Below are positions 1-64,000 of a DNA stretch of 64,000 nt, piece after piece. The stretch covers positions 1-64,000 of the forward strand of contig NZ_PDEQ01000012.1 in the NCBI RefSeq assembly GCF_002554795.1, read 5' to 3'. The DNA is from Longibacter salinarum (GTDB lineage Bacteria; Bacteroidota; Rhodothermia; Rhodothermales; Salinibacteraceae). The notes under the pieces are model-generated. The model did no database searches. It had not been told where the DNA came from and was given only the letters and a program-made list of their open reading frames with translations. The position numbers were made by a program, and so were the translations under genes. Position 1 is the first letter of the stretch; each line of letters starts with the position of its first letter.

Positions 1-438
1 GCCTGTTCAGGTGACCAAGGCACACGCCTTCGGGCCTGCGCGCCTCGTGTACCACTGGGCGATCGGCGAAGAGCGGCCCTGGCGCCTGGTGACCAACGCC
101 CCCTCGCCGAGCGCGGTGCTCCGGCACTACCGCACTCGGATGTGGATCGAAGAGCTCTTTGGGGACTGGCAAGGGGGCCGCTTTCAACTGCATCGCACGC
201 GGCTGCAGGCCCCGGAGCGCATCGCGAGGCTCGTCCTTGTACTCAGCCTCATCTACGTCTGGCTCATCGCCGTCGCAAGCGCCGTCGTCAAACGAGGCGA
301 CCGATGCTCCGTGGACCGATCCGACCGACGGGACCGAAGCTACCTTGCAATCGGCCTGCGATGGATCCGGCGATGTTTGCAGAACGACGCCCCCATCGAC
401 ATGCGATTTACCCCCTATTTTTGAAAACTGTCCGGTAG
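1..438 (+). mobile_element. 3' end of an IS4-superfamily insertion sequence
   Basis: This is the right-hand part of an insertion sequence whose left part lies outside the window. It carries the transposase C-terminus and ends 14 bases after its stop codon. The terminal sequence AAAACTGTCCGGTAG (424-438) reads on the other strand as CTACCGGACAGTTTT. The 208-bp element at 58917-59124 has the same terminal inverted repeat. The end is followed by CTAG (439-442), a likely 4-bp target duplication, and then directly by a GTTCAGG-type heptad array. Because only one end is visible, the duplication cannot be confirmed here. Confidence 0.7.
2..424 (+). CDS. IS4-superfamily transposase, C-terminal fragment
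   Basis: This is the C-terminal part of a DDE transposase. The frame is open to the first base of the window, so the 5' part is missing only because the window starts here. The YREK-like signature of IS4-superfamily enzymes is visible as YRTRMWIEELFGDWQ, about 40 residues into the fragment. It supplies the catalytic Glu, and Gln replaces the usual final Lys. The downstream stretch FQLHRTRLQAPERIARL and a hydrophobic segment (LVLVLSLIYVWLIAV) are typical of the family C-terminus, as is the basic KRGDRCSVDRSDRRD tail. It acts on the ends of its own element. Whether the whole gene is intact cannot be judged from this window. Confidence 0.8.
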   Translation, partial: PVQVTKAHAFGPARLVYHWAIGEERPWRLVTNAPSPSAVLRHYRTRMWIEELFGDWQGGRFQLHRTRLQAPERIARLVLVLSLIYVWLIAVASAVVKRGDRCSVDRSDRRDRSYLAIGLRWIRRCLQNDAPIDMRFTPYF

Positions 439-444
439 CTAGCT

Positions 445-493
445 GTGAACGTTGAACCCTGAACTCTGAACCCTGAACGCTGAACTTTGAACC
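445..493. repeat. Heptad repeat array, seven 7-bp units (GTTCAGG type, minus orientation)
   Basis: Seven contiguous 7-bp units follow the pattern [CTG]TGAAC[CTG]: gtgaacg, ttgaacc, ctgaact, ctgaacc, ctgaacg, ctgaact, ttgaacc. On the other strand this is GTTCAGG/GTTCAGA. The same unit family recurs at 27311-27359, 31295-31329, 58884-58911 and 59130-59186. The array lies between the IS end and the promoter region of the M16 protease operon. Confidence 0.85.
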
Positions 494-581
494 GTAACCG
501 TTTTCCTCTACCTTACGTCTGATGTTTGTAAGCGGCATCTTTATTTATCGTACCGCACCTTTCCCTAATCATCGTTGAATC

Positions 582-2003
582 ATGCATTTCGCTAACCGAC
601 TGGCGTGGGCCGTCCTCGCGCCATTAGTTTGCCTCGTTCTTGCCGCCGGTGCGCCGGATGCGCAAGCCGCAACGCCGGATACGACCGGCACGTCCTTCTC
701 CGTCCCCGTCGAGTATCACACACTCGACAACGGACTGAAGGTGGTGGTTTCGGAAGACCATACTGCTCCCACCGCTGTCGTTGCGGTCTACTACAACATC
801 GGCTTTCGCATCGAGCCCCGCGATCGCACCGGCTTCGCTCATCTCTTCGAACACATGATGTTTCAGGGCTCGGAGAACCTGGGCAAAATGGAGTTCGTCA
901 AGCTCGTCCAGAGTAACGGAGGCATCCTCAATGGCTCGACGCGCTTCGACTTCACGAACTACTTCCAGGTCGTTCCCTCGCACAAGCTCGAGACCATGCT
1001 CTGGGCCGAGGCGGACCGGATGCGCAGCCTCAAAGTGACGCAGGCCAACCTCACCAATCAGCAGGGCGTCGTCAAAAACGAGGTCAAGGTGAACGTCCTG
1101 AATCGTCCGTACGGTGGCTTCCCATGGCTGGACATGCCGCAGTACGCCAACGAGAACTGGTTCAACGCGCACAACTTCTACGGAGACCTTGAGGACCTCG
1201 AAGCAGCGACGCTGGACGACGTGCAGTCATTCTTCGACTCCTACTACGCACCCAACAATGCCGTTGTGGTGATCGCTGGAGACGTTGACCCGAAGGAGAC
1301 GCTGAACATGGTCGAAGAGTACTTCGGCGACATCCCCTCGCGCGAACGACCGGACATGCCGGACATCAGCGAGCCGCGCCAGACGAAGGAAAAGCGATTC
1401 ACGAAAGTCGACTCGCTGGCGCAGCGCCCGGCGGTAGCGTTCTCTTACCACATGCCCGAGCGCAACACGCCGGAATACTATGCGATGGGCCTGATCGACC
1501 AGATTCTCGTTCAGGGCAACGACAGCCGGCTGTACCGCAAGCTGGTACCGGAGCGCGGACTGACCGGCAATGTGAGCGGCGGCATCAACCAGCTTGGCAA
1601 CATGTTCAATTACAACGGGCCGATGCTGTGGACCGCGTCGCTCATCCACGACCCCAGCGTGTCGCCCGACACCGTCATGCAGGCGGTGGACACAGTCATC
1701 AAGCCGCTTCGCACAGAGCTCGTCGACGAGGCTGTGCTCGACCGCGCTCGCGTCAAGATGAAGTCGCAGCTCTTCGACACGCTGACGCAGTTTGGCGGCT
1801 TCGGGCGAGCAGATCTGCTGGCCTCGTTTGCGCTCTTCGACGACGACCCCTCGCGCATCAACGACATCCTCGCGCAGTTCGATCAGGTGACGCCGGAGCT
1901 GATTCGATCGACCGCGCAGGAATACCTCCGTCCCACGAACCGCACGGTGCTGGTTCTGGAAGCCGGAGCCGGAGCAGGCGATTCGGCCCAGTCATCCAAC
2001 TAG
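582..2003 (+). CDS. M16 family zinc metallopeptidase, catalytic subunit
   Basis: This is a secreted or periplasmic M16 (insulinase/pitrilysin-type) metalloprotease of 473 residues. A signal peptide covers about residues 1-29 and ends in DAQA. The inverted zinc motif HxxEH is intact as HLFEH (residues 87-91) in GFAHLFEHMMFQGSEN. The protein has the length of a single M16A+M16C half. The partner gene starts 64 bases downstream and lacks the zinc motif. That arrangement matches bacterial M16 pairs in which one active and one inactive subunit form the peptide-degrading clamshell. The ATG follows a typical weak, non-Shine-Dalgarno leader. The substrate is not predictable, and peptide clearance in the envelope is an inference. 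Confidence 0.93.
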   Translation: MHFANRLAWAVLAPLVCLVLAAGAPDAQAATPDTTGTSFSVPVEYHTLDNGLKVVVSEDHTAPTAVVAVYYNIGFRIEPRDRTGFAHLFEHMMFQGSENLGKMEFVKLVQSNGGILNGSTRFDFTNYFQVVPSHKLETMLWAEADRMRSLKVTQANLTNQQGVVKNEVKVNVLNRPYGGFPWLDMPQYANENWFNAHNFYGDLEDLEAATLDDVQSFFDSYYAPNNAVVVIAGDVDPKETLNMVEEYFGDIPSRERPDMPDISEPRQTKEKRFTKVDSLAQRPAVAFSYHMPERNTPEYYAMGLIDQILVQGNDSRLYRKLVPERGLTGNVSGGINQLGNMFNYNGPMLWTASLIHDPSVSPDTVMQAVDTVIKPLRTELVDEAVLDRARVKMKSQLFDTLTQFGGFGRADLLASFALFDDDPSRINDILAQFDQVTPELIRSTAQEYLRPTNRTVLVLEAGAGAGDSAQSSN

Positions 2004-2067
2004 ACGTGGCCGTCTGATCCGTTTCCACACCCCACCGTCGTCTCCTCTCTGTATTCGCTTTTCCATC

Positions 2068-3459
2068 ATGTCTCGATTTGTCGTTTCACTATTGTCCGTT
2101 CTCCTCGCGGCCTTCCTCGTCGCCGCTCCATCCCAGGCGCAGGAGCAACCGCCACCCGGAGGTGAACCTAAGCCGTTCTCCGTTCCCGAGCGTACGTCGC
2201 TTACCCTAGATAATGGGATGCAGGTCACGTTCGTCGAATATGGGAACGTCCCGAAAGTCACTCTCGCCGCCGTCGTGAGCGCCGGGAACGTCAACGAAGG
2301 TCCAGAAGAAGTCTGGCTCAGCGACCTGCTGGGCGACCTCATCTCGGAGGGCACAACCACGCGGACGAGCGCCGAGATTTCCGCGGAAGCCGCACGCATG
2401 GGCGGCGAGATCAACATCGGTGTCTCCCCGGACCGCACGCGCCTGACGACCGATGTCCTCTCGGAGTTCGCTCCGGATGCTGCCCGCCTCATGGCGGATC
2501 TGCTGAAGAACCCGAGCCTGCCGGAAGAAGAGCTGACCCGCCTGAAGCGTGACCGTATACGCCAGCTTTCGGTGCAGCTCTCGCAGCCGCAGCAGCAGGC
2601 ATTCGCCGAGTTTCGCAAGGTACTCTACAGTGACGATCACCCGTACGGTCGCGTCTTTCCCGAGCAGAGCATGCTGGAGGCCTACACCATCGACGATGTC
2701 GAGCGCTTCTACGCAGAGAACTTCGGGGCGCAGCGCACGCATCTGTACGTCGTCGGCAACTTTGACCCAGGCGCCACGGAGCAGGCGATCCGTGACGCAT
2801 TCGGCGATTGGGAAGAAGGCCCCGAGACTGCGACGAACCCGCCATCCCCGTCGAGCGAGCGGCAGATCCACATCATCGATCAGCCCGGCGCGAAGCAGTC
2901 GAACGTTTACGTCGGTCTGCCGGTGATCGACCCGTCACACGAGGACTACGTGGCGCTGCAGGTCACCAACTCCCTCCTCGGCGGCTCATTCGCCTCGCGC
3001 ATCACGAGTAATATTCGCGAGGACAAGGGCTACACCTACTCGCCGAATAGCACGGTCTCCTCGCGCTACCGGGATGCGTACTGGGCTGAGATCGCTGCGA
3101 TTACGACGGAAGCCACCGGCCCGGCGCTGAAGGAGATCTTCTATGAGATCGACAGCCTGCAGACGACGCCTCCGCCGGCCGAAGAACTCGAGGCCATTCA
3201 GAACTATCTGGCCGGCACCTTTGTGCTGCAAAACTCTTCTCGTGGCGGCATCTACGGACAGCTCGCATTCCTCGACCTTCACGGACTGCCCGATGACTTC
3301 CTGACGGGCTACGTCGACGCCGTCTATGCCGTTACGCCGGAAGACGTCCAACGCATCACGCAGACGTACCTGGACGACGAGAAAATGACTATTGTCGTTG
3401 CCGGAGATCGCAGCAAGATCGAGGAGCAGTTGAAGGACTTCGGGCCGATCGCGGAGTAA
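2068..3459 (+). CDS. M16 family peptidase-like protein, non-catalytic partner subunit
   Basis: This 463-residue exported protein (signal peptide about 1-24, ending PSQAQ) belongs to the M16 family. Where the active homologue has HxxEH it reads WLSDLLGDLISEG, so the zinc ligands are missing. The C-terminal half keeps the substrate-binding element GGSFASRITSNIREDKGYTY, which contains the conserved R...Y pattern of the non-catalytic subunit. It lies immediately downstream of the active M16 subunit in the same orientation and is probably co-transcribed with it. The most likely role is the inactive half of a heterodimeric M16B peptidase, which completes the chamber and binds peptide. Confidence 0.92.
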   Translation: MSRFVVSLLSVLLAAFLVAAPSQAQEQPPPGGEPKPFSVPERTSLTLDNGMQVTFVEYGNVPKVTLAAVVSAGNVNEGPEEVWLSDLLGDLISEGTTTRTSAEISAEAARMGGEINIGVSPDRTRLTTDVLSEFAPDAARLMADLLKNPSLPEEELTRLKRDRIRQLSVQLSQPQQQAFAEFRKVLYSDDHPYGRVFPEQSMLEAYTIDDVERFYAENFGAQRTHLYVVGNFDPGATEQAIRDAFGDWEEGPETATNPPSPSSERQIHIIDQPGAKQSNVYVGLPVIDPSHEDYVALQVTNSLLGGSFASRITSNIREDKGYTYSPNSTVSSRYRDAYWAEIAAITTEATGPALKEIFYEIDSLQTTPPPAEELEAIQNYLAGTFVLQNSSRGGIYGQLAFLDLHGLPDDFLTGYVDAVYAVTPEDVQRITQTYLDDEKMTIVVAGDRSKIEEQLKDFGPIAE

Positions 3460-3751
3460 ACTTGTTCGGTCGGATTACGTCCATCCGTCGCCCGGATCGG
3501 GTCGTGTGGTTTTCACCACGCGGTCAGGTTCGGGCGATGTTTATTGTACCGGTGCGTCAGGAGATGCGCGGTCCTCCAATCACGCCTGCACTCTCGCACC
3601 GGAGTTACACTGCCGAAACAGACTCTCGTAACTTCTCCCGGGTTCGCTGCGTCTTTGTGTATGGATATCGAGACCGCCAGACGGTTCGCGCAGCAACCAA
3701 TGTGGCCTCCGCGGCTCTGCGGGCGGTGATTTTCCAAGATACCGTTGCTTT

Positions 3752-4390
3752 ATGCACACCGACTCTCCCGATATGTCATGGACGTGGCTATTGCGTGAGG
3801 GAATGATCCCTGTGCTTGCTATGGCTGTGATCATATGGATCGCCAGCATCGACCTCTCCGTCACGCCAGCCTGGTCATCAGAGCCCACCTTCGGAGCGGG
3901 TTCGACGCCGGACGCACCGGTCTCATCCGCATCGCTGACCGGTGGCGACTCTGCCGTGGAGCCTCCGTCCTTTTCGCTGATGCTCCCTGTCGCCAACATG
4001 TCGGCATCCGATCTGGTCGACACCTTCGATGATGCGCGATCGGGTGGCCGAACGCACAAAGCCATCGACATTATGGCCCCGAGCGGAACGCCCGTGGTTG
4101 CTACGGCTGACGGCGTCGTCATGAAACGCCATACGGGAGATCTTGGCGGAAAAAGTCTGTACGTCGCGTCGCTCGATTCGTCGTACGTGTTCTACTACGC
4201 GCACCTGTCGCAGTACGCCTCGGGTGTGACGTCAGGAACGCCCGTGAGCGCCGGCGACACGATTGGCTTTGTCGGTACAACCGGCAACGCAAACACCCCG
4301 CACCTCCACTTCGCAATCTGGGCCGTGGATGGACGCCTTCAATCATCGTCCCGGCACCCCATCAATCCGTATCCGCTGCTCGCTCCGTAG
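3752..4390 (+). CDS. M23 family (LytM-type) metallopeptidase
   Basis: This is a 212-residue peptidoglycan endopeptidase-like protein. An N-terminal transmembrane anchor or uncleaved signal covers about residues 14-33 (LLREGMIPVLAMAVIIWIASI), followed by a low-complexity linker. The M23 domain occupies about residues 85-212. Its expected metal ligands are present: H102 and D106 in THKAID, and H186 in HLHF (183-187 region), with the catalytic H151 in YYAHLSQ. Members cleave cross-links in the cell wall or serve as activators of other hydrolases. It is convergent with the flavin oxidase gene (16-bp gap). The 290 bases upstream contain no convincing gene, so it is probably transcribed alone. Confidence 0.9.
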   Translation: MHTDSPDMSWTWLLREGMIPVLAMAVIIWIASIDLSVTPAWSSEPTFGAGSTPDAPVSSASLTGGDSAVEPPSFSLMLPVANMSASDLVDTFDDARSGGRTHKAIDIMAPSGTPVVATADGVVMKRHTGDLGGKSLYVASLDSSYVFYYAHLSQYASGVTSGTPVSAGDTIGFVGTTGNANTPHLHFAIWAVDGRLQSSSRHPINPYPLLAP

Positions 4391-4406
4391 TCGATGCCGG
4401 ATCCGC

Positions 4407-5492
4407 TCATTCTGCTACCGGCGCGATGAGGTCCGGTGTGAGGTCGTCGACCGATGTGACGCCGGACAGACCCATCGCCACGTCGAGTTCATTTGCGAGA
4501 ATCCGCAGCACGTCCTCAACTCCGGCCTGTCCGTTGGCGGCGAGTCCCCACAGAATCGGCCGTCCGATGCAGACCCCATCGGCCCCGAGCGCCAGCGCTT
4601 TGAGGACATCCGTCCCACGGCGGATGCCACCATCCATCAGGATCTCGGTCCCAGTACCTTCCAGCGCCTGCACGATCTCGGGCAAAACGGTAATTGTCGC
4701 CGGGGACGTATCCAGCTGCCGTCCCCCGTGGTTGGACACGATGACACCGTCTGCGCCATGTTCTGCCGCACGCCGCGCGTCGTCTCCTCGCACGACACCT
4801 TTGATCCAGACCGGCAAATCCGTCAGCCCCGCCAGCCAGTCAAGGTCTGACCACTTTAAGCTCCTATCGAAGTTCTGCTCGACGTACGCTCCGAGGCCAG
4901 ACCCTTCCGTTTCCGGAAAGGTCGGTTTACCGGAGGCCTCCAGGTTCTGCATCGAAATCCCTTCCGGCAATGTAAACCCGTTCCGTTCGTCTCGCTCGCG
5001 CACGCTCCAGACCTGCGCATCGGCCGTGAGGACCAGGGCCGAGCAGCCCGCCGCCTCCGCGCGTCGCACGAGATCGCGCGTGGCCTGCCGATCCCGGTAC
5101 ACATACAGCTGAAACCAGACCGGTCCCGACGCAGCCGCCACGACGTCCTCGACCGCCGTTGTAGCGAGCGTGCTCAGAATCATCACCGTTCCGGCGTTCC
5201 CCGCAGCCCGAACCGTGTCCAGCTCCCCCTGTTCGCTCGCAAGCCGATGAAACGCCGTGGGAGCAATCAGGATGGGGCAGTCGATGCGCTCACCACCAAT
5301 TGATATCGACAATGAGCGGTCTTCCACGTCCTGCATCACGTGGTACCGAATCGCCAGCCGGTCATAAGCTCGGTCATTATTCCGCAGCGTAATCTCGTCG
5401 CTTGCGCCCCCGGCGTAGTAATCGTACACCATCTTTGGGAGCTGTTTGCAAGCTTTCTCCCGATACTGCTCAAGACTGAAGATCGATGACAT
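4407..5492 (-). CDS. FMN-dependent alpha-hydroxy-acid oxidizing protein (lactate/glycolate oxidase family)
   Basis: This cytosolic 361-residue flavoenzyme has the (beta/alpha)8 fold of L-lactate dehydrogenase, lactate oxidase and glycolate oxidase. It oxidises a 2-hydroxy acid to the 2-oxo acid using FMN. The active-site segment IVSNHGGRQLDTS supplies the catalytic His (residue 255) and the substrate-binding Arg (258). The FMN-binding Lys is at about 231 (WIKGVV), and the glycine-rich phosphate site is DGGIRRGTDVLKAL (about 287-300). The start was set at the ATG at 5492, giving MSSIFSLEQYREKA, the usual family N-terminus. A longer in-frame ATG at 5561 would add 23 residues with no family similarity. 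The exact substrate cannot be fixed by sequence. Confidence 0.92.
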   Translation of the reverse strand: MSSIFSLEQYREKACKQLPKMVYDYYAGGASDEITLRNNDRAYDRLAIRYHVMQDVEDRSLSISIGGERIDCPILIAPTAFHRLASEQGELDTVRAAGNAGTVMILSTLATTAVEDVVAAASGPVWFQLYVYRDRQATRDLVRRAEAAGCSALVLTADAQVWSVRERDERNGFTLPEGISMQNLEASGKPTFPETEGSGLGAYVEQNFDRSLKWSDLDWLAGLTDLPVWIKGVVRGDDARRAAEHGADGVIVSNHGGRQLDTSPATITVLPEIVQALEGTGTEILMDGGIRRGTDVLKALALGADGVCIGRPILWGLAANGQAGVEDVLRILANELDVAMGLSGVTSVDDLTPDLIAPVAE

Positions 5493-5561
5493 ATCTTTCA
5501 CGGACTGCACGCAAATAGATGAACGAATGGCCTTCTCCTCTACAAGAAGGTCTTTTCTCAA

Positions 5562-6109
5562 ACAAATGAAACCGGGGGCAAAATCGGCTTCTTCTCTTGG
5601 CTTAAAGAAGGCGATATAACTGACTCACACCGATCTTGACCAATCAAAGTCAATTGAATCAACGGATATCCGGTTTGAGAACATCAATGCATTCCTTCTT
5701 GACGAGATGATCGGTGCCCAACCATATGAGTCATCAGTTTAGAGCATGCACGACTGAACACTCAGATGGTGCACCTCTACAATCCATTGGATGACAGACG
5801 GTATCATCCATTTCATCACCCCAGAAGGCACCGGATGACGGCGTTCGAACTCACTCACGGAGTGCTTATCCGAGCAGGCAAAGGCGTATAGTGAACATCC
5901 CACGTGCAGAATATACGTCGGTGCAGTATTCGTATGAGCCTGCGGCGAACGCGTCAGAAGGTACACTCGCTGCATCTGATGGGGTTAATTTTTAACCCGC
6001 ATATGTAAAACGAAACGCCCCCTTGATCCAAGACTAAAAAGGTAACGGATTCGACGCGGCTCCTGCACACCCTGTTGGAGCTGTATAACAATCCGTTCCG
6101 AACGACGCC
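5562..6109. other. 548-bp gene-free, relatively AT-rich intergenic region
   Basis: No convincing coding sequence is seen. Base composition is visibly lower in GC than in the flanking genes. The one clear local structure is a perfect hairpin/palindrome at 5982-5998 (GGGTTAA-TTT-TTAACCC). It lies between the divergent oxidase and small-membrane-protein genes and could be an operator. Confidence 0.6.
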
Positions 6110-6424
6110 ATGAAACGATTTCTCTCTCTTGCTCTCGCCGCTATTGGCGCCTGGGTGCTCGTCAGTTTTGGTGGTGCAATGATCGACACCGCCCGCGCCG
6201 AGTTCTGGACCCAGAGCCTGATGTGGTCGCTCGTCACGACGCTCGTGCTCGCGCCCGTGCTTATCCTGATGTCCACTCGATCGGACACCAAATCGGCTGA
6301 GCCGGAAACGCAGCCCGAAGCCGAAAAAGATCAGCCCGACGCGTTCGTGCCCGAAGAGTCCGACCGGATGCGCTCGCTCTGGCCAGAAGACGCATCGAAG
6401 AAAGGGGACAAGGAGGTCGCGTAA
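6110..6424 (+). CDS. Small membrane protein of unknown function
   Basis: This 104-residue protein is not recognised. Two hydrophobic segments are visible: residues about 4-22 (FLSLALAAIGAWVLVSFGG) and about 34-54 (LMWSLVTTLVLAPVLILM). A highly acidic cytoplasmic-type tail rich in Glu, Asp, Pro and Lys follows. The gene is followed within about 65 bases by a strong intrinsic terminator, which supports it being a real short transcript. The upstream region is long and gene-free. No function is proposed. Confidence 0.65.
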   Translation: MKRFLSLALAAIGAWVLVSFGGAMIDTARAEFWTQSLMWSLVTTLVLAPVLILMSTRSDTKSAEPETQPEAEKDQPDAFVPEESDRMRSLWPEDASKKGDKEVA

Positions 6425-6488
6425 CCCCTGCTGCGCCCCCTTCCTGTAGTGACGCGGGTTGTTCTGACGGCTCCAATCTCATACGAAA

Positions 6489-6523
6489 CCCCGTCTTATC
6501 TCGCGATAAGGCGGGGATTTTTT
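6489..6523 (+). terminator. Rho-independent terminator
   Basis: A 12-bp stem, CCCCGTCTTATC (6489-6500) pairing with GATAAGGCGGGG (6505-6516, one G-U), closes a TCGC loop and is followed by ATTTTTTG. It terminates the small membrane protein gene. Confidence 0.85.
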
Positions 6524-6570
6524 GTGCTACGTAATGTCGAAGATCAGGTCACGCCTCCACTTGACCTCGT

Positions 6571-7725
6571 TCAGTTCTGTAACGGAGCTGATGTCATTTC
6601 TCCATAGGGTTGCCCGTCAAGACGGGCGCGGACTGTCGGCAGAGCATCGGGAAATTCGCGCTGAAGATACGCCACCATCTTCTCACGGATCTCGCACCGC
6701 AACTCCCATAGCACAGGTGCACTCTCGGCACTTGCCAGACACCGAAGCTCGATGGTCTTCTCCGTGGTCTCCGTTACGTGAAGCCTCCAGACTTCCCCGT
6801 CCCAGTGCTCAGAGGCTTCCACCACACGTCCCAATTCTTCTCGGACCGCGTCGATTGGCGTCGTATGATCGACGTAGAGATAAACCGTACCGAGCAGATC
6901 GGAGGAGGTCCTCGTCCAATTCTGAAATGGTTCTTCGACGAAATGGGTGATGGGCAAGACGATGCGCCGCTTGTCCCAGACCCGCACCACCACGTACGTC
7001 AGCGTGATCTCCTCCACCCACCCGAAGTCTCCCTGCACAACGACGACATCGTCCACGCGGATCGGCTGGGTGAACGCGATCTGGATGCCCGCGACCAGAT
7101 TACCCAGCGTACGTTGGGCGGCAATACCGAAGATGATACCGAACACCCCCGCCGAAGCAAGAATGCCCGCCCCGACCTCACGAAAGGGCTCATACTGAAG
7201 CAGCACGAGTGCGGCTGCAATCACGACGATAACCGTCGACACGATCCGCCGCAAGATCCGCATTTGGGTTACGATCTTTCGCGCCTTCAGATTGTCCGGA
7301 ACGTCCGTTGCGTAATGCTCTGCTATCGCCTCTTCGGCCGCATGGAGCAATTCGAGGATAAGCCACGTCGCCGCTCCTAAGAAAAGAACCTGCAGAATCC
7401 CCTCTACCCACGGCGTATACTCACCCAGACTGTCCCGCACCGTCGGTATCGAAATCAGAACGCCGATGGTCGGCATCAGAAGCCGCATCGGACCCCGGAT
7501 ATGGCGAAGCAGCACCCCACGCAGTGGCAACTCCATGTTCACGCGGCGCGTCACCACGCGGATAATCCGACGCATCAACAGATTGGCCACATAGCCAAGA
7601 AGGGCTGCTCCCGCCATCACCCCCAGCACTTCGAGCGGCGACAATTCAGGAGGCGGAGACTCACTGGAGAAAAGGTCGCTGAGTTGCATCGGGCTGGTCG
7701 AGAAGGATGACAAAAATGAATGCAC
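6571..7725 (-). CDS. MscS family mechanosensitive ion channel
   Basis: This is an inner-membrane small-conductance mechanosensitive channel that vents solutes on hypo-osmotic shock. About four hydrophobic segments precede the pore helix. The pore region is AGILASAGVFGIIFGIAAQRTLGNLVAGIQIAF, rich in Gly and Ala as in TM3 of MscS. The beta domain follows with PIRVDDVVVVQGDFGWVEEITLTYVVVRVWDKRRIVLP and then FVEEPFQNWTRTSS. The full frame encodes 384 residues. An alternative ATG at 7689 would remove the first 12 residues (MHSFLSSFSTSP), and either start is possible. Osmotic protection fits a halophilic lifestyle and the betaine-binding protein at the right edge of the window. Confidence 0.9.
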   Translation of the reverse strand: MHSFLSSFSTSPMQLSDLFSSESPPPELSPLEVLGVMAGAALLGYVANLLMRRIIRVVTRRVNMELPLRGVLLRHIRGPMRLLMPTIGVLISIPTVRDSLGEYTPWVEGILQVLFLGAATWLILELLHAAEEAIAEHYATDVPDNLKARKIVTQMRILRRIVSTVIVVIAAALVLLQYEPFREVGAGILASAGVFGIIFGIAAQRTLGNLVAGIQIAFTQPIRVDDVVVVQGDFGWVEEITLTYVVVRVWDKRRIVLPITHFVEEPFQNWTRTSSDLLGTVYLYVDHTTPIDAVREELGRVVEASEHWDGEVWRLHVTETTEKTIELRCLASAESAPVLWELRCEIREKMVAYLQREFPDALPTVRARLDGQPYGEMTSAPLQN

Positions 7726-7780
7726 AGTTCGCTTACGCCCCTCCTTCTCACAGTGTCCGTCACGCCCCTCCTTCTACGCT

Positions 7781-7808
7781 CCACCGTCGCACGGCCGTGC
7801 GACAGTGG
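7781..7808. repeat. 28-bp palindrome, copy 1
   Basis: The left half CCACCGTCGCACGG is followed by its reverse complement with one mismatch (A at 7804). A perfect copy of the same palindrome is at 31328-31355. Both copies are intergenic and near short-period arrays. Confidence 0.8.
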
Positions 7809-8044
7809 TTGCATTGAGCGCTGCAAACGCTTTGAACCTTGAGAATCTGTTAGGCCGACAGCTCGCAGCCCCCAAGTGTACGGACCTTCCGACGGTCGGT
7901 CCTCGGGACGCCTGTGCAACCAGGCCTCGTTCGTTTTGCGCACCGTGTCTATGGCACACGTGCCACAGGATCACAATCAGGCCTGCGAATAAACAGGAAC
8001 GTCCGAGCTTAGGTTTTTGAGACCCATCCGCTAAACAAGTTCTC

Positions 8045-8092
8045 AACGTATTAACGTATCAACGCTCCAACGTCCCAACGAACACACGCCCC
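8045..8092. repeat. Octad repeat array (AACGTATT type, 8-bp period)
   Basis: Consecutive 8-bp units are aacgtatt, aacgtatc, aacgctcc, aacgtccc, aacgaaca, cacgcccc. The first positions (AACG) are conserved and the rest drift. The array ends at the smc stop codon, and there is no tRNA, hairpin or coding explanation. Confidence 0.7.
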
Positions 8093-8097
8093 TACGC

Positions 8098-11000
8098 TTA
8101 CCCCGCCATCTCCACGGCTTCGTCGAACTCCACGCCGACCAGTTTCGATACCCCCTGATCTTCCATCGTCACGCCGTACATCCGGTCCGCGAGCGCCATC
8201 GTCCGCTGGTTGTGCGTCACGAGAATAAACTGCGTGTCTCCCTCGAACCGGCGGATCAGGCTCATGAACCGCTCCACGTTCGCATCATCGAGCGGGGCAT
8301 CAACCTCGTCGAGAATGCAGAAGGGGCTGGGCTTGACGAGATAGATGGAGAAGAGCAGCGCAATCGCCGTGAGCGTCTTCTCCCCACTCGAGAGCTGCTC
8401 CAGCGTGACCGGACGCTTGCCTTTCGGTTGCGCGATGACATCGATCGCCGTGTCGAGCGGATTGTCCGGCTCCTCAAGTTTCAATTCGGCCGAGGCGCCA
8501 GCACCAAAGAGCTCCGTAAAGATCTTGGAGAAGCTCTCTTTGATCTGACCATAGGTATCAAAGAAACGCTCGGCGGCCGTCGAGTTAATTTCCTCGATCG
8601 TCTCGAGCAGCGTCTCCTCCGCCTCCTCCAGATCCTCGCGCTGCTCCGTCAGGAAGTCCAGTCGCTCTTTCTCCTCCTCGTACTCCTCCAGAGCCAGCGG
8701 ATTGACGTTTCCAAGACGCTTAATTTTTCGGCGGAGGCTCTGCACCTCATTCTCCGCCTCCTTCGCGTCGAGCTCGTCCGGTACGTCGACCGGGTTCGTC
8801 GCGAGATCGCGCTCGTAGTCTTCGTCGACGCTCTCCAGCAGATCCTGCATGCGCGTGCCGATCTCTGCGAGGCGAACCGCCGCCTTGTTCTCGGCCTTGA
8901 CAGCCGCTTCCCGCTCCTGACGGATTTCGCGGAGCTTCTTCTCGATGTCGTTGATCTGCGCCTTGGTCGCCTTCAGTGCCTCCTCTGCCTCCTCGACAGC
9001 GTCCTCCTTATCGTCACGCTGGAGACGCGCAGTCTCAATTTTCTCGTCCAGTTCCGACTGCGCATCCATCGCCGACTCGATGGTGTCACGAAGCTGGGCG
9101 ATTTCTTCGGTTCGGCGCTTCGTCTGCCGATCGATTTCTTCGATCTGCTCCTGCGTCCGCTCCAGGTCGCGCTCCAGGTTCTGGACCCGGTTCCGCGCCT
9201 CCACGGCGGCCACGTTGGCTTCAGAAAATGCATCAACGGCCTGACGCTCGGCATCCTCCGCCTCGTCGAGTGCGTCCTCTGCTTCCCCACGGCGGGCTCG
9301 CAGCCGATCGACCTCTTCTAAGGCTTCATCGACGTCCCCGCGTAAGGCCTCGACGCGCTCCTTTCCTTCCTCCAGTTCGTCAGTCAACTCTTCCAGGCGC
9401 TCGTCCAGCTCATCGCGCCGCTCGTCAATCGATTCCCGTTCATAGCGGACGCGGTCGAGGCGACTGTCGGCCTCGGAGAGCTCGTTCTCCGCTTCCGTCA
9501 GAGCGTCTTCGGACGGCTCGACCCGGATCGAATCCAGGCTATCTTTCGCCTCATCGACGACGGTCTGCTGGTACTCGACGTCTGCTTCAAGCTGTTCAAG
9601 TTGTTCTTGCGCCCGCTCTAGCTGCTCCCGGCGGCCGAGACGGCTCGCGACGGGTGAGGTGTTGTCCTGCTTGCTTCCGCCTTTCATCACGCCGCGGGCA
9701 TCTACCCACTCGCCTGTGTGGGCGAAAATGCGGGATGTGCCCGTTGCCTCCCGGGCAGCTGCCGTCGCGTCATCCAGCGTGCCGGCCAGATAGCATCCCT
9801 GAAGCAAGACGTCCGCCAGTCGATCGTATCGGGAATCGGCCGTCCGAACTGTTGACCGCAGGGCGCGCGTGCCGGCAGGCCCTTCCCCATTCGGAACCGG
9901 GGACGGCAGGCGGTCGAGCACGATGAACGTCGCCTGCCCTTTCTCCTGCTCGCGGAGCTGCTGAATAGCCGTCCGTGCTTCGGCATCACTTCCGACGACG
10001 ACGCAGGAGGCCAGATCGCCGAGCGCGGCATCGAGTGCGACGCGGACATCGTCGTCACACGCCAGAACATCGGCGACGGTCTGCAGGTCGTCGAGCGGAC
10101 CATCGGTCGCGAGAAATTGGACGGCATCGGAGAACTCGTCGTAGCTGGAAACGAGCCCTTCGAGCAGTTCAACCTCTGCCGCCGCAGCATCCCGACGCCG
10201 CTCGATGTCTCGGAGCTTCTCCGTTGCCGCCTCGACGTCGTCACGGGCGGCATCTTTTTCGTCCTGAATCGCTATGACCGCCCGCTCTGCCTCGTCGCGC
10301 CGTTTTTCCGCTTCGGCGCGAGCAGCCTCTGCCCGCTCCACCCGGGTATCGAGCACGTCGACATCGGCCTGCAACTCGCCGGCCTGGTCACGAGCACGAT
10401 CCCGCTCCTCTTCCAGAAGATCGAGTCGGTTGGTTAGCCGGTCGAGTTCGCGGCGACGTTCCGATAGCGTTTTTTCGGCCGTCTGCGACTTTCCACGAAG
10501 AGAGCGAACCCGTTCCCGGAGCTCCTCTGCACGGTGCTTTGACGAGTCTCGGGCCTCACGTGCGGCTTTAAGGGCCTCTTCGGCTTCCTCCAGCGCCGGA
10601 CGGGCCCGCTCGAGGCTGTCTTCCAGACGATCGACCTCATCCACAAGATCGGCGCGACGCTCAGTTGCCTCCGTCTGCGCCTGCTGTGCCCGATCACGAT
10701 CCCGGCGTGCACGGTCGAGACGTTCACGCTGCAATCGCTGCTCCGACTCCATGTCGCGAACGCGGCTTCGGTGCTCCTGCAACGCCTCGCGCTTGTCCTG
10801 AAGCGCGTCCTCCCGCTGCTGCAACGTTGTTCGCAGCTCCGCGAGGCGTCCTTCGGCCGTTTCCTCCTGATCGGCCAGCGACAGATTCCGTTTCTCTTGC
10901 TTCTCCTGCTCTTCTTGAAGCGAACGCCGCTTTTTCGTCAGACGCGAGACTTCGACCTGCGCCAGAATCAACTCCAGCTCATGAAGGCGTTCCGTGAACT

Positions 11001-11649
11001 CATTATATTTCGACGCCTTCTTCGCCTGCTTCTTCAGCCGGCGCACCTGCGAGCCAATTTCGTCCGTAAGGTCGCGCAACCGGTCCAGGTCCGTCTGCGT
11101 GTTGTCGAGCTTTCGGAGCGCCTGCCGGCGGCGCATCTTGTAGCGCGTAATGCCGGCGGCTTCCTCGAACATACGACGACGATCTTCCGTCGACCCCGAC
11201 AGGATCTCATCGATCATCTTGAGTTCGATGACGGAATACGCATCGGCGCCCATACCTGTATCCATAAACAGGCTGGTGATGTCCTTCAGCCGGCACTGCG
11301 TACCGTTCATCAGGTACTCCGACTTGCCATCACGGAACAGCCGCCGACCGATCGTCACCTCCGAGTATTCCGTCGGCAATACGCCGCGATTATTTTCGAT
11401 CGTTAGCTGAACCTCCGCCATGCCTAGTGGGCGGCGATCCGCGGTCCCGTTGAAGATGACATTCTCCATCTTCTCCGAGCGCAGTACGGTCGGCCGCTGC
11501 TCACCGATCACCCATCGAACTGCATCGACAATATTCGACTTCCCGCATCCATTCGGGCCGACGATGGCTGTGACGCCGGGATCGTACGCTAATGTGGTCG
11601 GCTCGGCAAAGCTTTTGAAGCCGTGAAGTTCGAGTTTGCTGAGATACAT
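8098..11649 (-). CDS. smc: Chromosome segregation protein SMC
   Basis: This is a full-length SMC ATPase of 1183 residues, the core of condensin. It loops and organises the chromosome together with ScpA and ScpB. Walker A is near the N-terminus (GPNGCGKSN, about residues 32-40, after MYLSKLELHGFKSFA). Long coiled coils rich in Glu, Arg and Asp flank a hinge domain at about residues 500-660 (DGPLDDLQTVADVL... through GVMKGGS). The C-terminal head carries the signature LSSGEKTLTA and Walker B CILDEVDAPLDD. The ATG at 11649 gives the canonical N-terminus. Antisense frames over the coiled coils are long only because of codon bias. ScpA/ScpB are not in the window. Confidence 0.98.
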   Translation of the reverse strand: MYLSKLELHGFKSFAEPTTLAYDPGVTAIVGPNGCGKSNIVDAVRWVIGEQRPTVLRSEKMENVIFNGTADRRPLGMAEVQLTIENNRGVLPTEYSEVTIGRRLFRDGKSEYLMNGTQCRLKDITSLFMDTGMGADAYSVIELKMIDEILSGSTEDRRRMFEEAAGITRYKMRRRQALRKLDNTQTDLDRLRDLTDEIGSQVRRLKKQAKKASKYNEFTERLHELELILAQVEVSRLTKKRRSLQEEQEKQEKRNLSLADQEETAEGRLAELRTTLQQREDALQDKREALQEHRSRVRDMESEQRLQRERLDRARRDRDRAQQAQTEATERRADLVDEVDRLEDSLERARPALEEAEEALKAAREARDSSKHRAEELRERVRSLRGKSQTAEKTLSERRRELDRLTNRLDLLEEERDRARDQAGELQADVDVLDTRVERAEAARAEAEKRRDEAERAVIAIQDEKDAARDDVEAATEKLRDIERRRDAAAAEVELLEGLVSSYDEFSDAVQFLATDGPLDDLQTVADVLACDDDVRVALDAALGDLASCVVVGSDAEARTAIQQLREQEKGQATFIVLDRLPSPVPNGEGPAGTRALRSTVRTADSRYDRLADVLLQGCYLAGTLDDATAAAREATGTSRIFAHTGEWVDARGVMKGGSKQDNTSPVASRLGRREQLERAQEQLEQLEADVEYQQTVVDEAKDSLDSIRVEPSEDALTEAENELSEADSRLDRVRYERESIDERRDELDERLEELTDELEEGKERVEALRGDVDEALEEVDRLRARRGEAEDALDEAEDAERQAVDAFSEANVAAVEARNRVQNLERDLERTQEQIEEIDRQTKRRTEEIAQLRDTIESAMDAQSELDEKIETARLQRDDKEDAVEEAEEALKATKAQINDIEKKLREIRQEREAAVKAENKAAVRLAEIGTRMQDLLESVDEDYERDLATNPVDVPDELDAKEAENEVQSLRRKIKRLGNVNPLALEEYEEEKERLDFLTEQREDLEEAEETLLETIEEINSTAAERFFDTYGQIKESFSKIFTELFGAGASAELKLEEPDNPLDTAIDVIAQPKGKRPVTLEQLSSGEKTLTAIALLFSIYLVKPSPFCILDEVDAPLDDANVERFMSLIRRFEGDTQFILVTHNQRTMALADRMYGVTMEDQGVSKLVGVEFDEAVEMAG

Positions 11650-12415
11650 ATAAGGGGGTCATCAGGCGGGGCAATCACTCCGACGCGACCGCCGGAGCCA
11701 GGTCCAGCAGACGAGCATATCATTGTAATTAAGCGCCTCACGGTCCGTTATGCAACCGTTTTGGCGCCATAAATCTCCGTTCTCGAATATTGGCATCAGG
11801 TTCACGAACTAGGCATGGTTATCCCGCGCGCGGACCGATACGTCTGTTCGGCAAGGTGAATTCCTGTGCCCCAGCCTCTCCAATTTGTTCAGCTCAACCC
11901 TTTCAAAATCCTTCACCATAACACGTGCTGATGGCATAGCAGTTGCATTCGTGTTACAAAGAGCGTATTCTGAATTGCCTGAACACGGGTAATTTCCCGC
12001 AGCGATATACGCCTGCGTGCATTTTGTAACGAATCCCCACAGTGGTTCGTCTTTTTAAATCCAGGCATACGTACGACCGGGAGGAGGCGCCTCGTATACT
12101 CGGCATCACGACGATAGCATATCCGGCTGTGTGTTCGTGTCGGATGGTTTGTCCTCCTGTCGTATCGTAGAATAGAAGGAAGCAATATCCGTACGCTCGG
12201 CCGAACCCATTTAGTCCCCAGGACGGTTGCGAGCCCGGGTCCACAGCCCGGTCGCGCGGTGTCCAGGTCCGACCGATCGTTACGTTGCTCGCCCTGAACG
12301 CGGCTACTCCTTCACACCGCGGCTCCGTTCGCCGGTTGCCACGGTCTGCATCGTTGGTACCCGTCCGTCCTCGCGGACGCTCTCACGTTCAGCAAATTGC
12401 CCTCAGTCTTCGACT
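11650..12415. other. 766-bp intergenic region between divergent smc and the ECF sigma gene
   Basis: No gene, RNA or strong repeat was recognised. Short frames on both strands, including one at 11913-12185, lack protein-like composition. Promoters for both divergent units must lie here, but no sequence matching the Bacteroidota TAnnTTTG element at correct spacing could be assigned. Confidence 0.5.
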
Positions 12416-13003
12416 ATGGCTTCCCCCGCCCCCATGGCGACGACAGCAGACGTAACGACCCTCCTCGGTCGGTATCAAAACGGTGATCGCTCTGCCGGAG
12501 ATCAGCTCTGGCAGCAGGTGTACCAGGAGCTCCGGCAGGTGGCTCATCGCCGCCTCCTGGGCGAACGTGCCGGTCACACGCTCGGTACGACGGCCCTGGT
12601 TCATGAGTGCTACCTGCGACTCATCGACCAGACGCAGGTGGAGTGGCAAAGCCGTCTTCACTTTTTCGCAATGGCCTCTCGTGTCATGCGGAATATTCTG
12701 GTGGACTACGCTCGCCGGAAAAAGGCGCAAAAGCGTGGCGGCGACGCCCATCATCTTCAACTAGAGGATGTTAGCGTGGCGGGTCAAAATGGTTCGGCCG
12801 ATTTATTCCTCGCGCTCGACCGTGCCCTTGACCAGTTGGAAGAAGTGGATGAGCGCCTCGCTCGGGTAGTCGAATATCGCTTTTTCGGCGGAATGAAAGA
12901 GAAGGAGATCGCGGAACTCTTGGACGTTTCGGCCCGCACGATACGGCGCGACTGGCGAAAGGCAAAACTCTGGCTGGCCCGCGCCCTCAAAGAAGACGAG
13001 TAG
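12416..13003 (+). CDS. ECF sigma factor associated with a Ser/Thr kinase (TIGR02999-like)
   Basis: This 195-residue RNA polymerase sigma factor has regions 2 and 4 only. Region 2 spans about residues 15-95, with HRRLLGERAGHTLGTTALVHECYLRL and FFAMASRVMRNILVDYARRKKAQKR. Region 4 ends with the helix-turn-helix LEEVDERLARVVEYRFFGGMKEKEIAELLDVSARTIRRDWRKAKLWLARAL. This layout matches ECF groups of planctomycetes, acidobacteria and Rhodothermales. Their genes sit beside Hanks-type kinases rather than anti-sigma factors. The start was set at the ATG at 12416 (MASPAPMATTADV); the longer frame upstream is not sigma-like. The kinase gene follows 176 bases downstream and is the probable regulator. Confidence 0.92.
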   Translation: MASPAPMATTADVTTLLGRYQNGDRSAGDQLWQQVYQELRQVAHRRLLGERAGHTLGTTALVHECYLRLIDQTQVEWQSRLHFFAMASRVMRNILVDYARRKKAQKRGGDAHHLQLEDVSVAGQNGSADLFLALDRALDQLEEVDERLARVVEYRFFGGMKEKEIAELLDVSARTIRRDWRKAKLWLARALKEDE

Positions 13004-13179
13004 CTGTCTTCGTCTTACGTACCATACCCACGTACGGTCGGAGAAACAGGTTGACGTTTCTTCGACCGTTTCGTCGTATGTAATACTGCGCCGGATTACT
13101 CCTGTCGGCTCTACCGCCGCATCCGGCTGAATCATCGTCCCGTCTACGTGTCCCCTTCGTCCCGAACTCCCTGTTGTCA

Positions 13180-15714
13180 ATGAACATCTCGTCTGAGCGC
13201 TGGAGCGAAATCAGTGACGTTCTCGACGAAGCGCTCGATCGAGCCCCGGATGACCCGCTGTCGGTGCTGGACGATATCTGTTCGGATCCAGACCTCCGAG
13301 AGGCCGTCCGCTCCTTTCTGGAAGAGGACGATACGATCGGTTTTTTGGAGGCAGACGCGGCCGCCCACGCCGCAGACCTGTTTGAGGGCGTAGACACAGC
13401 TGAATGGAGTAACGAGCTGGCAGGAGACATCGCCAGTGCTCTCGGAGGCGGGGCGGAGCCGGACGACGGCATCGAGCCGGGCACACGGCTCGGCCCCTTC
13501 CGCGTAGAGGGCGAAGTCGGGCGCGGCGGTATGAGCACGGTCTACCACGCACGTCGGGACGACGGGACGTTCCAGCAGAACGTCGCGATTAAGCTGATGC
13601 GGCAGCTCCCCGATCGCCATTCCGTCGAACGCTTTCGCGCCGAGCGCCAGATCTTGGCCTCGCTCGACCATCCCAACGTCGCCCGTGTCTTCGATGGCGG
13701 TACGACGGACGACGGGCGTCCCTACCTCGTGATGGAGTATGTCGAGGGACGCCCCATCACGACCTACTGCGACGAAAACGAGCTCTCCATCAATGAACGG
13801 ATCGACCTGTTTCAGACAGTCGCTCAGGCCGTGCAGCATGCCCACCAGAACCTGATCGTCCATCGAGACCTGAAGCCAAACAATATTCTGGTGACACCGG
13901 ATGGCACCGTAAAGCTACTGGACTTCGGCATTGCGAAGGTTCTGGACTCTTCCGCTCACCACGACCGGATGAATCTGCCATCGACCCGGACGGGCTTCCA
14001 CCTCATGACCCCGGAGTACGCGGCTCCAGAACAGGTCAAAGGCGAATCGATTACGACCGCTACGGACGTCTACGCGCTCGGCGTGCTACTCTACGAACTC
14101 CTCACCGGCCATCGCCCGTACCAGCTGCAGCAGCGGTCGCCGTATGAAATCGTTCAGGCCGTCTGCGAGGCCGACCCGACGCGTCCCAGTACCGTCGTTC
14201 TAGAAACGAAAGAAGTCGGTCCCCCCAGCTCGGGCGAGCAGATCACGCCGGACGACGTCAGTTCGAGACGGAACCTCGAACCCGCAGAGCTCCGCCGACG
14301 GCTCCGGGGCGATCTGGATGCGATCATCCTTCGCGCCCTCCGCAAGGCGCCAGCGGATCGATACCGGACCGCAGACGCACTGGCGGAAGACCTGCACCGC
14401 TTCCGGAACAGTCAACCTGTCGAAGCCCGAACCGGCACCCTCCGCTACCGCGTCGAGAAACTCATTCAACGCAACCGTTCCGCTGTCATCGCGAGCGGGC
14501 TCGGCGTGCTTCTCCTTATCGGGTACGCACTGACCGTCACATATCAAGCGCGACAGATCGCCGCCGAGCGGGACAAATCGGAAGCTGTCACCTCCTTCAT
14601 CGTGAGTCTTTTCCAGGCGTCAGACCCGTTCACGACGGGTTCGTCCGAGCGGATGACCGTTCGTGAGGTCGTCGACCGGGGCGCAACGCGGATCCGTTCG
14701 GACCTCGCCGGCCAGCCGCTCGTCCAGGCCGAAGTCGAAACCGTCATCGGCAACGTATACGCAAGCATGGGACGCTACCCCGAAGCAGACTCTATGCTCG
14801 TTGAGGCTCTGGCAACGCGCCACCAGAATCCGGATGTGCTTCCGCACGAACTCGCGGCAACCGAAAACTCGCTCGGCCGATCGCTCTTTCGCCAGGGACG
14901 CTACGAAGAAGCAGACTCTCTTCACCAGCAGGCTCTCGATCGGCTCGTACGCGAATATGGAAAGAACGACCCACGTACGATCCCCGCCCGCGCAGGGCGT
15001 GCCCTCGTGAACAGCGAATGGGGTAACCACGCGCTCGCCGAGTCGCTTTACCGGCAGAATATGGAGGTTCGCCGCAAGAATGATATGGAGGTCTCCGCGA
15101 CCACGTACCACAACATGGCTAGCGCCATCCAGATGCAGGGACGTTTCGAGGAGGCCATTCAGAACCACTTAACCTCGATTGAGAAGTACCGGAAGCAGGA
15201 AGGAGACGTTAGCGTGGCCCTGGCAAACGCCTTTACACGCACGGCGCTGACGTATCATCGCGCGGATTCGCTGGACAAGGCCGAGATGTATTATCGTAAG
15301 GGTCTCGAGATGCGACGCGAGCTCCTTTCGTCCAACCATCCTCACATCGCGTCGTCAAATGTTCGGCTGAGCTGGCTCCTCGCCGAACGAGGGAAAACGG
15401 AGGAAGCCGAACCCCTGATTAACGAAGGAATCGATATTCTGAGGTCGGTGCTCCCATCTGACCACTGGCAAATCACGGCAGCCGAGGGGATTCGCGGCAT
15501 CATCTGGGCTCAGCAGGGTCGCGTCCGCGAGGCCGTTCCGCCACTTCAGAAGAGCTTCCGCGTTATGAACCAGCGGTTCGGTGCAGAGGACTGGCGAACT
15601 CGCGCCGCCGGCGATGCACTATCGAGGATCTACATGGCCATCGGGCAGCGTCAGGCAGCGCAACAGGTACAAGCCGCCCTTCAGCAGGGCAACCGCTCCA
15701 ACGCCGACGGGTGA
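13180..15714 (+). CDS. Membrane Ser/Thr protein kinase with TPR C-terminus, partner of the ECF sigma factor
   Basis: This is an 844-residue Hanks-type kinase. An acidic N-terminal region of about 100 residues precedes the catalytic domain. The domain has a glycine loop GRGGMS (114-119), the ATP-binding Lys138 (VAIKLM), the catalytic HRDLKPNN (228-235, Asp230), DFG (248-250) and activation segment MTPEYAAPEQ, so the enzyme looks active. One membrane segment lies at about 433-455 (AVIASGLGVLLLIGYALTV). The part beyond it consists of TPR repeats (about 520-830), probably facing the periplasm and sensing a ligand or partner. The start is the ATG at 13180; a TTG two codons earlier is less likely. 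Known kinase-linked ECF sigmas are activated by phosphorylation, and the same logic is inferred here. Confidence 0.93.
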   Translation: MNISSERWSEISDVLDEALDRAPDDPLSVLDDICSDPDLREAVRSFLEEDDTIGFLEADAAAHAADLFEGVDTAEWSNELAGDIASALGGGAEPDDGIEPGTRLGPFRVEGEVGRGGMSTVYHARRDDGTFQQNVAIKLMRQLPDRHSVERFRAERQILASLDHPNVARVFDGGTTDDGRPYLVMEYVEGRPITTYCDENELSINERIDLFQTVAQAVQHAHQNLIVHRDLKPNNILVTPDGTVKLLDFGIAKVLDSSAHHDRMNLPSTRTGFHLMTPEYAAPEQVKGESITTATDVYALGVLLYELLTGHRPYQLQQRSPYEIVQAVCEADPTRPSTVVLETKEVGPPSSGEQITPDDVSSRRNLEPAELRRRLRGDLDAIILRALRKAPADRYRTADALAEDLHRFRNSQPVEARTGTLRYRVEKLIQRNRSAVIASGLGVLLLIGYALTVTYQARQIAAERDKSEAVTSFIVSLFQASDPFTTGSSERMTVREVVDRGATRIRSDLAGQPLVQAEVETVIGNVYASMGRYPEADSMLVEALATRHQNPDVLPHELAATENSLGRSLFRQGRYEEADSLHQQALDRLVREYGKNDPRTIPARAGRALVNSEWGNHALAESLYRQNMEVRRKNDMEVSATTYHNMASAIQMQGRFEEAIQNHLTSIEKYRKQEGDVSVALANAFTRTALTYHRADSLDKAEMYYRKGLEMRRELLSSNHPHIASSNVRLSWLLAERGKTEEAEPLINEGIDILRSVLPSDHWQITAAEGIRGIIWAQQGRVREAVPPLQKSFRVMNQRFGAEDWRTRAAGDALSRIYMAIGQRQAAQQVQAALQQGNRSNADG

Positions 15715-15931
15715 GGCTGAGCTACCGGGACAACGGTGTGGTCTGGAACCAAGCCTGGACGCTGGCCCGGTGCCCCGCCTGATACGCCACTTCCATGGGC
15801 GTGCAATCGCAGGAGCCGTAGAATGAGCGTTACACGGTGAGTCGGCTGATACGAAACCACAGATGGGCGCCTACGTCCGAGGGACGCATCAGCCCTGTCG
15901 TTTTCAGATCGGCCATCTTCCTCACGTTGCT

Positions 15932-16441
15932 ATGACGAACCGCTTCTTCTCCGCCGCTGCTCTTTGCCTCACTCTACTCATTGCCACTCCGGCCGTGCAG
16001 GCGCAAACGGCTCCGACACCGACAACATTCGGTCTATCCGTCGCCATCCAGGAATCGCCCTCGACGATCGGGCTCCCGGCCACCGTCTCCTCCCCGATCT
16101 GGCTCAGCGATCAGTTCGTTCTCGCCCCCGAACTCGGCTTCATCTCGCGGGAAAACGGTACCGACGTGCTGTCAATCGGCGCGGATGCACGGTTTACGCT
16201 GGGAGACGGTCAGCTCGTCCCGTACGCCGGACCCGGACTTCGCATTCTCGCGGTCGATCGCGACAACCCAAACGTCCCGGATGACGACAATGACCTCGTA
16301 CTCTCCGGATTTGGAGGAGCAGAATACTTCTTCTCCTCAGAATTCAGTCTAGCGGTCGAGGGTCGACTCGACATTCGCTCCGGCGACAACAATACGGTGG
16401 TCGGTACCACGGGCGTCGTCCGAGCCTCGGTGTACTTCTAG
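15932..16441 (+). CDS. Outer-membrane beta-barrel-like protein
   Basis: This is a 169-residue exported protein with a clear signal peptide (MTNRFFSAAALCLTLLIATPAVQAQ). The rest alternates polar and hydrophobic residues in short strands (FGLSVAIQES, FVLAPELGFISRENG, LVPYAGPGLRILAV, EFSLAVEGRLDIR) and ends in VVRASVYF. A terminal aromatic residue is typical of outer-membrane barrels. It resembles small OmpA/OprF-like or 'outer membrane beta-barrel' domain proteins of Bacteroidota. The start is the ATG at 15932, since the upstream extension interrupts the signal peptide. It lies 217 bases after the kinase gene; a functional link is not shown. Confidence 0.75.
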   Translation: MTNRFFSAAALCLTLLIATPAVQAQTAPTPTTFGLSVAIQESPSTIGLPATVSSPIWLSDQFVLAPELGFISRENGTDVLSIGADARFTLGDGQLVPYAGPGLRILAVDRDNPNVPDDDNDLVLSGFGGAEYFFSSEFSLAVEGRLDIRSGDNNTVVGTTGVVRASVYF

Positions 16442-16486
16442 CAGCAACGCCTACCTCGTGCCACACGCCACGCCCTTTGCTCTCTG

Positions 16487-17608
16487 ATGCCATCGGTCGA
16501 CCAAATTCGCACTCCTGACGTGACGCCCCTTCTCGTCACGACGAATCACGGGCTGGAGGACATCACAGCGAAGGAAGTGTGCGAACGGGCACACGCCCTT
16601 GGACTCCACGACATCCGCACGAAAGAATCCCCGAACGGCCGAACGAGCTATGTCCGGATATCGTCATCAGCCTCGCCGGACACCATGCTCGATCTTGCGC
16701 ACAACCTTCGGTCCGTTCACCACATTCAGGCGCCACTTTTTCGGTTCACCCTGCCTTCCGGACCGGCGGAGGAACAGCTAGAAAACATCCGTGCTGTGCT
16801 CCGAACAAACAAGCTGCCGGGCATGGACGACGCCGAGACGTTTCGCGTCTCAACGAACCGACGCGGCGAGCATTGCTTTACCAGCGTGGATGTCATGCGA
16901 GCCGCCGGGGCCGGGCTGATCGACCAGTACGGCACGGATGTCGACCTCGAAGACTTCGACCTGGAGGTGCGCGTGGATGTGCGTCAGCATGATGTCACGG
17001 TCGGTATCCAGCACACGCAGGAACCGTTGAGCCGGCGGCAGGCTCGTGCATTCCAACCTCCAGCGGCCCTGAGTCCGAGCGTTGCGTACGCGATGCTCCG
17101 ACTGCCGTACCTGGGCGGTTCGCCGAGCACCGTGCTCGACCCGTTCTGCGGCAGCGGCACGATCCTGATTGAGGCGGCGCGCCTCTGGCCAACCGCACGC
17201 GTCCTCGGGCTCGATCGCGACAGGGATGCCGTCGCTGGAGCGAGACGAAATGTACAACAGGAGGGATTGGCCTCGCGCATTCGTATCCACGAAGGCGACG
17301 CGCTCGGTCTGGCGTCGCAGAGCAACGACAAGGCGCCCGACCTGATCGTGACAAACCCGCCATTCGGGAAACGTCTCGGGAGTGAGATGGACCTCGTGAC
17401 CTTTTACCGGAGGTTTCTATCCGAAGCTCATGAGGCCCTGCCGCCCGAAGGCTGGCTGGTCCTGCTTGTCCTCAAACCGGGAGCATTCAGCGGAGCCCTG
17501 CAGGCCGTGCGAGATCGGCGTGGGATTGCCTACGACGTACGGCATGTGCGACGCATCCAGCTCGGCGGTCTGCATCCACGCATCTTCGTCATGCAGGCGC
17601 ACGACTAG
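16487..17608 (+). CDS. THUMP-domain class I SAM-dependent RNA guanine-N2 methyltransferase
   Basis: This is a 373-residue RNA methyltransferase related to RlmL/Trm14-type enzymes. The N-terminal THUMP region (about residues 50-155) binds RNA. The Rossmann methyltransferase domain follows, with the SAM-binding motif DPFCGSGTILIEAARLWP (about 213-230), an acidic residue in LGLDRD, and the catalytic NPPFGKRLG (about 288-296) typical of N2-guanine methyltransferases. Close relatives modify either 23S rRNA or tRNA guanosine, and the sequence alone does not decide between them. The gene is preceded by the barrel protein gene (45-bp gap) and converges with the CDGSH gene. Confidence 0.9.
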   Translation: MPSVDQIRTPDVTPLLVTTNHGLEDITAKEVCERAHALGLHDIRTKESPNGRTSYVRISSSASPDTMLDLAHNLRSVHHIQAPLFRFTLPSGPAEEQLENIRAVLRTNKLPGMDDAETFRVSTNRRGEHCFTSVDVMRAAGAGLIDQYGTDVDLEDFDLEVRVDVRQHDVTVGIQHTQEPLSRRQARAFQPPAALSPSVAYAMLRLPYLGGSPSTVLDPFCGSGTILIEAARLWPTARVLGLDRDRDAVAGARRNVQQEGLASRIRIHEGDALGLASQSNDKAPDLIVTNPPFGKRLGSEMDLVTFYRRFLSEAHEALPPEGWLVLLVLKPGAFSGALQAVRDRRGIAYDVRHVRRIQLGGLHPRIFVMQAHD

Positions 17609-17681
17609 CGTCGTAGCCCTCCGTAGCCGATACGGTTCGGACGGCTGACGGGGAGACAGTGTCGCCACCGAACGGCACGGG

Positions 17682-18317
17682 TTACAGCGTATCAACGGAC
17701 GTATGGCTTCCGTCGCAGAAGGGCTTGTTACCCGACGCGCCGCAACGGCAAAGCGCGCCCTTGCTCCCGCTGCACTCGCGGCTGTCACTTCCCGTTATTG
17801 TCACCGAGCCTTCGACCAGAAGCGGGCCACCGGACGTCATCTGAATACGAAGCGTATCCCCCGCCTTTCCGTCATTCAGTTGCTCGACCTGAAGGGCGCC
17901 GCGGTCCTCGAACCCGTCGCTATGGCTGCCATCGCAAAGCGGCTTGTTCGATGACAGGCCGCACCGGCACAGCGCGATTCTCGTATCCGACAGTAGCACG
18001 TCTCCGTCGGCGTCCAGCACCTCCACGCGACCCCGAACATACAGAGGACCGTCCGGCTCGACTGAGATATGATTCGACGTCGGCGCCGTCTCCTGATCTA
18101 CGCCATCATGCGTGACATGCAGCGCACCGGTCGGGCAGCGCTGAACGACATCAGCAACCGACGCTGCATCCGCTTTATCCGGATCGATCCAGGGACGCCG
18201 CTCCGGGTCAAAAACCTCGGGTAACCCCTTGACACACTCCTCGGCGTGAATACACCGCTTCTGGTCCCACGTCACGGTCACTTCTTCTCCCTGATACGTA
18301 TATGTCTTTCGTTCCAT
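17682..18317 (-). CDS. Ferredoxin-like (Fer4_19) and double CDGSH iron-sulfur protein
   Basis: This 211-residue protein combines three metal-cluster modules. Residues about 1-68 form a YjdI/Fer4_19-type domain with Cys22 and Cys28 (RCIHAEECVKG) and CPTGAL (Cys61). Two CDGSH zinc-finger-like Fe-S motifs follow: CRCGLSSNKPLCDGSH in the middle and CRCGASGNKPFCDGSH near the C-terminus. Each supplies the Cys3-His ligand set of a 2Fe-2S cluster. Members of this family are suspected electron carriers or cluster-transfer proteins. The start is the ATG at 18317, giving MERKTYTYQGEEVTVTWD; the upstream extension is unlike the family. No redox partner is adjacent. Confidence 0.88.
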   Translation of the reverse strand: MERKTYTYQGEEVTVTWDQKRCIHAEECVKGLPEVFDPERRPWIDPDKADAASVADVVQRCPTGALHVTHDGVDQETAPTSNHISVEPDGPLYVRGRVEVLDADGDVLLSDTRIALCRCGLSSNKPLCDGSHSDGFEDRGALQVEQLNDGKAGDTLRIQMTSGGPLLVEGSVTITGSDSRECSGSKGALCRCGASGNKPFCDGSHTSVDTL

Positions 18318-18612
18318 GATCTCCCGGAGCAACCGTATGAGTAGATGCGAAAACCGATGATTTCGCGAGCGTGACCAAATCCTGTCGTACACGGCTCAAC
18401 GATCATATCGCTGAGCCGAAGATACGTTCGCGACGTTCGAACCCCGAGCGGTTATGCTTGTGGCGGGATTTTCCCCACGGTGAATCCGGGCTCGATCTGA
18501 CCGATCGTTAAGCTTGCCCCATGCAGCCTGAAAGGCATCGTCCATCGATCTTTACGGCAGATTCTGCTCCGTGCATTCGGAGTCTATTTTTCCTTGACTC
18601 TCGGTGATCGAC

Positions 18613-19386
18613 ATGATCAAATTCCTCGCTTCCCCTGACGACGTCGTCGCCATCAAGATTGACCAGACGGTCGATGCCGAGCAGCTGAAATCGATTACGA
18701 ACCGAATCGATGATCGATTGGCCGAGCACGAGACGATCGCCATGTATCTCGACCTGCGCGGGCTGGAGCGATTCACACTCGCAGCGATCCTGGATGACCT
18801 GCGGTACAGCCTCAAACACATCGGCGATCTGTCGCGCATTCGGCGCGTCGCTCTGGTCACTCGGGCCCGCTGGATCGATGTCATCGCATCCTGGGAAAAC
18901 CGCGTCCTCCCGAGCATCGACATCCGGGTCTTCGACCCTGAAGACCGTCGATCGGCTCTCGACTGGGCGTCGGAGTCGCTCGAAATGCCCGCACCGAGCC
19001 TCCGGCGAATAACGACAGACAAAGACGCGGTTCGTGCCTTTGCGCTGACGGGCCCCCTTCGCTCATCCGATATTCGGTTGCTCGCAGACGACCTCGATGC
19101 CGCATACGCGCGCCACGGGACGATTCGGTTACTGATGCGGGTTGAGCACTACGGTCTCCGTCCGAGCGTCTTCACACAAGACATCGTCAAAATGAAGCTG
19201 CGCGCTCTCCAGCACGTCAAAGCGTACGCTCTCGTCGGTGGACCATCGTGGATGGCGGGTGTTGCCTCACTACTAGATCCACTTATGTCGATGGAGGTCC
19301 GGCACTTCGGTCTTGACGATGAGAACGACGCGTGGGAGTGGCTGGGCGCAGCCCCGGTGGGCGAATCCGCGGGCGTCGTCGCCTGA
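18613..19386 (+). CDS. Tandem SpoIIAA/STAS-like domain protein
   Basis: This 257-residue soluble protein appears to contain two copies of the SpoIIAA-like (PF11964-type) fold. The first covers about residues 1-120 (DDVVAIKIDQTVDAEQLKSI ... IAMYLDLRGLERFTLAAILDDL ... RRVALVTRARWIDVIASW). The second covers about 130-250 (RAFALTGPLRSSDIRLLADDL ... IRLLMRVEHYGLRPSVFTQDI ... KAYALVGGPSWMAGVASLL). Single-domain relatives are common and of uncertain function; some bind lipid. No classical phosphorylatable SpoIIAA Ser motif is evident. The start is the ATG at 18613; a GTG at 18604 is an alternative. It ends at a shared terminator. Confidence 0.78.
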   Translation: MIKFLASPDDVVAIKIDQTVDAEQLKSITNRIDDRLAEHETIAMYLDLRGLERFTLAAILDDLRYSLKHIGDLSRIRRVALVTRARWIDVIASWENRVLPSIDIRVFDPEDRRSALDWASESLEMPAPSLRRITTDKDAVRAFALTGPLRSSDIRLLADDLDAAYARHGTIRLLMRVEHYGLRPSVFTQDIVKMKLRALQHVKAYALVGGPSWMAGVASLLDPLMSMEVRHFGLDDENDAWEWLGAAPVGESAGVVA

Positions 19387-19427
19387 TCCGCTTGACCGCT
19401 AGTGGTTCTCGGCCGTAAAAAAAAGAA

Positions 19428-19462
19428 GCGGCAGCCCAGGATGTATGCTCCAGGGCTGCCGC
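19428..19462. terminator. Bidirectional terminator between convergent genes
   Basis: The stem GCGGCAGCCC (19428-19437) pairs with GGGCTGCCGC (19453-19462). A run of A precedes it and TCGTTT follows, so it can serve both the SpoIIAA-like gene (+) and the beta-helix T9SS gene (-). Confidence 0.8.
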
Positions 19463-19490
19463 TCGTTTATTGCAAACGATGAATGGAATA

Positions 19491-22481
19491 CTAGCGAACG
19501 ACCGTAATCGATTCCGTCGTCGAGAACGATTCGCCGTTGATCCGCAGGAAGTAACGTCCACTCCCAAGCGCGCTGGCATCCAGCGACAGATCGTTTTGAC
19601 CGGCCTTCATTGGTCCGTCGTGCACCACCTGCACCTCCCGGCCCAGCACGTCGTACATCGTCGCCCGCACGGTCTGCGCGTCCTGTAGCACCAGCGTCCC
19701 CTTCGCCGCCGACCGCACCGGGTTCGGCCCGAGGCTCAATTCGAACGCCGTGTCGAGGCTGACTTTGATCGTCCGCTCGCCCAGGACGGTGGCTGTACCA
19801 TCCACGTCGATCTGGCGGAGGCGGAACGTGTGGGTCCCAACCTCAAGCTCGTCCAGCGTCAACGAGTAGCTCTCCGGCTGCGTCGTCGTGCCCGCGCCCT
19901 CGACCGTTCCTGCTTGCACGAAGCTCGTTGCATCTGGCGCCTGGTGCTCGATCTCGAAGCGGTCGTTGTTCTTCTCCGAGAGCGTCTGCCAGGTGATCCG
20001 TGCGCTCCGTCCATCCGTCGGCAGGACATCAAACGAGGCCAACTCAACTGGAAGCTGATCCGGGGGCGTGCTAAACTCGCTGGTATTTCCGACGTCATCA
20101 ACCGTCACGCCGACCAAAAAGTCCTGGTCGGAGACCGCAACACTTGGCGTAAATGTCACCGTTGCCGTGCACGGCGGCGAACCGCAACCCGAATAATCTG
20201 TCGCCTCGTATTTGTCCGTTCCGATATACGTACGACCGACCGGACTCGTCCCATCGGCGATGTAAAAGTCAACCATCAGTGGATAGGTGCTCGCGCCCGA
20301 TCCAGTAAGCGACGGATCGCTATTCACGCTGTACGTAACGCTGATCTCGTTCGCTCCGGAGTCATAGTCTCCATCCGATATCGTTGGCGCGTTCTGCAAG
20401 CGGTTCGTTCCATCGTCGGCGTCTCCGGCGTCGTTCGCCGTCGAGCCGTCCGAATCGATGTCGATGCCAAGCGTGCCGACATTGCTCATGCTATTACCGC
20501 GTATCATGTGACCGGTGCCGGAATCGATACGCACGCCGGTCTCAACATTCGCAATGGTGTTGCCAGCACCCGGATTCGTCGTTCCGACGACCTGGCTATT
20601 GCCTTCCAGCACGATGCCATTCGTGACAGGCATTGCTGTACCGTTGGGGTGAACACCGATGTAATTTCCCCCGACGATATTAAACGACCCAAGCAATCGG
20701 ATGACATTCGAGGGCGTGTACCCGAACACATTCTCGGTTCCTGATGTCGTACCGCCAATCGCGTTGAGCATCGCGTTCGGGCCGGTGCGCAGCGAATTTG
20801 ACGACGTCGAGAGGTCATCAGCATTCGCATTGGTCTCGAAATAATTTCCTTCGACGGCATTGTTCGACGACTTGATATAGAGGTCGACGTTGTTGCCAGC
20901 AAGGACGTTGCCTTCCCCTGCAGCTGCACCGCCGATCTGGTTGTCGTTCGCGTCGACGTCGATCAGAATTCCGCTGTCTCCATTACCAATAAGTGCATCT
21001 GCGGCGTCGTTGGTACCGACGCGGTTGCCGATAACCTGATTATCCTGCGTGGCGGCCCCAGACAGGACGATACCGTCCGATCCATTTCCGCTGACGACAT
21101 TGTGCTCTTCGTCGCCGGTCCCGCCGATCACGTTACTGGCTGAACTGAAGAGGCCGATACCGTAAAACGTGTTGCCAATCGCGGCATCTTGGCGGGTTAC
21201 CCCGATGAAATTGCCCATGATCTCACTTCCGGTCGTTCGGAAGAACCGGATTCCACGCTGGTTGCCCCCAATGATATTGGCGGAAGCTGAAGACGACGCT
21301 CCGATCGTTAAGTTGGCTGACCCGCCGACAGTACTGATGCCTTCCTGCGCGTTGCCGAATATGGTGCCTGAATCATTGACGCCGATAAAGGAAGCTTGGA
21401 CCGTGATGTCTTCGCCGTAGATTTCGACTCCGTCCTCCCCATTTCCAGCAATGACAACCGGGGCAGCAAGAGTCGACCCGATCGTGTTATGATTGGCTCC
21501 ATCGATCGAGATCCCATTTTTTCCATTCTGAATCGCCTTCGATTGGCTGGCGCTGAGACCGATAATATTCTTCGAGACGGAGTTGTTCGACGTGCTATTC
21601 GTCTGGTTGACGTCCCCGTCCATGTGGATACCATCTTCGTTATTTCCACTGATGACATTCGGAAGGTCCCCCGTCTGAGCTGAACCGATGGCGTTAGACG
21701 ACGTGGAATTCAGCAGGTGGATGCCGTGAACAGCGTTCCCAAGATCCGTTTCGCCATCAGCAGCAACACCGATATAGTTTCCGCCGATCGTATTGTTTGT
21801 CTGACCGGGTGCACCGCCATCGATGCGGATGCCGCTTCCGCCGTTCCCGCTGATGATATTACGGTCGTCGGAGTCCGACTGACTTCCGATGCGGTTCAGC
21901 GTGCTTCCGTTCGTGATGAGAATGCCGTGCCCGCCATTCGCATAGCCTGCCGGCTGATCGCTCTGCGTCACGAAGTCACCAATCTGGCAATTCGTGATCA
22001 CATTTTCGTCTCCCCCGTCTAAAACGATTCCATTCCCCTGAAAGCGGAGGATCTGGAGGCCTCGGAGGGTGGTACCTCCCGACTTCACCACCAATCCGTC
22101 GCCCGGACCGCCGTCAATCCGAATACGAGGAATCGCGCCCAGTGGCGCTGTTTCTCCGTCGATGACGACAGGATCCGTAATCTCAGGAAGGGAGGATGTG
22201 TTGATCACGCTGCTCGTACCGATCGAAAATTCGATCACGTCGAGCTGTCCACCCGCGCCATCTCCATCATTTGCCTCCTGCATGGCGGCGCGCAGCGTGC
22301 ATTCCGGTGCGCCGGATGAGGTGACCTGCCCAGTATCACATGTGCCATCCAACGTCGCATCCGGGTCGTCGCCGTTACTGTTGACGGTGAACGTCTGCGC
22401 CACAGCCTCACCGTGGGAAGCGGTCAACAAAAACAGTGCAGAAATCAAAAGCAGTCGTGCGATTCGTACCGATCCTGACAT
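19491..22481 (-). CDS. Secreted CSLREA/right-handed beta-helix protein with T9SS sorting domain
   Basis: This is a 996-residue secreted protein. A signal peptide covers about 1-29 (RLLLISALFLLTASHGEAVAQ). A CSLREA-type segment follows (TFTVNSNGDDPDATLDGTCDTG ... CTLRAAMQEAND). A long series of NxIGG/NxISGN repeats then forms a right-handed parallel beta-helix (about 100-700). A fibronectin-like region contains FDVLPTDGRSARITWQTLSEKNND. The final about 80 residues form a type A T9SS sorting domain (LGPNPVRSAAKGTLVLQD ... YDVLGREVQVVHDG ... GRYFLRINGESFSTTESITVVR). The protein is therefore exported through the T9SS and either anchored to the surface or released. Beta-helices of this type often bind or cleave polysaccharides, but no catalytic residues are assigned. 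Confidence 0.92.
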   Translation of the reverse strand: MSGSVRIARLLLISALFLLTASHGEAVAQTFTVNSNGDDPDATLDGTCDTGQVTSSGAPECTLRAAMQEANDGDGAGGQLDVIEFSIGTSSVINTSSLPEITDPVVIDGETAPLGAIPRIRIDGGPGDGLVVKSGGTTLRGLQILRFQGNGIVLDGGDENVITNCQIGDFVTQSDQPAGYANGGHGILITNGSTLNRIGSQSDSDDRNIISGNGGSGIRIDGGAPGQTNNTIGGNYIGVAADGETDLGNAVHGIHLLNSTSSNAIGSAQTGDLPNVISGNNEDGIHMDGDVNQTNSTSNNSVSKNIIGLSASQSKAIQNGKNGISIDGANHNTIGSTLAAPVVIAGNGEDGVEIYGEDITVQASFIGVNDSGTIFGNAQEGISTVGGSANLTIGASSSASANIIGGNQRGIRFFRTTGSEIMGNFIGVTRQDAAIGNTFYGIGLFSSASNVIGGTGDEEHNVVSGNGSDGIVLSGAATQDNQVIGNRVGTNDAADALIGNGDSGILIDVDANDNQIGGAAAGEGNVLAGNNVDLYIKSSNNAVEGNYFETNANADDLSTSSNSLRTGPNAMLNAIGGTTSGTENVFGYTPSNVIRLLGSFNIVGGNYIGVHPNGTAMPVTNGIVLEGNSQVVGTTNPGAGNTIANVETGVRIDSGTGHMIRGNSMSNVGTLGIDIDSDGSTANDAGDADDGTNRLQNAPTISDGDYDSGANEISVTYSVNSDPSLTGSGASTYPLMVDFYIADGTSPVGRTYIGTDKYEATDYSGCGSPPCTATVTFTPSVAVSDQDFLVGVTVDDVGNTSEFSTPPDQLPVELASFDVLPTDGRSARITWQTLSEKNNDRFEIEHQAPDATSFVQAGTVEGAGTTTQPESYSLTLDELEVGTHTFRLRQIDVDGTATVLGERTIKVSLDTAFELSLGPNPVRSAAKGTLVLQDAQTVRATMYDVLGREVQVVHDGPMKAGQNDLSLDASALGSGRYFLRINGESFSTTESITVVR

Positions 22482-22946
22482 AGGAGGTGAAGTGTGATAG
22501 ATGAAGTAAAGTGGGGTTTTCCTTCACATACATCTACGAAAAGTACGCACCCGATAGGACAAATGAACCAGATGATACAGCCCCGACAACGTCGTCAGCG
22601 GCTGATCCGTCCGCGTCAACATGCGAATGGGGCGATCGACATGCTGCAGCAGGATGAATATCTACAAACCACGCTGGGTATCTTCAGCGATCACTAAATG
22701 TATCGGTAACGCCCTTTCTTCGGAAATGCTCACCTAGACGGTACGGTCGTTTTACCTCGTGTTGGTGTGTCGGCATCGCCCTTTGTACAATGATTAGGGG
22801 CAAGCCACACGGTAACCATTCTGGTTCTTCGGAATCTGATCACGCTCTTGATTCACAGAGCGACGCATCTCGCTTGCCTTCTCAAGGCTGCACTCTTCGG
22901 GTCGTCAGCCGCTTAGTGTTGTTCGCACTCATTTTCAATCCGCACG
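22482..22946. other. 465-bp divergent intergenic region
   Basis: This region separates the T9SS beta-helix gene (-) from the second kinase gene (+). It has no gene, RNA or repeat that I can recognise. The first bases upstream of the T9SS start read CACCTCCT on the coding strand, so no Shine-Dalgarno site exists there. Confidence 0.5.
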
Positions 22947-25832
22947 ATGTCATCTAATCGCTCCTCCCGCGTCGAGTCACTTTTTGAGGAGGCCCTGGAC
23001 TACCCGGAGAGCGAACGGGACGCGTTTTTAAAGTCGGCCACGGACCATCCTGAAGTCCGTGAACAGGTTGAAGCACTTCTCCACCGGTTTAAAAAGCTCG
23101 ACGCCTTCCTCGAAACGCCGGCCGTCGAAGCCGCTGCCGACTTTTTAGACGAGATCGACGAACCGACTCCTTCTCCTCCTGACCGCAGCGGTGAACGTGT
23201 CGGACCATTTACACTTAAGGAACGAGTTGGCCGAGGCGGGTCCGGTGTCGTCTATCGGGCGGAGCGCGAGGACTCCTTCGAGCAGCAGGTGGCCATCAAG
23301 CTGCTGACCCGACGGGCGGACACGAGTGCCGTTCTCGATCGATTCGCACATGAGCAGCAGGTGCTGGCCGCCCTTACGCACCCTTGCGTTGCCCAAATAT
23401 ACGACGGTGGAGCCACAGCCGACGGGCAACCCTACTTCGTCATGGAATATGTCGCAGGTCGTCCGCTCGACGAATACTGCGACGATCAGCGACTCAGCAT
23501 CCGGGAACGGCTCGAGTTGTTCACTTCCGTCAGCGACGCGGTCCACCACGCCCATCAAAACCTCGTTATCCATCGCGACCTCAAGCCGTCGAACATTCTC
23601 GTCACGGCAGATGGACGCCCGAAGCTTCTCGATTTTGGTATCGCCAAGGTGATCGGGGACGAAGGGACCGGGCTGACGCAAACCGGGGAGCGGTGGATGA
23701 CCCCGGAATACGCTGCACCGGAGCAGATCCGCGGTGAGTCCATTTCGACGGCGACGGACGTGTACCAGCTCGGTGTTGTGCTTTACGAGCTGCTGATCGG
23801 CCGACGTCCGTACCATCCCGACTCCCGTTCACTCTTCGCGATCGAACGGGCGGTATGCGAGGAACAGCCCACCCGCCCGAGCACAGCCGTCACCCAATCG
23901 ACGAACTCTCCGACTCCGGATGACATCAGCAAAGCTCGCCGCACGCATCCGTCTGCTCTTCAGAGCACACTTCGGGGAGATCTGGATGCGATCGTGATGA
24001 AGGCGCTTCGGAAGGAGCCCAAGCAGCGATATCGCTCGGCGGAGGCGATGGTCGCCGATATCCAGCGCTTTCTGAACGATCAACCGGTGGAGGCACGCGA
24101 CGGTCAGTGGTCCTACCGGGCGCACAAGTTCATCCGTCGACACACGCGTCCGATCATGGCAACCGCTGCCGTTCTCCTGATTCTCGCGACCGGGGCGGTG
24201 GCTTACACCATGCAGATCGCGGAGGAACGTGACCGGGCCCGGCTCGCCGAGCAGCAGGCAAGCACCGTCACGGGGTTCCTGGTCGACCTGTTCAACGACA
24301 ACACCCCTCGAAACACGTCCGGCCAGACGCTGTCGGCTCGTGACATTCTGCGCCGCGGCGAAACGCGGATGGCCACACTGGATGCAGAACCTCGTGTCCG
24401 CCTTCGCCTGCTCCTCGTCCTTGCCGAAGTGCGCGCCGACCTAAACCACACATCACGGGCCGACAGCTTGATCGACCGTGCAGAAGTCGTCGCTGCCCAG
24501 ATTAACGACCTTTCTATGCTCGAACAGAGTCACCTTCTGTACAAGCGTGGCGAAATCAAGCGGCGAAAGAATGATTACGCGAGTGCCGATTCCCTATTCC
24601 GGCTCGCGCAGCAGGCGTATGATCGGTCCCCCAGGTCATCGCCCGACCATCTGACCAACATTTTGAACACACGGATGGAGACGCTTCAAGCCGTCGGTGA
24701 TCTTCAGTCCGCCGACTCCGTCATGCAGCGGCTCCTCCCCCTGAGCGAGGCGGTCTACGGCGCCCGGAGCACCGAACACGCGACAATCCTCCACAATGCT
24801 TCCTCCGCTCTCACCGAACTTGGGCACGTTAATCAAGCGGAGTCAGCGGCTCGTACGGCTCTGGACATTCGCCAGGAGCATTACTCCACCCCGCACATTG
24901 ATCTTGCATACGCTAAAGAAAGTCTCGGATCGGTGCTCATGGAACAGGATCGCACGGCGGAGGCAAAACCGCTTCTGGAGGATGCAGTGCACCAGAGCGA
25001 GCAGGTTCTGGACGCGGATAACGACCGACTCGACAAGTTCAAAATCAGCCTGGCTCTGCTGTACAGTCGCCTGGAACGGTACACCGAAGCCGAGAAACTC
25101 TATCTTGATATCATCGATCGACGCGAGCGGGTTAACCCGAATGGGCTAACTGTGCTCTACTCGAAGAACAATCTTGCGCTTACGTATCAGCGACAGGGCC
25201 GATATGAAAAAGCGGCATCCGTCTACCGCGAGGTGCTCGACAAAAAAGAGTCGGTTGTCGGTCATGATCGACATCCAAGTATTGTCGTCACGCTGTTTAA
25301 TCTCGCCAGCGCACTGCATGAAGCGGGCGAATTGGATCAGGCAGAGTCGCGATATCGGCGTGTCGTTCAACTCGACCGCGAACTGTTGGGCGAAAGCCAC
25401 CGAGAGGTTGGCGTGGACATGACAGCCCTTGCGACGCTCCTCGTTGACCGAGGCGCACTTGTCGAAGCCGACTCCTTGTTTGAACGCGCGCGTCCGATCA
25501 TCCAAAACGGATTCCCCGACGCACACCGACGAGTCGGAGAGTTTCTAATCGGACGTGGCAGTCTTTTCGTCCTTGATGGCCGCCCGGAAGAAGCCGAGCC
25601 GCTTCTACGTCGAGCTGTCGATATCTTCGAATCGGGAGCCTCCGGGGCTCCGTGGCGACGTGCCGAAGCCAAAGGCTGGCTCGGGACCGCCCTTCTCCAG
25701 CAGGGAAATGCGACGGGCGCGTCTTTCCTGGATGAGTCGCGCACCGGCCTCGAAGAGATTCTTGGAGCCGATCACTGGCGCACCGCCCGAATGCAACAAC
25801 ACGCGAATGACCTCGAGCGTGCGTCCCAGTAA
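22947..25832 (+). CDS. Membrane Ser/Thr protein kinase with long TPR C-terminus
   Basis: This 961-residue protein is a paralogue of the kinase at 13180-15714, with the same order of parts. An N-terminal segment of about 85 residues is followed by an intact kinase domain: glycine loop GRGGSG (95-100), Lys118, HRDLKPSN (catalytic Asp211), DFG (229-231) and MTPEYAAPEQ. One transmembrane segment lies at about 393-413 (IMATAAVLLILATGAVAYTM). About a dozen TPR units extend to the C-terminus, more than in the first kinase. Unlike its paralogue, it has no sigma-factor gene next to it. It probably senses an extracytoplasmic or protein partner signal and phosphorylates cytoplasmic targets. Confidence 0.93.
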   Translation: MSSNRSSRVESLFEEALDYPESERDAFLKSATDHPEVREQVEALLHRFKKLDAFLETPAVEAAADFLDEIDEPTPSPPDRSGERVGPFTLKERVGRGGSGVVYRAEREDSFEQQVAIKLLTRRADTSAVLDRFAHEQQVLAALTHPCVAQIYDGGATADGQPYFVMEYVAGRPLDEYCDDQRLSIRERLELFTSVSDAVHHAHQNLVIHRDLKPSNILVTADGRPKLLDFGIAKVIGDEGTGLTQTGERWMTPEYAAPEQIRGESISTATDVYQLGVVLYELLIGRRPYHPDSRSLFAIERAVCEEQPTRPSTAVTQSTNSPTPDDISKARRTHPSALQSTLRGDLDAIVMKALRKEPKQRYRSAEAMVADIQRFLNDQPVEARDGQWSYRAHKFIRRHTRPIMATAAVLLILATGAVAYTMQIAEERDRARLAEQQASTVTGFLVDLFNDNTPRNTSGQTLSARDILRRGETRMATLDAEPRVRLRLLLVLAEVRADLNHTSRADSLIDRAEVVAAQINDLSMLEQSHLLYKRGEIKRRKNDYASADSLFRLAQQAYDRSPRSSPDHLTNILNTRMETLQAVGDLQSADSVMQRLLPLSEAVYGARSTEHATILHNASSALTELGHVNQAESAARTALDIRQEHYSTPHIDLAYAKESLGSVLMEQDRTAEAKPLLEDAVHQSEQVLDADNDRLDKFKISLALLYSRLERYTEAEKLYLDIIDRRERVNPNGLTVLYSKNNLALTYQRQGRYEKAASVYREVLDKKESVVGHDRHPSIVVTLFNLASALHEAGELDQAESRYRRVVQLDRELLGESHREVGVDMTALATLLVDRGALVEADSLFERARPIIQNGFPDAHRRVGEFLIGRGSLFVLDGRPEEAEPLLRRAVDIFESGASGAPWRRAEAKGWLGTALLQQGNATGASFLDESRTGLEEILGADHWRTARMQQHANDLERASQ

Positions 25833-25848
25833 ACCATCGCAAAACCTA

Positions 25849-25898
25849 AACGGCGACCGAGTGTGCTGCTATCACTGCAGCTCCCACCGGTCGCCGTT
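25849..25898. terminator. Bidirectional terminator-like hairpin
   Basis: An 11-bp perfect stem, AACGGCGACCG (25849-25859) with CGGTCGCCGTT (25888-25898), contains an inner GCTGC/GCAGC stem. It sits between the convergent kinase and lipoprotein genes. There is a TAAA/TTAAA edge on each side rather than a long T tract. Confidence 0.65.
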
Positions 25899-25922
25899 AA
25901 ATGTCGTGCCTACACTTGCTTG

Positions 25923-27224
25923 CTACGCCCCGGACCGCGCGAGATTCGTGATGCGAGTCGGCCCGACGTCAGCGATTGCGGATTTCACCTCTTCCATCGT
26001 CAAATTCTGCGCAGTCACTTCTACGAAGAATCGCCCGTCTACGACCATCTGTACCTCGCCGCGCATGGACATGTCGGTCGTCCGGAACGTCTCTTTCGCC
26101 GGGTGGCCCTGAATCTCGGTCGTTTTCTCGTAGCCATTGTCGCTTTCCTTATTCACGTCGAACATCATCCACGTCGCTCCCGGAAGGACGCCGGTTTCAG
26201 GGACGACCTGCACGTAGTCAATCACGTGCATGGACAGTTGCTTGTCGCCATCTGCGTATTCGGCCTCAGCGCGGACGACCGACGCGTTCTCTCCAAGCGC
26301 CTGCGTCTTACTGCTCGAAGCGGACTGCGTTAATCCAGCAAGCGTCGCCGGAAAGAGCGCTTTCAACTCGTTGGCATCGACGGGCGTGCGAGAAACGGGT
26401 TCTCCCTCCGCGGACGACGCCGCGTTTTTCTTTTCTGCCTCGCGAAACTCTTTGTACATGTCGGCGACTTCTTCTTGCTTCCCGTCGTCGACGCCTACAC
26501 CTTCGTCCTTCATCCCTTCGAGCGCGTCAAAATCGACCGAACGAGCGGCGGCTTTCATCTTGTCCATCGGCACGTTCCGTCCATCAACCTGCACTTGAAA
26601 GCGCTCGGCCACGATGAACTGCAGCTGACCTGTCGATCCGCCGTTCCCATACGAGCGGAATTTCTCTCGACCGTCGTATCCGGCAATTTCTGCGGAGCGC
26701 TCGTAGCCATCCGTACTCTCCGTCTCACTCTCCGTCCACGCGCTCATGCGGCTGGACAGGGAAGACAACCCGCTCATCGACCCCATGTCCGTCACCGCGA
26801 TCGTCAAACTCTGCCGTTGCTCGCCGTCGGCCTTGAAGTGAGCTTCGGCCTTCGAGGTGCTGAATCCCATCTGACTGCTGCGGGATCCTTTCACGTCACC
26901 CGCCTCCATTCCATCGATCGATGCCGGCAGGACCGGCTTCAGCTTTCGAAAGTCGATGGCCTGCACAACTTTGCCACCGCCGGCCGTTTCGCGGAGCTTC
27001 TGAAACGCCTCCCCCATGCGCTCACCGGCTTCCTGCGAATTTGCCGCATTCTCAGCCTGCTCCAGCGCCTTCGACGCATCCTCAGCGGCCTTCTTCATGT
27101 CAGAAACCTTCTGACACCCGCTGCCGGCACCGGCCACGAACAAGAGGGCGAACGAAAGAAGCAATGTCAGGACAGGATGTAAGCGAGCCGCTTTCGTTTG
27201 AAACAACGGATTGGATCGAGACAT
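25923..27224 (-). CDS. Lipoprotein with tandemly duplicated domain, function unknown
   Basis: This is a 433-residue lipoprotein. The signal peptide ends in a lipobox-like AGAGSGC, followed by a short Ala/Glu-rich helix. Two copies of the same domain follow. The first (about residues 100-250) has FRKLKPVLPASIDGM ... QSLTIAVTDMGSM ... GYERSAEIAGYDGREKF ... QLQFIVAERFQVQVDGRNV. The second (about 300-430) has ANELKALFPATLAGL ... QLSMHVIDYVQV ... GYEKTTEIQGHPAKETF ... EVQMVVDGRFFVEVTAQNL. The ATG at 27224 is chosen because it starts the signal peptide; a frame extending to 27263 adds non-signal residues. No enzymatic motif is seen. It is probably a periplasm- or surface-attached structural protein. 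Confidence 0.8.
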   Translation of the reverse strand: MSRSNPLFQTKAARLHPVLTLLLSFALLFVAGAGSGCQKVSDMKKAAEDASKALEQAENAANSQEAGERMGEAFQKLRETAGGGKVVQAIDFRKLKPVLPASIDGMEAGDVKGSRSSQMGFSTSKAEAHFKADGEQRQSLTIAVTDMGSMSGLSSLSSRMSAWTESETESTDGYERSAEIAGYDGREKFRSYGNGGSTGQLQFIVAERFQVQVDGRNVPMDKMKAAARSVDFDALEGMKDEGVGVDDGKQEEVADMYKEFREAEKKNAASSAEGEPVSRTPVDANELKALFPATLAGLTQSASSSKTQALGENASVVRAEAEYADGDKQLSMHVIDYVQVVPETGVLPGATWMMFDVNKESDNGYEKTTEIQGHPAKETFRTTDMSMRGEVQMVVDGRFFVEVTAQNLTMEEVKSAIADVGPTRITNLARSGA

Positions 27225-27310
27225 GGCGGGACCGAACGGTGAGAGGTTGAGGCAACGAGGCATCTCTATCTCTCATAGCGAAAAACGTCGACCGAACCGG
27301 CCAGGCTACG

Positions 27311-27359
27311 GTTCAGGGTTCAGAGTTCAGGGTTCAGGGTTCAGAGTTCAGGGTTCTAA
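27311..27359. repeat. Heptad repeat array, seven units (GTTCAGG type)
   Basis: Contiguous 7-bp units are gttcagg, gttcaga, gttcagg, gttcagg, gttcaga, gttcagg, gttctaa. A second 7-bp-periodic stretch of CGTnnnA units (27360-27380, cgtgcaa, cgtctaa, cgtttta) follows at once and then degenerates. The array lies between the lipoprotein start and the clpB terminator. Confidence 0.88.
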
Positions 27360-27398
27360 CGTGCAACGTCTAACGTTTTACGTTCCAACGCCATAACG

Positions 27399-27427
27399 AA
27401 AAAGGAGCCACCGTTGCCGGCGGCCCC
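27399..27427 (-). terminator. Rho-independent terminator of clpB
   Basis: Read on the minus strand, GGGGCCGCCG pairs with CGGTGGCTCC around a GCAA (GNRA) tetraloop, followed by TTTTTC. It lies about 40 bases past the clpB stop codon. Confidence 0.85.
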
Positions 27428-27463
27428 TCTCCTGGTTTGCTGAGTCTGATGGGGTCGTGTGTG

Positions 27464-30145
27464 CTACATGCTGACCGCGCCGTCGCCTGCCGGTTCTGCT
27501 GTTTCGGCGGCCTCCCCGGTCCCATCCGCTCCGGTCCGGACGGCCTCGAACGTGAGGTGATTTTGTTCGGGGGCAAGATCAATCCGGACGGTGTCGCCAT
27601 CTTCAACAGAACCGCCGAGTAGCTCCTTGGAAAGCTGGTTCGAGACCTGTCGCTGCATCACGCGCTTGAGCGGGCGAGCGCCGAACGCCGGATCGAACCC
27701 GCGATCGGCAAGCCAATCTTTCGCTGCGTCGGACAACTGCAGCTGCAGGTTGTGGCTCTTCTTTGCAATGCCCGCGATGCGGTTGAACTGCAGCTCCACG
27801 ATCTCGCGAATGTGCGACCGTCCGAGCGACCGGAAGGTGACGACTTCGTCGATCCGGTTCAGGAATTCCGGACGCAGCCGCTGACGAAGCATCTTCAGCA
27901 GCTTCTCCTCGAGCTCCTGACGCTCCAGATCCGAGAGATAGCCTCCGTCGACACTGTCCATCTTCTCCGTAATCACCTCCGATCCCATGTTGGAGGTCAT
28001 GATGATGATGGTGTTGGTGAAGTCGACGGTGCGCCCCTGGTTGTCGGTCAGACGTCCATCATCGAGAACCTGCAGCAGCACGTTGAAAATCTCCGGGTGC
28101 GCCTTCTCGATTTCGTCGAGGAGCACGACGGAGTACGGCTTACGACGCACGGCTTCCGTGAGCTGCCCGCCTTCCTCGTAGCCGACGTAGCCGGGAGCCG
28201 CACCGATGAGACGGCTGGCCGTGTGCTTCTCCTGGTACTCGCTCATGTCGATGCGAACCATCGCGTCCTCATCGTTGAAGAGGAACGCTGCCAGCGTCTT
28301 CGCCAGCTCGGTCTTACCAACCCCCGTGGTACCGAGGAACAGGAACGAGCCGATCGGACGGTTTTCCTCCTGTAGCCCCGTTCGCCCACGGCGCACAGCA
28401 TCCGAGACAACCTCAATGGCTTCCGGCTGACCGATGACGCGCTTCGACAGCTCCTCTTCCATGCGAACGAGTTTCTGCCGCTCGCTCTCGAGCATCTTCG
28501 ACACGGGAATTCCCGTCCAGTTGGAGACGATCTCGGCGATGTCTTCGCCATCGACCTCCTCTTTCAGTAGCGCACCGTCCTGCTGCACCTCTTGCAGCTT
28601 CTCGTTTGCCTCCTCGGCCTGCTTCTCAAGGTCGGGAATCTCGCCGTAGCGAATTTCGGCCACGCGATCGTATTTTCCCTCGCGTTCCAGATTCTCCGCC
28701 TCGACGCGCAGCTCGTCGATCTTCTCCTTCGCCTGGCGGGCGGTTTGAATCAGATCCTTTTCCTCTTTCCAGCGGGTCTTCAGCGCATCCCGCTCGTCCT
28801 CCAGGCTCGCGATCTGGTGGTTAATGTTCTCCAGCTTCTCCTCGTCCTCGTCCCGCTTGATCGCTTCGCGTTCGATCTCAAGCTGGCGAATCTCACGGTC
28901 GAGCTGGTCGAGGTCGGCCGGCATGGAGTCGATTTCAATGCGCAGGCGCGCGGCCGCCTCATCGATCAGGTCGATCGCCTTATCGGGGAGCTGGCGATCC
29001 GTGATGTAGCGGTTCGACAAATCGGCCGCGCTGATGATGGCGCTGTCCTGAATGCGCACGCCGTGGTGCACCTCGTAGCGCTCCTTCAGGCCGCGTAGGA
29101 TCGAGATGGTGTCGTCGACCGACGGTTCGTCCACGACAACCTTCTGGAAGCGCCGTTCGAGTGCGCGGTCGTCCTCGATGTACTTGTACTCATCGAGCGT
29201 CGTCGCGCCGATGGCACGGAGCTCTCCACGAGCCAGCGCCGGCTTCAAAATATTTGCCGCGTCCATCGCGCCTTCAGCCGCCCCAGCACCAATCAGTGTG
29301 TGCAGCTCATCAATGAACAGAATGAGTTCGCCATCCGATTCCGAGACCTCCTTCACCACGGCCTTCAGCCGATCCTCGAATTCGCCCCGGTACTTTGCAC
29401 CCGCGACGAGAGCCCCCATATCGAGTGCCACGATGCGCTTCGACTTCATGCTTTCCGGCACGTCCCCCTGCACGATGCGCGTCGCGATGCCTTCGGCAAT
29501 CGCCGTCTTACCGACTCCGGCCTCACCAACCAGCACCGGGTTGTTCTTCGTGCGACGCGAGAGAATCTGCAGCACGCGACGAATCTCCTGGTCGCGCCCG
29601 ATCACCGGATCGATCTTCCCCCGGCGGGCGAGATCATTGAGGTCGCGAGCAAACCGGTCCAGCGCTTCGTAGCGACTTTCCGCGTGCGGGTCATCCGCAC
29701 TTTGTCCGCCCCTGACGTCTTCGAGGACATCACGCACCTTATCCTTCGACGCTCCCTGATCGCGCAGCGCCTGCCCGACCTCGCCCTTGCTTTCCACGAG
29801 GCCGATCAGCAGGTGCTCCGTTGAGACGTACTCATCATTCATCAAGTCCGCCTCCGCCCGCGCACGATCGAACACCTTCTTGAGCTCGTCGCCAAGATAT
29901 TGCCCCGAGACGCTCGCCCCGGTCACCTTCGGCAATTTGTCGAGAGCGGAATCGGTCCGCTGCCGGAGCGTGTCGACCGACGCACCGAGCCGGCGAAGAA
30001 TGGACGTCGTGATTCCTTCCGTGTCACTCAGAAAGGCCTTGAGCACGTGCGCCGGCTCCACACCCTGATGGTTGTTCGAGGCGGCAATCTCCATAGCGGA
30101 TTGCACAGCCTCCTGGGCTTTAACCGTAAACTTCTGCAGGTTCAT
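27464..30145 (-). CDS. clpB: ATP-dependent chaperone ClpB
   Basis: This is an 893-residue Hsp100 disaggregase that works with DnaK to rescue aggregated proteins. The N-terminal Clp_N double repeat (about 1-145) begins [15 protein letters not shown]. The first AAA+ module has Walker [10 protein letters not shown] and Walker [16 protein letters not shown]. The coiled-coil M domain (about 410-530, [28 protein letters not shown]...) distinguishes ClpB from ClpA/C. The second AAA+ module has [12 protein letters not shown] and [11 protein letters not shown]. The start was set at the ATG at 30145; the frame open to 30283 adds unrelated residues. The divergent upstream region carries several operator-like repeats, which fits heat-shock control. 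Confidence 0.98.
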
Positions 30146-30555
30146 GTTTAGTAGGTACCTATTTCTGAAAGTCGGGCGGCGAGCAAGCGTCGATCGATCG
30201 CAGCAAGCGTCGACCACTCGGTCACCGTTTTCTGGTGCGAAAGCGATGCCACAGCCATAAACACTGACAAACTGGCACACCACAATGCGAAAACGGACCC
30301 CATTGAGGTCGTCTCAAGGGAACAAGACTGAACCAAACATTAAATTTATGCCTTTGACACGATGCGTCAACCAATTCCGGAACCCATGACGCGATGCGTT
30401 ATTTAATAAAGCGACGATCACGGAATCTGCGACGGCAGAGAGGTTTGCTGCCGTACTCTGGCGTCACCGAATCGTGCCCCGGCGGATTCGACCCCGTCGG
30501 CCGTGCACATGCCCGTACGCACACGCCCTCTCGAATTGACGAGTGGAGGACCCTT
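30146..30555. promoter_or_regulatory. Divergent clpB / phasin-like gene control region with paired repeats
   Basis: This 410-bp region lies between two divergent genes and has three repeat sets. The direct repeat AGCAAGCGTCGA occurs at 30182-30193 and 30202-30213, exactly 20 bp apart. An inverted repeat TTGAG-N5-CTCAA lies at 30303-30317. The motif TGAC[A/G]CGATGCGT[C/T]A occurs at 30355-30369 and 30387-30401, 32 bp apart. Such helical-turn spacing suggests regulator binding. The inverted repeat recalls, but does not match in spacing, the HAIR operator of HspR. No promoter could be assigned with confidence. Confidence 0.5.
30545..30549 (+). promoter_or_regulatory. Shine-Dalgarno site GGAGG that decides the phasin-like start
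   Basis: GGAGG lies 6 bases before the ATG at 30556 and supports that start over the frame open to 30394. It is notable because most genes in this window lack a Shine-Dalgarno sequence. Confidence 0.7.
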
Positions 30556-31212
30556 ATGAGCACCAACGACACTTCTGTAGAAAAGAAAAAGAACGACCTG
30601 TCCAACCTGCCGACGGAACTGACGGAGCGGGGACGGGAAATCTGGCTGGCCGGCCTCGGCGCGCTGTCTCGCGTGGAAGAGGAAGGCGACAAGGTGTTCA
30701 AATCCTTGGTTGAGCGCGGACGCGACTATGAAGGTAAGCGCCGCAAACAGCTCGACGACGCCGCCCACAGCCTCAAGGAGCGTCAGGATGCACTGACGAG
30801 CGATGTCAGCAAGCGAATCGACGACGCGACGAAGACCGTCGAGGACGTGGTCAATCGCACAGTGAACAGCACCCTCGGCCGAATCGGCGTCCCGACGCGC
30901 CATGAAGTGAAGGGCCTGTCCGACAAGGTCGGCGACCTCTCTCGCAAGCTGGACGCTCTCGGCTCCATGCTCGCGACGCAGGTGCAGGATGCCGAAGGCG
31001 AGGTTGTCTACCACGTCTCTCCGCACGAGGAGGGCTGGGCCGTCATCCGCGAGGGCGCCGAGCGCGCGACCAAGCTCTTCGGCACGAAGAAGGAAGCCGT
31101 TAGCGCCGGTCGCGATATCGCGAAGAGGCACATCCCAAGCCAGCTCGTCGTCCACAAGCAGGACCGCTCGGTCCAGGAAAGCTTCTCCTACGCGGAAGAA
31201 GACGACGAATAA
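30556..31212 (+). CDS. Phasin-like (PhaF/PhaI family) protein fused to a DUF2188 domain
   Basis: This 218-residue soluble protein has an N-terminal phasin-type alpha-helical region (LTERGREIWLAGLGALSRVEEEGDKVFKSLVERGRDYE, about residues 20-58). Charged helices with an amphipathic repeat follow to about 145. The C-terminal 70 residues match DUF2188 (VVYHVSPHEEGWAVIREGAERATKLFGTKKEAVSAGRDIAKRHIPSQLVVHKQDRSVQ). Phasins coat polyhydroxyalkanoate granules, but members of this subfamily also occur in organisms without granules and may act as stress or nucleoid proteins. A GGAGG sits 6 bases before the ATG. It is divergent from clpB and ends at a strong terminator. Confidence 0.85.
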   Translation: MSTNDTSVEKKKNDLSNLPTELTERGREIWLAGLGALSRVEEEGDKVFKSLVERGRDYEGKRRKQLDDAAHSLKERQDALTSDVSKRIDDATKTVEDVVNRTVNSTLGRIGVPTRHEVKGLSDKVGDLSRKLDALGSMLATQVQDAEGEVVYHVSPHEEGWAVIREGAERATKLFGTKKEAVSAGRDIAKRHIPSQLVVHKQDRSVQESFSYAEEDDE

Positions 31213-31260
31213 CTGCGTCGACATCTCCTACCGTGATCCATTTCGGTAGACGATAGAAAA

Positions 31261-31292
31261 AGCCCGCTTCCGGTCATGGAAGCGGGCTTTTT
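31261..31292 (+). terminator. Rho-independent terminator of the phasin-like gene
   Basis: AGCCCGCTTCC (31261-31271) pairs with GGAAGCGGGCT (31278-31288), followed by TTTT. It is preceded by a run of A and could also act on the opposite strand. Confidence 0.88.
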
Positions 31293-31294
31293 CT

Positions 31295-31329
31295 GTTCAA
31301 TGTTCAGGGTTCAGAGTTCAAAGTTGACC
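31295..31329. repeat. Heptad repeat array, five units (GTTCAGG type)
   Basis: Units are gttcaat, gttcagg, gttcaga, gttcaaa, gttgacc. The array lies directly after the phasin-gene terminator and directly before the 28-bp palindrome. Confidence 0.8.
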
Positions 31330-31355
31330 ACCGTCGCACGGCCGTGCGACGGTGG
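31328..31355. repeat. 28-bp palindrome, copy 2 (perfect)
   Basis: CCACCGTCGCACGG is followed by its exact reverse complement. It is the same sequence as 7781-7808 apart from one base there. It is flanked by a heptad array on the left and an octad array on the right, between convergent genes. Confidence 0.85.
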
Positions 31356-31364
31356 TTTCCTACT

Positions 31365-31428
31365 TTGACACGTCCACATTTTCAAACGTTCACACTTCCA
31401 CACTTTCACACTTCCACACCTCCTCACC
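31365..31428. repeat. Octad repeat array, eight 8-bp units (TTCACACT type)
   Basis: Consecutive units are ttgacacg, tccacatt, ttcaaacg, ttcacact, tccacact, ttcacact, tccacacc, tcctcacc. The array ends at the stop codon of the ABC exporter gene on the other strand. Confidence 0.82.
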
Positions 31429-33315
31429 TCACTGCCTTTCTCGGAGGGACTCGACGGCGTCTTCGCGGCTGCCGTTGCGGAACTGGAGCGCTGCTAAGTC
31501 ACGATACAGGCCGTCCTGGGCGAATAGCTCTTCGTGCGTTCCTCGTTGCACGATGCGTCCGTGATCGAAAACCAAAATTCGGTCGGCGTCCTGAACGGTG
31601 GAGAGACGGTGGGCAATGATAAGGGTTGTTCGCCCCTCCATCAGCCGATCCAGCGCCTCCTGAACGAGTGCCTCTGACGCGGAGTCGAGGGACGAGGTAG
31701 CTTCGTCCAGCAGAAGGATCCGAGCGTCGCGGAGAAGTGCCCGTGCAATCGCGATGCGCTGGCGTTGCCCGCCAGAGAGTTTCACGCCACGCTCCCCAAC
31801 CTCCGCCTCGTATCCGTCGGGCAGCGACGCGATGAACTCGTGCGCATTCGCCGCTCGAGCCGCATCTCGAACCTCCTCGTCCGTTGCCTCAAGCCGGCCA
31901 TAGCGAATGTTTTCGGCGATTGTCGAGTTGAACAACTGCACATCCTGCGAGACCGACGCCACCTGCGAACGCACCGACTGAATCGTCACGTCGCGGAGGT
32001 CTTGCCCGTCGATCATCACGCGCCCCTCCTGCGGATCGTAAAACCGCGGAATGAGACTCATCGCCGTCGACTTCCCCGCCCCGCTCGGCCCGACGAACGC
32101 TACGGTTTCGCCCGCGGCCACCTCCATGTTGATGTCCCGTAGCACGGGCTCCTCCTCGTAGGCGAACGTGACGTGGTCGAACGTGATGTCGCCGCGAAGG
32201 TCCGTCAGAGGTACGGCATCCGACGCGTCCTGAATCTCCGGCTCCGTGTCCAGCAGTTCGAACAGGCGCTCCGTTGCCCCGGCCGCCGAGTTGAATGTGG
32301 AGTAGAGCCGTGACATCCCGCCAACGCTCCTGGCAATATTGAATGCATAGAAGATGAACGCGACCAGATCGCCCGTCGTGAGTCGACCGGCGAGCACCTC
32401 CGTTCCGCCGTACCAGAAAATGGCCGTAAGCGCCGAGAAAAACAGGAGTCCGACCACAGAGGAGAAAGTCGCAGACACCAGGACGCGCACACGCGACTCC
32501 TCGAACAGGTCGTCCACAGCACGATTGTACCGGTCGACCTCGTAGCCTGACCGGGCGAACGACTTGACGAGACGAACGGACGATAGCGCCTCCTCCGCGA
32601 TGGCCGTCGTGTCCGCGAGCCGGTCCTGGATGTTGCGCGCGAGCGACCGAATCTTTCGACCAAAGTAGATCGCTGCGATCGTCACCACGGGAACGATGAC
32701 GAAAATGATGACGCTCAGACGCCAGTTGAGCACGACCATCAGGACGACCGACCCGATGAGCGACAGTGACTGCGTCAGCAGGTCCGCGAGCGCCTGCGTC
32801 ACGGCGCTCCGCACGGAGCCGACGTCGTTCGTGAGGCGGGACGTCAGGTCGCCGGTACGGTGGTCGCTGAAGAAGCGGAGCGTGAGCCGATGGAGATGCC
32901 GGTAGATGCGCTGCCTCAGATCGGCAACGACGCGCTCGCCGGTCCACTCCAGCAAATAGTTACCGCTGAAGGAGACGACGGCCTGGATCAGAAAGAGAAC
33001 GACCAGTCCTAGCGTGAGGCGATCGAGCATCGCCCGGTTCGCATCCTCGAAGACTGCATTCAGCAGTTCGCGGAGCCCGAGCGGAACGACGAGAGCGACC
33101 AGAGATCCCGCCGAGAGCAGGATCAGTGCGCCGAAGAGGCGGCCCCAGTATGGCCGGCTGAGCAGAAATATCCGCCGGAGGGCCGTCCACAGTTTCTTCG
33201 GTGAACGACGCGATTCGGCCCCCCCATCCGGGGAGGAGCTTTCTTCAGCCGACGCTTTCAACGGCTGTTCTTCTGTATCCGTCGCTTCGTGTTTGGACGA
33301 GCGGTCGCGGGCCAT
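31429..33315 (-). CDS. MsbA-type ABC exporter, fused permease and ATPase
   Basis: This is a 628-residue ABC half-transporter. After a charged N-terminus (about 40 residues) come six transmembrane helices (about 50-360). The nucleotide-binding domain follows, with Walker A GPSGAGKST (about 416-424), signature [16 protein letters not shown], Walker B ILLLDEATSSLD and the switch His in IIAHRLSTV. Such homodimers flip lipids (MsbA) or export hydrophobic compounds, and the substrate is not readable here. The gene lies 191 bases downstream of the TolC-adaptor-ATPase genes in the same direction. It may be part of the same transcript, but no partner relationship is proven. Confidence 0.92.
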   Translation of the reverse strand: MARDRSSKHEATDTEEQPLKASAEESSSPDGGAESRRSPKKLWTALRRIFLLSRPYWGRLFGALILLSAGSLVALVVPLGLRELLNAVFEDANRAMLDRLTLGLVVLFLIQAVVSFSGNYLLEWTGERVVADLRQRIYRHLHRLTLRFFSDHRTGDLTSRLTNDVGSVRSAVTQALADLLTQSLSLIGSVVLMVVLNWRLSVIIFVIVPVVTIAAIYFGRKIRSLARNIQDRLADTTAIAEEALSSVRLVKSFARSGYEVDRYNRAVDDLFEESRVRVLVSATFSSVVGLLFFSALTAIFWYGGTEVLAGRLTTGDLVAFIFYAFNIARSVGGMSRLYSTFNSAAGATERLFELLDTEPEIQDASDAVPLTDLRGDITFDHVTFAYEEEPVLRDINMEVAAGETVAFVGPSGAGKSTAMSLIPRFYDPQEGRVMIDGQDLRDVTIQSVRSQVASVSQDVQLFNSTIAENIRYGRLEATDEEVRDAARAANAHEFIASLPDGYEAEVGERGVKLSGGQRQRIAIARALLRDARILLLDEATSSLDSASEALVQEALDRLMEGRTTLIIAHRLSTVQDADRILVFDHGRIVQRGTHEELFAQDGLYRDLAALQFRNGSREDAVESLRERQ

Positions 33316-33506
33316 GGACGATACGTGTGCGAGGTGAGCACCCTGCTAGCGTTGACAGGGAAAAGACGCCTGACCTTTCCCTACGCATCGGATGACCGTG
33401 CAGGTTCTCTACACGACCGTGCAAAACCCGTAATTATCGCGCGAATGCGCATGCGGACGCCGTGATAAAGAGATGTACTCGAAGCCCGTTCGCCGCCCAT
33501 CTTATG

Positions 33507-34265
33507 TCAGTCGACGACAGCATCCGCCAGTGCGGGCGACGTCACCGCGACATCTTGCTCAAGCTTCCCGTCGCGGAGGCGGAGAATCCGGCGGGCGTGA
33601 TGGGCGATGTCCTCCTCGTGGGTGACGACGAGAAGCGTGTTGCCCTGTCGGTAGAGCGACTCAAACAGCATCATAATCTCGTCGCCTGTTTCTGTGTCGA
33701 GATTTCCCGTCGGCTCATCCGCGAGGATGATCGAGGGCCGATTGACCAGGGCCCGGGCCGTAGCGACCCGCTGACGCTGTCCACCCGAGAGTTCATTCGG
33801 GCGATGATCCATGCGGTCGCCCAGCCCCACCTTCCGCAGCGCTTCGGCGGCACGCTCGCGGCGCTCCGAACGTGACATGCCGGCGTAGATCAGCGGCAAC
33901 TCCGCGTTGCGGAGGCAGTCAACACGCGGCAACAAGTTAAACGTCTGGAAAACGAAGCCGATCTCCCGATTCCGGATTTCCGCCAATTCGTCGTCGGTAT
34001 AATGACTGACATCCTGACCGTTCAGAAAATACTGGCCGCTCGTTGGCGTGTCGAGGCAGCCGAGCATGTTCATCAGTGTCGACTTGCCCGACCCCGATGG
34101 TCCCATGATGGCGATGTACTCGCCGCGCTCTACGGAAAGCGTGATGCCGTCGAGGGCCCAGACGACCTCAGATCCCATCTGATAGCGCTTTTTGAGGTCG
34201 TTGACCTGAATCAGCGGCCTCTCTGCGCTGGGCGTGGTTGCTGCGTCGGTTCGCGTCGCTTCCAT
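33507..34265 (-). CDS. MacB/LolD-type ABC transporter ATP-binding protein
   Basis: This is a 252-residue ATPase of the MacB/LolD/FtsE class. It carries Walker [10 protein letters not shown], the Q-loop segment [26 protein letters not shown], signature [19 protein letters not shown], Walker [13 protein letters not shown] and H-loop VVTHEEDIA. The start is the ATG at 34265 ([11 protein letters not shown]). It is 52 bases downstream of the membrane fusion protein gene, in the order TolC - adaptor - ATPase. These ATPases drive mechanotransmission or lipoprotein-release permeases with an FtsX fold. No such permease gene follows in this window, so its partner must be encoded elsewhere. Confidence 0.92.
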
Positions 34266-34317
34266 CGGTTCGAGTCGAGATACGTTTCGTAGAGAAGAGC
34301 GGTCCGTCGTGCGCCGG

Positions 34318-35685
34318 TTAGTCGTTCGATGCAATCTCCATACTTGAGCCGTCCTCCGACTTGTCACGGATCCGGACGCGGTCCCCTTCGGAGAGTTCGC
34401 GACTCACGGCACTATATGGACCAATGATCACGTTTTCGCCCCCCTCGAGACCCGCAACCACAGCCACGTGCGTATCGTCCGAGATGCTGGTCTCGACCTC
34501 AACCATTCGTGCCGTATCGGCCTCGGCAACGAAGACCACGCGCCGCAGATCTTCTTTGCGGTCGAGGCCTTCCGGTTCATCAGAACCGCCGTCCAACGCG
34601 TTGAAGTCGCGCACGGTCACCGCCTGAATCGGGACGGACACGACATCCGCCATCGTCTGCGTGAAGATGTCGACGGTTCCGCTCATACCCGGTCGGAGGT
34701 TCGGCGGTGCATCCGGCCCCGTTGGCACCTCCTGACGCGTTACGCCGCTGCCGTTTGAAGCGACCTGGCCCGCGTCGACGTTGTGCGCGTCCAAGACGCG
34801 AACCTTCACCGGGAAGTTCGTCACCTGATCCTGCGTTCCCTCCCCGCTAACGCGAGCGGAGTTCGCTATTTCCGTGACCGCACCTCGAAAGCGGCGGTCG
34901 GGATAGGCGTCAATCTCGATTGCTGCCGTATCCTGCAGTGCCACGTTGACGACATCGTTCTCATTGACGTCGACCTCGAGCTCCATCTGGTCGAGGCGAG
35001 CGATATTCATAATTTCGGTTCCCTGCATCTGCGACGTTCCCACGACGCGCTCCCCGGCTTCCACGTTGAGCTTACTTACGGTGCCATCCATCGGCGCGTA
35101 GATGCGCGTTTTCTCCAGCTGCTCGCGGGAATCCTGCAGCCGTGCTTCGGCGCTTTCGACCTGGTAGCGTGCGGCTTCCAAGCGAGCGACCGACTGGTGA
35201 TAGGTCGACTGCGCCGTTTCAAAGTCGGCGTCCGACACCACGCCCTTGTCGTACAGCTTCTCCTGACGCTCGAACTGCTGTCGCGCCTGCAGCGAATCGG
35301 CCCGGCGCTCCGAGAGCGTCGCCCGTGCCTGCGAGACCTCAGCCCGTGCACGCTCGACCTCTGCGACGTAATTGTCCGGGCGGAGACGCGTCAATAGCTG
35401 GCCCTTCTTGACCTGATCCCCCTCGCGCACCGTCAGCTCCACGATCTCTCCCGATACATCCGGGCTGATCGTCACTTCGGTCTCCGGCTGAGCTCGACCG
35501 AAGGCCGTCACGACCTGCGTGATCGTGCGATGCTCGGCTTCAGCGACCTCCACGGGTCTTCCTTCCTCCCCGTTTCCAAGAAAACCGGTGGACCACGCCG
35601 TGACGCCAGCAGCGAGGCCGACGACGAGAAGACCACCCACGATATAAAGGATGCGACGCGTGCGACTGGATGATGACGTAGCCAT
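34318..35685 (-). CDS. Efflux RND/MacA-type periplasmic adaptor subunit
   Basis: This 455-residue membrane fusion protein bridges an inner-membrane pump and a TolC-like channel. An N-terminal membrane anchor (about 13-32, [21 protein letters not shown]) is followed by a barrel-sandwich/lipoyl half ([22 protein letters not shown]...[22 protein letters not shown]). A long alpha-hairpin (about 110-200) comes next, then the second lipoyl half ([21 protein letters not shown]) and beta-barrel domains. Its length and the neighbouring MacB-type ATPase point to a MacA-like adaptor. It lies between tolC-like (63-bp gap) and the ATPase gene (52-bp gap), almost certainly as one operon. Confidence 0.92.
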
Positions 35686-35748
35686 GAGTCAGAGCAGAGA
35701 GATCAGAAAAAAGCGGAGCGGGCCGAACGAAACCGCTATAACGCTACA

Positions 35749-37206
35749 CTAAAATAGCGACTCGTTCGGGTTGAGGCTGCCCACGTAGTAGGCAATAAGT
35801 TTCTTCTGGAACACGTAGTTGTATCGAGCGCGGATGCGCTGGCTCGCCGCCTGCACAAAATTTCGGTTCGCGTTCGTCAGCTCGACGATATCGGCCGCGC
35901 CCAGGTTGTACCGTTCTTGAGCGGCTTCTCGGGCCTGACGGGCCGCTCGCAATTGCTTCTCCGTGACATCGAGTTGCTTGACGGCCGTCTGGTAGTTCAG
36001 GTACGCCTCTCGAACTTCGAGGGCGATGTCGAGCCTGGTATCTTCGAGGTCGTATTGGGCGTTCAGCTTTTGAACCTGTGCATTCTCAACCTGCTGCTCC
36101 CGGCGCAGTCCATCGAAGAGGTTGTACCGGAAGCTGATACCAACATTTCCACCACGGCGGCGGTCGAGAATATCGAAGAACGAAAAGGTCTCGATCACCT
36201 GACCGTTCGGCCCCACAAGTTCTGTGGCCGTGCTGGACCAGTTCGATCCGTACCCAGCGCTGAGCGACACCGTCGGGAGGTACGAGGAACGGGCAGACGT
36301 CACTTCTCTCTCGGCGGCACGTACGCTAGCAGCGTTGGCCCGCAGGTCTGAGCGTTGATTGTACGCCTGCTGCATGAGAGCATCGAGCTGGTACGGCGTT
36401 TCTGGTTCGACGTCTTCCTCAAGTTCAGGCGCCTGAAAGTCATACGCCGTCATCGGATCGAGGCGGAGAACCTGAATGAGGCGTGATTCCGCAAGCTGAA
36501 CGTCTCGCTCCGCCGTCAGGACAGCCGATTCTGCTTCCGCAACCGCAGCTTGCTGCTCGTAGAGTGCCGAGATGGGTCGAGAACCCGCATCTACAAACTC
36601 TTCGATCTGCCGCAACTGCTGGCGGCGCGCTTCGAGCTCCTCCTTCTGTACGACGAGAATTTCGCGTTGCTCGAGGAGGCTGATGTAGTTGTTCATGACG
36701 CGAAACACAACGTCCTGCCGGCTTCGCTCAAGCGAGAGGTCAGCCGACGTGGACTGATACTCCGCACTGCGCATGGACGACCAGTTCTGCACGCCGAGTC
36801 CCTGAAATGTGAGGCTCGCGTTGCCGTCGATGGAAAAGAAGTCGGTAGACTCATTGACGATTCGGCCCTCCTCCTGCGAGAAGCTCCGACCGAAATTCCG
36901 AGAGAGTCGGGACGTGACATCAGCCGACGGCATCCAGTCCAGCCGCTCCGCCCACATATTGGTTTCTGCACGGCGCGCTTCGGCAGACGCCCGTTTCAAA
37001 TTCGTGTTTTGATCCAAAGCGATGTTGACCGCCTGATCGAAGGAAATAACCGTTGAGTCCGCGCCCGTCGTTTGAGCCACAGCAGGCCCGGCGGGTGCAA
37101 CCATAGCCGTCAGGATGCAGACAAGAACGGCTGCGATCAAGCTTCGAACTGGGGAAACCGCGCGGGCGGCGTTCCCGGACGCCGGAGGAAAGAGTCTCGC
37201 CATCAT
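35749..37206 (-). CDS. TolC family outer-membrane channel protein
   Basis: This 485-residue outer-membrane efflux protein forms the exit duct of a tripartite pump. The signal peptide runs from the ATG at 37206 (MMARLFPPASGNAARAVSPVRSLIAAVLVCILTAMVAPAGPAVAQ). The OEP repeats follow, with SFDQAVNIALDQNTNLKRA at the first helix pair and LDALMQQAYNQRSDLRANAASVRAAEREVTSARSSYLPTVSLSAGYG at the second. The C-terminal coil LRAARQAREAAQERYNLGAADIVELTNANRNFV is also typical. A longer frame to 37350 lacks signal-like character. It is the first gene of a minus-strand operon with the adaptor and the ATPase. Confidence 0.92.
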   Translation of the reverse strand: MMARLFPPASGNAARAVSPVRSLIAAVLVCILTAMVAPAGPAVAQTTGADSTVISFDQAVNIALDQNTNLKRASAEARRAETNMWAERLDWMPSADVTSRLSRNFGRSFSQEEGRIVNESTDFFSIDGNASLTFQGLGVQNWSSMRSAEYQSTSADLSLERSRQDVVFRVMNNYISLLEQREILVVQKEELEARRQQLRQIEEFVDAGSRPISALYEQQAAVAEAESAVLTAERDVQLAESRLIQVLRLDPMTAYDFQAPELEEDVEPETPYQLDALMQQAYNQRSDLRANAASVRAAEREVTSARSSYLPTVSLSAGYGSNWSSTATELVGPNGQVIETFSFFDILDRRRGGNVGISFRYNLFDGLRREQQVENAQVQKLNAQYDLEDTRLDIALEVREAYLNYQTAVKQLDVTEKQLRAARQAREAAQERYNLGAADIVELTNANRNFVQAASQRIRARYNYVFQKKLIAYYVGSLNPNESLF

Positions 37207-37766
37207 AGAGGAGCGTACGTCGTCAATCAGAAGGATAAGAGCGAAGGATGAACGAGGCGCGAGGCGGCGGGCCGGACCAGGGCACCGAGCGAGGAACGTG
37301 GCTATTGCGTAGGACAACAGCGTCCCTCCCATGAGCGTCGGGGGTAACACGAGAGGCAGAGGTCGACTGTTACAGCCCCCGTGGAATTTGTTATGATCGT
37401 GTGCCGCCGGGCCAGAACGGAAGGTCTCGTTCGGGAGATTTACACGATCCCTGTCCGTCCAGGTGCCGTTTCACGGATCCGTTCGTGGTACGCGAGCCGC
37501 CGTTTATGACAAACGGTTTTGATATTTCGCAGCGTCTCGGGTGGTGCCTATGGTAGGACAGCGAGCGGACTGTTCACCAGCAGAAGTCCCATGGAAAGAC
37601 GATTCGCCTTTCTTTTCACAAATACCGCGTCTTTACACGCCACATCCCCTCGGAGCAGCTACGAGACGTTCGCGATGGTGCGCGCAGACATTCGCCTCCA
37701 CCGATCAAACAGAAACGTGGATAGGGCGAGAGCCGGATGGACAGGTGTCCGGCAACACGAGAGATG
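37207..37766. other. 560-bp intergenic region upstream of the efflux operon
   Basis: The region runs between the tolC-like start and the 3' end of the serine tRNA. Frames crossing it, including the overlapping ones at 37519-38068, run through the tRNA and are not coding. The promoter of the efflux operon must lie here, but no clear operator was recognised. Confidence 0.5.
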
Positions 37767-37856
37767 CGGAGGGGGAGGGATTCGAACCCCCGAGACCCGC
37801 GAAGGGCCTGCCGGTTTTCAAGACCGGTGCATTCAACCAGGCTCTGCCACCCCTCC
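37767..37856 (-). tRNA. tRNA-Ser(UGA)
   Basis: Read on the minus strand, the 90-nt transcript has acceptor arms GGAGGGG and CCCCTCC with a G discriminator and a D-arm containing AGCCUGGUUGAAUGCA. The anticodon arm is CCGGU-CUUGAAA-ACCGG with anticodon UGA (37820-37818). A long class II variable arm is present, with T-arm GGGGGUUCGAAUCCCUC. No CCA is encoded. The long variable arm and UGA anticodon identify serine. Confidence 0.97.
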
Positions 37857-38319
37857 ATGTGCAGCGACGCTGCAGGATGGCGGTCTCGATCGGCCCTCAG
37901 GCACCGGAAGCGGCGGTTTCGGGGCGAATGGGGAGGAATTTCGGCTCCCCGGGATCGAGATTGGATGTCTTTGACGCGACGTCGCAATGCAAAAAGTCGC
38001 GCTTCTCATCGAGCTCTTTTGGCTCGGTGCATCGTACAATACTTTACGAGGTGAATCAAGGTCCGTAGTCCGTGGTCGATGAACCGAGGATCTGCTCCTC
38101 TTCACAGAGTTTCCGACGATGCTAAGCGACCGACCAACCGTGCGTCGCCGCCCTGTCTCTACTTCGTGATCCTGTCGTTCTGATGAAGCGTTCGTTGTGC
38201 GGATGTCAAACCCGGCCGTGGCTGGTCCACAAGGCGTCGTGCGAATGAGCCAGATACGGTTGGAGAGCGATGACACGATTGTGTACGGTGCAGTCATCAG
38301 AACAGACTGCGACGCCGAA
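37857..38319. other. 463-bp intergenic region between tRNA-Ser and the DUF6064 gene
   Basis: The tRNA promoter must lie in the first part (minus strand) and the DUF6064 gene promoter in the second. No gene or repeat was recognised. An open frame extending the DUF6064 gene upstream to 38197 is not protein-like. Confidence 0.45.
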
Positions 38320-38982
38320 ATGAATCTGCCATTTACGGAAGAACAGTTTTTCGCTGTTTTCAGCGACTACAATGAGGCCATCGGGTGGGTCCCGGTCGTT
38401 GCCTACGCACTCGGCCTGCTCGCGGTCGCCCTCGCTGTTCGGGGTACACTGCGAGGAACCCGCGTAATTTCGGCGATCCTAACACTCTTCTGGGGCTGGA
38501 TGGGCGCGGTCTACCATCTGGAGTTCTTCATCGAGATCAACCCGCTCGCCGTCGCATTCGGTGTCGCATTCCTCTTGCAGAGCGCGATCTTCCTCCACGC
38601 CAGCATCCGCTCCCAACCCATTCCTCGCTTCACAGCGCGAGCAGACATGCGTGGCGGACTCGGCGTCGTTCTGATGCTGTACGCAATGGTGGTGTATCCT
38701 ATCGTCGGCATCATCCTCGGGCGAAGTTATCCGGCCGTCCCCCTCTTCGGTGTGGCGCCGTGCCCGACCACCATCTTCACACTGGGCCTTTTCCTCTGGT
38801 CCCGTGGACCGCTGTCAGCTCGCCTCTGGATGATTCCCGTCGTGTGGGCCCTCGTCGGAACGACGGCGGCATGGACGCTCGGCGTCTGGGAAGACCTCGG
38901 CCTCCTCGTCGCAACTCTGCTGACGGTGCCCGCACTCATTCACAGTTCCCGACATCGAAAACGGGACATGCCGTTGACCTAA
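38320..38982 (+). CDS. DUF6064 family integral membrane protein
   Basis: This 220-residue polytopic membrane protein begins MNLPFTEEQFFAVFSDYNEAIG, the characteristic start of DUF6064 proteins. Seven or so hydrophobic segments follow, for example VPVVAYALGLLAVALAV, VISAILTLFWGWMGAVYHLEFF and GGLGVVLMLYAMVVYPIVGIIL. A conserved-looking motif GVAPCPTTIFTLGLFLW lies near residue 150. The function of the family is unknown; a transporter or small-molecule-handling role is only conjecture. The ATG at 38320 was chosen because the family similarity starts there. Confidence 0.82.
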   Translation: MNLPFTEEQFFAVFSDYNEAIGWVPVVAYALGLLAVALAVRGTLRGTRVISAILTLFWGWMGAVYHLEFFIEINPLAVAFGVAFLLQSAIFLHASIRSQPIPRFTARADMRGGLGVVLMLYAMVVYPIVGIILGRSYPAVPLFGVAPCPTTIFTLGLFLWSRGPLSARLWMIPVVWALVGTTAAWTLGVWEDLGLLVATLLTVPALIHSSRHRKRDMPLT

Positions 38983-39162
38983 ACGGGTCGCAGCGAACCA
39001 AGGACGGCAGATTGCCCACAAGGTCGTCGGAGGTTTCGCACGAGCACGCAGACGGATGCGCGATGCTCTGACGGGGATTGACTCCGACGGCGCCATGCTT
39101 GATGTCCCGTAGTGACGGCAATTTTCGCCCTCGTTCATATTCTGGGTTATTGAAATGATTCT

Positions 39163-41049
39163 TTGTGCATTTCCTCCACTTCTGGTTCAGCATTCCGTCC
39201 TCACTTCTTCACTGAACGCCACGCCGTTATATCCCGAACGACACACGTCACTACACTTCTGCTCGTCCTCCTCATCGGAGGTTTGACACGTCCTGCGGCT
39301 GCACAGGTCACCGAAGTAACGACGCAGGATCTGCTCAACCTCGTCGGCACGAGTGACATCGCGCAGGTCTTCGAAACAGGCGAGCTTGATTCCAGCACAA
39401 ATGTTGACCTGAACGATCTTCTAAATGCCACAGGGGCAAACCAGGTATATGATATTCGGCCGTTCACTTTTTCGCTAACAGGTGAAGGACTGATTCGCTA
39501 CCGCACGGTTACGGAAGCTCAGGCACTTGGCTGGCCCGGCTCCAACGACAGCTACTTTTCGCAAGCGTCGGATGCATTCGCACTCGACCTGCGCGACACC
39601 AATGGGGACGTCGTCGGCAGCGTCTACTCCTACCACACGATCGAAACCTCCGGCGCAACGGAAGGCGACAACAGCTACGGCAGCTCATTCGAAACGTCGA
39701 GCGGATCTTTTACCTTGAAATACGATCCTCCGCTCCTGCAGTACAAGACGCCGCTCGTGTTCTCCCCAACGCCCACAACATGGAGCAGCTCATCGACCGA
39801 GGAATCTTTCGCCACGACGAGCAGCATCACAGTGGACGGTGAAGTCGAAGGCTACGGAACGATCCGTACGCCAGCTGGCGACTTCGAGGTGATGCGCGTC
39901 CGACGCGAGACGACACAGTCTGGGTTCACGTCAACGGACTACGAGTTCATTTCTCCAGATGCCGGATTTACGGTGGCTACGATCGAAGGAGACGGCTTCG
40001 GAAGCTACACCGTCACGCTCACAGCCATCTCGGATAATTTCGCCGAGACGAGCATCGCCTCGAACCAGACGGGGGCCATCCTCGACAGCGATCGGCTCGC
40101 GATCTCATTCTCCTCTGGAAGTAGCACAGACGGACAGATCGCGCTCGCAACGTACAATCGCCGGCCGTACAACGACGACTTCGACGGTAGCTCCGCGACA
40201 TCCGGCGACGGTACGAGCATCACGCCAGATGTTCTATTCGACGATCAGTATTACCTCGTATATGATGTCGACGACACGCTAAGTGGCTTTACGGCGGAGG
40301 TCTGCTTCGACGCAAGCACCGTCCCGGGCGTCTCGGACATTCAGAAGCTCGTCCTTCTGACGCGCGACTTCCCGAATGAAGCGTGGTCTCCGCTCAACAC
40401 CACGGTGAATGGGTCAGCCGTATGCGCGTCGGTCTCCGACTTCTCACAGTTTGCGCTAGGATCGAATACCACGTACAACGCGCTTCCGGTGGAGCTATCC
40501 GCCTTCGACGTGGTCGCGGATAACGGGACCGCGCTCCTGACCTGGTCAACGCTCTCCGAGCAGGCCAACGACGGCTTCCACATCGAGCACCGGACGGACA
40601 AACGCGCAGGCTGGTCGCGGATTGGTTTTGTGGATGGCGTGGGTACGACCGATCAGGCGCAAAGCTACCGCTTCCGCACGGACGCGTTGACGCCGGGCGT
40701 CCACCACTTCCGCCTCGTCCAGGTCGACCTGGACGGCACCTCGACGCTCACCTCGGAGCGAACCCTCCGAATCCGTCCGTCAGACGCCGTGATGCTGATC
40801 TCGCCTGCACCGAACCCGGCCGCATCTAATGCACGGATCGGTCTCGTGCTTCGCGAATCGGCCGATGTAACCGTCGAGGTGTTCGACGTGCTGGGTCGCC
40901 GACAGGCGTTGCTCCACGACGGGCTGCTCTCTGCCGGTCCCGAGCACAGCTTCCGGGTTGACGTGTCGACATGGGCCAGCGGAACGTACCTCGTCCGTGT
41001 GACGGGCGCCGGCTCACCGACCGCGACGCGACTTACGGTGGTTCGCTAG
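39163..41049 (+). CDS. Secreted protein with T9SS type A sorting domain
   Basis: This protein of about 628 residues is exported by Sec and then the T9SS. The signal peptide core is THVTTLLLVLLIGGLTRPAAAQ. The large middle part (about 50-440) is not recognised but is rich in Ser/Thr and beta-strand-like. A stretch around LPVELSAFDVVADNGTALLTWSTLSEQANDGFHIEHR is a fibronectin-like segment common in Rhodothermales T9SS cargo, as in the protein at 19491-22481. The last about 80 residues form the sorting domain (ISPAPNPAASNARIGLVL ... FDVLGRRQALLHDG ... SGTYLVRVTGAGSPTATRLTVVR). The only start that keeps the signal peptide in frame is the TTG at 39163, so the N-terminus is uncertain. Confidence 0.88.
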   Translation: MCISSTSGSAFRPHFFTERHAVISRTTHVTTLLLVLLIGGLTRPAAAQVTEVTTQDLLNLVGTSDIAQVFETGELDSSTNVDLNDLLNATGANQVYDIRPFTFSLTGEGLIRYRTVTEAQALGWPGSNDSYFSQASDAFALDLRDTNGDVVGSVYSYHTIETSGATEGDNSYGSSFETSSGSFTLKYDPPLLQYKTPLVFSPTPTTWSSSSTEESFATTSSITVDGEVEGYGTIRTPAGDFEVMRVRRETTQSGFTSTDYEFISPDAGFTVATIEGDGFGSYTVTLTAISDNFAETSIASNQTGAILDSDRLAISFSSGSSTDGQIALATYNRRPYNDDFDGSSATSGDGTSITPDVLFDDQYYLVYDVDDTLSGFTAEVCFDASTVPGVSDIQKLVLLTRDFPNEAWSPLNTTVNGSAVCASVSDFSQFALGSNTTYNALPVELSAFDVVADNGTALLTWSTLSEQANDGFHIEHRTDKRAGWSRIGFVDGVGTTDQAQSYRFRTDALTPGVHHFRLVQVDLDGTSTLTSERTLRIRPSDAVMLISPAPNPAASNARIGLVLRESADVTVEVFDVLGRRQALLHDGLLSAGPEHSFRVDVSTWASGTYLVRVTGAGSPTATRLTVVR

Positions 41050-41076
41050 ACTGAACCCCCATTCTTTCCACCCAAT

Positions 41077-41107
41077 CGCCCCGTTCGGCTCTCGGCTGAA
41101 CGGGGCG
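41077..41107 (+). terminator. Probable terminator hairpin of the T9SS cargo gene
   Basis: CGCCCCGTTC (41077-41086) pairs perfectly with GAACGGGGCG (41098-41107). It lies 28 bases after the stop. There is no T tract, so efficient termination is less certain. Confidence 0.55.
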
Positions 41108-41144
41108 AGCTCATTAGGGGCAATGTGACCTTCCTCGTCCGGCA

Positions 41145-41833
41145 TTACCGTGGCCCGATCGCGGGCCGGGTCTGTGCATCACGACTCCCGGAATCGTCCG
41201 CCGGACCGAATCGGCCTCTCAGCCAGGGTGACGTGACGCCTCCAAGCAAAAATCCGCTGGCGACGGTGATAAGACCAAAGACGGAGAAGGCCTGCAAAGC
41301 AGGTGGTTGAAGTCGCTGCGTGCATCGTAATCCATAATGTGAAGCATCCAGAGCCCGTCGAACCAGCGCCAGGTGTTGTTTCGACGTGCCTCGACACGTG
41401 CCCGGTCGGCCGAAACGTAGATGCGCGTGTCGCTCGGGTGGTCGAACACGACACGGTACGCCGGCAGCGTGACACCACGATATTCGCTTCCCTCCGGTGC
41501 CGTATCGAGCCGGTCCACGCGCCGAACGGGGACATCAGGTGTAAAATCTGCCCGAGCAAGGCGGACGGCCTCCTTTTCCGCAAGCGGCTGGCGCAACCCG
41601 CCCGTTCGGGCATCGGCAATGGCCACGTGCGTTTCATTTCCCGCGTAATAGGTCACTTCGTAGATCGGCTCGTCGAACAGCGAGCGGAGTTCAAGCGAAT
41701 GGAGATCGACCTCACCGTGACGCTCGGACAGGGCACTAACGACGGCCCTGGGCGACGACAGGGAGTCATCGGCGAAAGAAAGAGGGACCAACTCAGAGAC
41801 CAGGTCACGCACTGGCGACCTATCAGTTTTCAT
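41145..41833 (-). pseudogene. PepSY-domain membrane protein with a C-terminal frameshift
   Basis: The continuous frame (41219-41833) encodes 204 residues. It shows PepSY-type sequence (SFADDSLSSPRAVVSALSERHGEVD ... ITDARTGG-like AIADARTGGLRQPLAEKEAV ... YRVVFDHPSDTRIYVSADRA) and then the landmark WRWFDGLWMLHIMDYDARSDFNHLL. After that point the frame becomes a Pro/Ser-rich tail. Shifting the frame once at about 41297-41303 restores the expected C-terminal membrane helix, LQAFSVFGLITVASGFLLGG, and then VTSPWLRGRFG, ending at a TAA at 41145. A single missing base in CTGCTTTGCAG explains it. This is either a real mutation or a sequencing error. The start ATG overlaps the stop of the upstream gene by 11 bases, suggesting translational coupling. 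Confidence 0.75.
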
Positions 41834-42368
41834 CCACGCGCATCACTGGGCCACCCGGCGGTTGCGGCGGATCGAGAGGCTCAGTCGCAGACGGCCCGCT
41901 CGACGGCATGCCTTCTGGAACGGATGGCATCCACCCCATGGATGTGTCCGGCGGCAGAGCATCGGTCCATTTAGGACACTCGTTTCGCGAGCCCCGGACC
42001 AGGCAGCACTGAATCTGAACCTTATGCTCGGTTGACCGACCGATCGCACTCCGTGCCGTCACCATACCTTTTCCGTTTTGCTCACGGACGGCAATCGACC
42101 GCTGGCTGCGCGTTCCGGGCGTTCCTCTCGGGTCATCCTGCACGGTCACGTCAACCCACAAATTCCCTTTCGAAGCCACGGTTAGCGTACCGGCTGGACG
42201 GATGTTAAAGAGATCCTGATTCGCATGATTTTGGATCTGGTAGCGGCACGTTCCTCCGTCGTCGTACACACGGATGAGGTAGCGGTCCGAGCGGTTCTGA
42301 CCGGCAGCCTCCAGTGGAAGGAGGAGGAATGATGCAAGCACGAGGAGGGCAATACGACCGTACAACAT
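41823..42368 (-). CDS. Exported protein of unknown function
   Basis: This 181-residue protein is not recognised. It has a signal peptide (MLYGRIALLVLASFLLLPLEAAGQ) and a small domain containing four Cys residues: GGTCRYQIQNHANQDLF, IQCCLVRGSRNECPKW. A Pro-rich C-terminal tail (about 140-181) follows, ending PGGPVMRVDEN. The gene overlaps the start of the downstream PepSY gene (stop TGA at 41825-41823, start at 41833), so the two are probably translated together. It is likely periplasmic or surface-exposed. No function is proposed. Confidence 0.7.
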   Translation of the reverse strand: MLYGRIALLVLASFLLLPLEAAGQNRSDRYLIRVYDDGGTCRYQIQNHANQDLFNIRPAGTLTVASKGNLWVDVTVQDDPRGTPGTRSQRSIAVREQNGKGMVTARSAIGRSTEHKVQIQCCLVRGSRNECPKWTDALPPDTSMGWMPSVPEGMPSSGPSATEPLDPPQPPGGPVMRVDEN

Positions 42369-42449
42369 GAGGTTCAGGTAATGTAGAAAGTGGAATGGAG
42401 AGAGCCGGAAAGAGGTCGTCAGCTACCGTAATCCGGAGGATGCACTCGA

Positions 42450-44483
42450 TCAATTGTTGGGCGATCCGGTACTGCGCACATCGTTTTTCTGAAGACGATC
42501 GACAACCCGGGGGTCGCGACGCAAATCGTCGAGGAACGGCGAGTAGGCAAGCTGTATCCAGCCGTAGTTGCGGTCAAGGGCTGACTGGATCCAGTCCCAC
42601 GCCGTTTCGCGCTCGTCTAGCGACTCGTACAGTGCTCCGATGCTGAATGACATCACGACATCCGTGCTCTCCTTCTCGACGACAGATTCGAGGCGGCGAA
42701 GCCACACGCGGGCGCTATCCGTGTGTGCCAAGCGCTGGTAGTACTGCGACAAGCTCGCGAGCACCCACGGATCGCGGTCGCGCACGGACAACTGCTCCTG
42801 AGCGAGATCAATCGCCCGTCGATACGAGTCCGGAGCCCGATCCGCCAGATGGTCGCTCCATACCTGCGCATCGGCGAGAGCCCCGGCGAGACCGTAATCC
42901 TTCGGATGCTGGCCGAGCGCCCGGTCGTAGAGTCGAGCCGCATCATTGAAGCGCCCGACATAGAAATATGCCGTGGCCAGGTTGGGGACGGCGGACGCGC
43001 GTGTAGAGTCGAGTTCGACAAGGTGTTCGAACGACGAGATCGCCTGCTCGAGCTTTTGCATCTGCCAGTAGGTAACGGCGATGTTGTTGAGCAACGTCGG
43101 ATTGGCCGAGGCCAGACGGAGGCCCCGCGTGTACTGCACGACGGCATCGGAATACCGGCCCTGGCTGTAGTAGAAGGCACCGAGCACGTTGTAATTCTTC
43201 CAGTACTCTGGCTGCCTCGCGATCGCCTCACGATACGTCAACTCCGCCCGCTCGATTTTCCCCTGACGCCGATATACTGTCGCTAGATGGCGGTACGGAT
43301 CCGATGCTCTGGGGTCGAGCGAAATGGCCCGCTCAAAGGCTTCGATGGCTGCGTCCTCGTGGCGCTGATCGCTTCTCAAGATACCGAGGGTGGTCCATGC
43401 CGGACCGAGGGTGGAATCAATCGACAACGCCCTCTGACTCTGCCAGATCGCGGCGTTCACCCACTTCACGTCGCTCGTGCGCTTGTACTTTTGCCAGTAG
43501 GCTTCGCCTAAACCGGCTGCAGCGAGTGCAAACGTCGAGTCAATCGCAACGGCCTGGAGAAACCGGTCGATGGCCGAATCGATCTCCCGAACGGACGTGG
43601 CCCCGCGCAGCAGACCGCGCCCCTCCACGTAGAGTCTTCCGGCGTCGGGATCTTGCGTGCGCCCTTGATGCACCAGCGATGCCTGTCGGACCGCGACGTG
43701 AACGTCCAGCATCCGAGCGAGATGGTGCGTTGCTTCGTCCTGTAGGTCGATGACCCGACCCTCCGCAACGTCGATCTGCCGGGACTGCATCTGCCGCCCC
43801 GAACGCGCATCGATCAGGTTGAGTGTCAGCCGCACACGTTCCTCCGCGAACTGCATGCTGCCGCTGACAACGAGGGACACCCCGAACTGCTGCCGGGCCG
43901 TACTGGGCGTCATGGTTCCAGTAATTTCCGCAGACGGAACGACCCAGAGCGCTTCGTCAAACTGGCTGAACTGCGTGACAGCGCTTGTCAATGTTTCCAT
44001 CAATCCGGCTGCGAGCACATCGGCATCGGGCTCTGTCGCGCTGACGACGCGAAACGGAAGCACGGCGATATGCCGAGGGCGTGCCGCATCAACCGTCGAA
44101 AGAGAAAACAAACCGGCTCCGAGCGCGATCGCCATCACGATACCAACCGTAGCCACTTCCCAGGAGGCCAGGCGACCCAGCAATGATGACTCGTCGCCAA
44201 CCGCCTCCTCAACGTTGGAAACAGCACCCTCGTCTTCGTCCCCGTCGTCCCGGAGGATGCCTATGGTCGTCCATTCGTACGCCCATGCCAGTACGCAGGC
44301 GACTGGAAAGCCCGCTATGAGTGCGATGAGCATCGCGCGCATCACCCAGTCGGGCCAGCCGAAGGCGGGTATGACGATCGACGCCACCTGGACCAGGAGC
44401 CACCCGGACACGGCGTATCCGGCGGCGACCTTTACGACGCTTCGACGCTGTAACTCACCCAGAAATTGAGACGGAAACGGCAT
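42450..44483 (-). CDS. Membrane-anchored TPR protein with FlgO/TolB-like middle domain
   Basis: This 677-residue protein has an N-terminus of the type found in many TPR and adenylate-cyclase-like membrane proteins. It reads FLGELQRRSVVKVAAGYAVSGWLLVQVASIVIPAFGWPDWV with two helices (about 16-40 and 48-68), and a further membrane helix at about 109-129. A FlgO/TolB-N-like domain follows, from HIAVLPFRVVSATEPDADVLAAGLMETLTSAV to about residue 260. About nine TPR units fill the rest (about 270-670). No catalytic domain is present. Such proteins are thought to act as scaffolds or periplasmic sensors, and the partner is unknown. The ATG at 44483 gives the canonical start. Confidence 0.85.
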   Translation of the reverse strand: MPFPSQFLGELQRRSVVKVAAGYAVSGWLLVQVASIVIPAFGWPDWVMRAMLIALIAGFPVACVLAWAYEWTTIGILRDDGDEDEGAVSNVEEAVGDESSLLGRLASWEVATVGIVMAIALGAGLFSLSTVDAARPRHIAVLPFRVVSATEPDADVLAAGLMETLTSAVTQFSQFDEALWVVPSAEITGTMTPSTARQQFGVSLVVSGSMQFAEERVRLTLNLIDARSGRQMQSRQIDVAEGRVIDLQDEATHHLARMLDVHVAVRQASLVHQGRTQDPDAGRLYVEGRGLLRGATSVREIDSAIDRFLQAVAIDSTFALAAAGLGEAYWQKYKRTSDVKWVNAAIWQSQRALSIDSTLGPAWTTLGILRSDQRHEDAAIEAFERAISLDPRASDPYRHLATVYRRQGKIERAELTYREAIARQPEYWKNYNVLGAFYYSQGRYSDAVVQYTRGLRLASANPTLLNNIAVTYWQMQKLEQAISSFEHLVELDSTRASAVPNLATAYFYVGRFNDAARLYDRALGQHPKDYGLAGALADAQVWSDHLADRAPDSYRRAIDLAQEQLSVRDRDPWVLASLSQYYQRLAHTDSARVWLRRLESVVEKESTDVVMSFSIGALYESLDERETAWDWIQSALDRNYGWIQLAYSPFLDDLRRDPRVVDRLQKNDVRSTGSPNN

Positions 44484-44656
44484 GGACTTCGGGTGCCGAA
44501 ATAGGGGGGCTACGCAATTTAGGGAACGCCCTGACTGCGACTAAGGACCAAAAGGCGTGGTCGAGCGAGCCTCTCACCTGGTGCTCGCTCAACCGAAACG
44601 AAACCGGATATTCCCACCATCATGCAATCCGGTCTCGTGAATCGTCTACCACGTAT

Positions 44657-45775
44657 TTACTTCTCGTCGGATACTGTCGCGGTGGGTTTGGACGCTTCGA
44701 GCCCTGAGTTCCAGACTTCACGATCGATCTGCCACTGACCGTTCACATTTCGCCAGACGGCCATGTAGCGTCCCTCCTCCACGACCTCCTCACCCGCGTA
44801 CACTTTGCTCTCACCCATCTCGACGGCCTGGTCTCCGAACGCTCGGATCTCAGCGGTCTCGAGTTCGATTCGATCCATCCCCGTTAACCCAGCCGCATAC
44901 ATTTCTCGAACCCCATCACGTCCGCGAACAAGTGGTCGATTGGGCGGCGCGACAACAGCGTTCTCGGTGTACATTTCGCTCAGCTGGTCAACATTTTTCG
45001 CCGCCATGGCGTCCTCGAATTGTCGGTTCACCTTCTGAATCTCCGCCTTCACGATGTTGGTCTTGCTGATCTCAAAGTCCGCATCGCGCTCAAGAGCCAT
45101 TTTGAATTGCTGAATGGCTTCATCGTACCGGTCGGTGGTGAGATACAACTCCCCGAGTGAATCGTATGGGTTGGGCTCGTCGGGAGCCGCCTCGACGTAC
45201 GACTTCAGCGCTTGCTCTGCCGCGTCATAATTCCCGGCCTCGAGCTCGATATAGCCGAGCATGTTGTAGGCGGGCGCAAACTCCGGCTTCATTTCCAGAA
45301 TGTGCTGCGTCGTCGCGCGAGCCGCCTCATACTCTTTCCTTCGATACTCCTGCCACCCGACGTGGAGCGATGCGTAGACATCGTCCGGATACGTCTCGGC
45401 CGCCTTCTTAGCGAGTTCGTACTCCTTTTCGTGGTTACCGTCCAGGTGAGCTCCGTACGATTGAATGATCAACTGCTCGCCCTCGGTCACAGCGTCCAGC
45501 CGCTGTTCTGCTTGCTCGAAATGCTTCTTCCGTTTCTCTCCATCGAGCAAGGAGGCTAAATAAAGATGAGCGAGAGCAAAATCGGCGTCTTCCTCAAGGG
45601 CGACCTTAAATCGATCGATCGCCTTTTCCTGGTGGACATTGGCTGCATGCTCGCGGCCCTCCTCAAACGCCTCCCGGGCTGCGTCGGATGTCGTCGTGAT
45701 CGTGATTTCCTGACCGTAAACCAGCGAGGTCGGAAGGAGAAGGACAAGTAGTAACACTAAAAATCGATATGCCAT
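44657..45775 (-). CDS. Exported TPR protein with C-terminal SnoaL/DUF4440-like (NTF2-fold) domain
   Basis: This 372-residue secreted protein has a signal peptide MAYRFLVLLLVLLLPTSLVYGQ and about six TPR units (about 30-235, for example YNMLGYIELEAGNYDAAEQALKSYVEAAPDEPNPYDSLGELY). The C-terminal NTF2-fold domain (about 245-355) reads VNRQFEDAMAAKNVDQLSEMYTENAVVAPPN ... RYMAVWRNVNGQWQIDREVWNS, the usual pattern of DUF4440/SnoaL-like proteins. The start was placed at the ATG at 45775. It shares its TPR style with the proteins at 42450-44483 and 52102-53625. Ligand binding in the NTF2 pocket is possible but unproven. Confidence 0.85.
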   Translation of the reverse strand: MAYRFLVLLLVLLLPTSLVYGQEITITTTSDAAREAFEEGREHAANVHQEKAIDRFKVALEEDADFALAHLYLASLLDGEKRKKHFEQAEQRLDAVTEGEQLIIQSYGAHLDGNHEKEYELAKKAAETYPDDVYASLHVGWQEYRRKEYEAARATTQHILEMKPEFAPAYNMLGYIELEAGNYDAAEQALKSYVEAAPDEPNPYDSLGELYLTTDRYDEAIQQFKMALERDADFEISKTNIVKAEIQKVNRQFEDAMAAKNVDQLSEMYTENAVVAPPNRPLVRGRDGVREMYAAGLTGMDRIELETAEIRAFGDQAVEMGESKVYAGEEVVEEGRYMAVWRNVNGQWQIDREVWNSGLEASKPTATVSDEK

Positions 45776-46264
45776 GGGTCTACCTGACTGAAGATGCAAA
45801 TACGAGATAACGTAGACACCGACCGGCCTCATATTGACGTAGCCGGACGCCGCGATACACCCGCCAAAGAGGCGAACACGTCGATCCCTCGAACCCACGA
45901 AAAGTGTCGGCCTGCCTCACCCACACCTTGATTTAAAGACGATGTCGCAAATCTACCGCACAGCCGTCGCACCGGTGGCTCCGTACGTACATATTCTGCC
46001 ATGCGTCTGCGCACGATAGGAAGAACCCCTCTCGACATGACGGATATACGGCGCACATGTGGGTATGCCGACGGCTACTCTATTTCCCCAAAGGAATATC
46101 CAATCAGGGGAATACATCGATCATCGATTTCCGAACATCCTAGCACACGTCTCTCGACCGGAATCTAAACGGAGTCTGATATCCGACGCGTCTGGTTGTG
46201 GAAGTGCAATACGATTCGGATTATATACCGTCCAGAGACATTTCCTTCACGAGCCGCTGCCCGT
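45776..46264. other. 489-bp divergent intergenic region
   Basis: No gene was recognised. Promoters for the TPR/NTF2 gene (-) and the choice-of-anchor B gene (+) should lie here. A weak inverted repeat TTCCCC-N17-GGGGAA (about 46084-46112) is the only local structure noticed. Confidence 0.4.
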
Positions 46265-48667
46265 ATGCCTCGTCTTTCACGTCTCCTCCCCTGCTTGCTT
46301 TTTCTCGCGGGGCTTCTGCCTCTTTCCGCTTCCGCGCAGACCGCCGCGTTGACGTCACCCTCGTCGTCGGGCGCCGGTGGTTTTGGTCATGCTCTGGCTA
46401 TGTCCGGTGACGTCCTGTTTGCCGGTGAAGCCCGAAGCATTCACGCTCCCGGCCGCGTGTTGGTATACCGATGGACGGGCGACGCCTGGGAACAACATGC
46501 CGAACTGACGGCCGCGGAGGCCGAGGTGGGTGATGGCTTCGGTGAGGCTCTCGCCGTGGATGGCGATCGGCTGGTTGTCGGTGCGTCCTCGTCCAACGCG
46601 GCTTATGTGTTCGACCGCGAAGGCGAAACATGGACACAGACAGCCCGCCTCACGCCTCCGGACGAGGCGGTAGCGGGTCCAAAAAAACGGGCATTCGCTA
46701 CGTCCGTCGCCGTGGATGGCAGCACGGTTGCCGTCAACGTCACCGACCCGCCTTTTACGTTCGATCCCGGCAAGGGCGCCGTCGTTGTTTTCGAAGAGGG
46801 ACGTGACGGCTGGTCTCCCGGTGAGGTGGTCGCTCCGGCCGAGCGTGTAGATGGCGATGGCTTCGGCGACGCGATCGGGTTGCAAAAAGACGAACTATTC
46901 GTCAGTGCTCCCAGCGCGAACGGCAATGCCGGACACGTCCTCCGCTTCGTTCGCACGGACGACGGCTGGCAAGAGACAGAGACCTTCACCGGTATGAACG
47001 GTCAGTTTGGCACCGCCCTCCACCTGGACGGGGACGAACTCCTGATCGGAGTACCGGGCGCGATGAATCGCGTGGGAGCGGTCCAGATCGCTCGTCGCAG
47101 CCAGGATACGTGGGCACTTCAGGATACTCTAACGGCCGGCGATGAATCGCAAAACGGTCGCTTTGGCCAGTCCCTCGCTCGCACGAACAACTTCACGTGG
47201 GTCGGCGCACCGGGCACAGAGAAGAATACGGGTGCCGTCTACCGCTTCCCACGCGAGGGCGGTCGTTCGGCCGAACGCCTCGTGCACCCGGCCAGCACGC
47301 CCGGAGACCGGCTCGGTGGCGCCCTTGTCGGACATGGCGACCGGATCGTTGCTGCCCAACCTGGACAGAACTACGGCGCACGCATGACCGGATCCAGCTC
47401 GATCACAGCCTTCAACGCTAGCACCAACACGTGGTCAGACACGCCGATTTCCGCCCCGAGCCGAGACATCTTCACGGCTGTCACCGGCGAAAAGACGACG
47501 TGCTCCGGCGGGAAAGCGTCTCTCTTTGACTGCAAGGAGGTGGATCTGCTCTCCTTCCTGCCGGTGGACGCCATCAGCGACACGCCCGGTGTACGCGTGA
47601 ATGACGTCTGGGGCTGGACCGACCCGGAGACGGATCGGGACTACGCCGTCGTCGGCCGCGTCAACGGGACCTCGTTCGTGGACGTGACCGACCCGATGCG
47701 CCCCGTCTATGTCGGCGAACTCCCCATGACCGAAGGCACGGAGGCGAAAATCTGGCGCGACGTCAAGGTCTACGAGAACCATGCGTTTATCGTCGCAGAT
47801 AACGTCGGCAAACACGGGATGCAGATCTTTGATCTCACGCAGCTCCGGGACGTCGCGGAAGAGGAGCAGCCGAAAACGTTCGAGGCGACCACTATTTACG
47901 ACGGCGTTCACAGCGCGCACAACGTGTTCATCAACGAGGACACCGGTTTCGCCTACGTCGTAGGGTCGAACGGCGGCGGTCAAACGTGCGGCGGGGGCCT
48001 CCACATGGTCGACGTGCGCGAGCCGACGAAGCCCTCGTTCGCGGGCTGCTACACCGACGTGGGTACCGGCATGACGGGCACCGGCACGACCCACGACACG
48101 CAGTGCGTCGTGTACCGTGGCCCCGATGAGCGCTATCAGGGCAACGAGATTTGCTTCGCGTCGAACGAGACCGCGGTGAGCATCGCCGATGTCACCGACA
48201 AGTCGAACCCGAAGAACCTGTCGCGCGCAGAGCATCCACGCAGCGCCTACATCCACCAAGGCTGGCTGACGGAGGATCAGCGCTACCTCTTCGTCAACGA
48301 CGAGCTCGACGAGATGAGCGGTATCACCGACCGGACCCGTACGATGGTGTGGGACGTGAGCCGCCTCGACGATCCGCAGCTCGTGACGGAGTTCTTCCTG
48401 TCCGTCCCGGCCTCCGACCACAATCTCTACATTCGTGGCAACACGATGTATCAGGCGAACTACTCCAGCGGCCTCCGTGTGGTGGACGTTTCTGACCCGA
48501 CGAAGCCTCGCGAAATTGGCTACTTCGACACGCTTCCGTTCGGGAAAGATGCTCCCGTATTCGAAGGCGCCTTCAGCAACTACCCGTTCTTCGAAAGCGG
48601 AATTGTCGTTGTCACGAGCATGCAGGAAGGTCTCTTCATTCTGAAAAAAGCCGACCCCGAGATGTAG
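46265..48667 (+). CDS. Choice-of-anchor B family secreted protein with FG-GAP-like repeats
   Basis: This is an 800-residue exported protein. The signal peptide is MPRLSRLLPCLLFLAGLLPLSASAQ. Residues about 30-400 contain FG-GAP/beta-propeller-like repeats (GDGFGEALAVDGDRLVVGAS, GDGFGDAIGLQKDELFVSAPS, NGRFGQSLARTNNFTWVGAPG). Residues about 430-795 form the choice-of-anchor B domain with LVIVD-like repeats: VNGTSFVDVTDPMRPVYVGELP, AHNVFINEDTGFAYVVGSNG, GLRVVDVSDPTKPREIGYFD. Homologues usually carry a C-terminal anchor such as a T9SS domain, but this one stops at FILKKADPEM without one. The ATG at 46265 begins the signal peptide. It is probably surface or extracellular; the binding partner is unknown. 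Confidence 0.88.
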   Translation: MPRLSRLLPCLLFLAGLLPLSASAQTAALTSPSSSGAGGFGHALAMSGDVLFAGEARSIHAPGRVLVYRWTGDAWEQHAELTAAEAEVGDGFGEALAVDGDRLVVGASSSNAAYVFDREGETWTQTARLTPPDEAVAGPKKRAFATSVAVDGSTVAVNVTDPPFTFDPGKGAVVVFEEGRDGWSPGEVVAPAERVDGDGFGDAIGLQKDELFVSAPSANGNAGHVLRFVRTDDGWQETETFTGMNGQFGTALHLDGDELLIGVPGAMNRVGAVQIARRSQDTWALQDTLTAGDESQNGRFGQSLARTNNFTWVGAPGTEKNTGAVYRFPREGGRSAERLVHPASTPGDRLGGALVGHGDRIVAAQPGQNYGARMTGSSSITAFNASTNTWSDTPISAPSRDIFTAVTGEKTTCSGGKASLFDCKEVDLLSFLPVDAISDTPGVRVNDVWGWTDPETDRDYAVVGRVNGTSFVDVTDPMRPVYVGELPMTEGTEAKIWRDVKVYENHAFIVADNVGKHGMQIFDLTQLRDVAEEEQPKTFEATTIYDGVHSAHNVFINEDTGFAYVVGSNGGGQTCGGGLHMVDVREPTKPSFAGCYTDVGTGMTGTGTTHDTQCVVYRGPDERYQGNEICFASNETAVSIADVTDKSNPKNLSRAEHPRSAYIHQGWLTEDQRYLFVNDELDEMSGITDRTRTMVWDVSRLDDPQLVTEFFLSVPASDHNLYIRGNTMYQANYSSGLRVVDVSDPTKPREIGYFDTLPFGKDAPVFEGAFSNYPFFESGIVVVTSMQEGLFILKKADPEM

Positions 48668-48722
48668 CGTCTGGATGCCGTCGAAATATCGGCCCTGTAA
48701 CCCGAGTGCTTTCCTACACGGG

Positions 48723-48763
48723 CCCGCCCTTGCCTTCCGTCACTCATACGGAGGACGGGCGGG
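48723..48763 (+). terminator. Probable terminator hairpin after the choice-of-anchor B gene
   Basis: CCCGCCC (48723-48729) pairs with GGGCGGG (48757-48763), with an inner TTCCGT/ACGGAG stem. TCTTCTC follows. The hairpin is strong but the T tract is poor. Confidence 0.5.
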
Positions 48764-48954
48764 TCTTCTCGGTTCGACCCGAAGCGATGGATGTGGTGAA
48801 GCGATCCGCGAGCCACGGGGCGGAATACCCGGACCCTTGCCCCAAACAAAGGATGACATTCATCTCCGAGGATCCCGGTACCGTCACGCGCAACCAGGTT
48901 GTATGCTAAACCCGACCGCACGTCCTTCCTGACGACGCACGCCGGACTCGAACC

Positions 48955-49419
48955 ATGAATATCGCACGCTGGCGCCAGGTGATAGCAATCGCAGGCACCC
49001 TTCTCATTTTCAGCACGCTGGGGGCAGAAAGCCTTCAGGCGCAGAACAGGCAGAACCGCTGGGTTGCAGACAGCACGTATGCTCGCCTGTATGACCCGGC
49101 GACCCTCGACACGCTGCATGGCACCATCGCACGGATCGACCGCATCGCTTCTCCCGGTCGTAGAGCCACGACCGGCATCCACATCGAGTTGGACACGGGT
49201 GCGGAGACGCTCCCGGTGCATCTCGGGCCGGCCTTTTTCGTCGAGGATCCAGAGCAGCCGCTTCGGGTCGGAGACGAGATCAAGGTGACCGGCTCGCGCG
49301 TCACATTTCAGGGAGAGGCGGCCCTGATCGCCACCCAGATGAGGCACGGCGACCGATTCCTGCAGCTCCGGACGGCCGACGGACGGCCGATGTGGCGCGG
49401 ACGGCGTGGGCCGCGCTGA
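48955..49419 (+). CDS. Exported OB-fold-like protein of unknown function
   Basis: This 154-residue protein has a signal peptide (MNIARWRQVIAIAGTLLIFSTLGAESLQAQ). One small beta-rich domain follows, with YDPATLDTLHGTIARIDRIAS, GIHIELDTGAETLPVHLGPAFFV, LRVGDEIKVTGSRVTFQGEAALIATQMRHGDRFLQLRTADGRPMW. This pattern belongs to a small periplasmic family with an OB-like fold found near metal or electron-transfer genes. The function is not established. The gene is convergent with the P1B metal ATPase gene, with only 20 bases between the stops. Confidence 0.78.
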   Translation: MNIARWRQVIAIAGTLLIFSTLGAESLQAQNRQNRWVADSTYARLYDPATLDTLHGTIARIDRIASPGRRATTGIHIELDTGAETLPVHLGPAFFVEDPEQPLRVGDEIKVTGSRVTFQGEAALIATQMRHGDRFLQLRTADGRPMWRGRRGPR

Positions 49420-49439
49420 CCCTGACGGCGAGCCTGCCC

Positions 49440-51824
49440 TTACTCCCGAAAAGCCAGAAGCCGGAGTCCGTTCAGGGAAACGACCACGGTGGAACCCTCA
49501 TGACCGACGACGGCCAGCGGCAACGCGATCCCGGCCGTGAGGATCGTGGCGATCATGACGATGATGGCCGCGAACGCAATCGACAGGTTGACGCGAAGGG
49601 TGCGCCGGGTGGCGTGGCTCAGCGAAAGAGCGTACGGGAGCTTGGTCAGATCATCGCCCATTAACACCAGGTCGGCAGTCTCAAGGGCGACATCGGTCCC
49701 TGCGCCTCCCATCGCCACACCGACGGTCGCCGTGGCCAGAGCAGGTGCGTCGTTCACGCCGTCGCCCACCATGGCCACAGACCCGTAGCGAGCCACGAGC
49801 TGGCGCACTCGGTCGACCTTCTGCTCCGGCAAGAGCTCGGCGTACACCTCATCCACTCCGACAGCCTCCCCGATGCGGCGGGCAACGGTGGCGTGGTCCC
49901 CCGTGAGCATGACGATATGTTCGACGCCCTGAGCCCGAAGGGCCTCCACGGTGCGACGCGCCTCGTCACGAACGACATCGGCGTAGGCGATCCATCCAAT
50001 CACCTGCACACCCGCATCCGTCTCGGCAGCGACCAGCACGCTGGTCTTTCCATCCTCCTGCCATTCCCGCACGGCCTTCAGCCCCTCGTCCAGGCCTGTG
50101 ATCGTCCCACCGTCGCGACTTTCGAAGTACGCTGGATTGCCGATGTGAACTGTGCGACCCGCGACATCAGCACGAACGCCTTTCCCGACACTCGCGTGGA
50201 AGCGGGCGGCCGGAGGAAGGTCGAGTCCCCTCGTCTCGGCTGCGGCCACGGTGGCCCGCGCGAGGTGATGCTCCGAGCGTGACTGTACTGCCGCAGCGAG
50301 AGTGAGCAGGCGCGTCTCCGTCAGTTCCTCCGTGCCGAGCGTCGATCCGGGTCGAACTTCGAGATCCGTGAGTTCGGTATCGCCCTTCGTGAGGGTACCG
50401 GTCTTATCGAACGCGACCGCACGCACCGACGCTGCCGCTTCGACGTGGGCACCACCTTTAAAAAGAACGCCGCGCCGTGCACCTGCCGCGATGGCCGACA
50501 ACACGGCCGCCGGCGTCGAAATCACCACTGCGCACGGTGACGCGGCCACCATCAGCGTCATCGCACGATACAGAGCGGTCCCCGTAGACTCGCCGACGAG
50601 CAACCCGACCACGGCGGCGGTGACCGTCAAGCCGAGAACGCCCAGAACGTACGGTTGCTCGAGCCGGTCGATCAGCCGCTGCGTCTGGGCCTTCTGCCCC
50701 TGCGCGTGCTCGACCATGCTGATAAGTCGTGCGATGGCCGACTCCGTCGCTCGACGCGTCACACGCACGTCGAGGCTGCCGTCCTCGTTGATCGTTCCGC
50801 CGTATACGTCGTCCCCAGCGGACTTGTGAACCGGCACAGACTCCCCGGTCAGTGCCGACTGGTCGACGGCGCTCTCTCCAGCTGTCACCGTTCCGTCGAG
50901 GGGTACGCGGTCACCCGGCCGCACAACGAACACGTCGCCCACGTCGACCTCCTCGATCGGAAGCGTCACTTCCGTACCATTCCGGCGGACCTGCGCCTCC
51001 TCGGGCCGGAGCGTCATGAGGGCTTCGATCGCCCGCCGCGATCGGCCGATGGCGTAATGCTGAAGGACGTTCGACAGAGAGAACAGGAAGAGCAACATCG
51101 CCCCTTCGAAGGGCGCCCCGATGGCAAGGGCCCCCACCGCAGCAAGGATCATGAGCAGGTCAATGTCGACGGCCCGATGGCGGAGCGTCTCCAGCCCGGC
51201 CACAAGACCGTACCACCCGCCGAAGACGTACGACACCGCATAGCTGATCCAGCGCACGGTCGTGGGCAGGTCGAGCCAGCCGGCAACCAGTCCACCCACC
51301 ATGCCGGCAAGTGACAACGCCACGAACACCGACTCCCGCCGAAGCTGAACCCGATCGACCGGAGCCTCCTTCGCGTCGCCGGTGTCATCCGACATCGGAA
51401 GGGCCGCCGACTCGCCGAGCGAGTGAACCGTTCGAACGAGATCTTCGGGTGAGGTGACGCCTTCGTCGTACGTCACGCGCAGGATACCACTTCGAAACGA
51501 CGCCTGCGCCTCCTGAATGCCGGGCACCGACCGAAGCCGATTTTCGAGGTTGAGAGCGCACGTCTCACAACTCCGTCCGCCCCGCCGTTCCAGACGCATC
51601 GTGCAGGCTGACATCGGTTGGTGGATGGCCGCGGCCATTTCGCGCACGAGCCGCTCGGCTTCCCGATCGGAAAGGCGCGTCCGGTCGTAGTCGAGAGCAA
51701 GGCGACCGCGCGTCGTATCGAGTTCGACCCTGATGAGGCCTTCCGCGTCTTGAGCCGTCGCGTCGATGGCCTCTGCACAGGTCACTTCCGGTAGGTCAGG
51801 CGATGTTGATGACATCGAAGACAT
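49440..51824 (-). CDS. P1B-type heavy-metal translocating ATPase with SPC motif
   Basis: This 794-residue membrane P-type ATPase exports transition metal ions. The N-terminal part has two HMA-like folds; the first lacks Cys and the second has CETC (Cys86, Cys89). Key motifs are TGES (about 327-330), the membrane metal-binding SPC (Ser429-Pro430-Cys431) in place of the usual CPC, the phosphorylated Asp473 in DKTGTLT, and a C-terminal HEGST (His775-Thr779) in the last membrane helix. SPC with HEG[GS]T defines subgroup P1B-4, known for Co2+, Zn2+ or Fe2+ export. The initiator could also be the ATG at 51815. It shares a narrow convergent junction with the OB-fold gene. Confidence 0.93.
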   Translation of the reverse strand: MSSMSSTSPDLPEVTCAEAIDATAQDAEGLIRVELDTTRGRLALDYDRTRLSDREAERLVREMAAAIHQPMSACTMRLERRGGRSCETCALNLENRLRSVPGIQEAQASFRSGILRVTYDEGVTSPEDLVRTVHSLGESAALPMSDDTGDAKEAPVDRVQLRRESVFVALSLAGMVGGLVAGWLDLPTTVRWISYAVSYVFGGWYGLVAGLETLRHRAVDIDLLMILAAVGALAIGAPFEGAMLLFLFSLSNVLQHYAIGRSRRAIEALMTLRPEEAQVRRNGTEVTLPIEEVDVGDVFVVRPGDRVPLDGTVTAGESAVDQSALTGESVPVHKSAGDDVYGGTINEDGSLDVRVTRRATESAIARLISMVEHAQGQKAQTQRLIDRLEQPYVLGVLGLTVTAAVVGLLVGESTGTALYRAMTLMVAASPCAVVISTPAAVLSAIAAGARRGVLFKGGAHVEAAASVRAVAFDKTGTLTKGDTELTDLEVRPGSTLGTEELTETRLLTLAAAVQSRSEHHLARATVAAAETRGLDLPPAARFHASVGKGVRADVAGRTVHIGNPAYFESRDGGTITGLDEGLKAVREWQEDGKTSVLVAAETDAGVQVIGWIAYADVVRDEARRTVEALRAQGVEHIVMLTGDHATVARRIGEAVGVDEVYAELLPEQKVDRVRQLVARYGSVAMVGDGVNDAPALATATVGVAMGGAGTDVALETADLVLMGDDLTKLPYALSLSHATRRTLRVNLSIAFAAIIVMIATILTAGIALPLAVVGHEGSTVVVSLNGLRLLAFRE

Positions 51825-52002
51825 ACAACTTGGCGTTCAATGGTCGACTCTCCGCGAAAAACGAGTGCCGTACGAAAAACGATTGCCGCGATACGAGGGC
51901 GCATCGTCGATCTGGAAGAGGAAACGCGCCCCGAAGCGAATAGCTCCTATTGTGACACCCACGGAGCTGTAGTACAACATCAATCGTGCCCAAACCGCAG
52001 AC

Positions 52003-52033
52003 GGCCTGCCCCCGAATGAATCGGAGGCGGGCC
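52003..52033 (-). terminator. Possible terminator hairpin of the TPR lipoprotein gene
   Basis: GGCCTGCCCCCGA (52003-52015) pairs with TCGGAGGCGGGCC (52021-52033) at 11 of 13 positions around an ATGAA loop. It lies about 70 bases past the stop of the minus-strand TPR gene. The T run is weak. Confidence 0.45.
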
Positions 52034-52101
52034 GCGGCGTGTCTGGGTTTTCGTTTCGAAGCGGCGTCTCTTTACGTCGACATAGCGCGATACGCGCGAC
52101 C

Positions 52102-53625
52102 TTACACGCGGCGTTTCTTCATCGCGTCGGCACGGACGATCGCATATTCGACCGAGTTGAAGTTGTGGCGCGCGACGTCATCGTACGCCTTTCTCGATGC
52201 CTCGATATCGCCGGCCAGCTCATACGCCTGAGCCAGCTGAAAGCGAATGCCGATGTTGTTCGGATCGGCTTTCGACAGATGACGTACGGCCGTCTCTCCG
52301 TCGCCGTCAATGAGAGCCGCCAGCCCGAGTAGGTGATGCTGGTTTTCAAACCGCTTCGGATCCGTCTGATCCTTGACGCTCTCGTAGTAATCGTTCGCAG
52401 CCTTGCGTGCCATCTCGGTATTGCCACTCATCGCCGCCAGATATCCATCCCAGTAGAGGCGGTCGGTGCTTATGTTGGCCTTCATCGTGGCATCGACGGT
52501 ACGATCTTCGACCTCCTCCGACAGCAGGCGCCGCTGCGTGATCGTGGCCTCGGCTTCTTCGATCATGTCGTTGTGTACCGCAACGAGGAACTGATTGTTG
52601 AGCGTGAAGAACGTTACCCCGGTTTTCTCCTCCACAGGGAGGTCCATATTCTCGATCATCACGATCACATCGCTCAACTCATCGTATGCGGCCTCGGGAT
52701 TTCCTTCGTGTAGCGCAACGAACGCGCGGTAGTTCGCGAGCTGGGCCTTCGCAACACCTCGTCCCTGCTGCACACCCTGGTCGTAGCTGGCACGAGCCTC
52801 GTCGTAGGATCCGAGGAAAGAAAGAACGTGACCGAGCTTAACGTGCGCCGGTGCATAACCGGCATTCACTTCCACCGCTTTCTGGTAGGTCCGTCGAGCT
52901 TCTTCGAGGTCACCGTTCCCACGATAGGCGTCGCCCAACCATACCTGCAGAACGGCTTCCTCCGGTTGAATGGCAACAGCCTGTTGGGCGAACAAAATGG
53001 CTTTATCGAGATCGCGCGGCTCGCTGAATGTGTAGGAGTTCGATAACCGCACGTTCGACACGATCAATGTGGAGGAGTGCTTCGACGCTGTTTTCCACGC
53101 CTCTCGGGCCTCGTCCACCTCTCCCCGCGAGTTATAGACATCTCCTCGCTCCACCCACGCATATGCGGACGCCGGGTACGCCTCCGTCAGGCGGGACGCT
53201 AGCTCCAGGCGGCGTTCGGCGTCGTTCGTGATGTACGTTTTTCGAATCTGAGCGAGCAGTTGCTCGCCTTCACTCTTGTCCGAGCTCGTTTCGTTCGCCT
53301 TCCCTAAGTTCTTTTCGAAGCTCTCCGGCGAGAACGAAACATCGGCCAGATAGACGTACGCATACGTGAAGTCCGGATCGATGGACACTGCTTTCTGGAA
53401 ATGCTCTTGAGCCGTCTGCTGGTCGCCAATCTCCATCGCGTACAGACCATCGAGGAAGACGGCTCGTGCGTCCTCGGAAACAGTTGTGATTGGGATCTCG
53501 GTGTCTGGATCAGGAGACGGCGTCGCCTGGACTTCGTCCTCCGGTTGGCAACCTGCCGCCGTGCCGACAACCACAATGAGTAATAAGAGGGACAGTAGGG
53601 AGGAAATAAGAGTTCGAATGATCAT
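52102..53625 (-). CDS. TPR-repeat lipoprotein
   Basis: This is a 507-residue lipoprotein. The signal peptide MIIRTLISSLLSLLLLIVVVGTAAGC ends at a lipobox-like GTAAGC, so the mature N-terminus is probably the acylated Cys in CQPEDEVQ. About ten TPR-like helix pairs fill the rest (AIQPEEAVLQVWLGDAYRGNGDLEEARRTYQKAVEVNAGYAPAHVKLGHVLSF, and later DPNNIGIRFQLAQAYELAGDIEASRKAYDDV). The ATG at 53625 places the lipobox correctly; a longer frame begins at 53652. It resembles the exported TPR protein at 44657-45775 in its early region (FTYAYVYLADVSF, GEQLLAQIRKTYI) but lacks the NTF2 domain. It probably acts as an envelope scaffold. Confidence 0.85.
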   Translation of the reverse strand: MIIRTLISSLLSLLLLIVVVGTAAGCQPEDEVQATPSPDPDTEIPITTVSEDARAVFLDGLYAMEIGDQQTAQEHFQKAVSIDPDFTYAYVYLADVSFSPESFEKNLGKANETSSDKSEGEQLLAQIRKTYITNDAERRLELASRLTEAYPASAYAWVERGDVYNSRGEVDEAREAWKTASKHSSTLIVSNVRLSNSYTFSEPRDLDKAILFAQQAVAIQPEEAVLQVWLGDAYRGNGDLEEARRTYQKAVEVNAGYAPAHVKLGHVLSFLGSYDEARASYDQGVQQGRGVAKAQLANYRAFVALHEGNPEAAYDELSDVIVMIENMDLPVEEKTGVTFFTLNNQFLVAVHNDMIEEAEATITQRRLLSEEVEDRTVDATMKANISTDRLYWDGYLAAMSGNTEMARKAANDYYESVKDQTDPKRFENQHHLLGLAALIDGDGETAVRHLSKADPNNIGIRFQLAQAYELAGDIEASRKAYDDVARHNFNSVEYAIVRADAMKKRRV

Positions 53626-54128
53626 GAGGGCCACCTGGGTCGATGTAAACATTGGTCAGACGAGATCGGCTTCATTGCACATCTCCCACGGCAGACCTAC
53701 GGGAGTGGCGAATAGTCGAAGGGGATCAGGAAACAGATGTGATGGGAAAACTCGTCCCGACCTGGACATACGGACTGGAGTGCCCGACCCTTCGGCACAG
53801 ACTCGAAAAATTCGATCATCGCGTTGCCGTTATCGTCGTGCCGGAGAATCCGATTTCCAATCAGCAATAGCAATAGACGATGATCGATTTGCGCCTCTGG
53901 TGTACCGGAGAACGCGCAAGTGTGGTGCGCCAGCCCAGCCCCGGCTCGAGCAGAGGGATCGTTTGAATCTCACAGCAAGACTCCCATCAGACAGCGCTAT
54001 GACTCCAGAACAGGAGATGAGTAACGGTCACGCGTGTAACCCTGCGCCGGAGCACCCGTCCATTGAGCCGACGTGCCGGTCGCCACAGCCGGCCCCCGAC
54101 CTCCTCTTCAAAAGGATTCTTCCCCCAT
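53626..54128. other. 503-bp divergent region between two lipoprotein genes
   Basis: No gene or repeat was recognised. It should contain promoters for the TPR lipoprotein (-) and the IPT/kelch lipoprotein (+). Confidence 0.4.
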
Positions 54129-55844
54129 ATGCAACTTCCATCCAACCTGCGGCACATTCTGTCCGTGGTAGCTATGTTTGCTGTCATCCTTGTCGGATGC
54201 GACAGCGGCGGTAGCGGCGGCGGCAGCGACGTGCCCGAACCGAGCATCACAGGCGTAAGCCCGACAGAGGGTGCCATCGGCACCGAACTCACCCTCGAAG
54301 GCTCCGACTTTGAAACGGGAGCCAACGTTACGGTCGACGGTGTGGCGGCATCGTCGGTTACCGTCGAGTCTCCAACCAGGCTCTTTGCCGTCGTCCCCTC
54401 GGGCATCACGACCGAAACGCCGGTCGACGTGACGGTGCTCAACAACGAATCGAAGACCGCATCCGAGGCCGACGCGTTTACCGCCATCCCGCCGAAACTT
54501 AGCTTTGTCAACAGCGCAACCCGCCCCTCCGGACAGGTTGGAAGCACGGTCATTCTCGATGGGGATGCCTTTGGCGATGTCCAGGGTACCGGAACCGTGT
54601 ACTTCAACTACGACGAGTCAGCAGGAACGGGTATTGCCGCCACCATCCAGGCCGATGACGACTGGACAAACTCGTTCATCGTGACGACCGTGCCGAGCGG
54701 TGCATCCGACGGACCGGTCGTGGTTGAGACGGAAGTCGGCGTCAGCGAATCGATCCCGTTCAACGTGACGGACGGCGCCAGCTTCAGCCCGTCGAACATC
54801 AACTGGACGCAGACGTCGAGCCTCCCGACGGGCGTGAGCAGCCACGACGCGAGCTTCGCCCAGTTCGAGAACGCCAACGGCGACACGAAGCGCTACGTAT
54901 ACGTCACAGGCGGCATCGACGCCCAGGACAATGCCCTCACTCAGGCGATCGGCGGTGAACTTGTCCAGCAGGGCGAAGTGAGCAGCTGGGCCCAGGTCAC
55001 GGACCTTCCGAACAGCCTCGCCCATCACGCAACCGTCGCTGCGACGCGATTCAACTCGCGCGTCGACACGACCGGGCATCTCTACTCAATTGGCGGCATC
55101 GACGCCTCCAGCAACGTCGTCAGCAGCGTCAACCGAGCCCAGATCAACCCGGACGGTACGCTCGGCACCTGGAATAGCGAGACGGCGCTACCGCAGCCGC
55201 TTCACAACGCCGATGCTGTGCTCTTCCGCAGTGCCATTTACGTGGTCGGTGGTGCAACGACCGGCAATGCACCTGTCGCCACGGTCTACAAAGCCGAGAT
55301 CGATACGAGCGGCACGATCGGCACCTGGGAGCAGCAGCAAGATCTCCCGACGGCCATCGCGCACCACGGTCTCGTAAGCTTCGGCGGCTACCTCTACACC
55401 GTCGGCGGCAACACTGCCGCGGTGGACCCGAACAGCAACACCAACAGCAACACGCGCACCGGCGCCATCTCGAACGGCGAGATCAACCTCCGCACCGGCG
55501 AAATCTCCGGCTGGAGCGCCAACCCGAACGAGCTTGGCAAGTCACGTGAGAAGCATAGCACGCTCGTTAGCGGCGGCTTCGTGTTCGTAAGCTCGGGCAT
55601 TTACTCCGCGGCCGCGCAGGGCTCGAGCGAAAACACGTACGCTCAGATCAACAGCGACGGAACCATCGGGTCGTTCAGCGGCGCTACGGGTTCGAACACC
55701 CTGCTTTCGGAGGGCGGCAACAACCTGTACAATCAGGCTGCCGTCAGCTACACCGATAGCCAGGGCGTCGCCCACGTCCTGATCATCGGTGGCGACGACG
55801 TCAACGTTCCGGGCAATAAGCAGGCAGACGTGCTGTACTACTAG
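54129..55844 (+). CDS. IPT/TIG and kelch-repeat lipoprotein
   Basis: This is a 571-residue surface-type lipoprotein. The signal peptide LRHILSVVAMFAVILVGC ends at a lipobox Cys followed by a Gly/Ser linker (DSGGSGGGSD). Two IPT/TIG immunoglobulin-like domains follow (about 36-215, SITGVSPTEGAIGTELTLEGSDFETGANVTVDGV and KLSFVNSATRPSGQVGSTVILDGDAFGDVQGTG). A kelch-type beta-propeller occupies about residues 225-570 (KRYVYVTGGIDAQDN, TGHLYSIGGIDASSN, AIYVVGGATTGN, YLYTVGGNTAAVD, FVFVSSGIYSAA). Such proteins bind glycans or other surface ligands. The start is the ATG at 54129. A clear terminator follows. Confidence 0.88.
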   Translation: MQLPSNLRHILSVVAMFAVILVGCDSGGSGGGSDVPEPSITGVSPTEGAIGTELTLEGSDFETGANVTVDGVAASSVTVESPTRLFAVVPSGITTETPVDVTVLNNESKTASEADAFTAIPPKLSFVNSATRPSGQVGSTVILDGDAFGDVQGTGTVYFNYDESAGTGIAATIQADDDWTNSFIVTTVPSGASDGPVVVETEVGVSESIPFNVTDGASFSPSNINWTQTSSLPTGVSSHDASFAQFENANGDTKRYVYVTGGIDAQDNALTQAIGGELVQQGEVSSWAQVTDLPNSLAHHATVAATRFNSRVDTTGHLYSIGGIDASSNVVSSVNRAQINPDGTLGTWNSETALPQPLHNADAVLFRSAIYVVGGATTGNAPVATVYKAEIDTSGTIGTWEQQQDLPTAIAHHGLVSFGGYLYTVGGNTAAVDPNSNTNSNTRTGAISNGEINLRTGEISGWSANPNELGKSREKHSTLVSGGFVFVSSGIYSAAAQGSSENTYAQINSDGTIGSFSGATGSNTLLSEGGNNLYNQAAVSYTDSQGVAHVLIIGGDDVNVPGNKQADVLYY

Positions 55845-55873
55845 TGCGCTGCTCCAACATCAGCGGCAACGCC

Positions 55874-55913
55874 AAACGCACCGCTTCCCACGACCGGGGG
55901 CGGTGCGTTTTTA
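55874..55913 (+). terminator. Rho-independent terminator of the IPT/kelch gene
   Basis: AAACGCACCGC (55874-55884) pairs with GCGGTGCGTTT (55900-55910), followed by TTATT. It lies 30 bases past the stop. Confidence 0.85.
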
Positions 55914-56230
55914 TTATTGTGTATGGTCGATCGGGGGTTGTGGATTGGATTCAACCCGGAGCGTCGAGCAAGACCCAAACGGTGTCTCGTGATTTCATTG
56001 GAGGGAGTGTGGCTCTGCGCAGTGCACCGACACGCTCAGGGCCATTCCTCGACCTCGGTGCGTTGATAGCGGCATGGATGAATGCCGCTTCACCTCGACG
56101 TAGATACGAGGCATCCTCAAACGCCGATCAACTCCCGGGTATTACGTGGCAGCCCAACAAACCAACACGCCAGGAAAATGCCGGCACGTACCCTCCTACC
56201 TCCTCCCGACCGAAATCAATCCAATCCACT

Positions 56231-56265
56231 ATTCCCCAACCCACAATCCACAATCCCTAATCAAA
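56231..56265. repeat. Heptad repeat array (AATCCAC type, five units)
   Basis: Consecutive 7-bp units are attcccc, aacccac, aatccac, aatccct, aatcaaa, preceded by looser AATCC units. They are related to the last units of the array at 58048-58098. The array is intergenic, downstream of the IPT/kelch gene. Confidence 0.7.
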
Positions 56266-56344
56266 AACGCCCCCGACCGTGCGAGGCACGACAGAGGGCA
56301 AATAGCAACCAGGGTGGATCGTAGTACACAAATGTCCCAGCCTC

Positions 56345-57040
56345 CTACCGTCCGAAGTCCACGCCGAAGCGGACGAAGGACGCCTGCTCGACCCATTCGT
56401 TATTGACTTTCAAAAAGGCCGGCTGCCACTTCATCTGGGTCGTCGTTCGCATGGCGATTCCGTCGAGTGTCGGATGGAGACTCTCTACAACCTCGATGCC
56501 TTCCGGCTCGCCGTTCGCGTTGACGAAGACCTGCAGCTCGACCGTTCCCCGGTTCTCCTCGTTGCGCAGGCTATCCGGAAACACCATCCCCTCCCCGGTT
56601 TCCGTCCGTCGCGGTTCGCGATAGTGGTTGTTGATGGCCTTGTATGCCTTCTGTTTGTACTCGCCCTGAACTTTCTCGCGGATGTCGCCCGAGAGCGAGA
56701 CGTCAGACAGTACCGGCACCGCCTTCGCCCGGAAGAGTGAGTCGATCGTCTCCGGGTCATGCTGGAAGAGAGGCAGAATGGAGCGCTTCACGGCTTCTTG
56801 CATCTGAGCGCGCGTCATCTGTCCCTGCGAGATGGAAAGGGTCCGCGTGTCCGTAATCCCCATCGCCTTCAGCGATTCCAGATTGCGAAACACGGTTGAG
56901 GTGTCCACGCCACTCTTCCACCAGCGTCCGTCAGCGCTTTCCCAGCCGCTCGGCGGGGCCGACGGGTCCTCCGAACTGCACCCGGTAAGTACCAGGGTCA
57001 CAGCCATTGCGAGTACGAGCATCCAGCGCGAAGCAGTCAT
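56345..57040 (-). CDS. Lipoprotein with TonB C-terminal-like domain
   Basis: This is a 231-residue lipoprotein. The signal peptide MTASRWMLVLAMAVTLVLTGC ends at a lipobox Cys. The middle part (about 40-130) is charged and not recognised (SISQGQMTRAQMQEAVKRSILPLFQHDPETIDSLF). The C-terminus (about 165-231) resembles the TonB C-terminal fold: GTVELQVFVNANGEPEGIEVVESLHPTLDGIAMRTTTQMKWQPAF. It has no N-terminal membrane anchor or Pro-rich linker of a real energy transducer, so energy transduction is unlikely. It lies 97 bases downstream of the L,D-transpeptidase-fold gene in the same direction and may form an operon with it. Confidence 0.78.
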   Translation of the reverse strand: MTASRWMLVLAMAVTLVLTGCSSEDPSAPPSGWESADGRWWKSGVDTSTVFRNLESLKAMGITDTRTLSISQGQMTRAQMQEAVKRSILPLFQHDPETIDSLFRAKAVPVLSDVSLSGDIREKVQGEYKQKAYKAINNHYREPRRTETGEGMVFPDSLRNEENRGTVELQVFVNANGEPEGIEVVESLHPTLDGIAMRTTTQMKWQPAFLKVNNEWVEQASFVRFGVDFGR

Positions 57041-57137
57041 GGAAGAAGCGAATCTTGGGAAAAGGGGTGAACCGCACGGTCATTCGGTCGCCGACATCAA
57101 AAGATAAAGCCCACCTCGGTCGCTCGTTCCACGCCGG

Positions 57138-57974
57138 CTATTCGACGAGCACCGGCGTCCCGACCTGGGTCCACCACCAGAGGGTGTTCATGTCCTCGTT
57201 CGTCACGGCGACGCAGCCCTGCGTCCAGTTGGTGGCCGCCCCGGTACCATCACCGTGGATCTCAACCCATCCGCCCAGCTCCGTATTCATCGGGGGCATG
57301 CTGATCCTTTCGTCGGCTTCAATGATCGCGTCGCGCTCCGACCGAGAAATGATCCCGTTTCGGTAGCCCCGGCGCGCGTCGGAGGCCGTCGGATAGTTGA
57401 GAACGAGGGCCTTGTAAAACTGGCTGTTGGGGTTTCTGCGCACAACGTAGAACTGCCCCTCCGGCGTTCGCCAGTGGTCCCGCAGGCTTGTGCTCCCGCG
57501 ACGCTCCTTGTCGGAGAACGCGTTGTAGCCGAAGTCGGCCTTGAACGTCTTCATAAGGCGCGTGCCCCGGTACATGTAGACCCGCCGGTCGGCCTTCGAG
57601 GCGCGAATCCAGATGTTGGAAATCGCCGTCTCCGGCACGAATCCCTGCTTTCCATCATCGGTGCGCACCTCGCACCACTCATCCTCGCACGAAAGGCGCT
57701 GCACAGGAGTGGTCACCGTCAATCGACGCACCGGGCGCGAGTCATCCGGCGTGTTGTACAGCATGGTCGACTCCCCGGCAACGTAAAACAGCTGCCGGTC
57801 GGCGAGCGCCGCAGCGGGCGTACTGCGCGTGACTGCACGCGTTGCGACATCCTGAGACGCCGTACTCACGGCCGACGAGGCCGCCGGTTGCTGCGCAAAG
57901 GCCTGCGGCGACACGGCTCCAAGAACGAGAGCCAGCATTCCCCAGAAAAGACGATGACGAACAAAATCAACCAT
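57138..57974 (-). CDS. YafK-like L,D-transpeptidase-fold (YkuD) protein with SH3 domain
   Basis: This 278-residue exported protein has a signal peptide MVDFVRHRLFWGMLALVLGAVSPQAFAQ and an SH3-like segment (about 60-115: MLYNTPDDSRPVRRLTVTTPVQRLSCEDEWCEVRTDDGKQGFVPETAI). The YkuD domain (about 125-270) has the His of VEIHGDG and the catalytic Cys in NWTQGCVAVTNEDM. The form TxGCxAxTN, rather than SHGCxR, is that of the YafK/ErfK-like branch. It contains L,D-transpeptidases and amidase-like enzymes acting on peptidoglycan or Lpp attachment. The exact reaction is not assigned. The start is the ATG at 57974. Confidence 0.87.
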   Translation of the reverse strand: MVDFVRHRLFWGMLALVLGAVSPQAFAQQPAASSAVSTASQDVATRAVTRSTPAAALADRQLFYVAGESTMLYNTPDDSRPVRRLTVTTPVQRLSCEDEWCEVRTDDGKQGFVPETAISNIWIRASKADRRVYMYRGTRLMKTFKADFGYNAFSDKERRGSTSLRDHWRTPEGQFYVVRRNPNSQFYKALVLNYPTASDARRGYRNGIISRSERDAIIEADERISMPPMNTELGGWVEIHGDGTGAATNWTQGCVAVTNEDMNTLWWWTQVGTPVLVE

Positions 57975-58047
57975 AAAAACTCGGGCGTCGCTACCTGAAC
58001 AGTTAGCTCCGTGTATGCACCGATCAAGGATCACACCGGAATACCAA

Positions 58048-58098
58048 TGCGAAGTGCGAAGGTCGAACTGCGAATTGACAATCCACAATCCCCAATCC
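58048..58098. repeat. Heptad repeat array, seven units (TGCGAAG drifting to CCCCAAT)
   Basis: Consecutive units are tgcgaag, tgcgaag, gtcgaac, tgcgaat, tgacaat, ccacaat, ccccaat. The unit drifts along the array while the 7-bp period is kept. The array lies between the HAD phosphatase stop and the YkuD gene start. Confidence 0.78.
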
Positions 58099-58103
58099 GT
58101 CGC

Positions 58104-58871
58104 TTAGCCGGCTTCCGGATCGCGGCGGTTGTGCTGCAAGCACCACTGGTATGCTTCGACCGTCCCGCGGATGACTTCGCCCTGGGTGACGTGGGGCACC
58201 TGTTCACGGACGACGCCATGCGCATTGGCAGGGGCAAACGGATAGCCGACCGACAACAACGCATCGAGATCGGCGTCGGTGTCGCCGATATACGCCGTTT
58301 CCGTCGTCGACACACCCAGCTCATTGCACAGCCAGGCGATTCCGGTCTGCTTGGTGATGGACGGCGGGACGATGTCCACGGAGTTGTCCGTAGAAAAGAC
58401 CACCAGGTGCGGCAAATTTTCCTCCACAAACCGCTCCGCTCGCGGACGTAGCTCCTCGATCTCTGAGGTGTCCGGGGTGACGATCCCGGCCTGCGTACGC
58501 TTGGCGTGATCGAGGGACATTTTCGTCCCCGGCACGCAATCCGTCGCAAACCAGTGACGCACTTCCTCCAGTTCGGCCGCCACCTCATCGGTGAACGCCG
58601 GATTCCACGTCGTCTGGGCCGTTACCGGGTCGAACATCCCGCCTCCGCTCTCGAACAGCACCGGACACGTCAGCCCGAGCGCCTGCGTCACCGACTCCAC
58701 GTAGGCGTAAGCCCGACCGGAGCAGATCGAGATGGCCGGCGCAAACCCGGGCGACGCAGCCGGGCTTGCGTCCCCGGCGTACCGTCGCAAGATCGAAAAG
58801 TGATCGAGATCGTACGGCCGGTACGGCTCCGATAGGCAGCCGTCGATGTCCGTAATAAAAAGGTTGATCAA
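58104..58871 (-). CDS. HAD superfamily phosphatase (Cof/phosphoglycolate-phosphatase-like)
   Basis: This 255-residue cytosolic HAD hydrolase has the nucleophile motif FITDIDGCLSEPY (Asp8, Asp10 near the N-terminus), motif II in AISICSGRAYAYVE and motif IV around IGDTDADLDALLSV. It carries the C2-type cap typical of Cof/SPP-like and archaeal phosphoglycolate phosphatases. It hydrolyses a small phosphorylated substrate; which one is not decided by the sequence. Two short-period repeat arrays flank the gene: GTTCAGG heptads upstream and TGCGAAG heptads downstream. It is on the same strand as the YkuD gene. Confidence 0.86.
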   Translation of the reverse strand: MINLFITDIDGCLSEPYRPYDLDHFSILRRYAGDASPAASPGFAPAISICSGRAYAYVESVTQALGLTCPVLFESGGGMFDPVTAQTTWNPAFTDEVAAELEEVRHWFATDCVPGTKMSLDHAKRTQAGIVTPDTSEIEELRPRAERFVEENLPHLVVFSTDNSVDIVPPSITKQTGIAWLCNELGVSTTETAYIGDTDADLDALLSVGYPFAPANAHGVVREQVPHVTQGEVIRGTVEAYQWCLQHNRRDPEAG

Positions 58872-58883
58872 AGCAGTAAAAAC

Positions 58884-58911
58884 GTTCAGAGTTCAGGGTT
58901 CAGGGTTCAAC
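58884..58911. repeat. Heptad repeat array, left part interrupted by the MITE-like element
   Basis: Units are gttcaga, gttcagg, gttcagg, gttcaac. The array continues in the same phase (one-base slip) at 59130, on the other side of the 208-bp inserted element. Confidence 0.8.
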
Positions 58912-58916
58912 GTTAG

Positions 58917-59124
58917 CTACCGGACACTTTCACTGGTACCCACGTCACTTCCACATTCCCCGGCGCGGCTGCTCCGACATGGACGGGTGTATGTGGGTAT
59001 GGGAGTGTGAGAGTGCGTCATTTCTCGACGATAACGCCTCGTTTCCGAGACGTGTGGGGCTGACGCGGTCCGTTTCTCGAAGTCGCACGGAACCATTCCG
59101 TGGTGGAACCAAACTGTCCGGTAC
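58917..59124. mobile_element. 208-bp MITE-like element with IS4-type terminal inverted repeats
   Basis: The left end reads CTACCGGACACTTT and the right end, read in reverse complement, GTACCGGACAGTTT, so 12 of 14 bases match. The end of the IS at 424-438 reads CTACCGGACAGTTTT. The flanks are TTAG (58913-58916) and CTAG (59125-59128), an imperfect 4-bp duplication. It encodes nothing: a short palindrome ACGGAA-CCA-TTCCGT (59087-59101) and an 8-bp-periodic stretch (58983-59014) fill it. Without the element the flanking heptads join. It is therefore a likely non-autonomous element moved by the IS transposase. Confidence 0.72.
58983..59014. repeat. Octad-periodic stretch inside the MITE-like element
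   Basis: Units gggtgtat, gtgggtat, gggagtgt, gagagtgc keep an 8-bp spacing of GTG/GGG. The reverse complement resembles the TTCACACT octads at 31365-31428. Confidence 0.5.
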
Positions 59125-59129
59125 CTAGG

Positions 59130-59186
59130 GTTCAACGTTCGGGTTCAGAGTTCAGAACATTGAACCCTGAACCCTGAACGTTGAAC
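59130..59186. repeat. Inverted pair of GTTCAGG heptad arrays
   Basis: The left arm (59130-59155) has plus-orientation heptads (gttcaac, gttcggg, then ttcagag-type units). The right arm (59161-59186) carries ttgaacc/ctgaacc units in the opposite orientation. Together they form a near-perfect 25-bp hairpin with a 5-base spacer. The right arm ends on the fabI stop codon. Confidence 0.75.
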
Positions 59187-60004
59187 TATTCGTCATCCCC
59201 GAAGGAGTCTTCCATGGCTTCCACGAGCTGGTCGGAGATGCCCATGGAAGAGAAGCCACCGTCGTGGTAGAGCGTCTGCATCGTGACCATCCGCGTGTAG
59301 TCGCTCAGCAGCGTGATGGTGTAGTCGGCGCAGCTTTCGGCGTCGGCGTTGCCAAGCGGGGAGACGCGTTCCGCAAACTCGTACATGGCGTTGAAGCCGT
59401 CGATTCCCGAACCGGCTGTCGTTTTCGTCGGGCTCTGCGAGATCGCGTTGATGCGGATGTCGCGCTTGCCGAGGCGGTAACCAAACGCTCGGACGATGCT
59501 CTCGAGAAGCGCCTTCGCGTCGCCCATCTCCGAGTACTTCGAGAAGATGCGCTGCGCGCCGATGTACGACATCGCGACAATCGAGCCGCCATCCTTGATC
59601 GCCTCCTGGTCGAGAGCATGATGGACGATCCGGTGCAGGCTGACGGCCGAGATGTCCAGCGTCTTCTGATACCAGTTGTAGTTCAGATCCTCGTACGGCA
59701 CATCCTTCCGCACGTTGACGCCCATGCCAATCGAGTGCACGATGAAATCGATGGGACCGTGCTCCTCCTTCACCTGCTCGAACAGGTCGGCAAGCTCTTC
59801 GTCGGATGTCGCGTCGGCCCAGATGATGGAGCTACCGGTCGACTCAGCCAGCTCATCCAGCGACCCGAGGCGCCGCGCCACGGGAGCATTCGACAGCACG
59901 AACTCGGCGCCCTCACGCTTGGCGGCTTCCGCAACCGCCCAGGCGATGCTTTCGTCATTCAGTGCGCCGAAGATGATGCCAGTTTTTCCGTCGAGAAGTC
60001 CCAT
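59186..60004 (-). CDS. fabI: Enoyl-[acyl-carrier-protein] reductase [NADH] FabI
   Basis: This 272-residue short-chain-dehydrogenase-family enzyme catalyses the last reduction of fatty-acid elongation, converting enoyl-ACP to acyl-ACP with NADH. The nucleotide-binding N-terminus is GKTGIIFGALNDESIAWAVAEAA. The active-site pattern is Tyr-x6-Lys in FSKYSEMGDAKALLES, with an upstream Tyr in MSYIGAQ. The substrate loop is NAISQSPTKTTAGSGIDGFN. These features define FabI rather than FabL or FabV. It lies 88 bases downstream of the inositol-monophosphatase-family gene on the same strand. A heptad-derived hairpin at the stop codon may serve as its terminator. Confidence 0.96.
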   Translation of the reverse strand: MGLLDGKTGIIFGALNDESIAWAVAEAAKREGAEFVLSNAPVARRLGSLDELAESTGSSIIWADATSDEELADLFEQVKEEHGPIDFIVHSIGMGVNVRKDVPYEDLNYNWYQKTLDISAVSLHRIVHHALDQEAIKDGGSIVAMSYIGAQRIFSKYSEMGDAKALLESIVRAFGYRLGKRDIRINAISQSPTKTTAGSGIDGFNAMYEFAERVSPLGNADAESCADYTITLLSDYTRMVTMQTLYHDGGFSSMGISDQLVEAMEDSFGDDE

Positions 60005-60092
60005 ATCGTTATGCAGTCGTTCGGTGTAAGAAAGTGGTCGTCCGAGATGTCGAAGCTCCGGCTCACCAACTGGATTGCCGAAGGAGAACGTA

Positions 60093-60950
60093 CTAGAGGC
60101 GGATGTCTTTCATCGGTTCCAGGCCACGGAGAAGTCCGGCATGGATCGCCTCGCTGTTGTTAGAAGCACAAATTTGTCGATCGTAAACGGGGGCAAGCCC
60201 ATCGCGGCCGTCATACGTCGTCACGCGACCGCCACCCTCCCGAATGAGAAGCGTACCGGCCGCCACGTCCCAGGGCTTCAGCCCCGTTTCGTAGAAACCA
60301 TCGAACCGTCCGCATGCCGTTCTTGCACAGTCAATGGCCGCGGAGCCGTGACGCCGGAGGCCCTGCGTGGAGCGGATAAAGTGAGCCAGAATGTCCAGGT
60401 AGATCTCCGTATGTTCGAAACGCCGGTAGGGAAAACCGGTCGCGAGGAAGGCATCCGAGAAGGTATCAGTAAACGTCACCTCGTCGGGGCGACCGTTACG
60501 CTGAAGCCCATGCCCGGCTACGGCAGTATACAGAACGTCGTGCGAGACATCGAGCACGACCCCAACACGGAGCCTATCTTCCGTCTGAAACGCGATGGAA
60601 ACCGCGTACGGCGGCAGGCGATGCATGAAATTGGTGGTCCCGTCGATGGGATCCACGATCCATCGGTCGCCCGTCCACTCCAGTTCCTCTGGATCGTCAC
60701 CTTCCTCGGCCAGAATCTCCACCCCGGGCGTGTCCTGCTGGAGCTGTTCGACGATGACGTCCTGCGCCGCGCGATCGGTGACCGTCACGAAGTCATTCAC
60801 GCCCTTGTTGTCAATGTCGACCGCATCGATCTCCACCGGATGGTCGAACGTACCCGCCGCTTCCCGAATCACCGCTGCCGCGTTGTGCGCAGCACGAACG
60901 GCCGTCGCCAGCACATCTTCGTACGACGAACCGTGAGAAGGAACAGGCAT
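60093..60950 (-). CDS. Inositol monophosphatase family protein
   Basis: This 285-residue Mg2+-dependent phosphatase has metal site motifs ILAEEGDDPEEL (Glu), WIVDPIDGTTNFMHRLP (Asp-Pro-Ile-Asp-Gly-Thr) and the C-terminal KPWDVAAGTLLIREGGGRV with its Asp ligand. The length is normal for the SuhB/IMPase family. Substrates of relatives include inositol phosphates, 3'(2')-phosphoadenosine phosphate and fructose-1,6-bisphosphate, so the exact substrate is open. The start is the ATG at 60950 (MPVPSHGSSYEDVLATAVRA); the frame to 61295 is an artefact running into the divergent gene. Co-transcription with fabI is likely. Confidence 0.9.
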   Translation of the reverse strand: MPVPSHGSSYEDVLATAVRAAHNAAAVIREAAGTFDHPVEIDAVDIDNKGVNDFVTVTDRAAQDVIVEQLQQDTPGVEILAEEGDDPEELEWTGDRWIVDPIDGTTNFMHRLPPYAVSIAFQTEDRLRVGVVLDVSHDVLYTAVAGHGLQRNGRPDEVTFTDTFSDAFLATGFPYRRFEHTEIYLDILAHFIRSTQGLRRHGSAAIDCARTACGRFDGFYETGLKPWDVAAGTLLIREGGGRVTTYDGRDGLAPVYDRQICASNNSEAIHAGLLRGLEPMKDIRL

Positions 60951-61095
60951 CGGGGAATGGGAAATGTACGAGGAAGTCGCGACAGGCTCGGGAAAGGCCG
61001 AAACTTTTGTTTGCTTCACTGCTAGGCACGGGCGCAACCCATGCGGCGCCCCCTGCCGATGAGCCGACCTCAAACATAGGAAGCGTTCCCCTTTG

Positions 61096-61944
61096 ATGCA
61101 GCCTCGCGTTTTTAAACACGTTCGTTTTTTAAAGAGCCTACCATGGCTTGCAGCGTGCCTGACGGTCACCATGCTCATCACAGGGTGCGGAGATGCGACA
61201 TCCGGCGGTGGCCCCTCGACATTCACGCCGCCGAACGCTCCATCCCCGCCGAGTGCCGATGAACGGGACCGGGCTATCGCTGTACTCGACAGCATGAAAC
61301 GAACGGTCTTTGACAGTGCCTTCGTCCATCTGCGCGACTACGCCTTCACCCGCTCGGTCCGAACCGAGCGCATTGATTCAAACGACGGCGTTTCTGCCTT
61401 TCGCGAACGCACGCTGAGATACCGTCCCAACGGCGACGCATCGCCCTTTCAGATCACACTGGTGGACTCGGACTCCAGTGGCTCGTTCGATGCATCCGTT
61501 CTCGGACGCTTTGGTCCGTCACCCGACCCGTCGGGAGTCCCTGTCGATCTCGCCTCGGAAGCTTTTCCCGACGATCCGCCATATCTTTCTGCAAGAAAAC
61601 GGGAGGCGTTCCAGTACAACGTCCGGTCCGACACGTACGAAGGGGCGCCTGCACTCATCGTCACGGTTCAGGCCCGAGAGAGCGGGACGGGCCCCGATCA
61701 GGTCGCCCGGTACGCAGAGCTTACGGTTCACGGTGACTCGTACGAATTGCTGGCCGCGCACACGGTTTACACTGAGCGCACGCTGCTGTACGGGCAGGAC
61801 ACCGTCTTTCACATCACGCTCGCGCGCACCGAAAACGACACCTGGCTTCCGAAAGAAACCCGGTTTCGCGCCATCCTCGATATGGTTCTGCGCGACCCCT
61901 TCCACGTTCGCACGGAGTCCACGTACACCGACGTCCGGTCGTAG
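61096..61944 (+). CDS. Lipoprotein of unknown function
   Basis: This is a 282-residue lipoprotein. The signal peptide FLKSLPWLAACLTVTMLITGC ends at a lipobox Cys followed by a Gly/Pro-rich linker. The mature part (about 70-282) is beta-rich with no recognised motif (AVLDSMKRTVFDSAFVHLRDYAFTRSVRTERID ... DTWLPKETRFRAILDMVLRDPFHVRTESTYTDVRS). The end resembles outer-membrane lipoprotein-sorting-like proteins that handle lipids, but this is weak. It lies 53 bases before birA and is probably co-transcribed with birA and coaX. The ATG at 61096 is chosen; a TTG immediately precedes it. Confidence 0.75.
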   Translation: MQPRVFKHVRFLKSLPWLAACLTVTMLITGCGDATSGGGPSTFTPPNAPSPPSADERDRAIAVLDSMKRTVFDSAFVHLRDYAFTRSVRTERIDSNDGVSAFRERTLRYRPNGDASPFQITLVDSDSSGSFDASVLGRFGPSPDPSGVPVDLASEAFPDDPPYLSARKREAFQYNVRSDTYEGAPALIVTVQARESGTGPDQVARYAELTVHGDSYELLAAHTVYTERTLLYGQDTVFHITLARTENDTWLPKETRFRAILDMVLRDPFHVRTESTYTDVRS

Positions 61945-61997
61945 CAACTCGATTCAGCCCCCTCGCGATCGCGTTTTCGTTTCACACCTGACTTTCG

Positions 61998-62798
61998 ATG
62001 GACGTTTCTTCCATCCTCAACGCACTCGACACAAACCGCTTCGGGCAGTCGATGCGTTTCCATGAACGCGTTGAATCGACCAACACGGACGCGGCGACCT
62101 GGGCCCAAGACGGCGCACCGGAAGGTGCTGTCGTCGCCACGGACTATCAGACCGCCGGTCGGGGTCGACATGGCCGATCCTGGGATGCGGACCCCGGTCA
62201 GAACGTGATGCTCTCCGTCGTGCTTCGTCCCAACCTTGACGCCGACCAGCTGGGCCGCGTGATCATCGCGGCCGGCATTGCCGTCGCGGAAACGGTAGAA
62301 GCGTTCGTCGAGCCCCATCCCGTGTCAATCAAGTGGCCCAACGACATCATGATCGATGGCAGAAAGACGTGCGGCATGCTTCTCGAAGCATCGTTCGGCC
62401 GCGCATCTGAAGGACCACCCAGCGCAGTCATTCTCGGGATTGGCCTCAACGTGAACCAGACCGATTTCCCTCCGGCGTTGTCGGAACGCGCGACCTCCAT
62501 GCGCCTTGCTGTCGGCCGAACCCTTCCGCGCGAGGCGGTGCTCGTCCGACTTCTCGAACGACTTGAGGAATGGTACGACGTCGCCATCGACGGTCGCCCC
62601 GTGCACGAAGCCTACGAAAAGCGTCTCGACCGCATGGGTGAGCATGTCGACCTTCGCTTCGCCGGAACGGACCGAACGGTATCCGGTACGGTCCGCGGCG
62701 TCACAGCGAGCGGTGCTCTGCGCCTCGACACCGATTCAGGCGAGCAGGTGTTGCATGCGGGGGAGGTCACCAGCCGTTCCCTGACATCGGAAGCATAA
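61998..62798 (+). CDS. birA: Biotin--[acetyl-CoA-carboxylase] ligase
   Basis: This 266-residue biotin protein ligase attaches biotin to carrier proteins such as AccB. The ATP/biotin site GRGRHGRSWDADPGQNVMLSVVLRP (about 55-80) contains the GRGRxxRxW loop, and the catalytic Lys lies in KWPNDIMIDGRKTCGMLLE (about 112-130). A C-terminal SH3-like domain ends the protein. It lacks the N-terminal DNA-binding domain of E. coli BirA, so it is a ligase only and not a repressor. Together with the following coaX it forms a cofactor-related pair common in this branch of bacteria. Confidence 0.95.
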   Translation: MDVSSILNALDTNRFGQSMRFHERVESTNTDAATWAQDGAPEGAVVATDYQTAGRGRHGRSWDADPGQNVMLSVVLRPNLDADQLGRVIIAAGIAVAETVEAFVEPHPVSIKWPNDIMIDGRKTCGMLLEASFGRASEGPPSAVILGIGLNVNQTDFPPALSERATSMRLAVGRTLPREAVLVRLLERLEEWYDVAIDGRPVHEAYEKRLDRMGEHVDLRFAGTDRTVSGTVRGVTASGALRLDTDSGEQVLHAGEVTSRSLTSEA

Positions 62799-62854
62799 AC
62801 AGTCCGCGCCGCTGCCCCGACCCTCTCTCGATTGAACGCCGCACGTGCTCACGC

Positions 62855-63670
62855 ATGGAGACTGCCACCGAAACCGCGTTTCTCGCTCTCGATGTTGGCA
62901 ACACCGCCGTTAAAGGCGGGCTCTTCGTCGGGGAGAGTCTCGCGCGCATCTTTCACGTCGAGATCAACCTGAACGAGCCGAGCAGCGAGGCGGCCGGGGA
63001 CGCATGGACCCGGGCGCTTGAGCCGCACCTCGATGGAGCCTCCATCGGGAAGGTCGGACTTGCGTCTGTCGTGCCGGAAGCCGTCCCGGTTGCCGAACGC
63101 GTCGTACACGACCTGACGGGAGCGCAGGTCGTCACGGTCGACACCGCGATGCCCCTTCCGTTCGAGATGGCGTACGACACGCCACAGACACTCGGTGCCG
63201 ACCGGCTCGCCGCGGCGGCCGCGGGATGGGTTCGATACGCAAAGTCGGGATCCGCGAAGCGAAGCGTCATCGCGATTGATGCCGGAACGGCCGTCACCTA
63301 CGATGTCGTCGATGCATCCGGTGTGTACCGAGGCGGTGCGATTGCAGCCGGTCCTGTACTCACGCAACGCGCCCTCCGGAGCGGGACCGCCCAACTGCCG
63401 ACCGTCCCGCTCGTCTTCCCCTCGGACGTGATTGGCACCACCACACGCGATGCCATGCAGAGCGGCATCATGTGGGGATTCGTCGACGGCGTGCGGGGCA
63501 TGCTGGCGCGCCTCCGCGAGCTTCTGGACGATGACCCGATCGTACTCGTCACCGGCGGCTGGAGCCCGCTGCTGGCAGACCACCTCGACGCCGTCGACCA
63601 TGTCATACCTCACCTCGTCCTCGACGGCGTGCGAATCCTCGTCGAACAGCCCTACACGGCTTCGCACTGA
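62855..63670 (+). CDS. coaX: Type III pantothenate kinase
   Basis: This 271-residue kinase phosphorylates pantothenate, the first step of coenzyme A synthesis, using the ASKHA fold. N-terminal phosphate motif FLALDVGNTAVKGGLF, central LGADRLAAAAAG and second phosphate motif VIAIDAGTAVTYDVV are present. So is a C-terminal VLVTGGWSPLLADHLD adenosine-binding segment. These define the type III enzyme (CoaX), which is not feedback-inhibited by CoA. It lies 56 bases after birA in the same direction. Confidence 0.95.
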   Translation: METATETAFLALDVGNTAVKGGLFVGESLARIFHVEINLNEPSSEAAGDAWTRALEPHLDGASIGKVGLASVVPEAVPVAERVVHDLTGAQVVTVDTAMPLPFEMAYDTPQTLGADRLAAAAAGWVRYAKSGSAKRSVIAIDAGTAVTYDVVDASGVYRGGAIAAGPVLTQRALRSGTAQLPTVPLVFPSDVIGTTTRDAMQSGIMWGFVDGVRGMLARLRELLDDDPIVLVTGGWSPLLADHLDAVDHVIPHLVLDGVRILVEQPYTASH

Positions 63671-63706
63671 CCGGGCCGGTGCATCAGCATTGCACACAGG
63701 CTCACA

Positions 63707-64000
63707 TCAGTTGCCGCTGTCACCCGGGGGCTCCTCGTGCGATAGCCACTCGGCCACCACCGCCGGATGATTTTCGATCCAGCGGCGCGCGGTCGCCTGC
63801 AGATCCCCTTTTCCCGGACGGAACGCCGTCATCAGGCTCTCCATTTCGCTTTCGCCCAGATGCATGCGCTTGAGTAGCCTGAGCACGTCCTCGGGAAGTT
63901 CGTCTCGCCCCTTCGGACGGAGAAGCTTCCGAATCTGCTCGGGCTCCCCGAACACGTCCGTATCCCCTGTCTTCGCCCCGTCGAGGTAGCGGAGGTCGAA
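63707..64000 (-). CDS. Glycine betaine/proline ABC transporter substrate-binding protein, C-terminal part
   Basis: This is the last 97 residues of a protein whose frame is still open at the right edge of the window. The visible part (FDLRYLDGAKTGDTDVFGEPEQI ... LKRMHLGESEMESLMTAF ... ATARRWIENHPAVVAEWL) matches the end of OpuAC/ProX-type binding proteins. These deliver compatible solutes to an ABC importer under osmotic stress. The final WIENHPAVVAEWL helix is particularly characteristic. Because most of the protein is missing, ligand-binding residues cannot be checked. It converges with coaX (36-bp gap). Confidence 0.75.
   Translation of the reverse strand, partial: FDLRYLDGAKTGDTDVFGEPEQIRKLLRPKGRDELPEDVLRLLKRMHLGESEMESLMTAFRPGKGDLQATARRWIENHPAVVAEWLSHEEPPGDSGN

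Follow-up and report, generated by a model that had tools for sequence, protein, structure and literature searches.

Tandem heptamer arrays in the 64-kb window

The window, by which we mean the whole stretch of DNA analyzed here, spans positions 1 to 64,000 of contig C12 in the Longibacter salinarum genome (4.41 Mb, 22 contigs). The index array, with six exact cores of the unit GTTCANN, lies between clpC, a minus-strand gene with its 3' end at position 27464, and the next minus-strand gene. Further arrays of this unit, arrays of a second, third, and fourth family of 7- to 8-bp repeats, and a MITE-like element are located in the same window:

446-493, minus strand: GTTCANN array with seven exact cores, reading TGAAC on the plus strand
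7786-7810 and 31330-31360: palindrome ACCGTCGCACGGCCGTGCGACGGT, also present at C2 724964-725203 and C4 313396-313872
8043-8082, plus strand: AACG-type 8-bp array (third family)
27310-27356, plus strand: index GTTCANN array
27355-27391, plus strand: degenerate AACGT-type 7- to 8-bp text, immediately after the index array
31262-31294: intrinsic-terminator-like hairpin and T-tract, preceding the array at 31295
31295-31325, plus strand: GTTCANN array with four exact cores, starting right behind the hairpin and T-tract
31368-31427, plus strand: CANACNTY 8-bp array (second family), abutting the 3' end of an ABC transporter gene at 31429
56222-56256, plus strand: AATCCNN 7-bp array (fourth family)
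58884-58911, plus strand: GTTCANN array with four exact cores, the left half of an array split by the MITE-like element
58914-59127: MITE-like element of 214 bp, with inverted ends TAGCTACCGGACA / TGTCCGGTACCTA and direct GGGTTCAACGT on the flanks
59128-59155, plus strand: right half of the split GTTCANN array, degenerate
59161-59186, minus strand: inverted GTTCANN array with four exact cores, starting within the TAG stop codon of a minus-strand SDR gene

All five places reported in the initial annotation carry GTTCA-type text, with coordinates right to within a few bases. They are not all separate, since the arrays at 58884 and 59130 are a single array interrupted by the MITE-like element, and positions 59161-59186 hold its inverted partner. 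The sister species has a similar degenerate stretch at the place of the AACGT-type text. An Rfam search of the window returned tRNA and no other match. The palindrome ACCGTCGCACGGCCGTGCGACGGT recurs between arrays of two families and may be a REP-like or terminator element.

Abundance and distribution of the arrays

Pattern searches of the whole genome identified 101 forward and 85 reverse matches to three consecutive GTTCARR units and 122 and 110 matches to four GTTCANN units, while a reversed control pattern gave none. Intergenic DNA (360 kb, from 2.06 Mb of the genome) contained 181 three-unit GTTCANN windows, against zero in each of 20 runs of Markov-1 simulated intergenic DNA. The genome therefore holds many further arrays, at a frequency above that of chance text, and neither of the two refuting conditions named in the initial annotation applies. 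All five places had been described as intergenic, and 52 of 55 arrays lie between two called genes, with one inside a called gene and two at edges. The spread over the genome is uneven: 54 arrays were found in the 1.64 Mb sampled outside contig C1 and only one on the whole of this 878-kb contig, where about 29 would be expected (P about 1e-11) and where the intergenic fraction is similar. Contig C1 is also poor in MITE copies; another replicon, an origin region, or a recent acquisition are candidate causes. An assembly artifact or contamination is unlikely because a second, independent genome of the genus has the arrays too and contamination stands at 0.9%.

The GTTCANN arrays represent a real bloom that is patchy in distribution. 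The sister species of the genus gave 28 + 39 GTTCA-array matches, whereas 39 further genomes from this family and order gave none. A survey of 394 genomes of the phylum, using a five-unit pattern and a control pattern, found GTTCARR matches in 12 genomes and control matches in 5; sporadic heptamer arrays therefore arise for an arbitrary unit too. Heavy blooms were seen for GTTCARR only, with 62 matches in our genome and 64 to 92 in three distant genomes, against a maximum of 5 per genome for the control. A scan of named genomes recovered at least 120 stretches with arrays, and the phyla among the matches listed include Bacteroidota, Chlorobi, Proteobacteria, Desulfobacterota, Acidobacteria, Planctomycetes, Verrucomicrobia, Cyanobacteria, Omnitrophota, Chloroflexi, and others. 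Another genus of the same order has 17 CANACNTY 8-bp matches, some AATCC arrays, and zero GTTCA arrays, which indicates that array repertoires differ by genus. At two loci of a Rhodothermaceae MAG (L064 and L156), inverted GTTCA arrays stand in convergent placement, and the RNA would be expected to fold as a hairpin.

An invariant core, a free spacer, and a two-unit periodicity

Column frequencies were taken from the core-blind, unbiased array set of Tandem Repeats Finder (TRF). Positions 1 to 5 are nearly fixed (G 1.00, T 1.00, T 1.00, C 0.99, A 0.99), and the commonest base reaches 0.72 and 0.57 at the free positions 6 and 7. Mismatches in interior cores amount to at most 1.4% per position, and GG makes up only 39% of the free dinucleotides. 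The strict 7-bp period described previously is confirmed; the degeneracy ascribed to the units is real at positions 6 and 7 and does not extend to the first five.

The order of the free dinucleotides is not random. Adjacent units are identical in 36 of 208 cases, against 60.1 in within-array shuffles (z -4.8), and units two apart in 77 of 151, against 45.8 (z 6.5). In the sister species, too, identical units are scarce at lag 1 and overrepresented at lag 2 (a 14-bp superperiod), and alternation is also found in the 8-bp CANACNTY and 7-bp GCNYTYC families; GTTCARR arrays of other phyla, a set chosen for length, are more uniform and without the lag-1 deficit. Among arrays of at least three cores, four cores are commonest (21/55 in our genome and 15/25 in the sister species) and three are rare (4 and 0, respectively), and even core numbers outnumber odd ones 53:27. 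The alternation and the even-number excess fit the duplication of a two-unit, 14-bp block. Hairpins from inverted array pairs were rejected as a general explanation, as the 2.06 Mb contain a single such pair within 120 nt.

GTTCANN is one of about six 7- to 8-bp families in the genome. AATCCCC, a minor family here, is the complement of the Nostoc unit GGGGATT. The reversed-pattern control for the CANACNTY family is not clean because the reversed pattern matches too.

Polarity of the arrays toward gene edges

The arrays exhibit a gene-edge polarity that is common to several unit families. Forty-four of the 52 intergenic arrays with two flanking genes are nearer the gene that lies 5' of them on the GTTCA strand (44:8, P 4e-7), with a median distance of 54 nt to that gene and 205.5 nt to the other. 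Where the 5' neighbor ends in a stop codon, the array starts within 20 nt of the stop in 21 of 29 cases; where the 3' neighbor does, this occurs in 0 of 32 (P 4e-10), and all arrays that start this close to a stop codon are GTTCA-sense. Some arrays start directly behind the T-tract of an intrinsic terminator and not at a stop codon. The polarity persists when arrays near a MITE are set aside (35:7) and is also found in the sister species (23:1) and in the five other 7- to 8-bp families of our genome (43:6). The arrays were correctly described as occurring in both orientations, but this is not the full account, as a strict rule holds relative to the nearest gene. Gene calls came from a home-made hexamer model in our genome and from the longest ORF in other phyla, so start-side distances are less safe than stop-side ones. 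The ratio of 74:25 for arrays from other phyla includes a start side that is weak evidence only, because TGA triplets in the C-rich strand delimit ORFs, making distances look shorter, and because open ORFs can swallow GTTCA-sense arrays (24 cases); the stop side alone gives 25/49 versus 8/48 within 20 nt (P 5e-4).

Such a polarity might reflect transcription insulation, with the arrays acting as rut-like sites where Rho would terminate antisense transcripts at 3' ends and block read-in ahead of promoters, because the C-rich, G-poor strand (TGAACCC, CACACTTC, AATCCCC) corresponds to the RNA of polymerases entering the gene from outside. The C-rich strand points into the nearest gene in six unit families, every family has more C than G on that strand, and Rho is encoded in the genome. 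A Rho terminator of the gene's own transcript, however, would be C-rich in sense right after the stop, the placement for which the above count is 0/32. The usual rut spacing is longer than the 7- to 8-nt period, which also counts against insulation, and cyanobacteria are not known to have Rho. The same polarity has been published for Nostoc, a cyanobacterium (PMC4692102), which argues against a purely Rho-based account, and we consider insulation rather improbable.

Transcription-coupled expansion, in which untranslated G-rich RNA would form R-loops just past the stop codon and slippage would expand repeats there, accounts for arrays directly after stops with the G-rich strand in sense. Arrays that lie past terminators or ahead of starts nonetheless have the same polarity, although little outward transcription is to be expected there, so that this explanation appears very unlikely.

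Changes of the arrays between the two species

The arrays differ in place between the two species. We compared 117 conserved adjacent gene pairs, with a median protein identity of about 85% in the first set. Arrays of at least three cores were found in both species at 7 pairs, in the sister species only at 4, and in our genome only at 3, counts that are not unbiased because most sister-species loci were picked for carrying arrays. What changes in shared arrays is the number of units and the free dinucleotides, while place and orientation are kept. In one region of about 88% identity, the array of our genome is longer and contains a repeated GG-GT unit pair, and both flanks are alignable. At the index locus behind clpC, the sister species has conserved flanks and only about two decayed units; the ClpC proteins are 94% identical, and ClpC of our genome shares 72% identity with a Rhodothermaceae MAG. 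The initial annotation had favored slow turnover or selection on spacing over slippage. In that form the view is not supported: orthologous arrays vary in unit number and dinucleotides, and some are present in one species only; the 14-bp alternation points to block duplication; and the constraint falls on five of the seven positions and on array location, and not just on spacing.

A constraint of this kind could come from a DNA- or RNA-binding protein that recognizes each GTTCA core at the 7-bp step, three units spanning 21 bp or two turns of the helix, and that labels 3' untranslated regions or gene ends, with selection keeping the core. The contrast between 99 to 100% at the core and 57 to 72% at the free positions in the unbiased TRF arrays favors such a protein, as do the sense placement just after stop codons and the array position kept across species. 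Five other unit families of the same genome behave alike, however, and the arrays are absent from the family's other genera and nearly absent from the 878-kb contig, so no single core looks essential. We regard protein binding as unlikely.

Relationship to described heptamer repeats

Cyanobacterial STRR sequences are, as general background, intergenic heptanucleotide tandem repeats with several units per genome, and GTTCANN is not known to be among their unit sequences. The previously noted likeness in style, with a different unit, probably holds. A literature search for the literal units found no description, and two described systems are closer relatives than STRR, namely, the GGGNATC class (PMC4692102) and the TAACTGA repeats (PMC4679880).

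The first comprises the GGGAATC / GGGGA(C/T)T heptamers of Xanthomonas and Nostoc (Rehm et al. 2015, PMC4692102), which have five conserved and two variable positions. Xanthomonas carries about 180 such arrays per genome, intergenic and most commonly of four units, with the 5' neighboring ORF at an average of 28 nt versus 160 nt, whatever the ORF orientation; the Nostoc GGGNATC-type repeats show the same polarity. Array position is mostly kept between Xanthomonas species while length varies, inverted array pairs occur like those of L064 and L156, and the authors report no regional preference and no general link to mobile elements. GTTCANN arrays share with this class the heptamer of five fixed and two free positions, the intergenic location, the proximity to the 5' neighbor, the four-unit mode, and the same gene context with variable length in related species. 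The GTTCANN unit, in contrast, differs from GGGNATC and GGGGAYT, and the two-unit alternation, the MITE targeting, and the strong depletion on one contig are features of GTTCANN only, unlike the Xanthomonas arrays.

The authors of that study link the four-unit mode to G-quadruplexes. The placement rule and the four-unit mode are common to both repeats and would favor the same function here, but the motif of four uninterrupted G tracts is present in only 2 of 80 GTTCANN arrays. G-quadruplexes are thus hardly the general reason; we rejected them in that role and give this explanation next to no credence.

The TAACTGA direct repeats of Beggiatoaceae, Cyanobacteria, and Bacteroidetes (MacGregor 2015, PMC4679880) show indels in 7-nt steps between close strains and, in BOGUAY, are forward, nearly pure, and located just upstream of start codons. 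Both TAACTGA and GTTCANN are intergenic heptamers, patchy over distant phyla, with lineage-specific histories and no evident transfer mechanism. GTTCANN differs in unit sequence, in its two free positions, and in abutting stops.

Earlier work treated the heptamer arrays of Xanthomonas, Nostoc, and Beggiatoa as separate cases and explained each differently. GTTCANN is unrelated to those units and hardly capable of forming G-quadruplexes, yet it follows the same two unusual rules, the polarity toward gene edges and the four-unit mode. Together with the polarity common to five other families and to other phyla, this argues for one shared cause, which would lie in how arrays arise and not in their sequence or in G-quadruplexes. 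An old puzzle is now testable in cultivable bacteria.

Proposed origin and remodeling of the arrays

We infer that the arrays belong to a class of intergenic 7- to 8-bp tandem repeats that recurs among bacteria and has bloomed in this genus. Replication slippage, mostly by two units (14 bp) at a time, would remodel them where they stand, with functional DNA as the boundary, and we give this account an even chance of being correct. Arrays would persist only in DNA without other constraint, up to stop codons, terminators, or promoter regions. The fixed polarity, in which the G-rich strand has its 5' end at the edge of the gene, would most likely result from directional slippage or deletion during copying of the G-rich strand, halted at the functional element by purifying selection. 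The GTTCA core would most simply be the pairing or recognition unit for slippage, leaving the two bases between cores free, and the observations would require no function at the level of the cell.

The support for slippage is indirect. The account as a whole draws on the changes in unit number and dinucleotides at orthologous arrays that keep their position, on arrays present in one species only, on the lag-1 deficit and lag-2 excess in both species and the alternation in two other families, on the four-core mode and the even-number excess, and on the like behavior, with the same polarity, of several unrelated unit families in one genome. In addition, array 5' edges abut stop codons or terminator T-tracts, the distribution is patchy across the genome and across genera, and the published GGGNATC repeats obey the same rules. 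Against this account stands the near-absolute core beside a free spacer, which uniform mutation and slippage would not yield and which points to some contribution of either selection or a sequence-specific agent; the polarity toward genes could also have a functional basis. One such agent would be a polymerase, recombinase, or binding protein that has the GTTCA core as its recognition site and, starting at gene edges, builds or maintains arrays in the outward direction, with the same kind of machinery behind heptamer arrays of differing units in many phyla, a proposal that we find quite doubtful.

A MITE family inserted in the arrays

A MITE-like family of about 214 bp, with inverted ends (TIR) TAGCTACCGGACA and direct flanking repeats of about 9 to 10 bp, targets GTTCA arrays preferentially. 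The window copy has an 11-bp direct repeat on each side, part of which is possibly the array itself, and further copies include C2 8520-8733, 34308-34521, and 667819-668032. Of the 46 intergenic MITE ends in 2.06 Mb, 20 coincide with a GTTCA core, where 2.9% would be expected (P 5e-19). At three orthologous loci (L264, L270, and L276), the sister species has the array without the MITE; the arrays are therefore older and serve the element as preferred landing sites. An origin of the arrays as products of MITE insertion was rejected on the same three loci and because fewer than half of the MITE ends fall within arrays. A different interspersed element, whose ends resemble AACCTGTTTGGCGGA, adjoins AACG-type 8-bp arrays (window 7820-8040 and C4 155709-156329) and is possibly a second MITE family with a second array family as its target.
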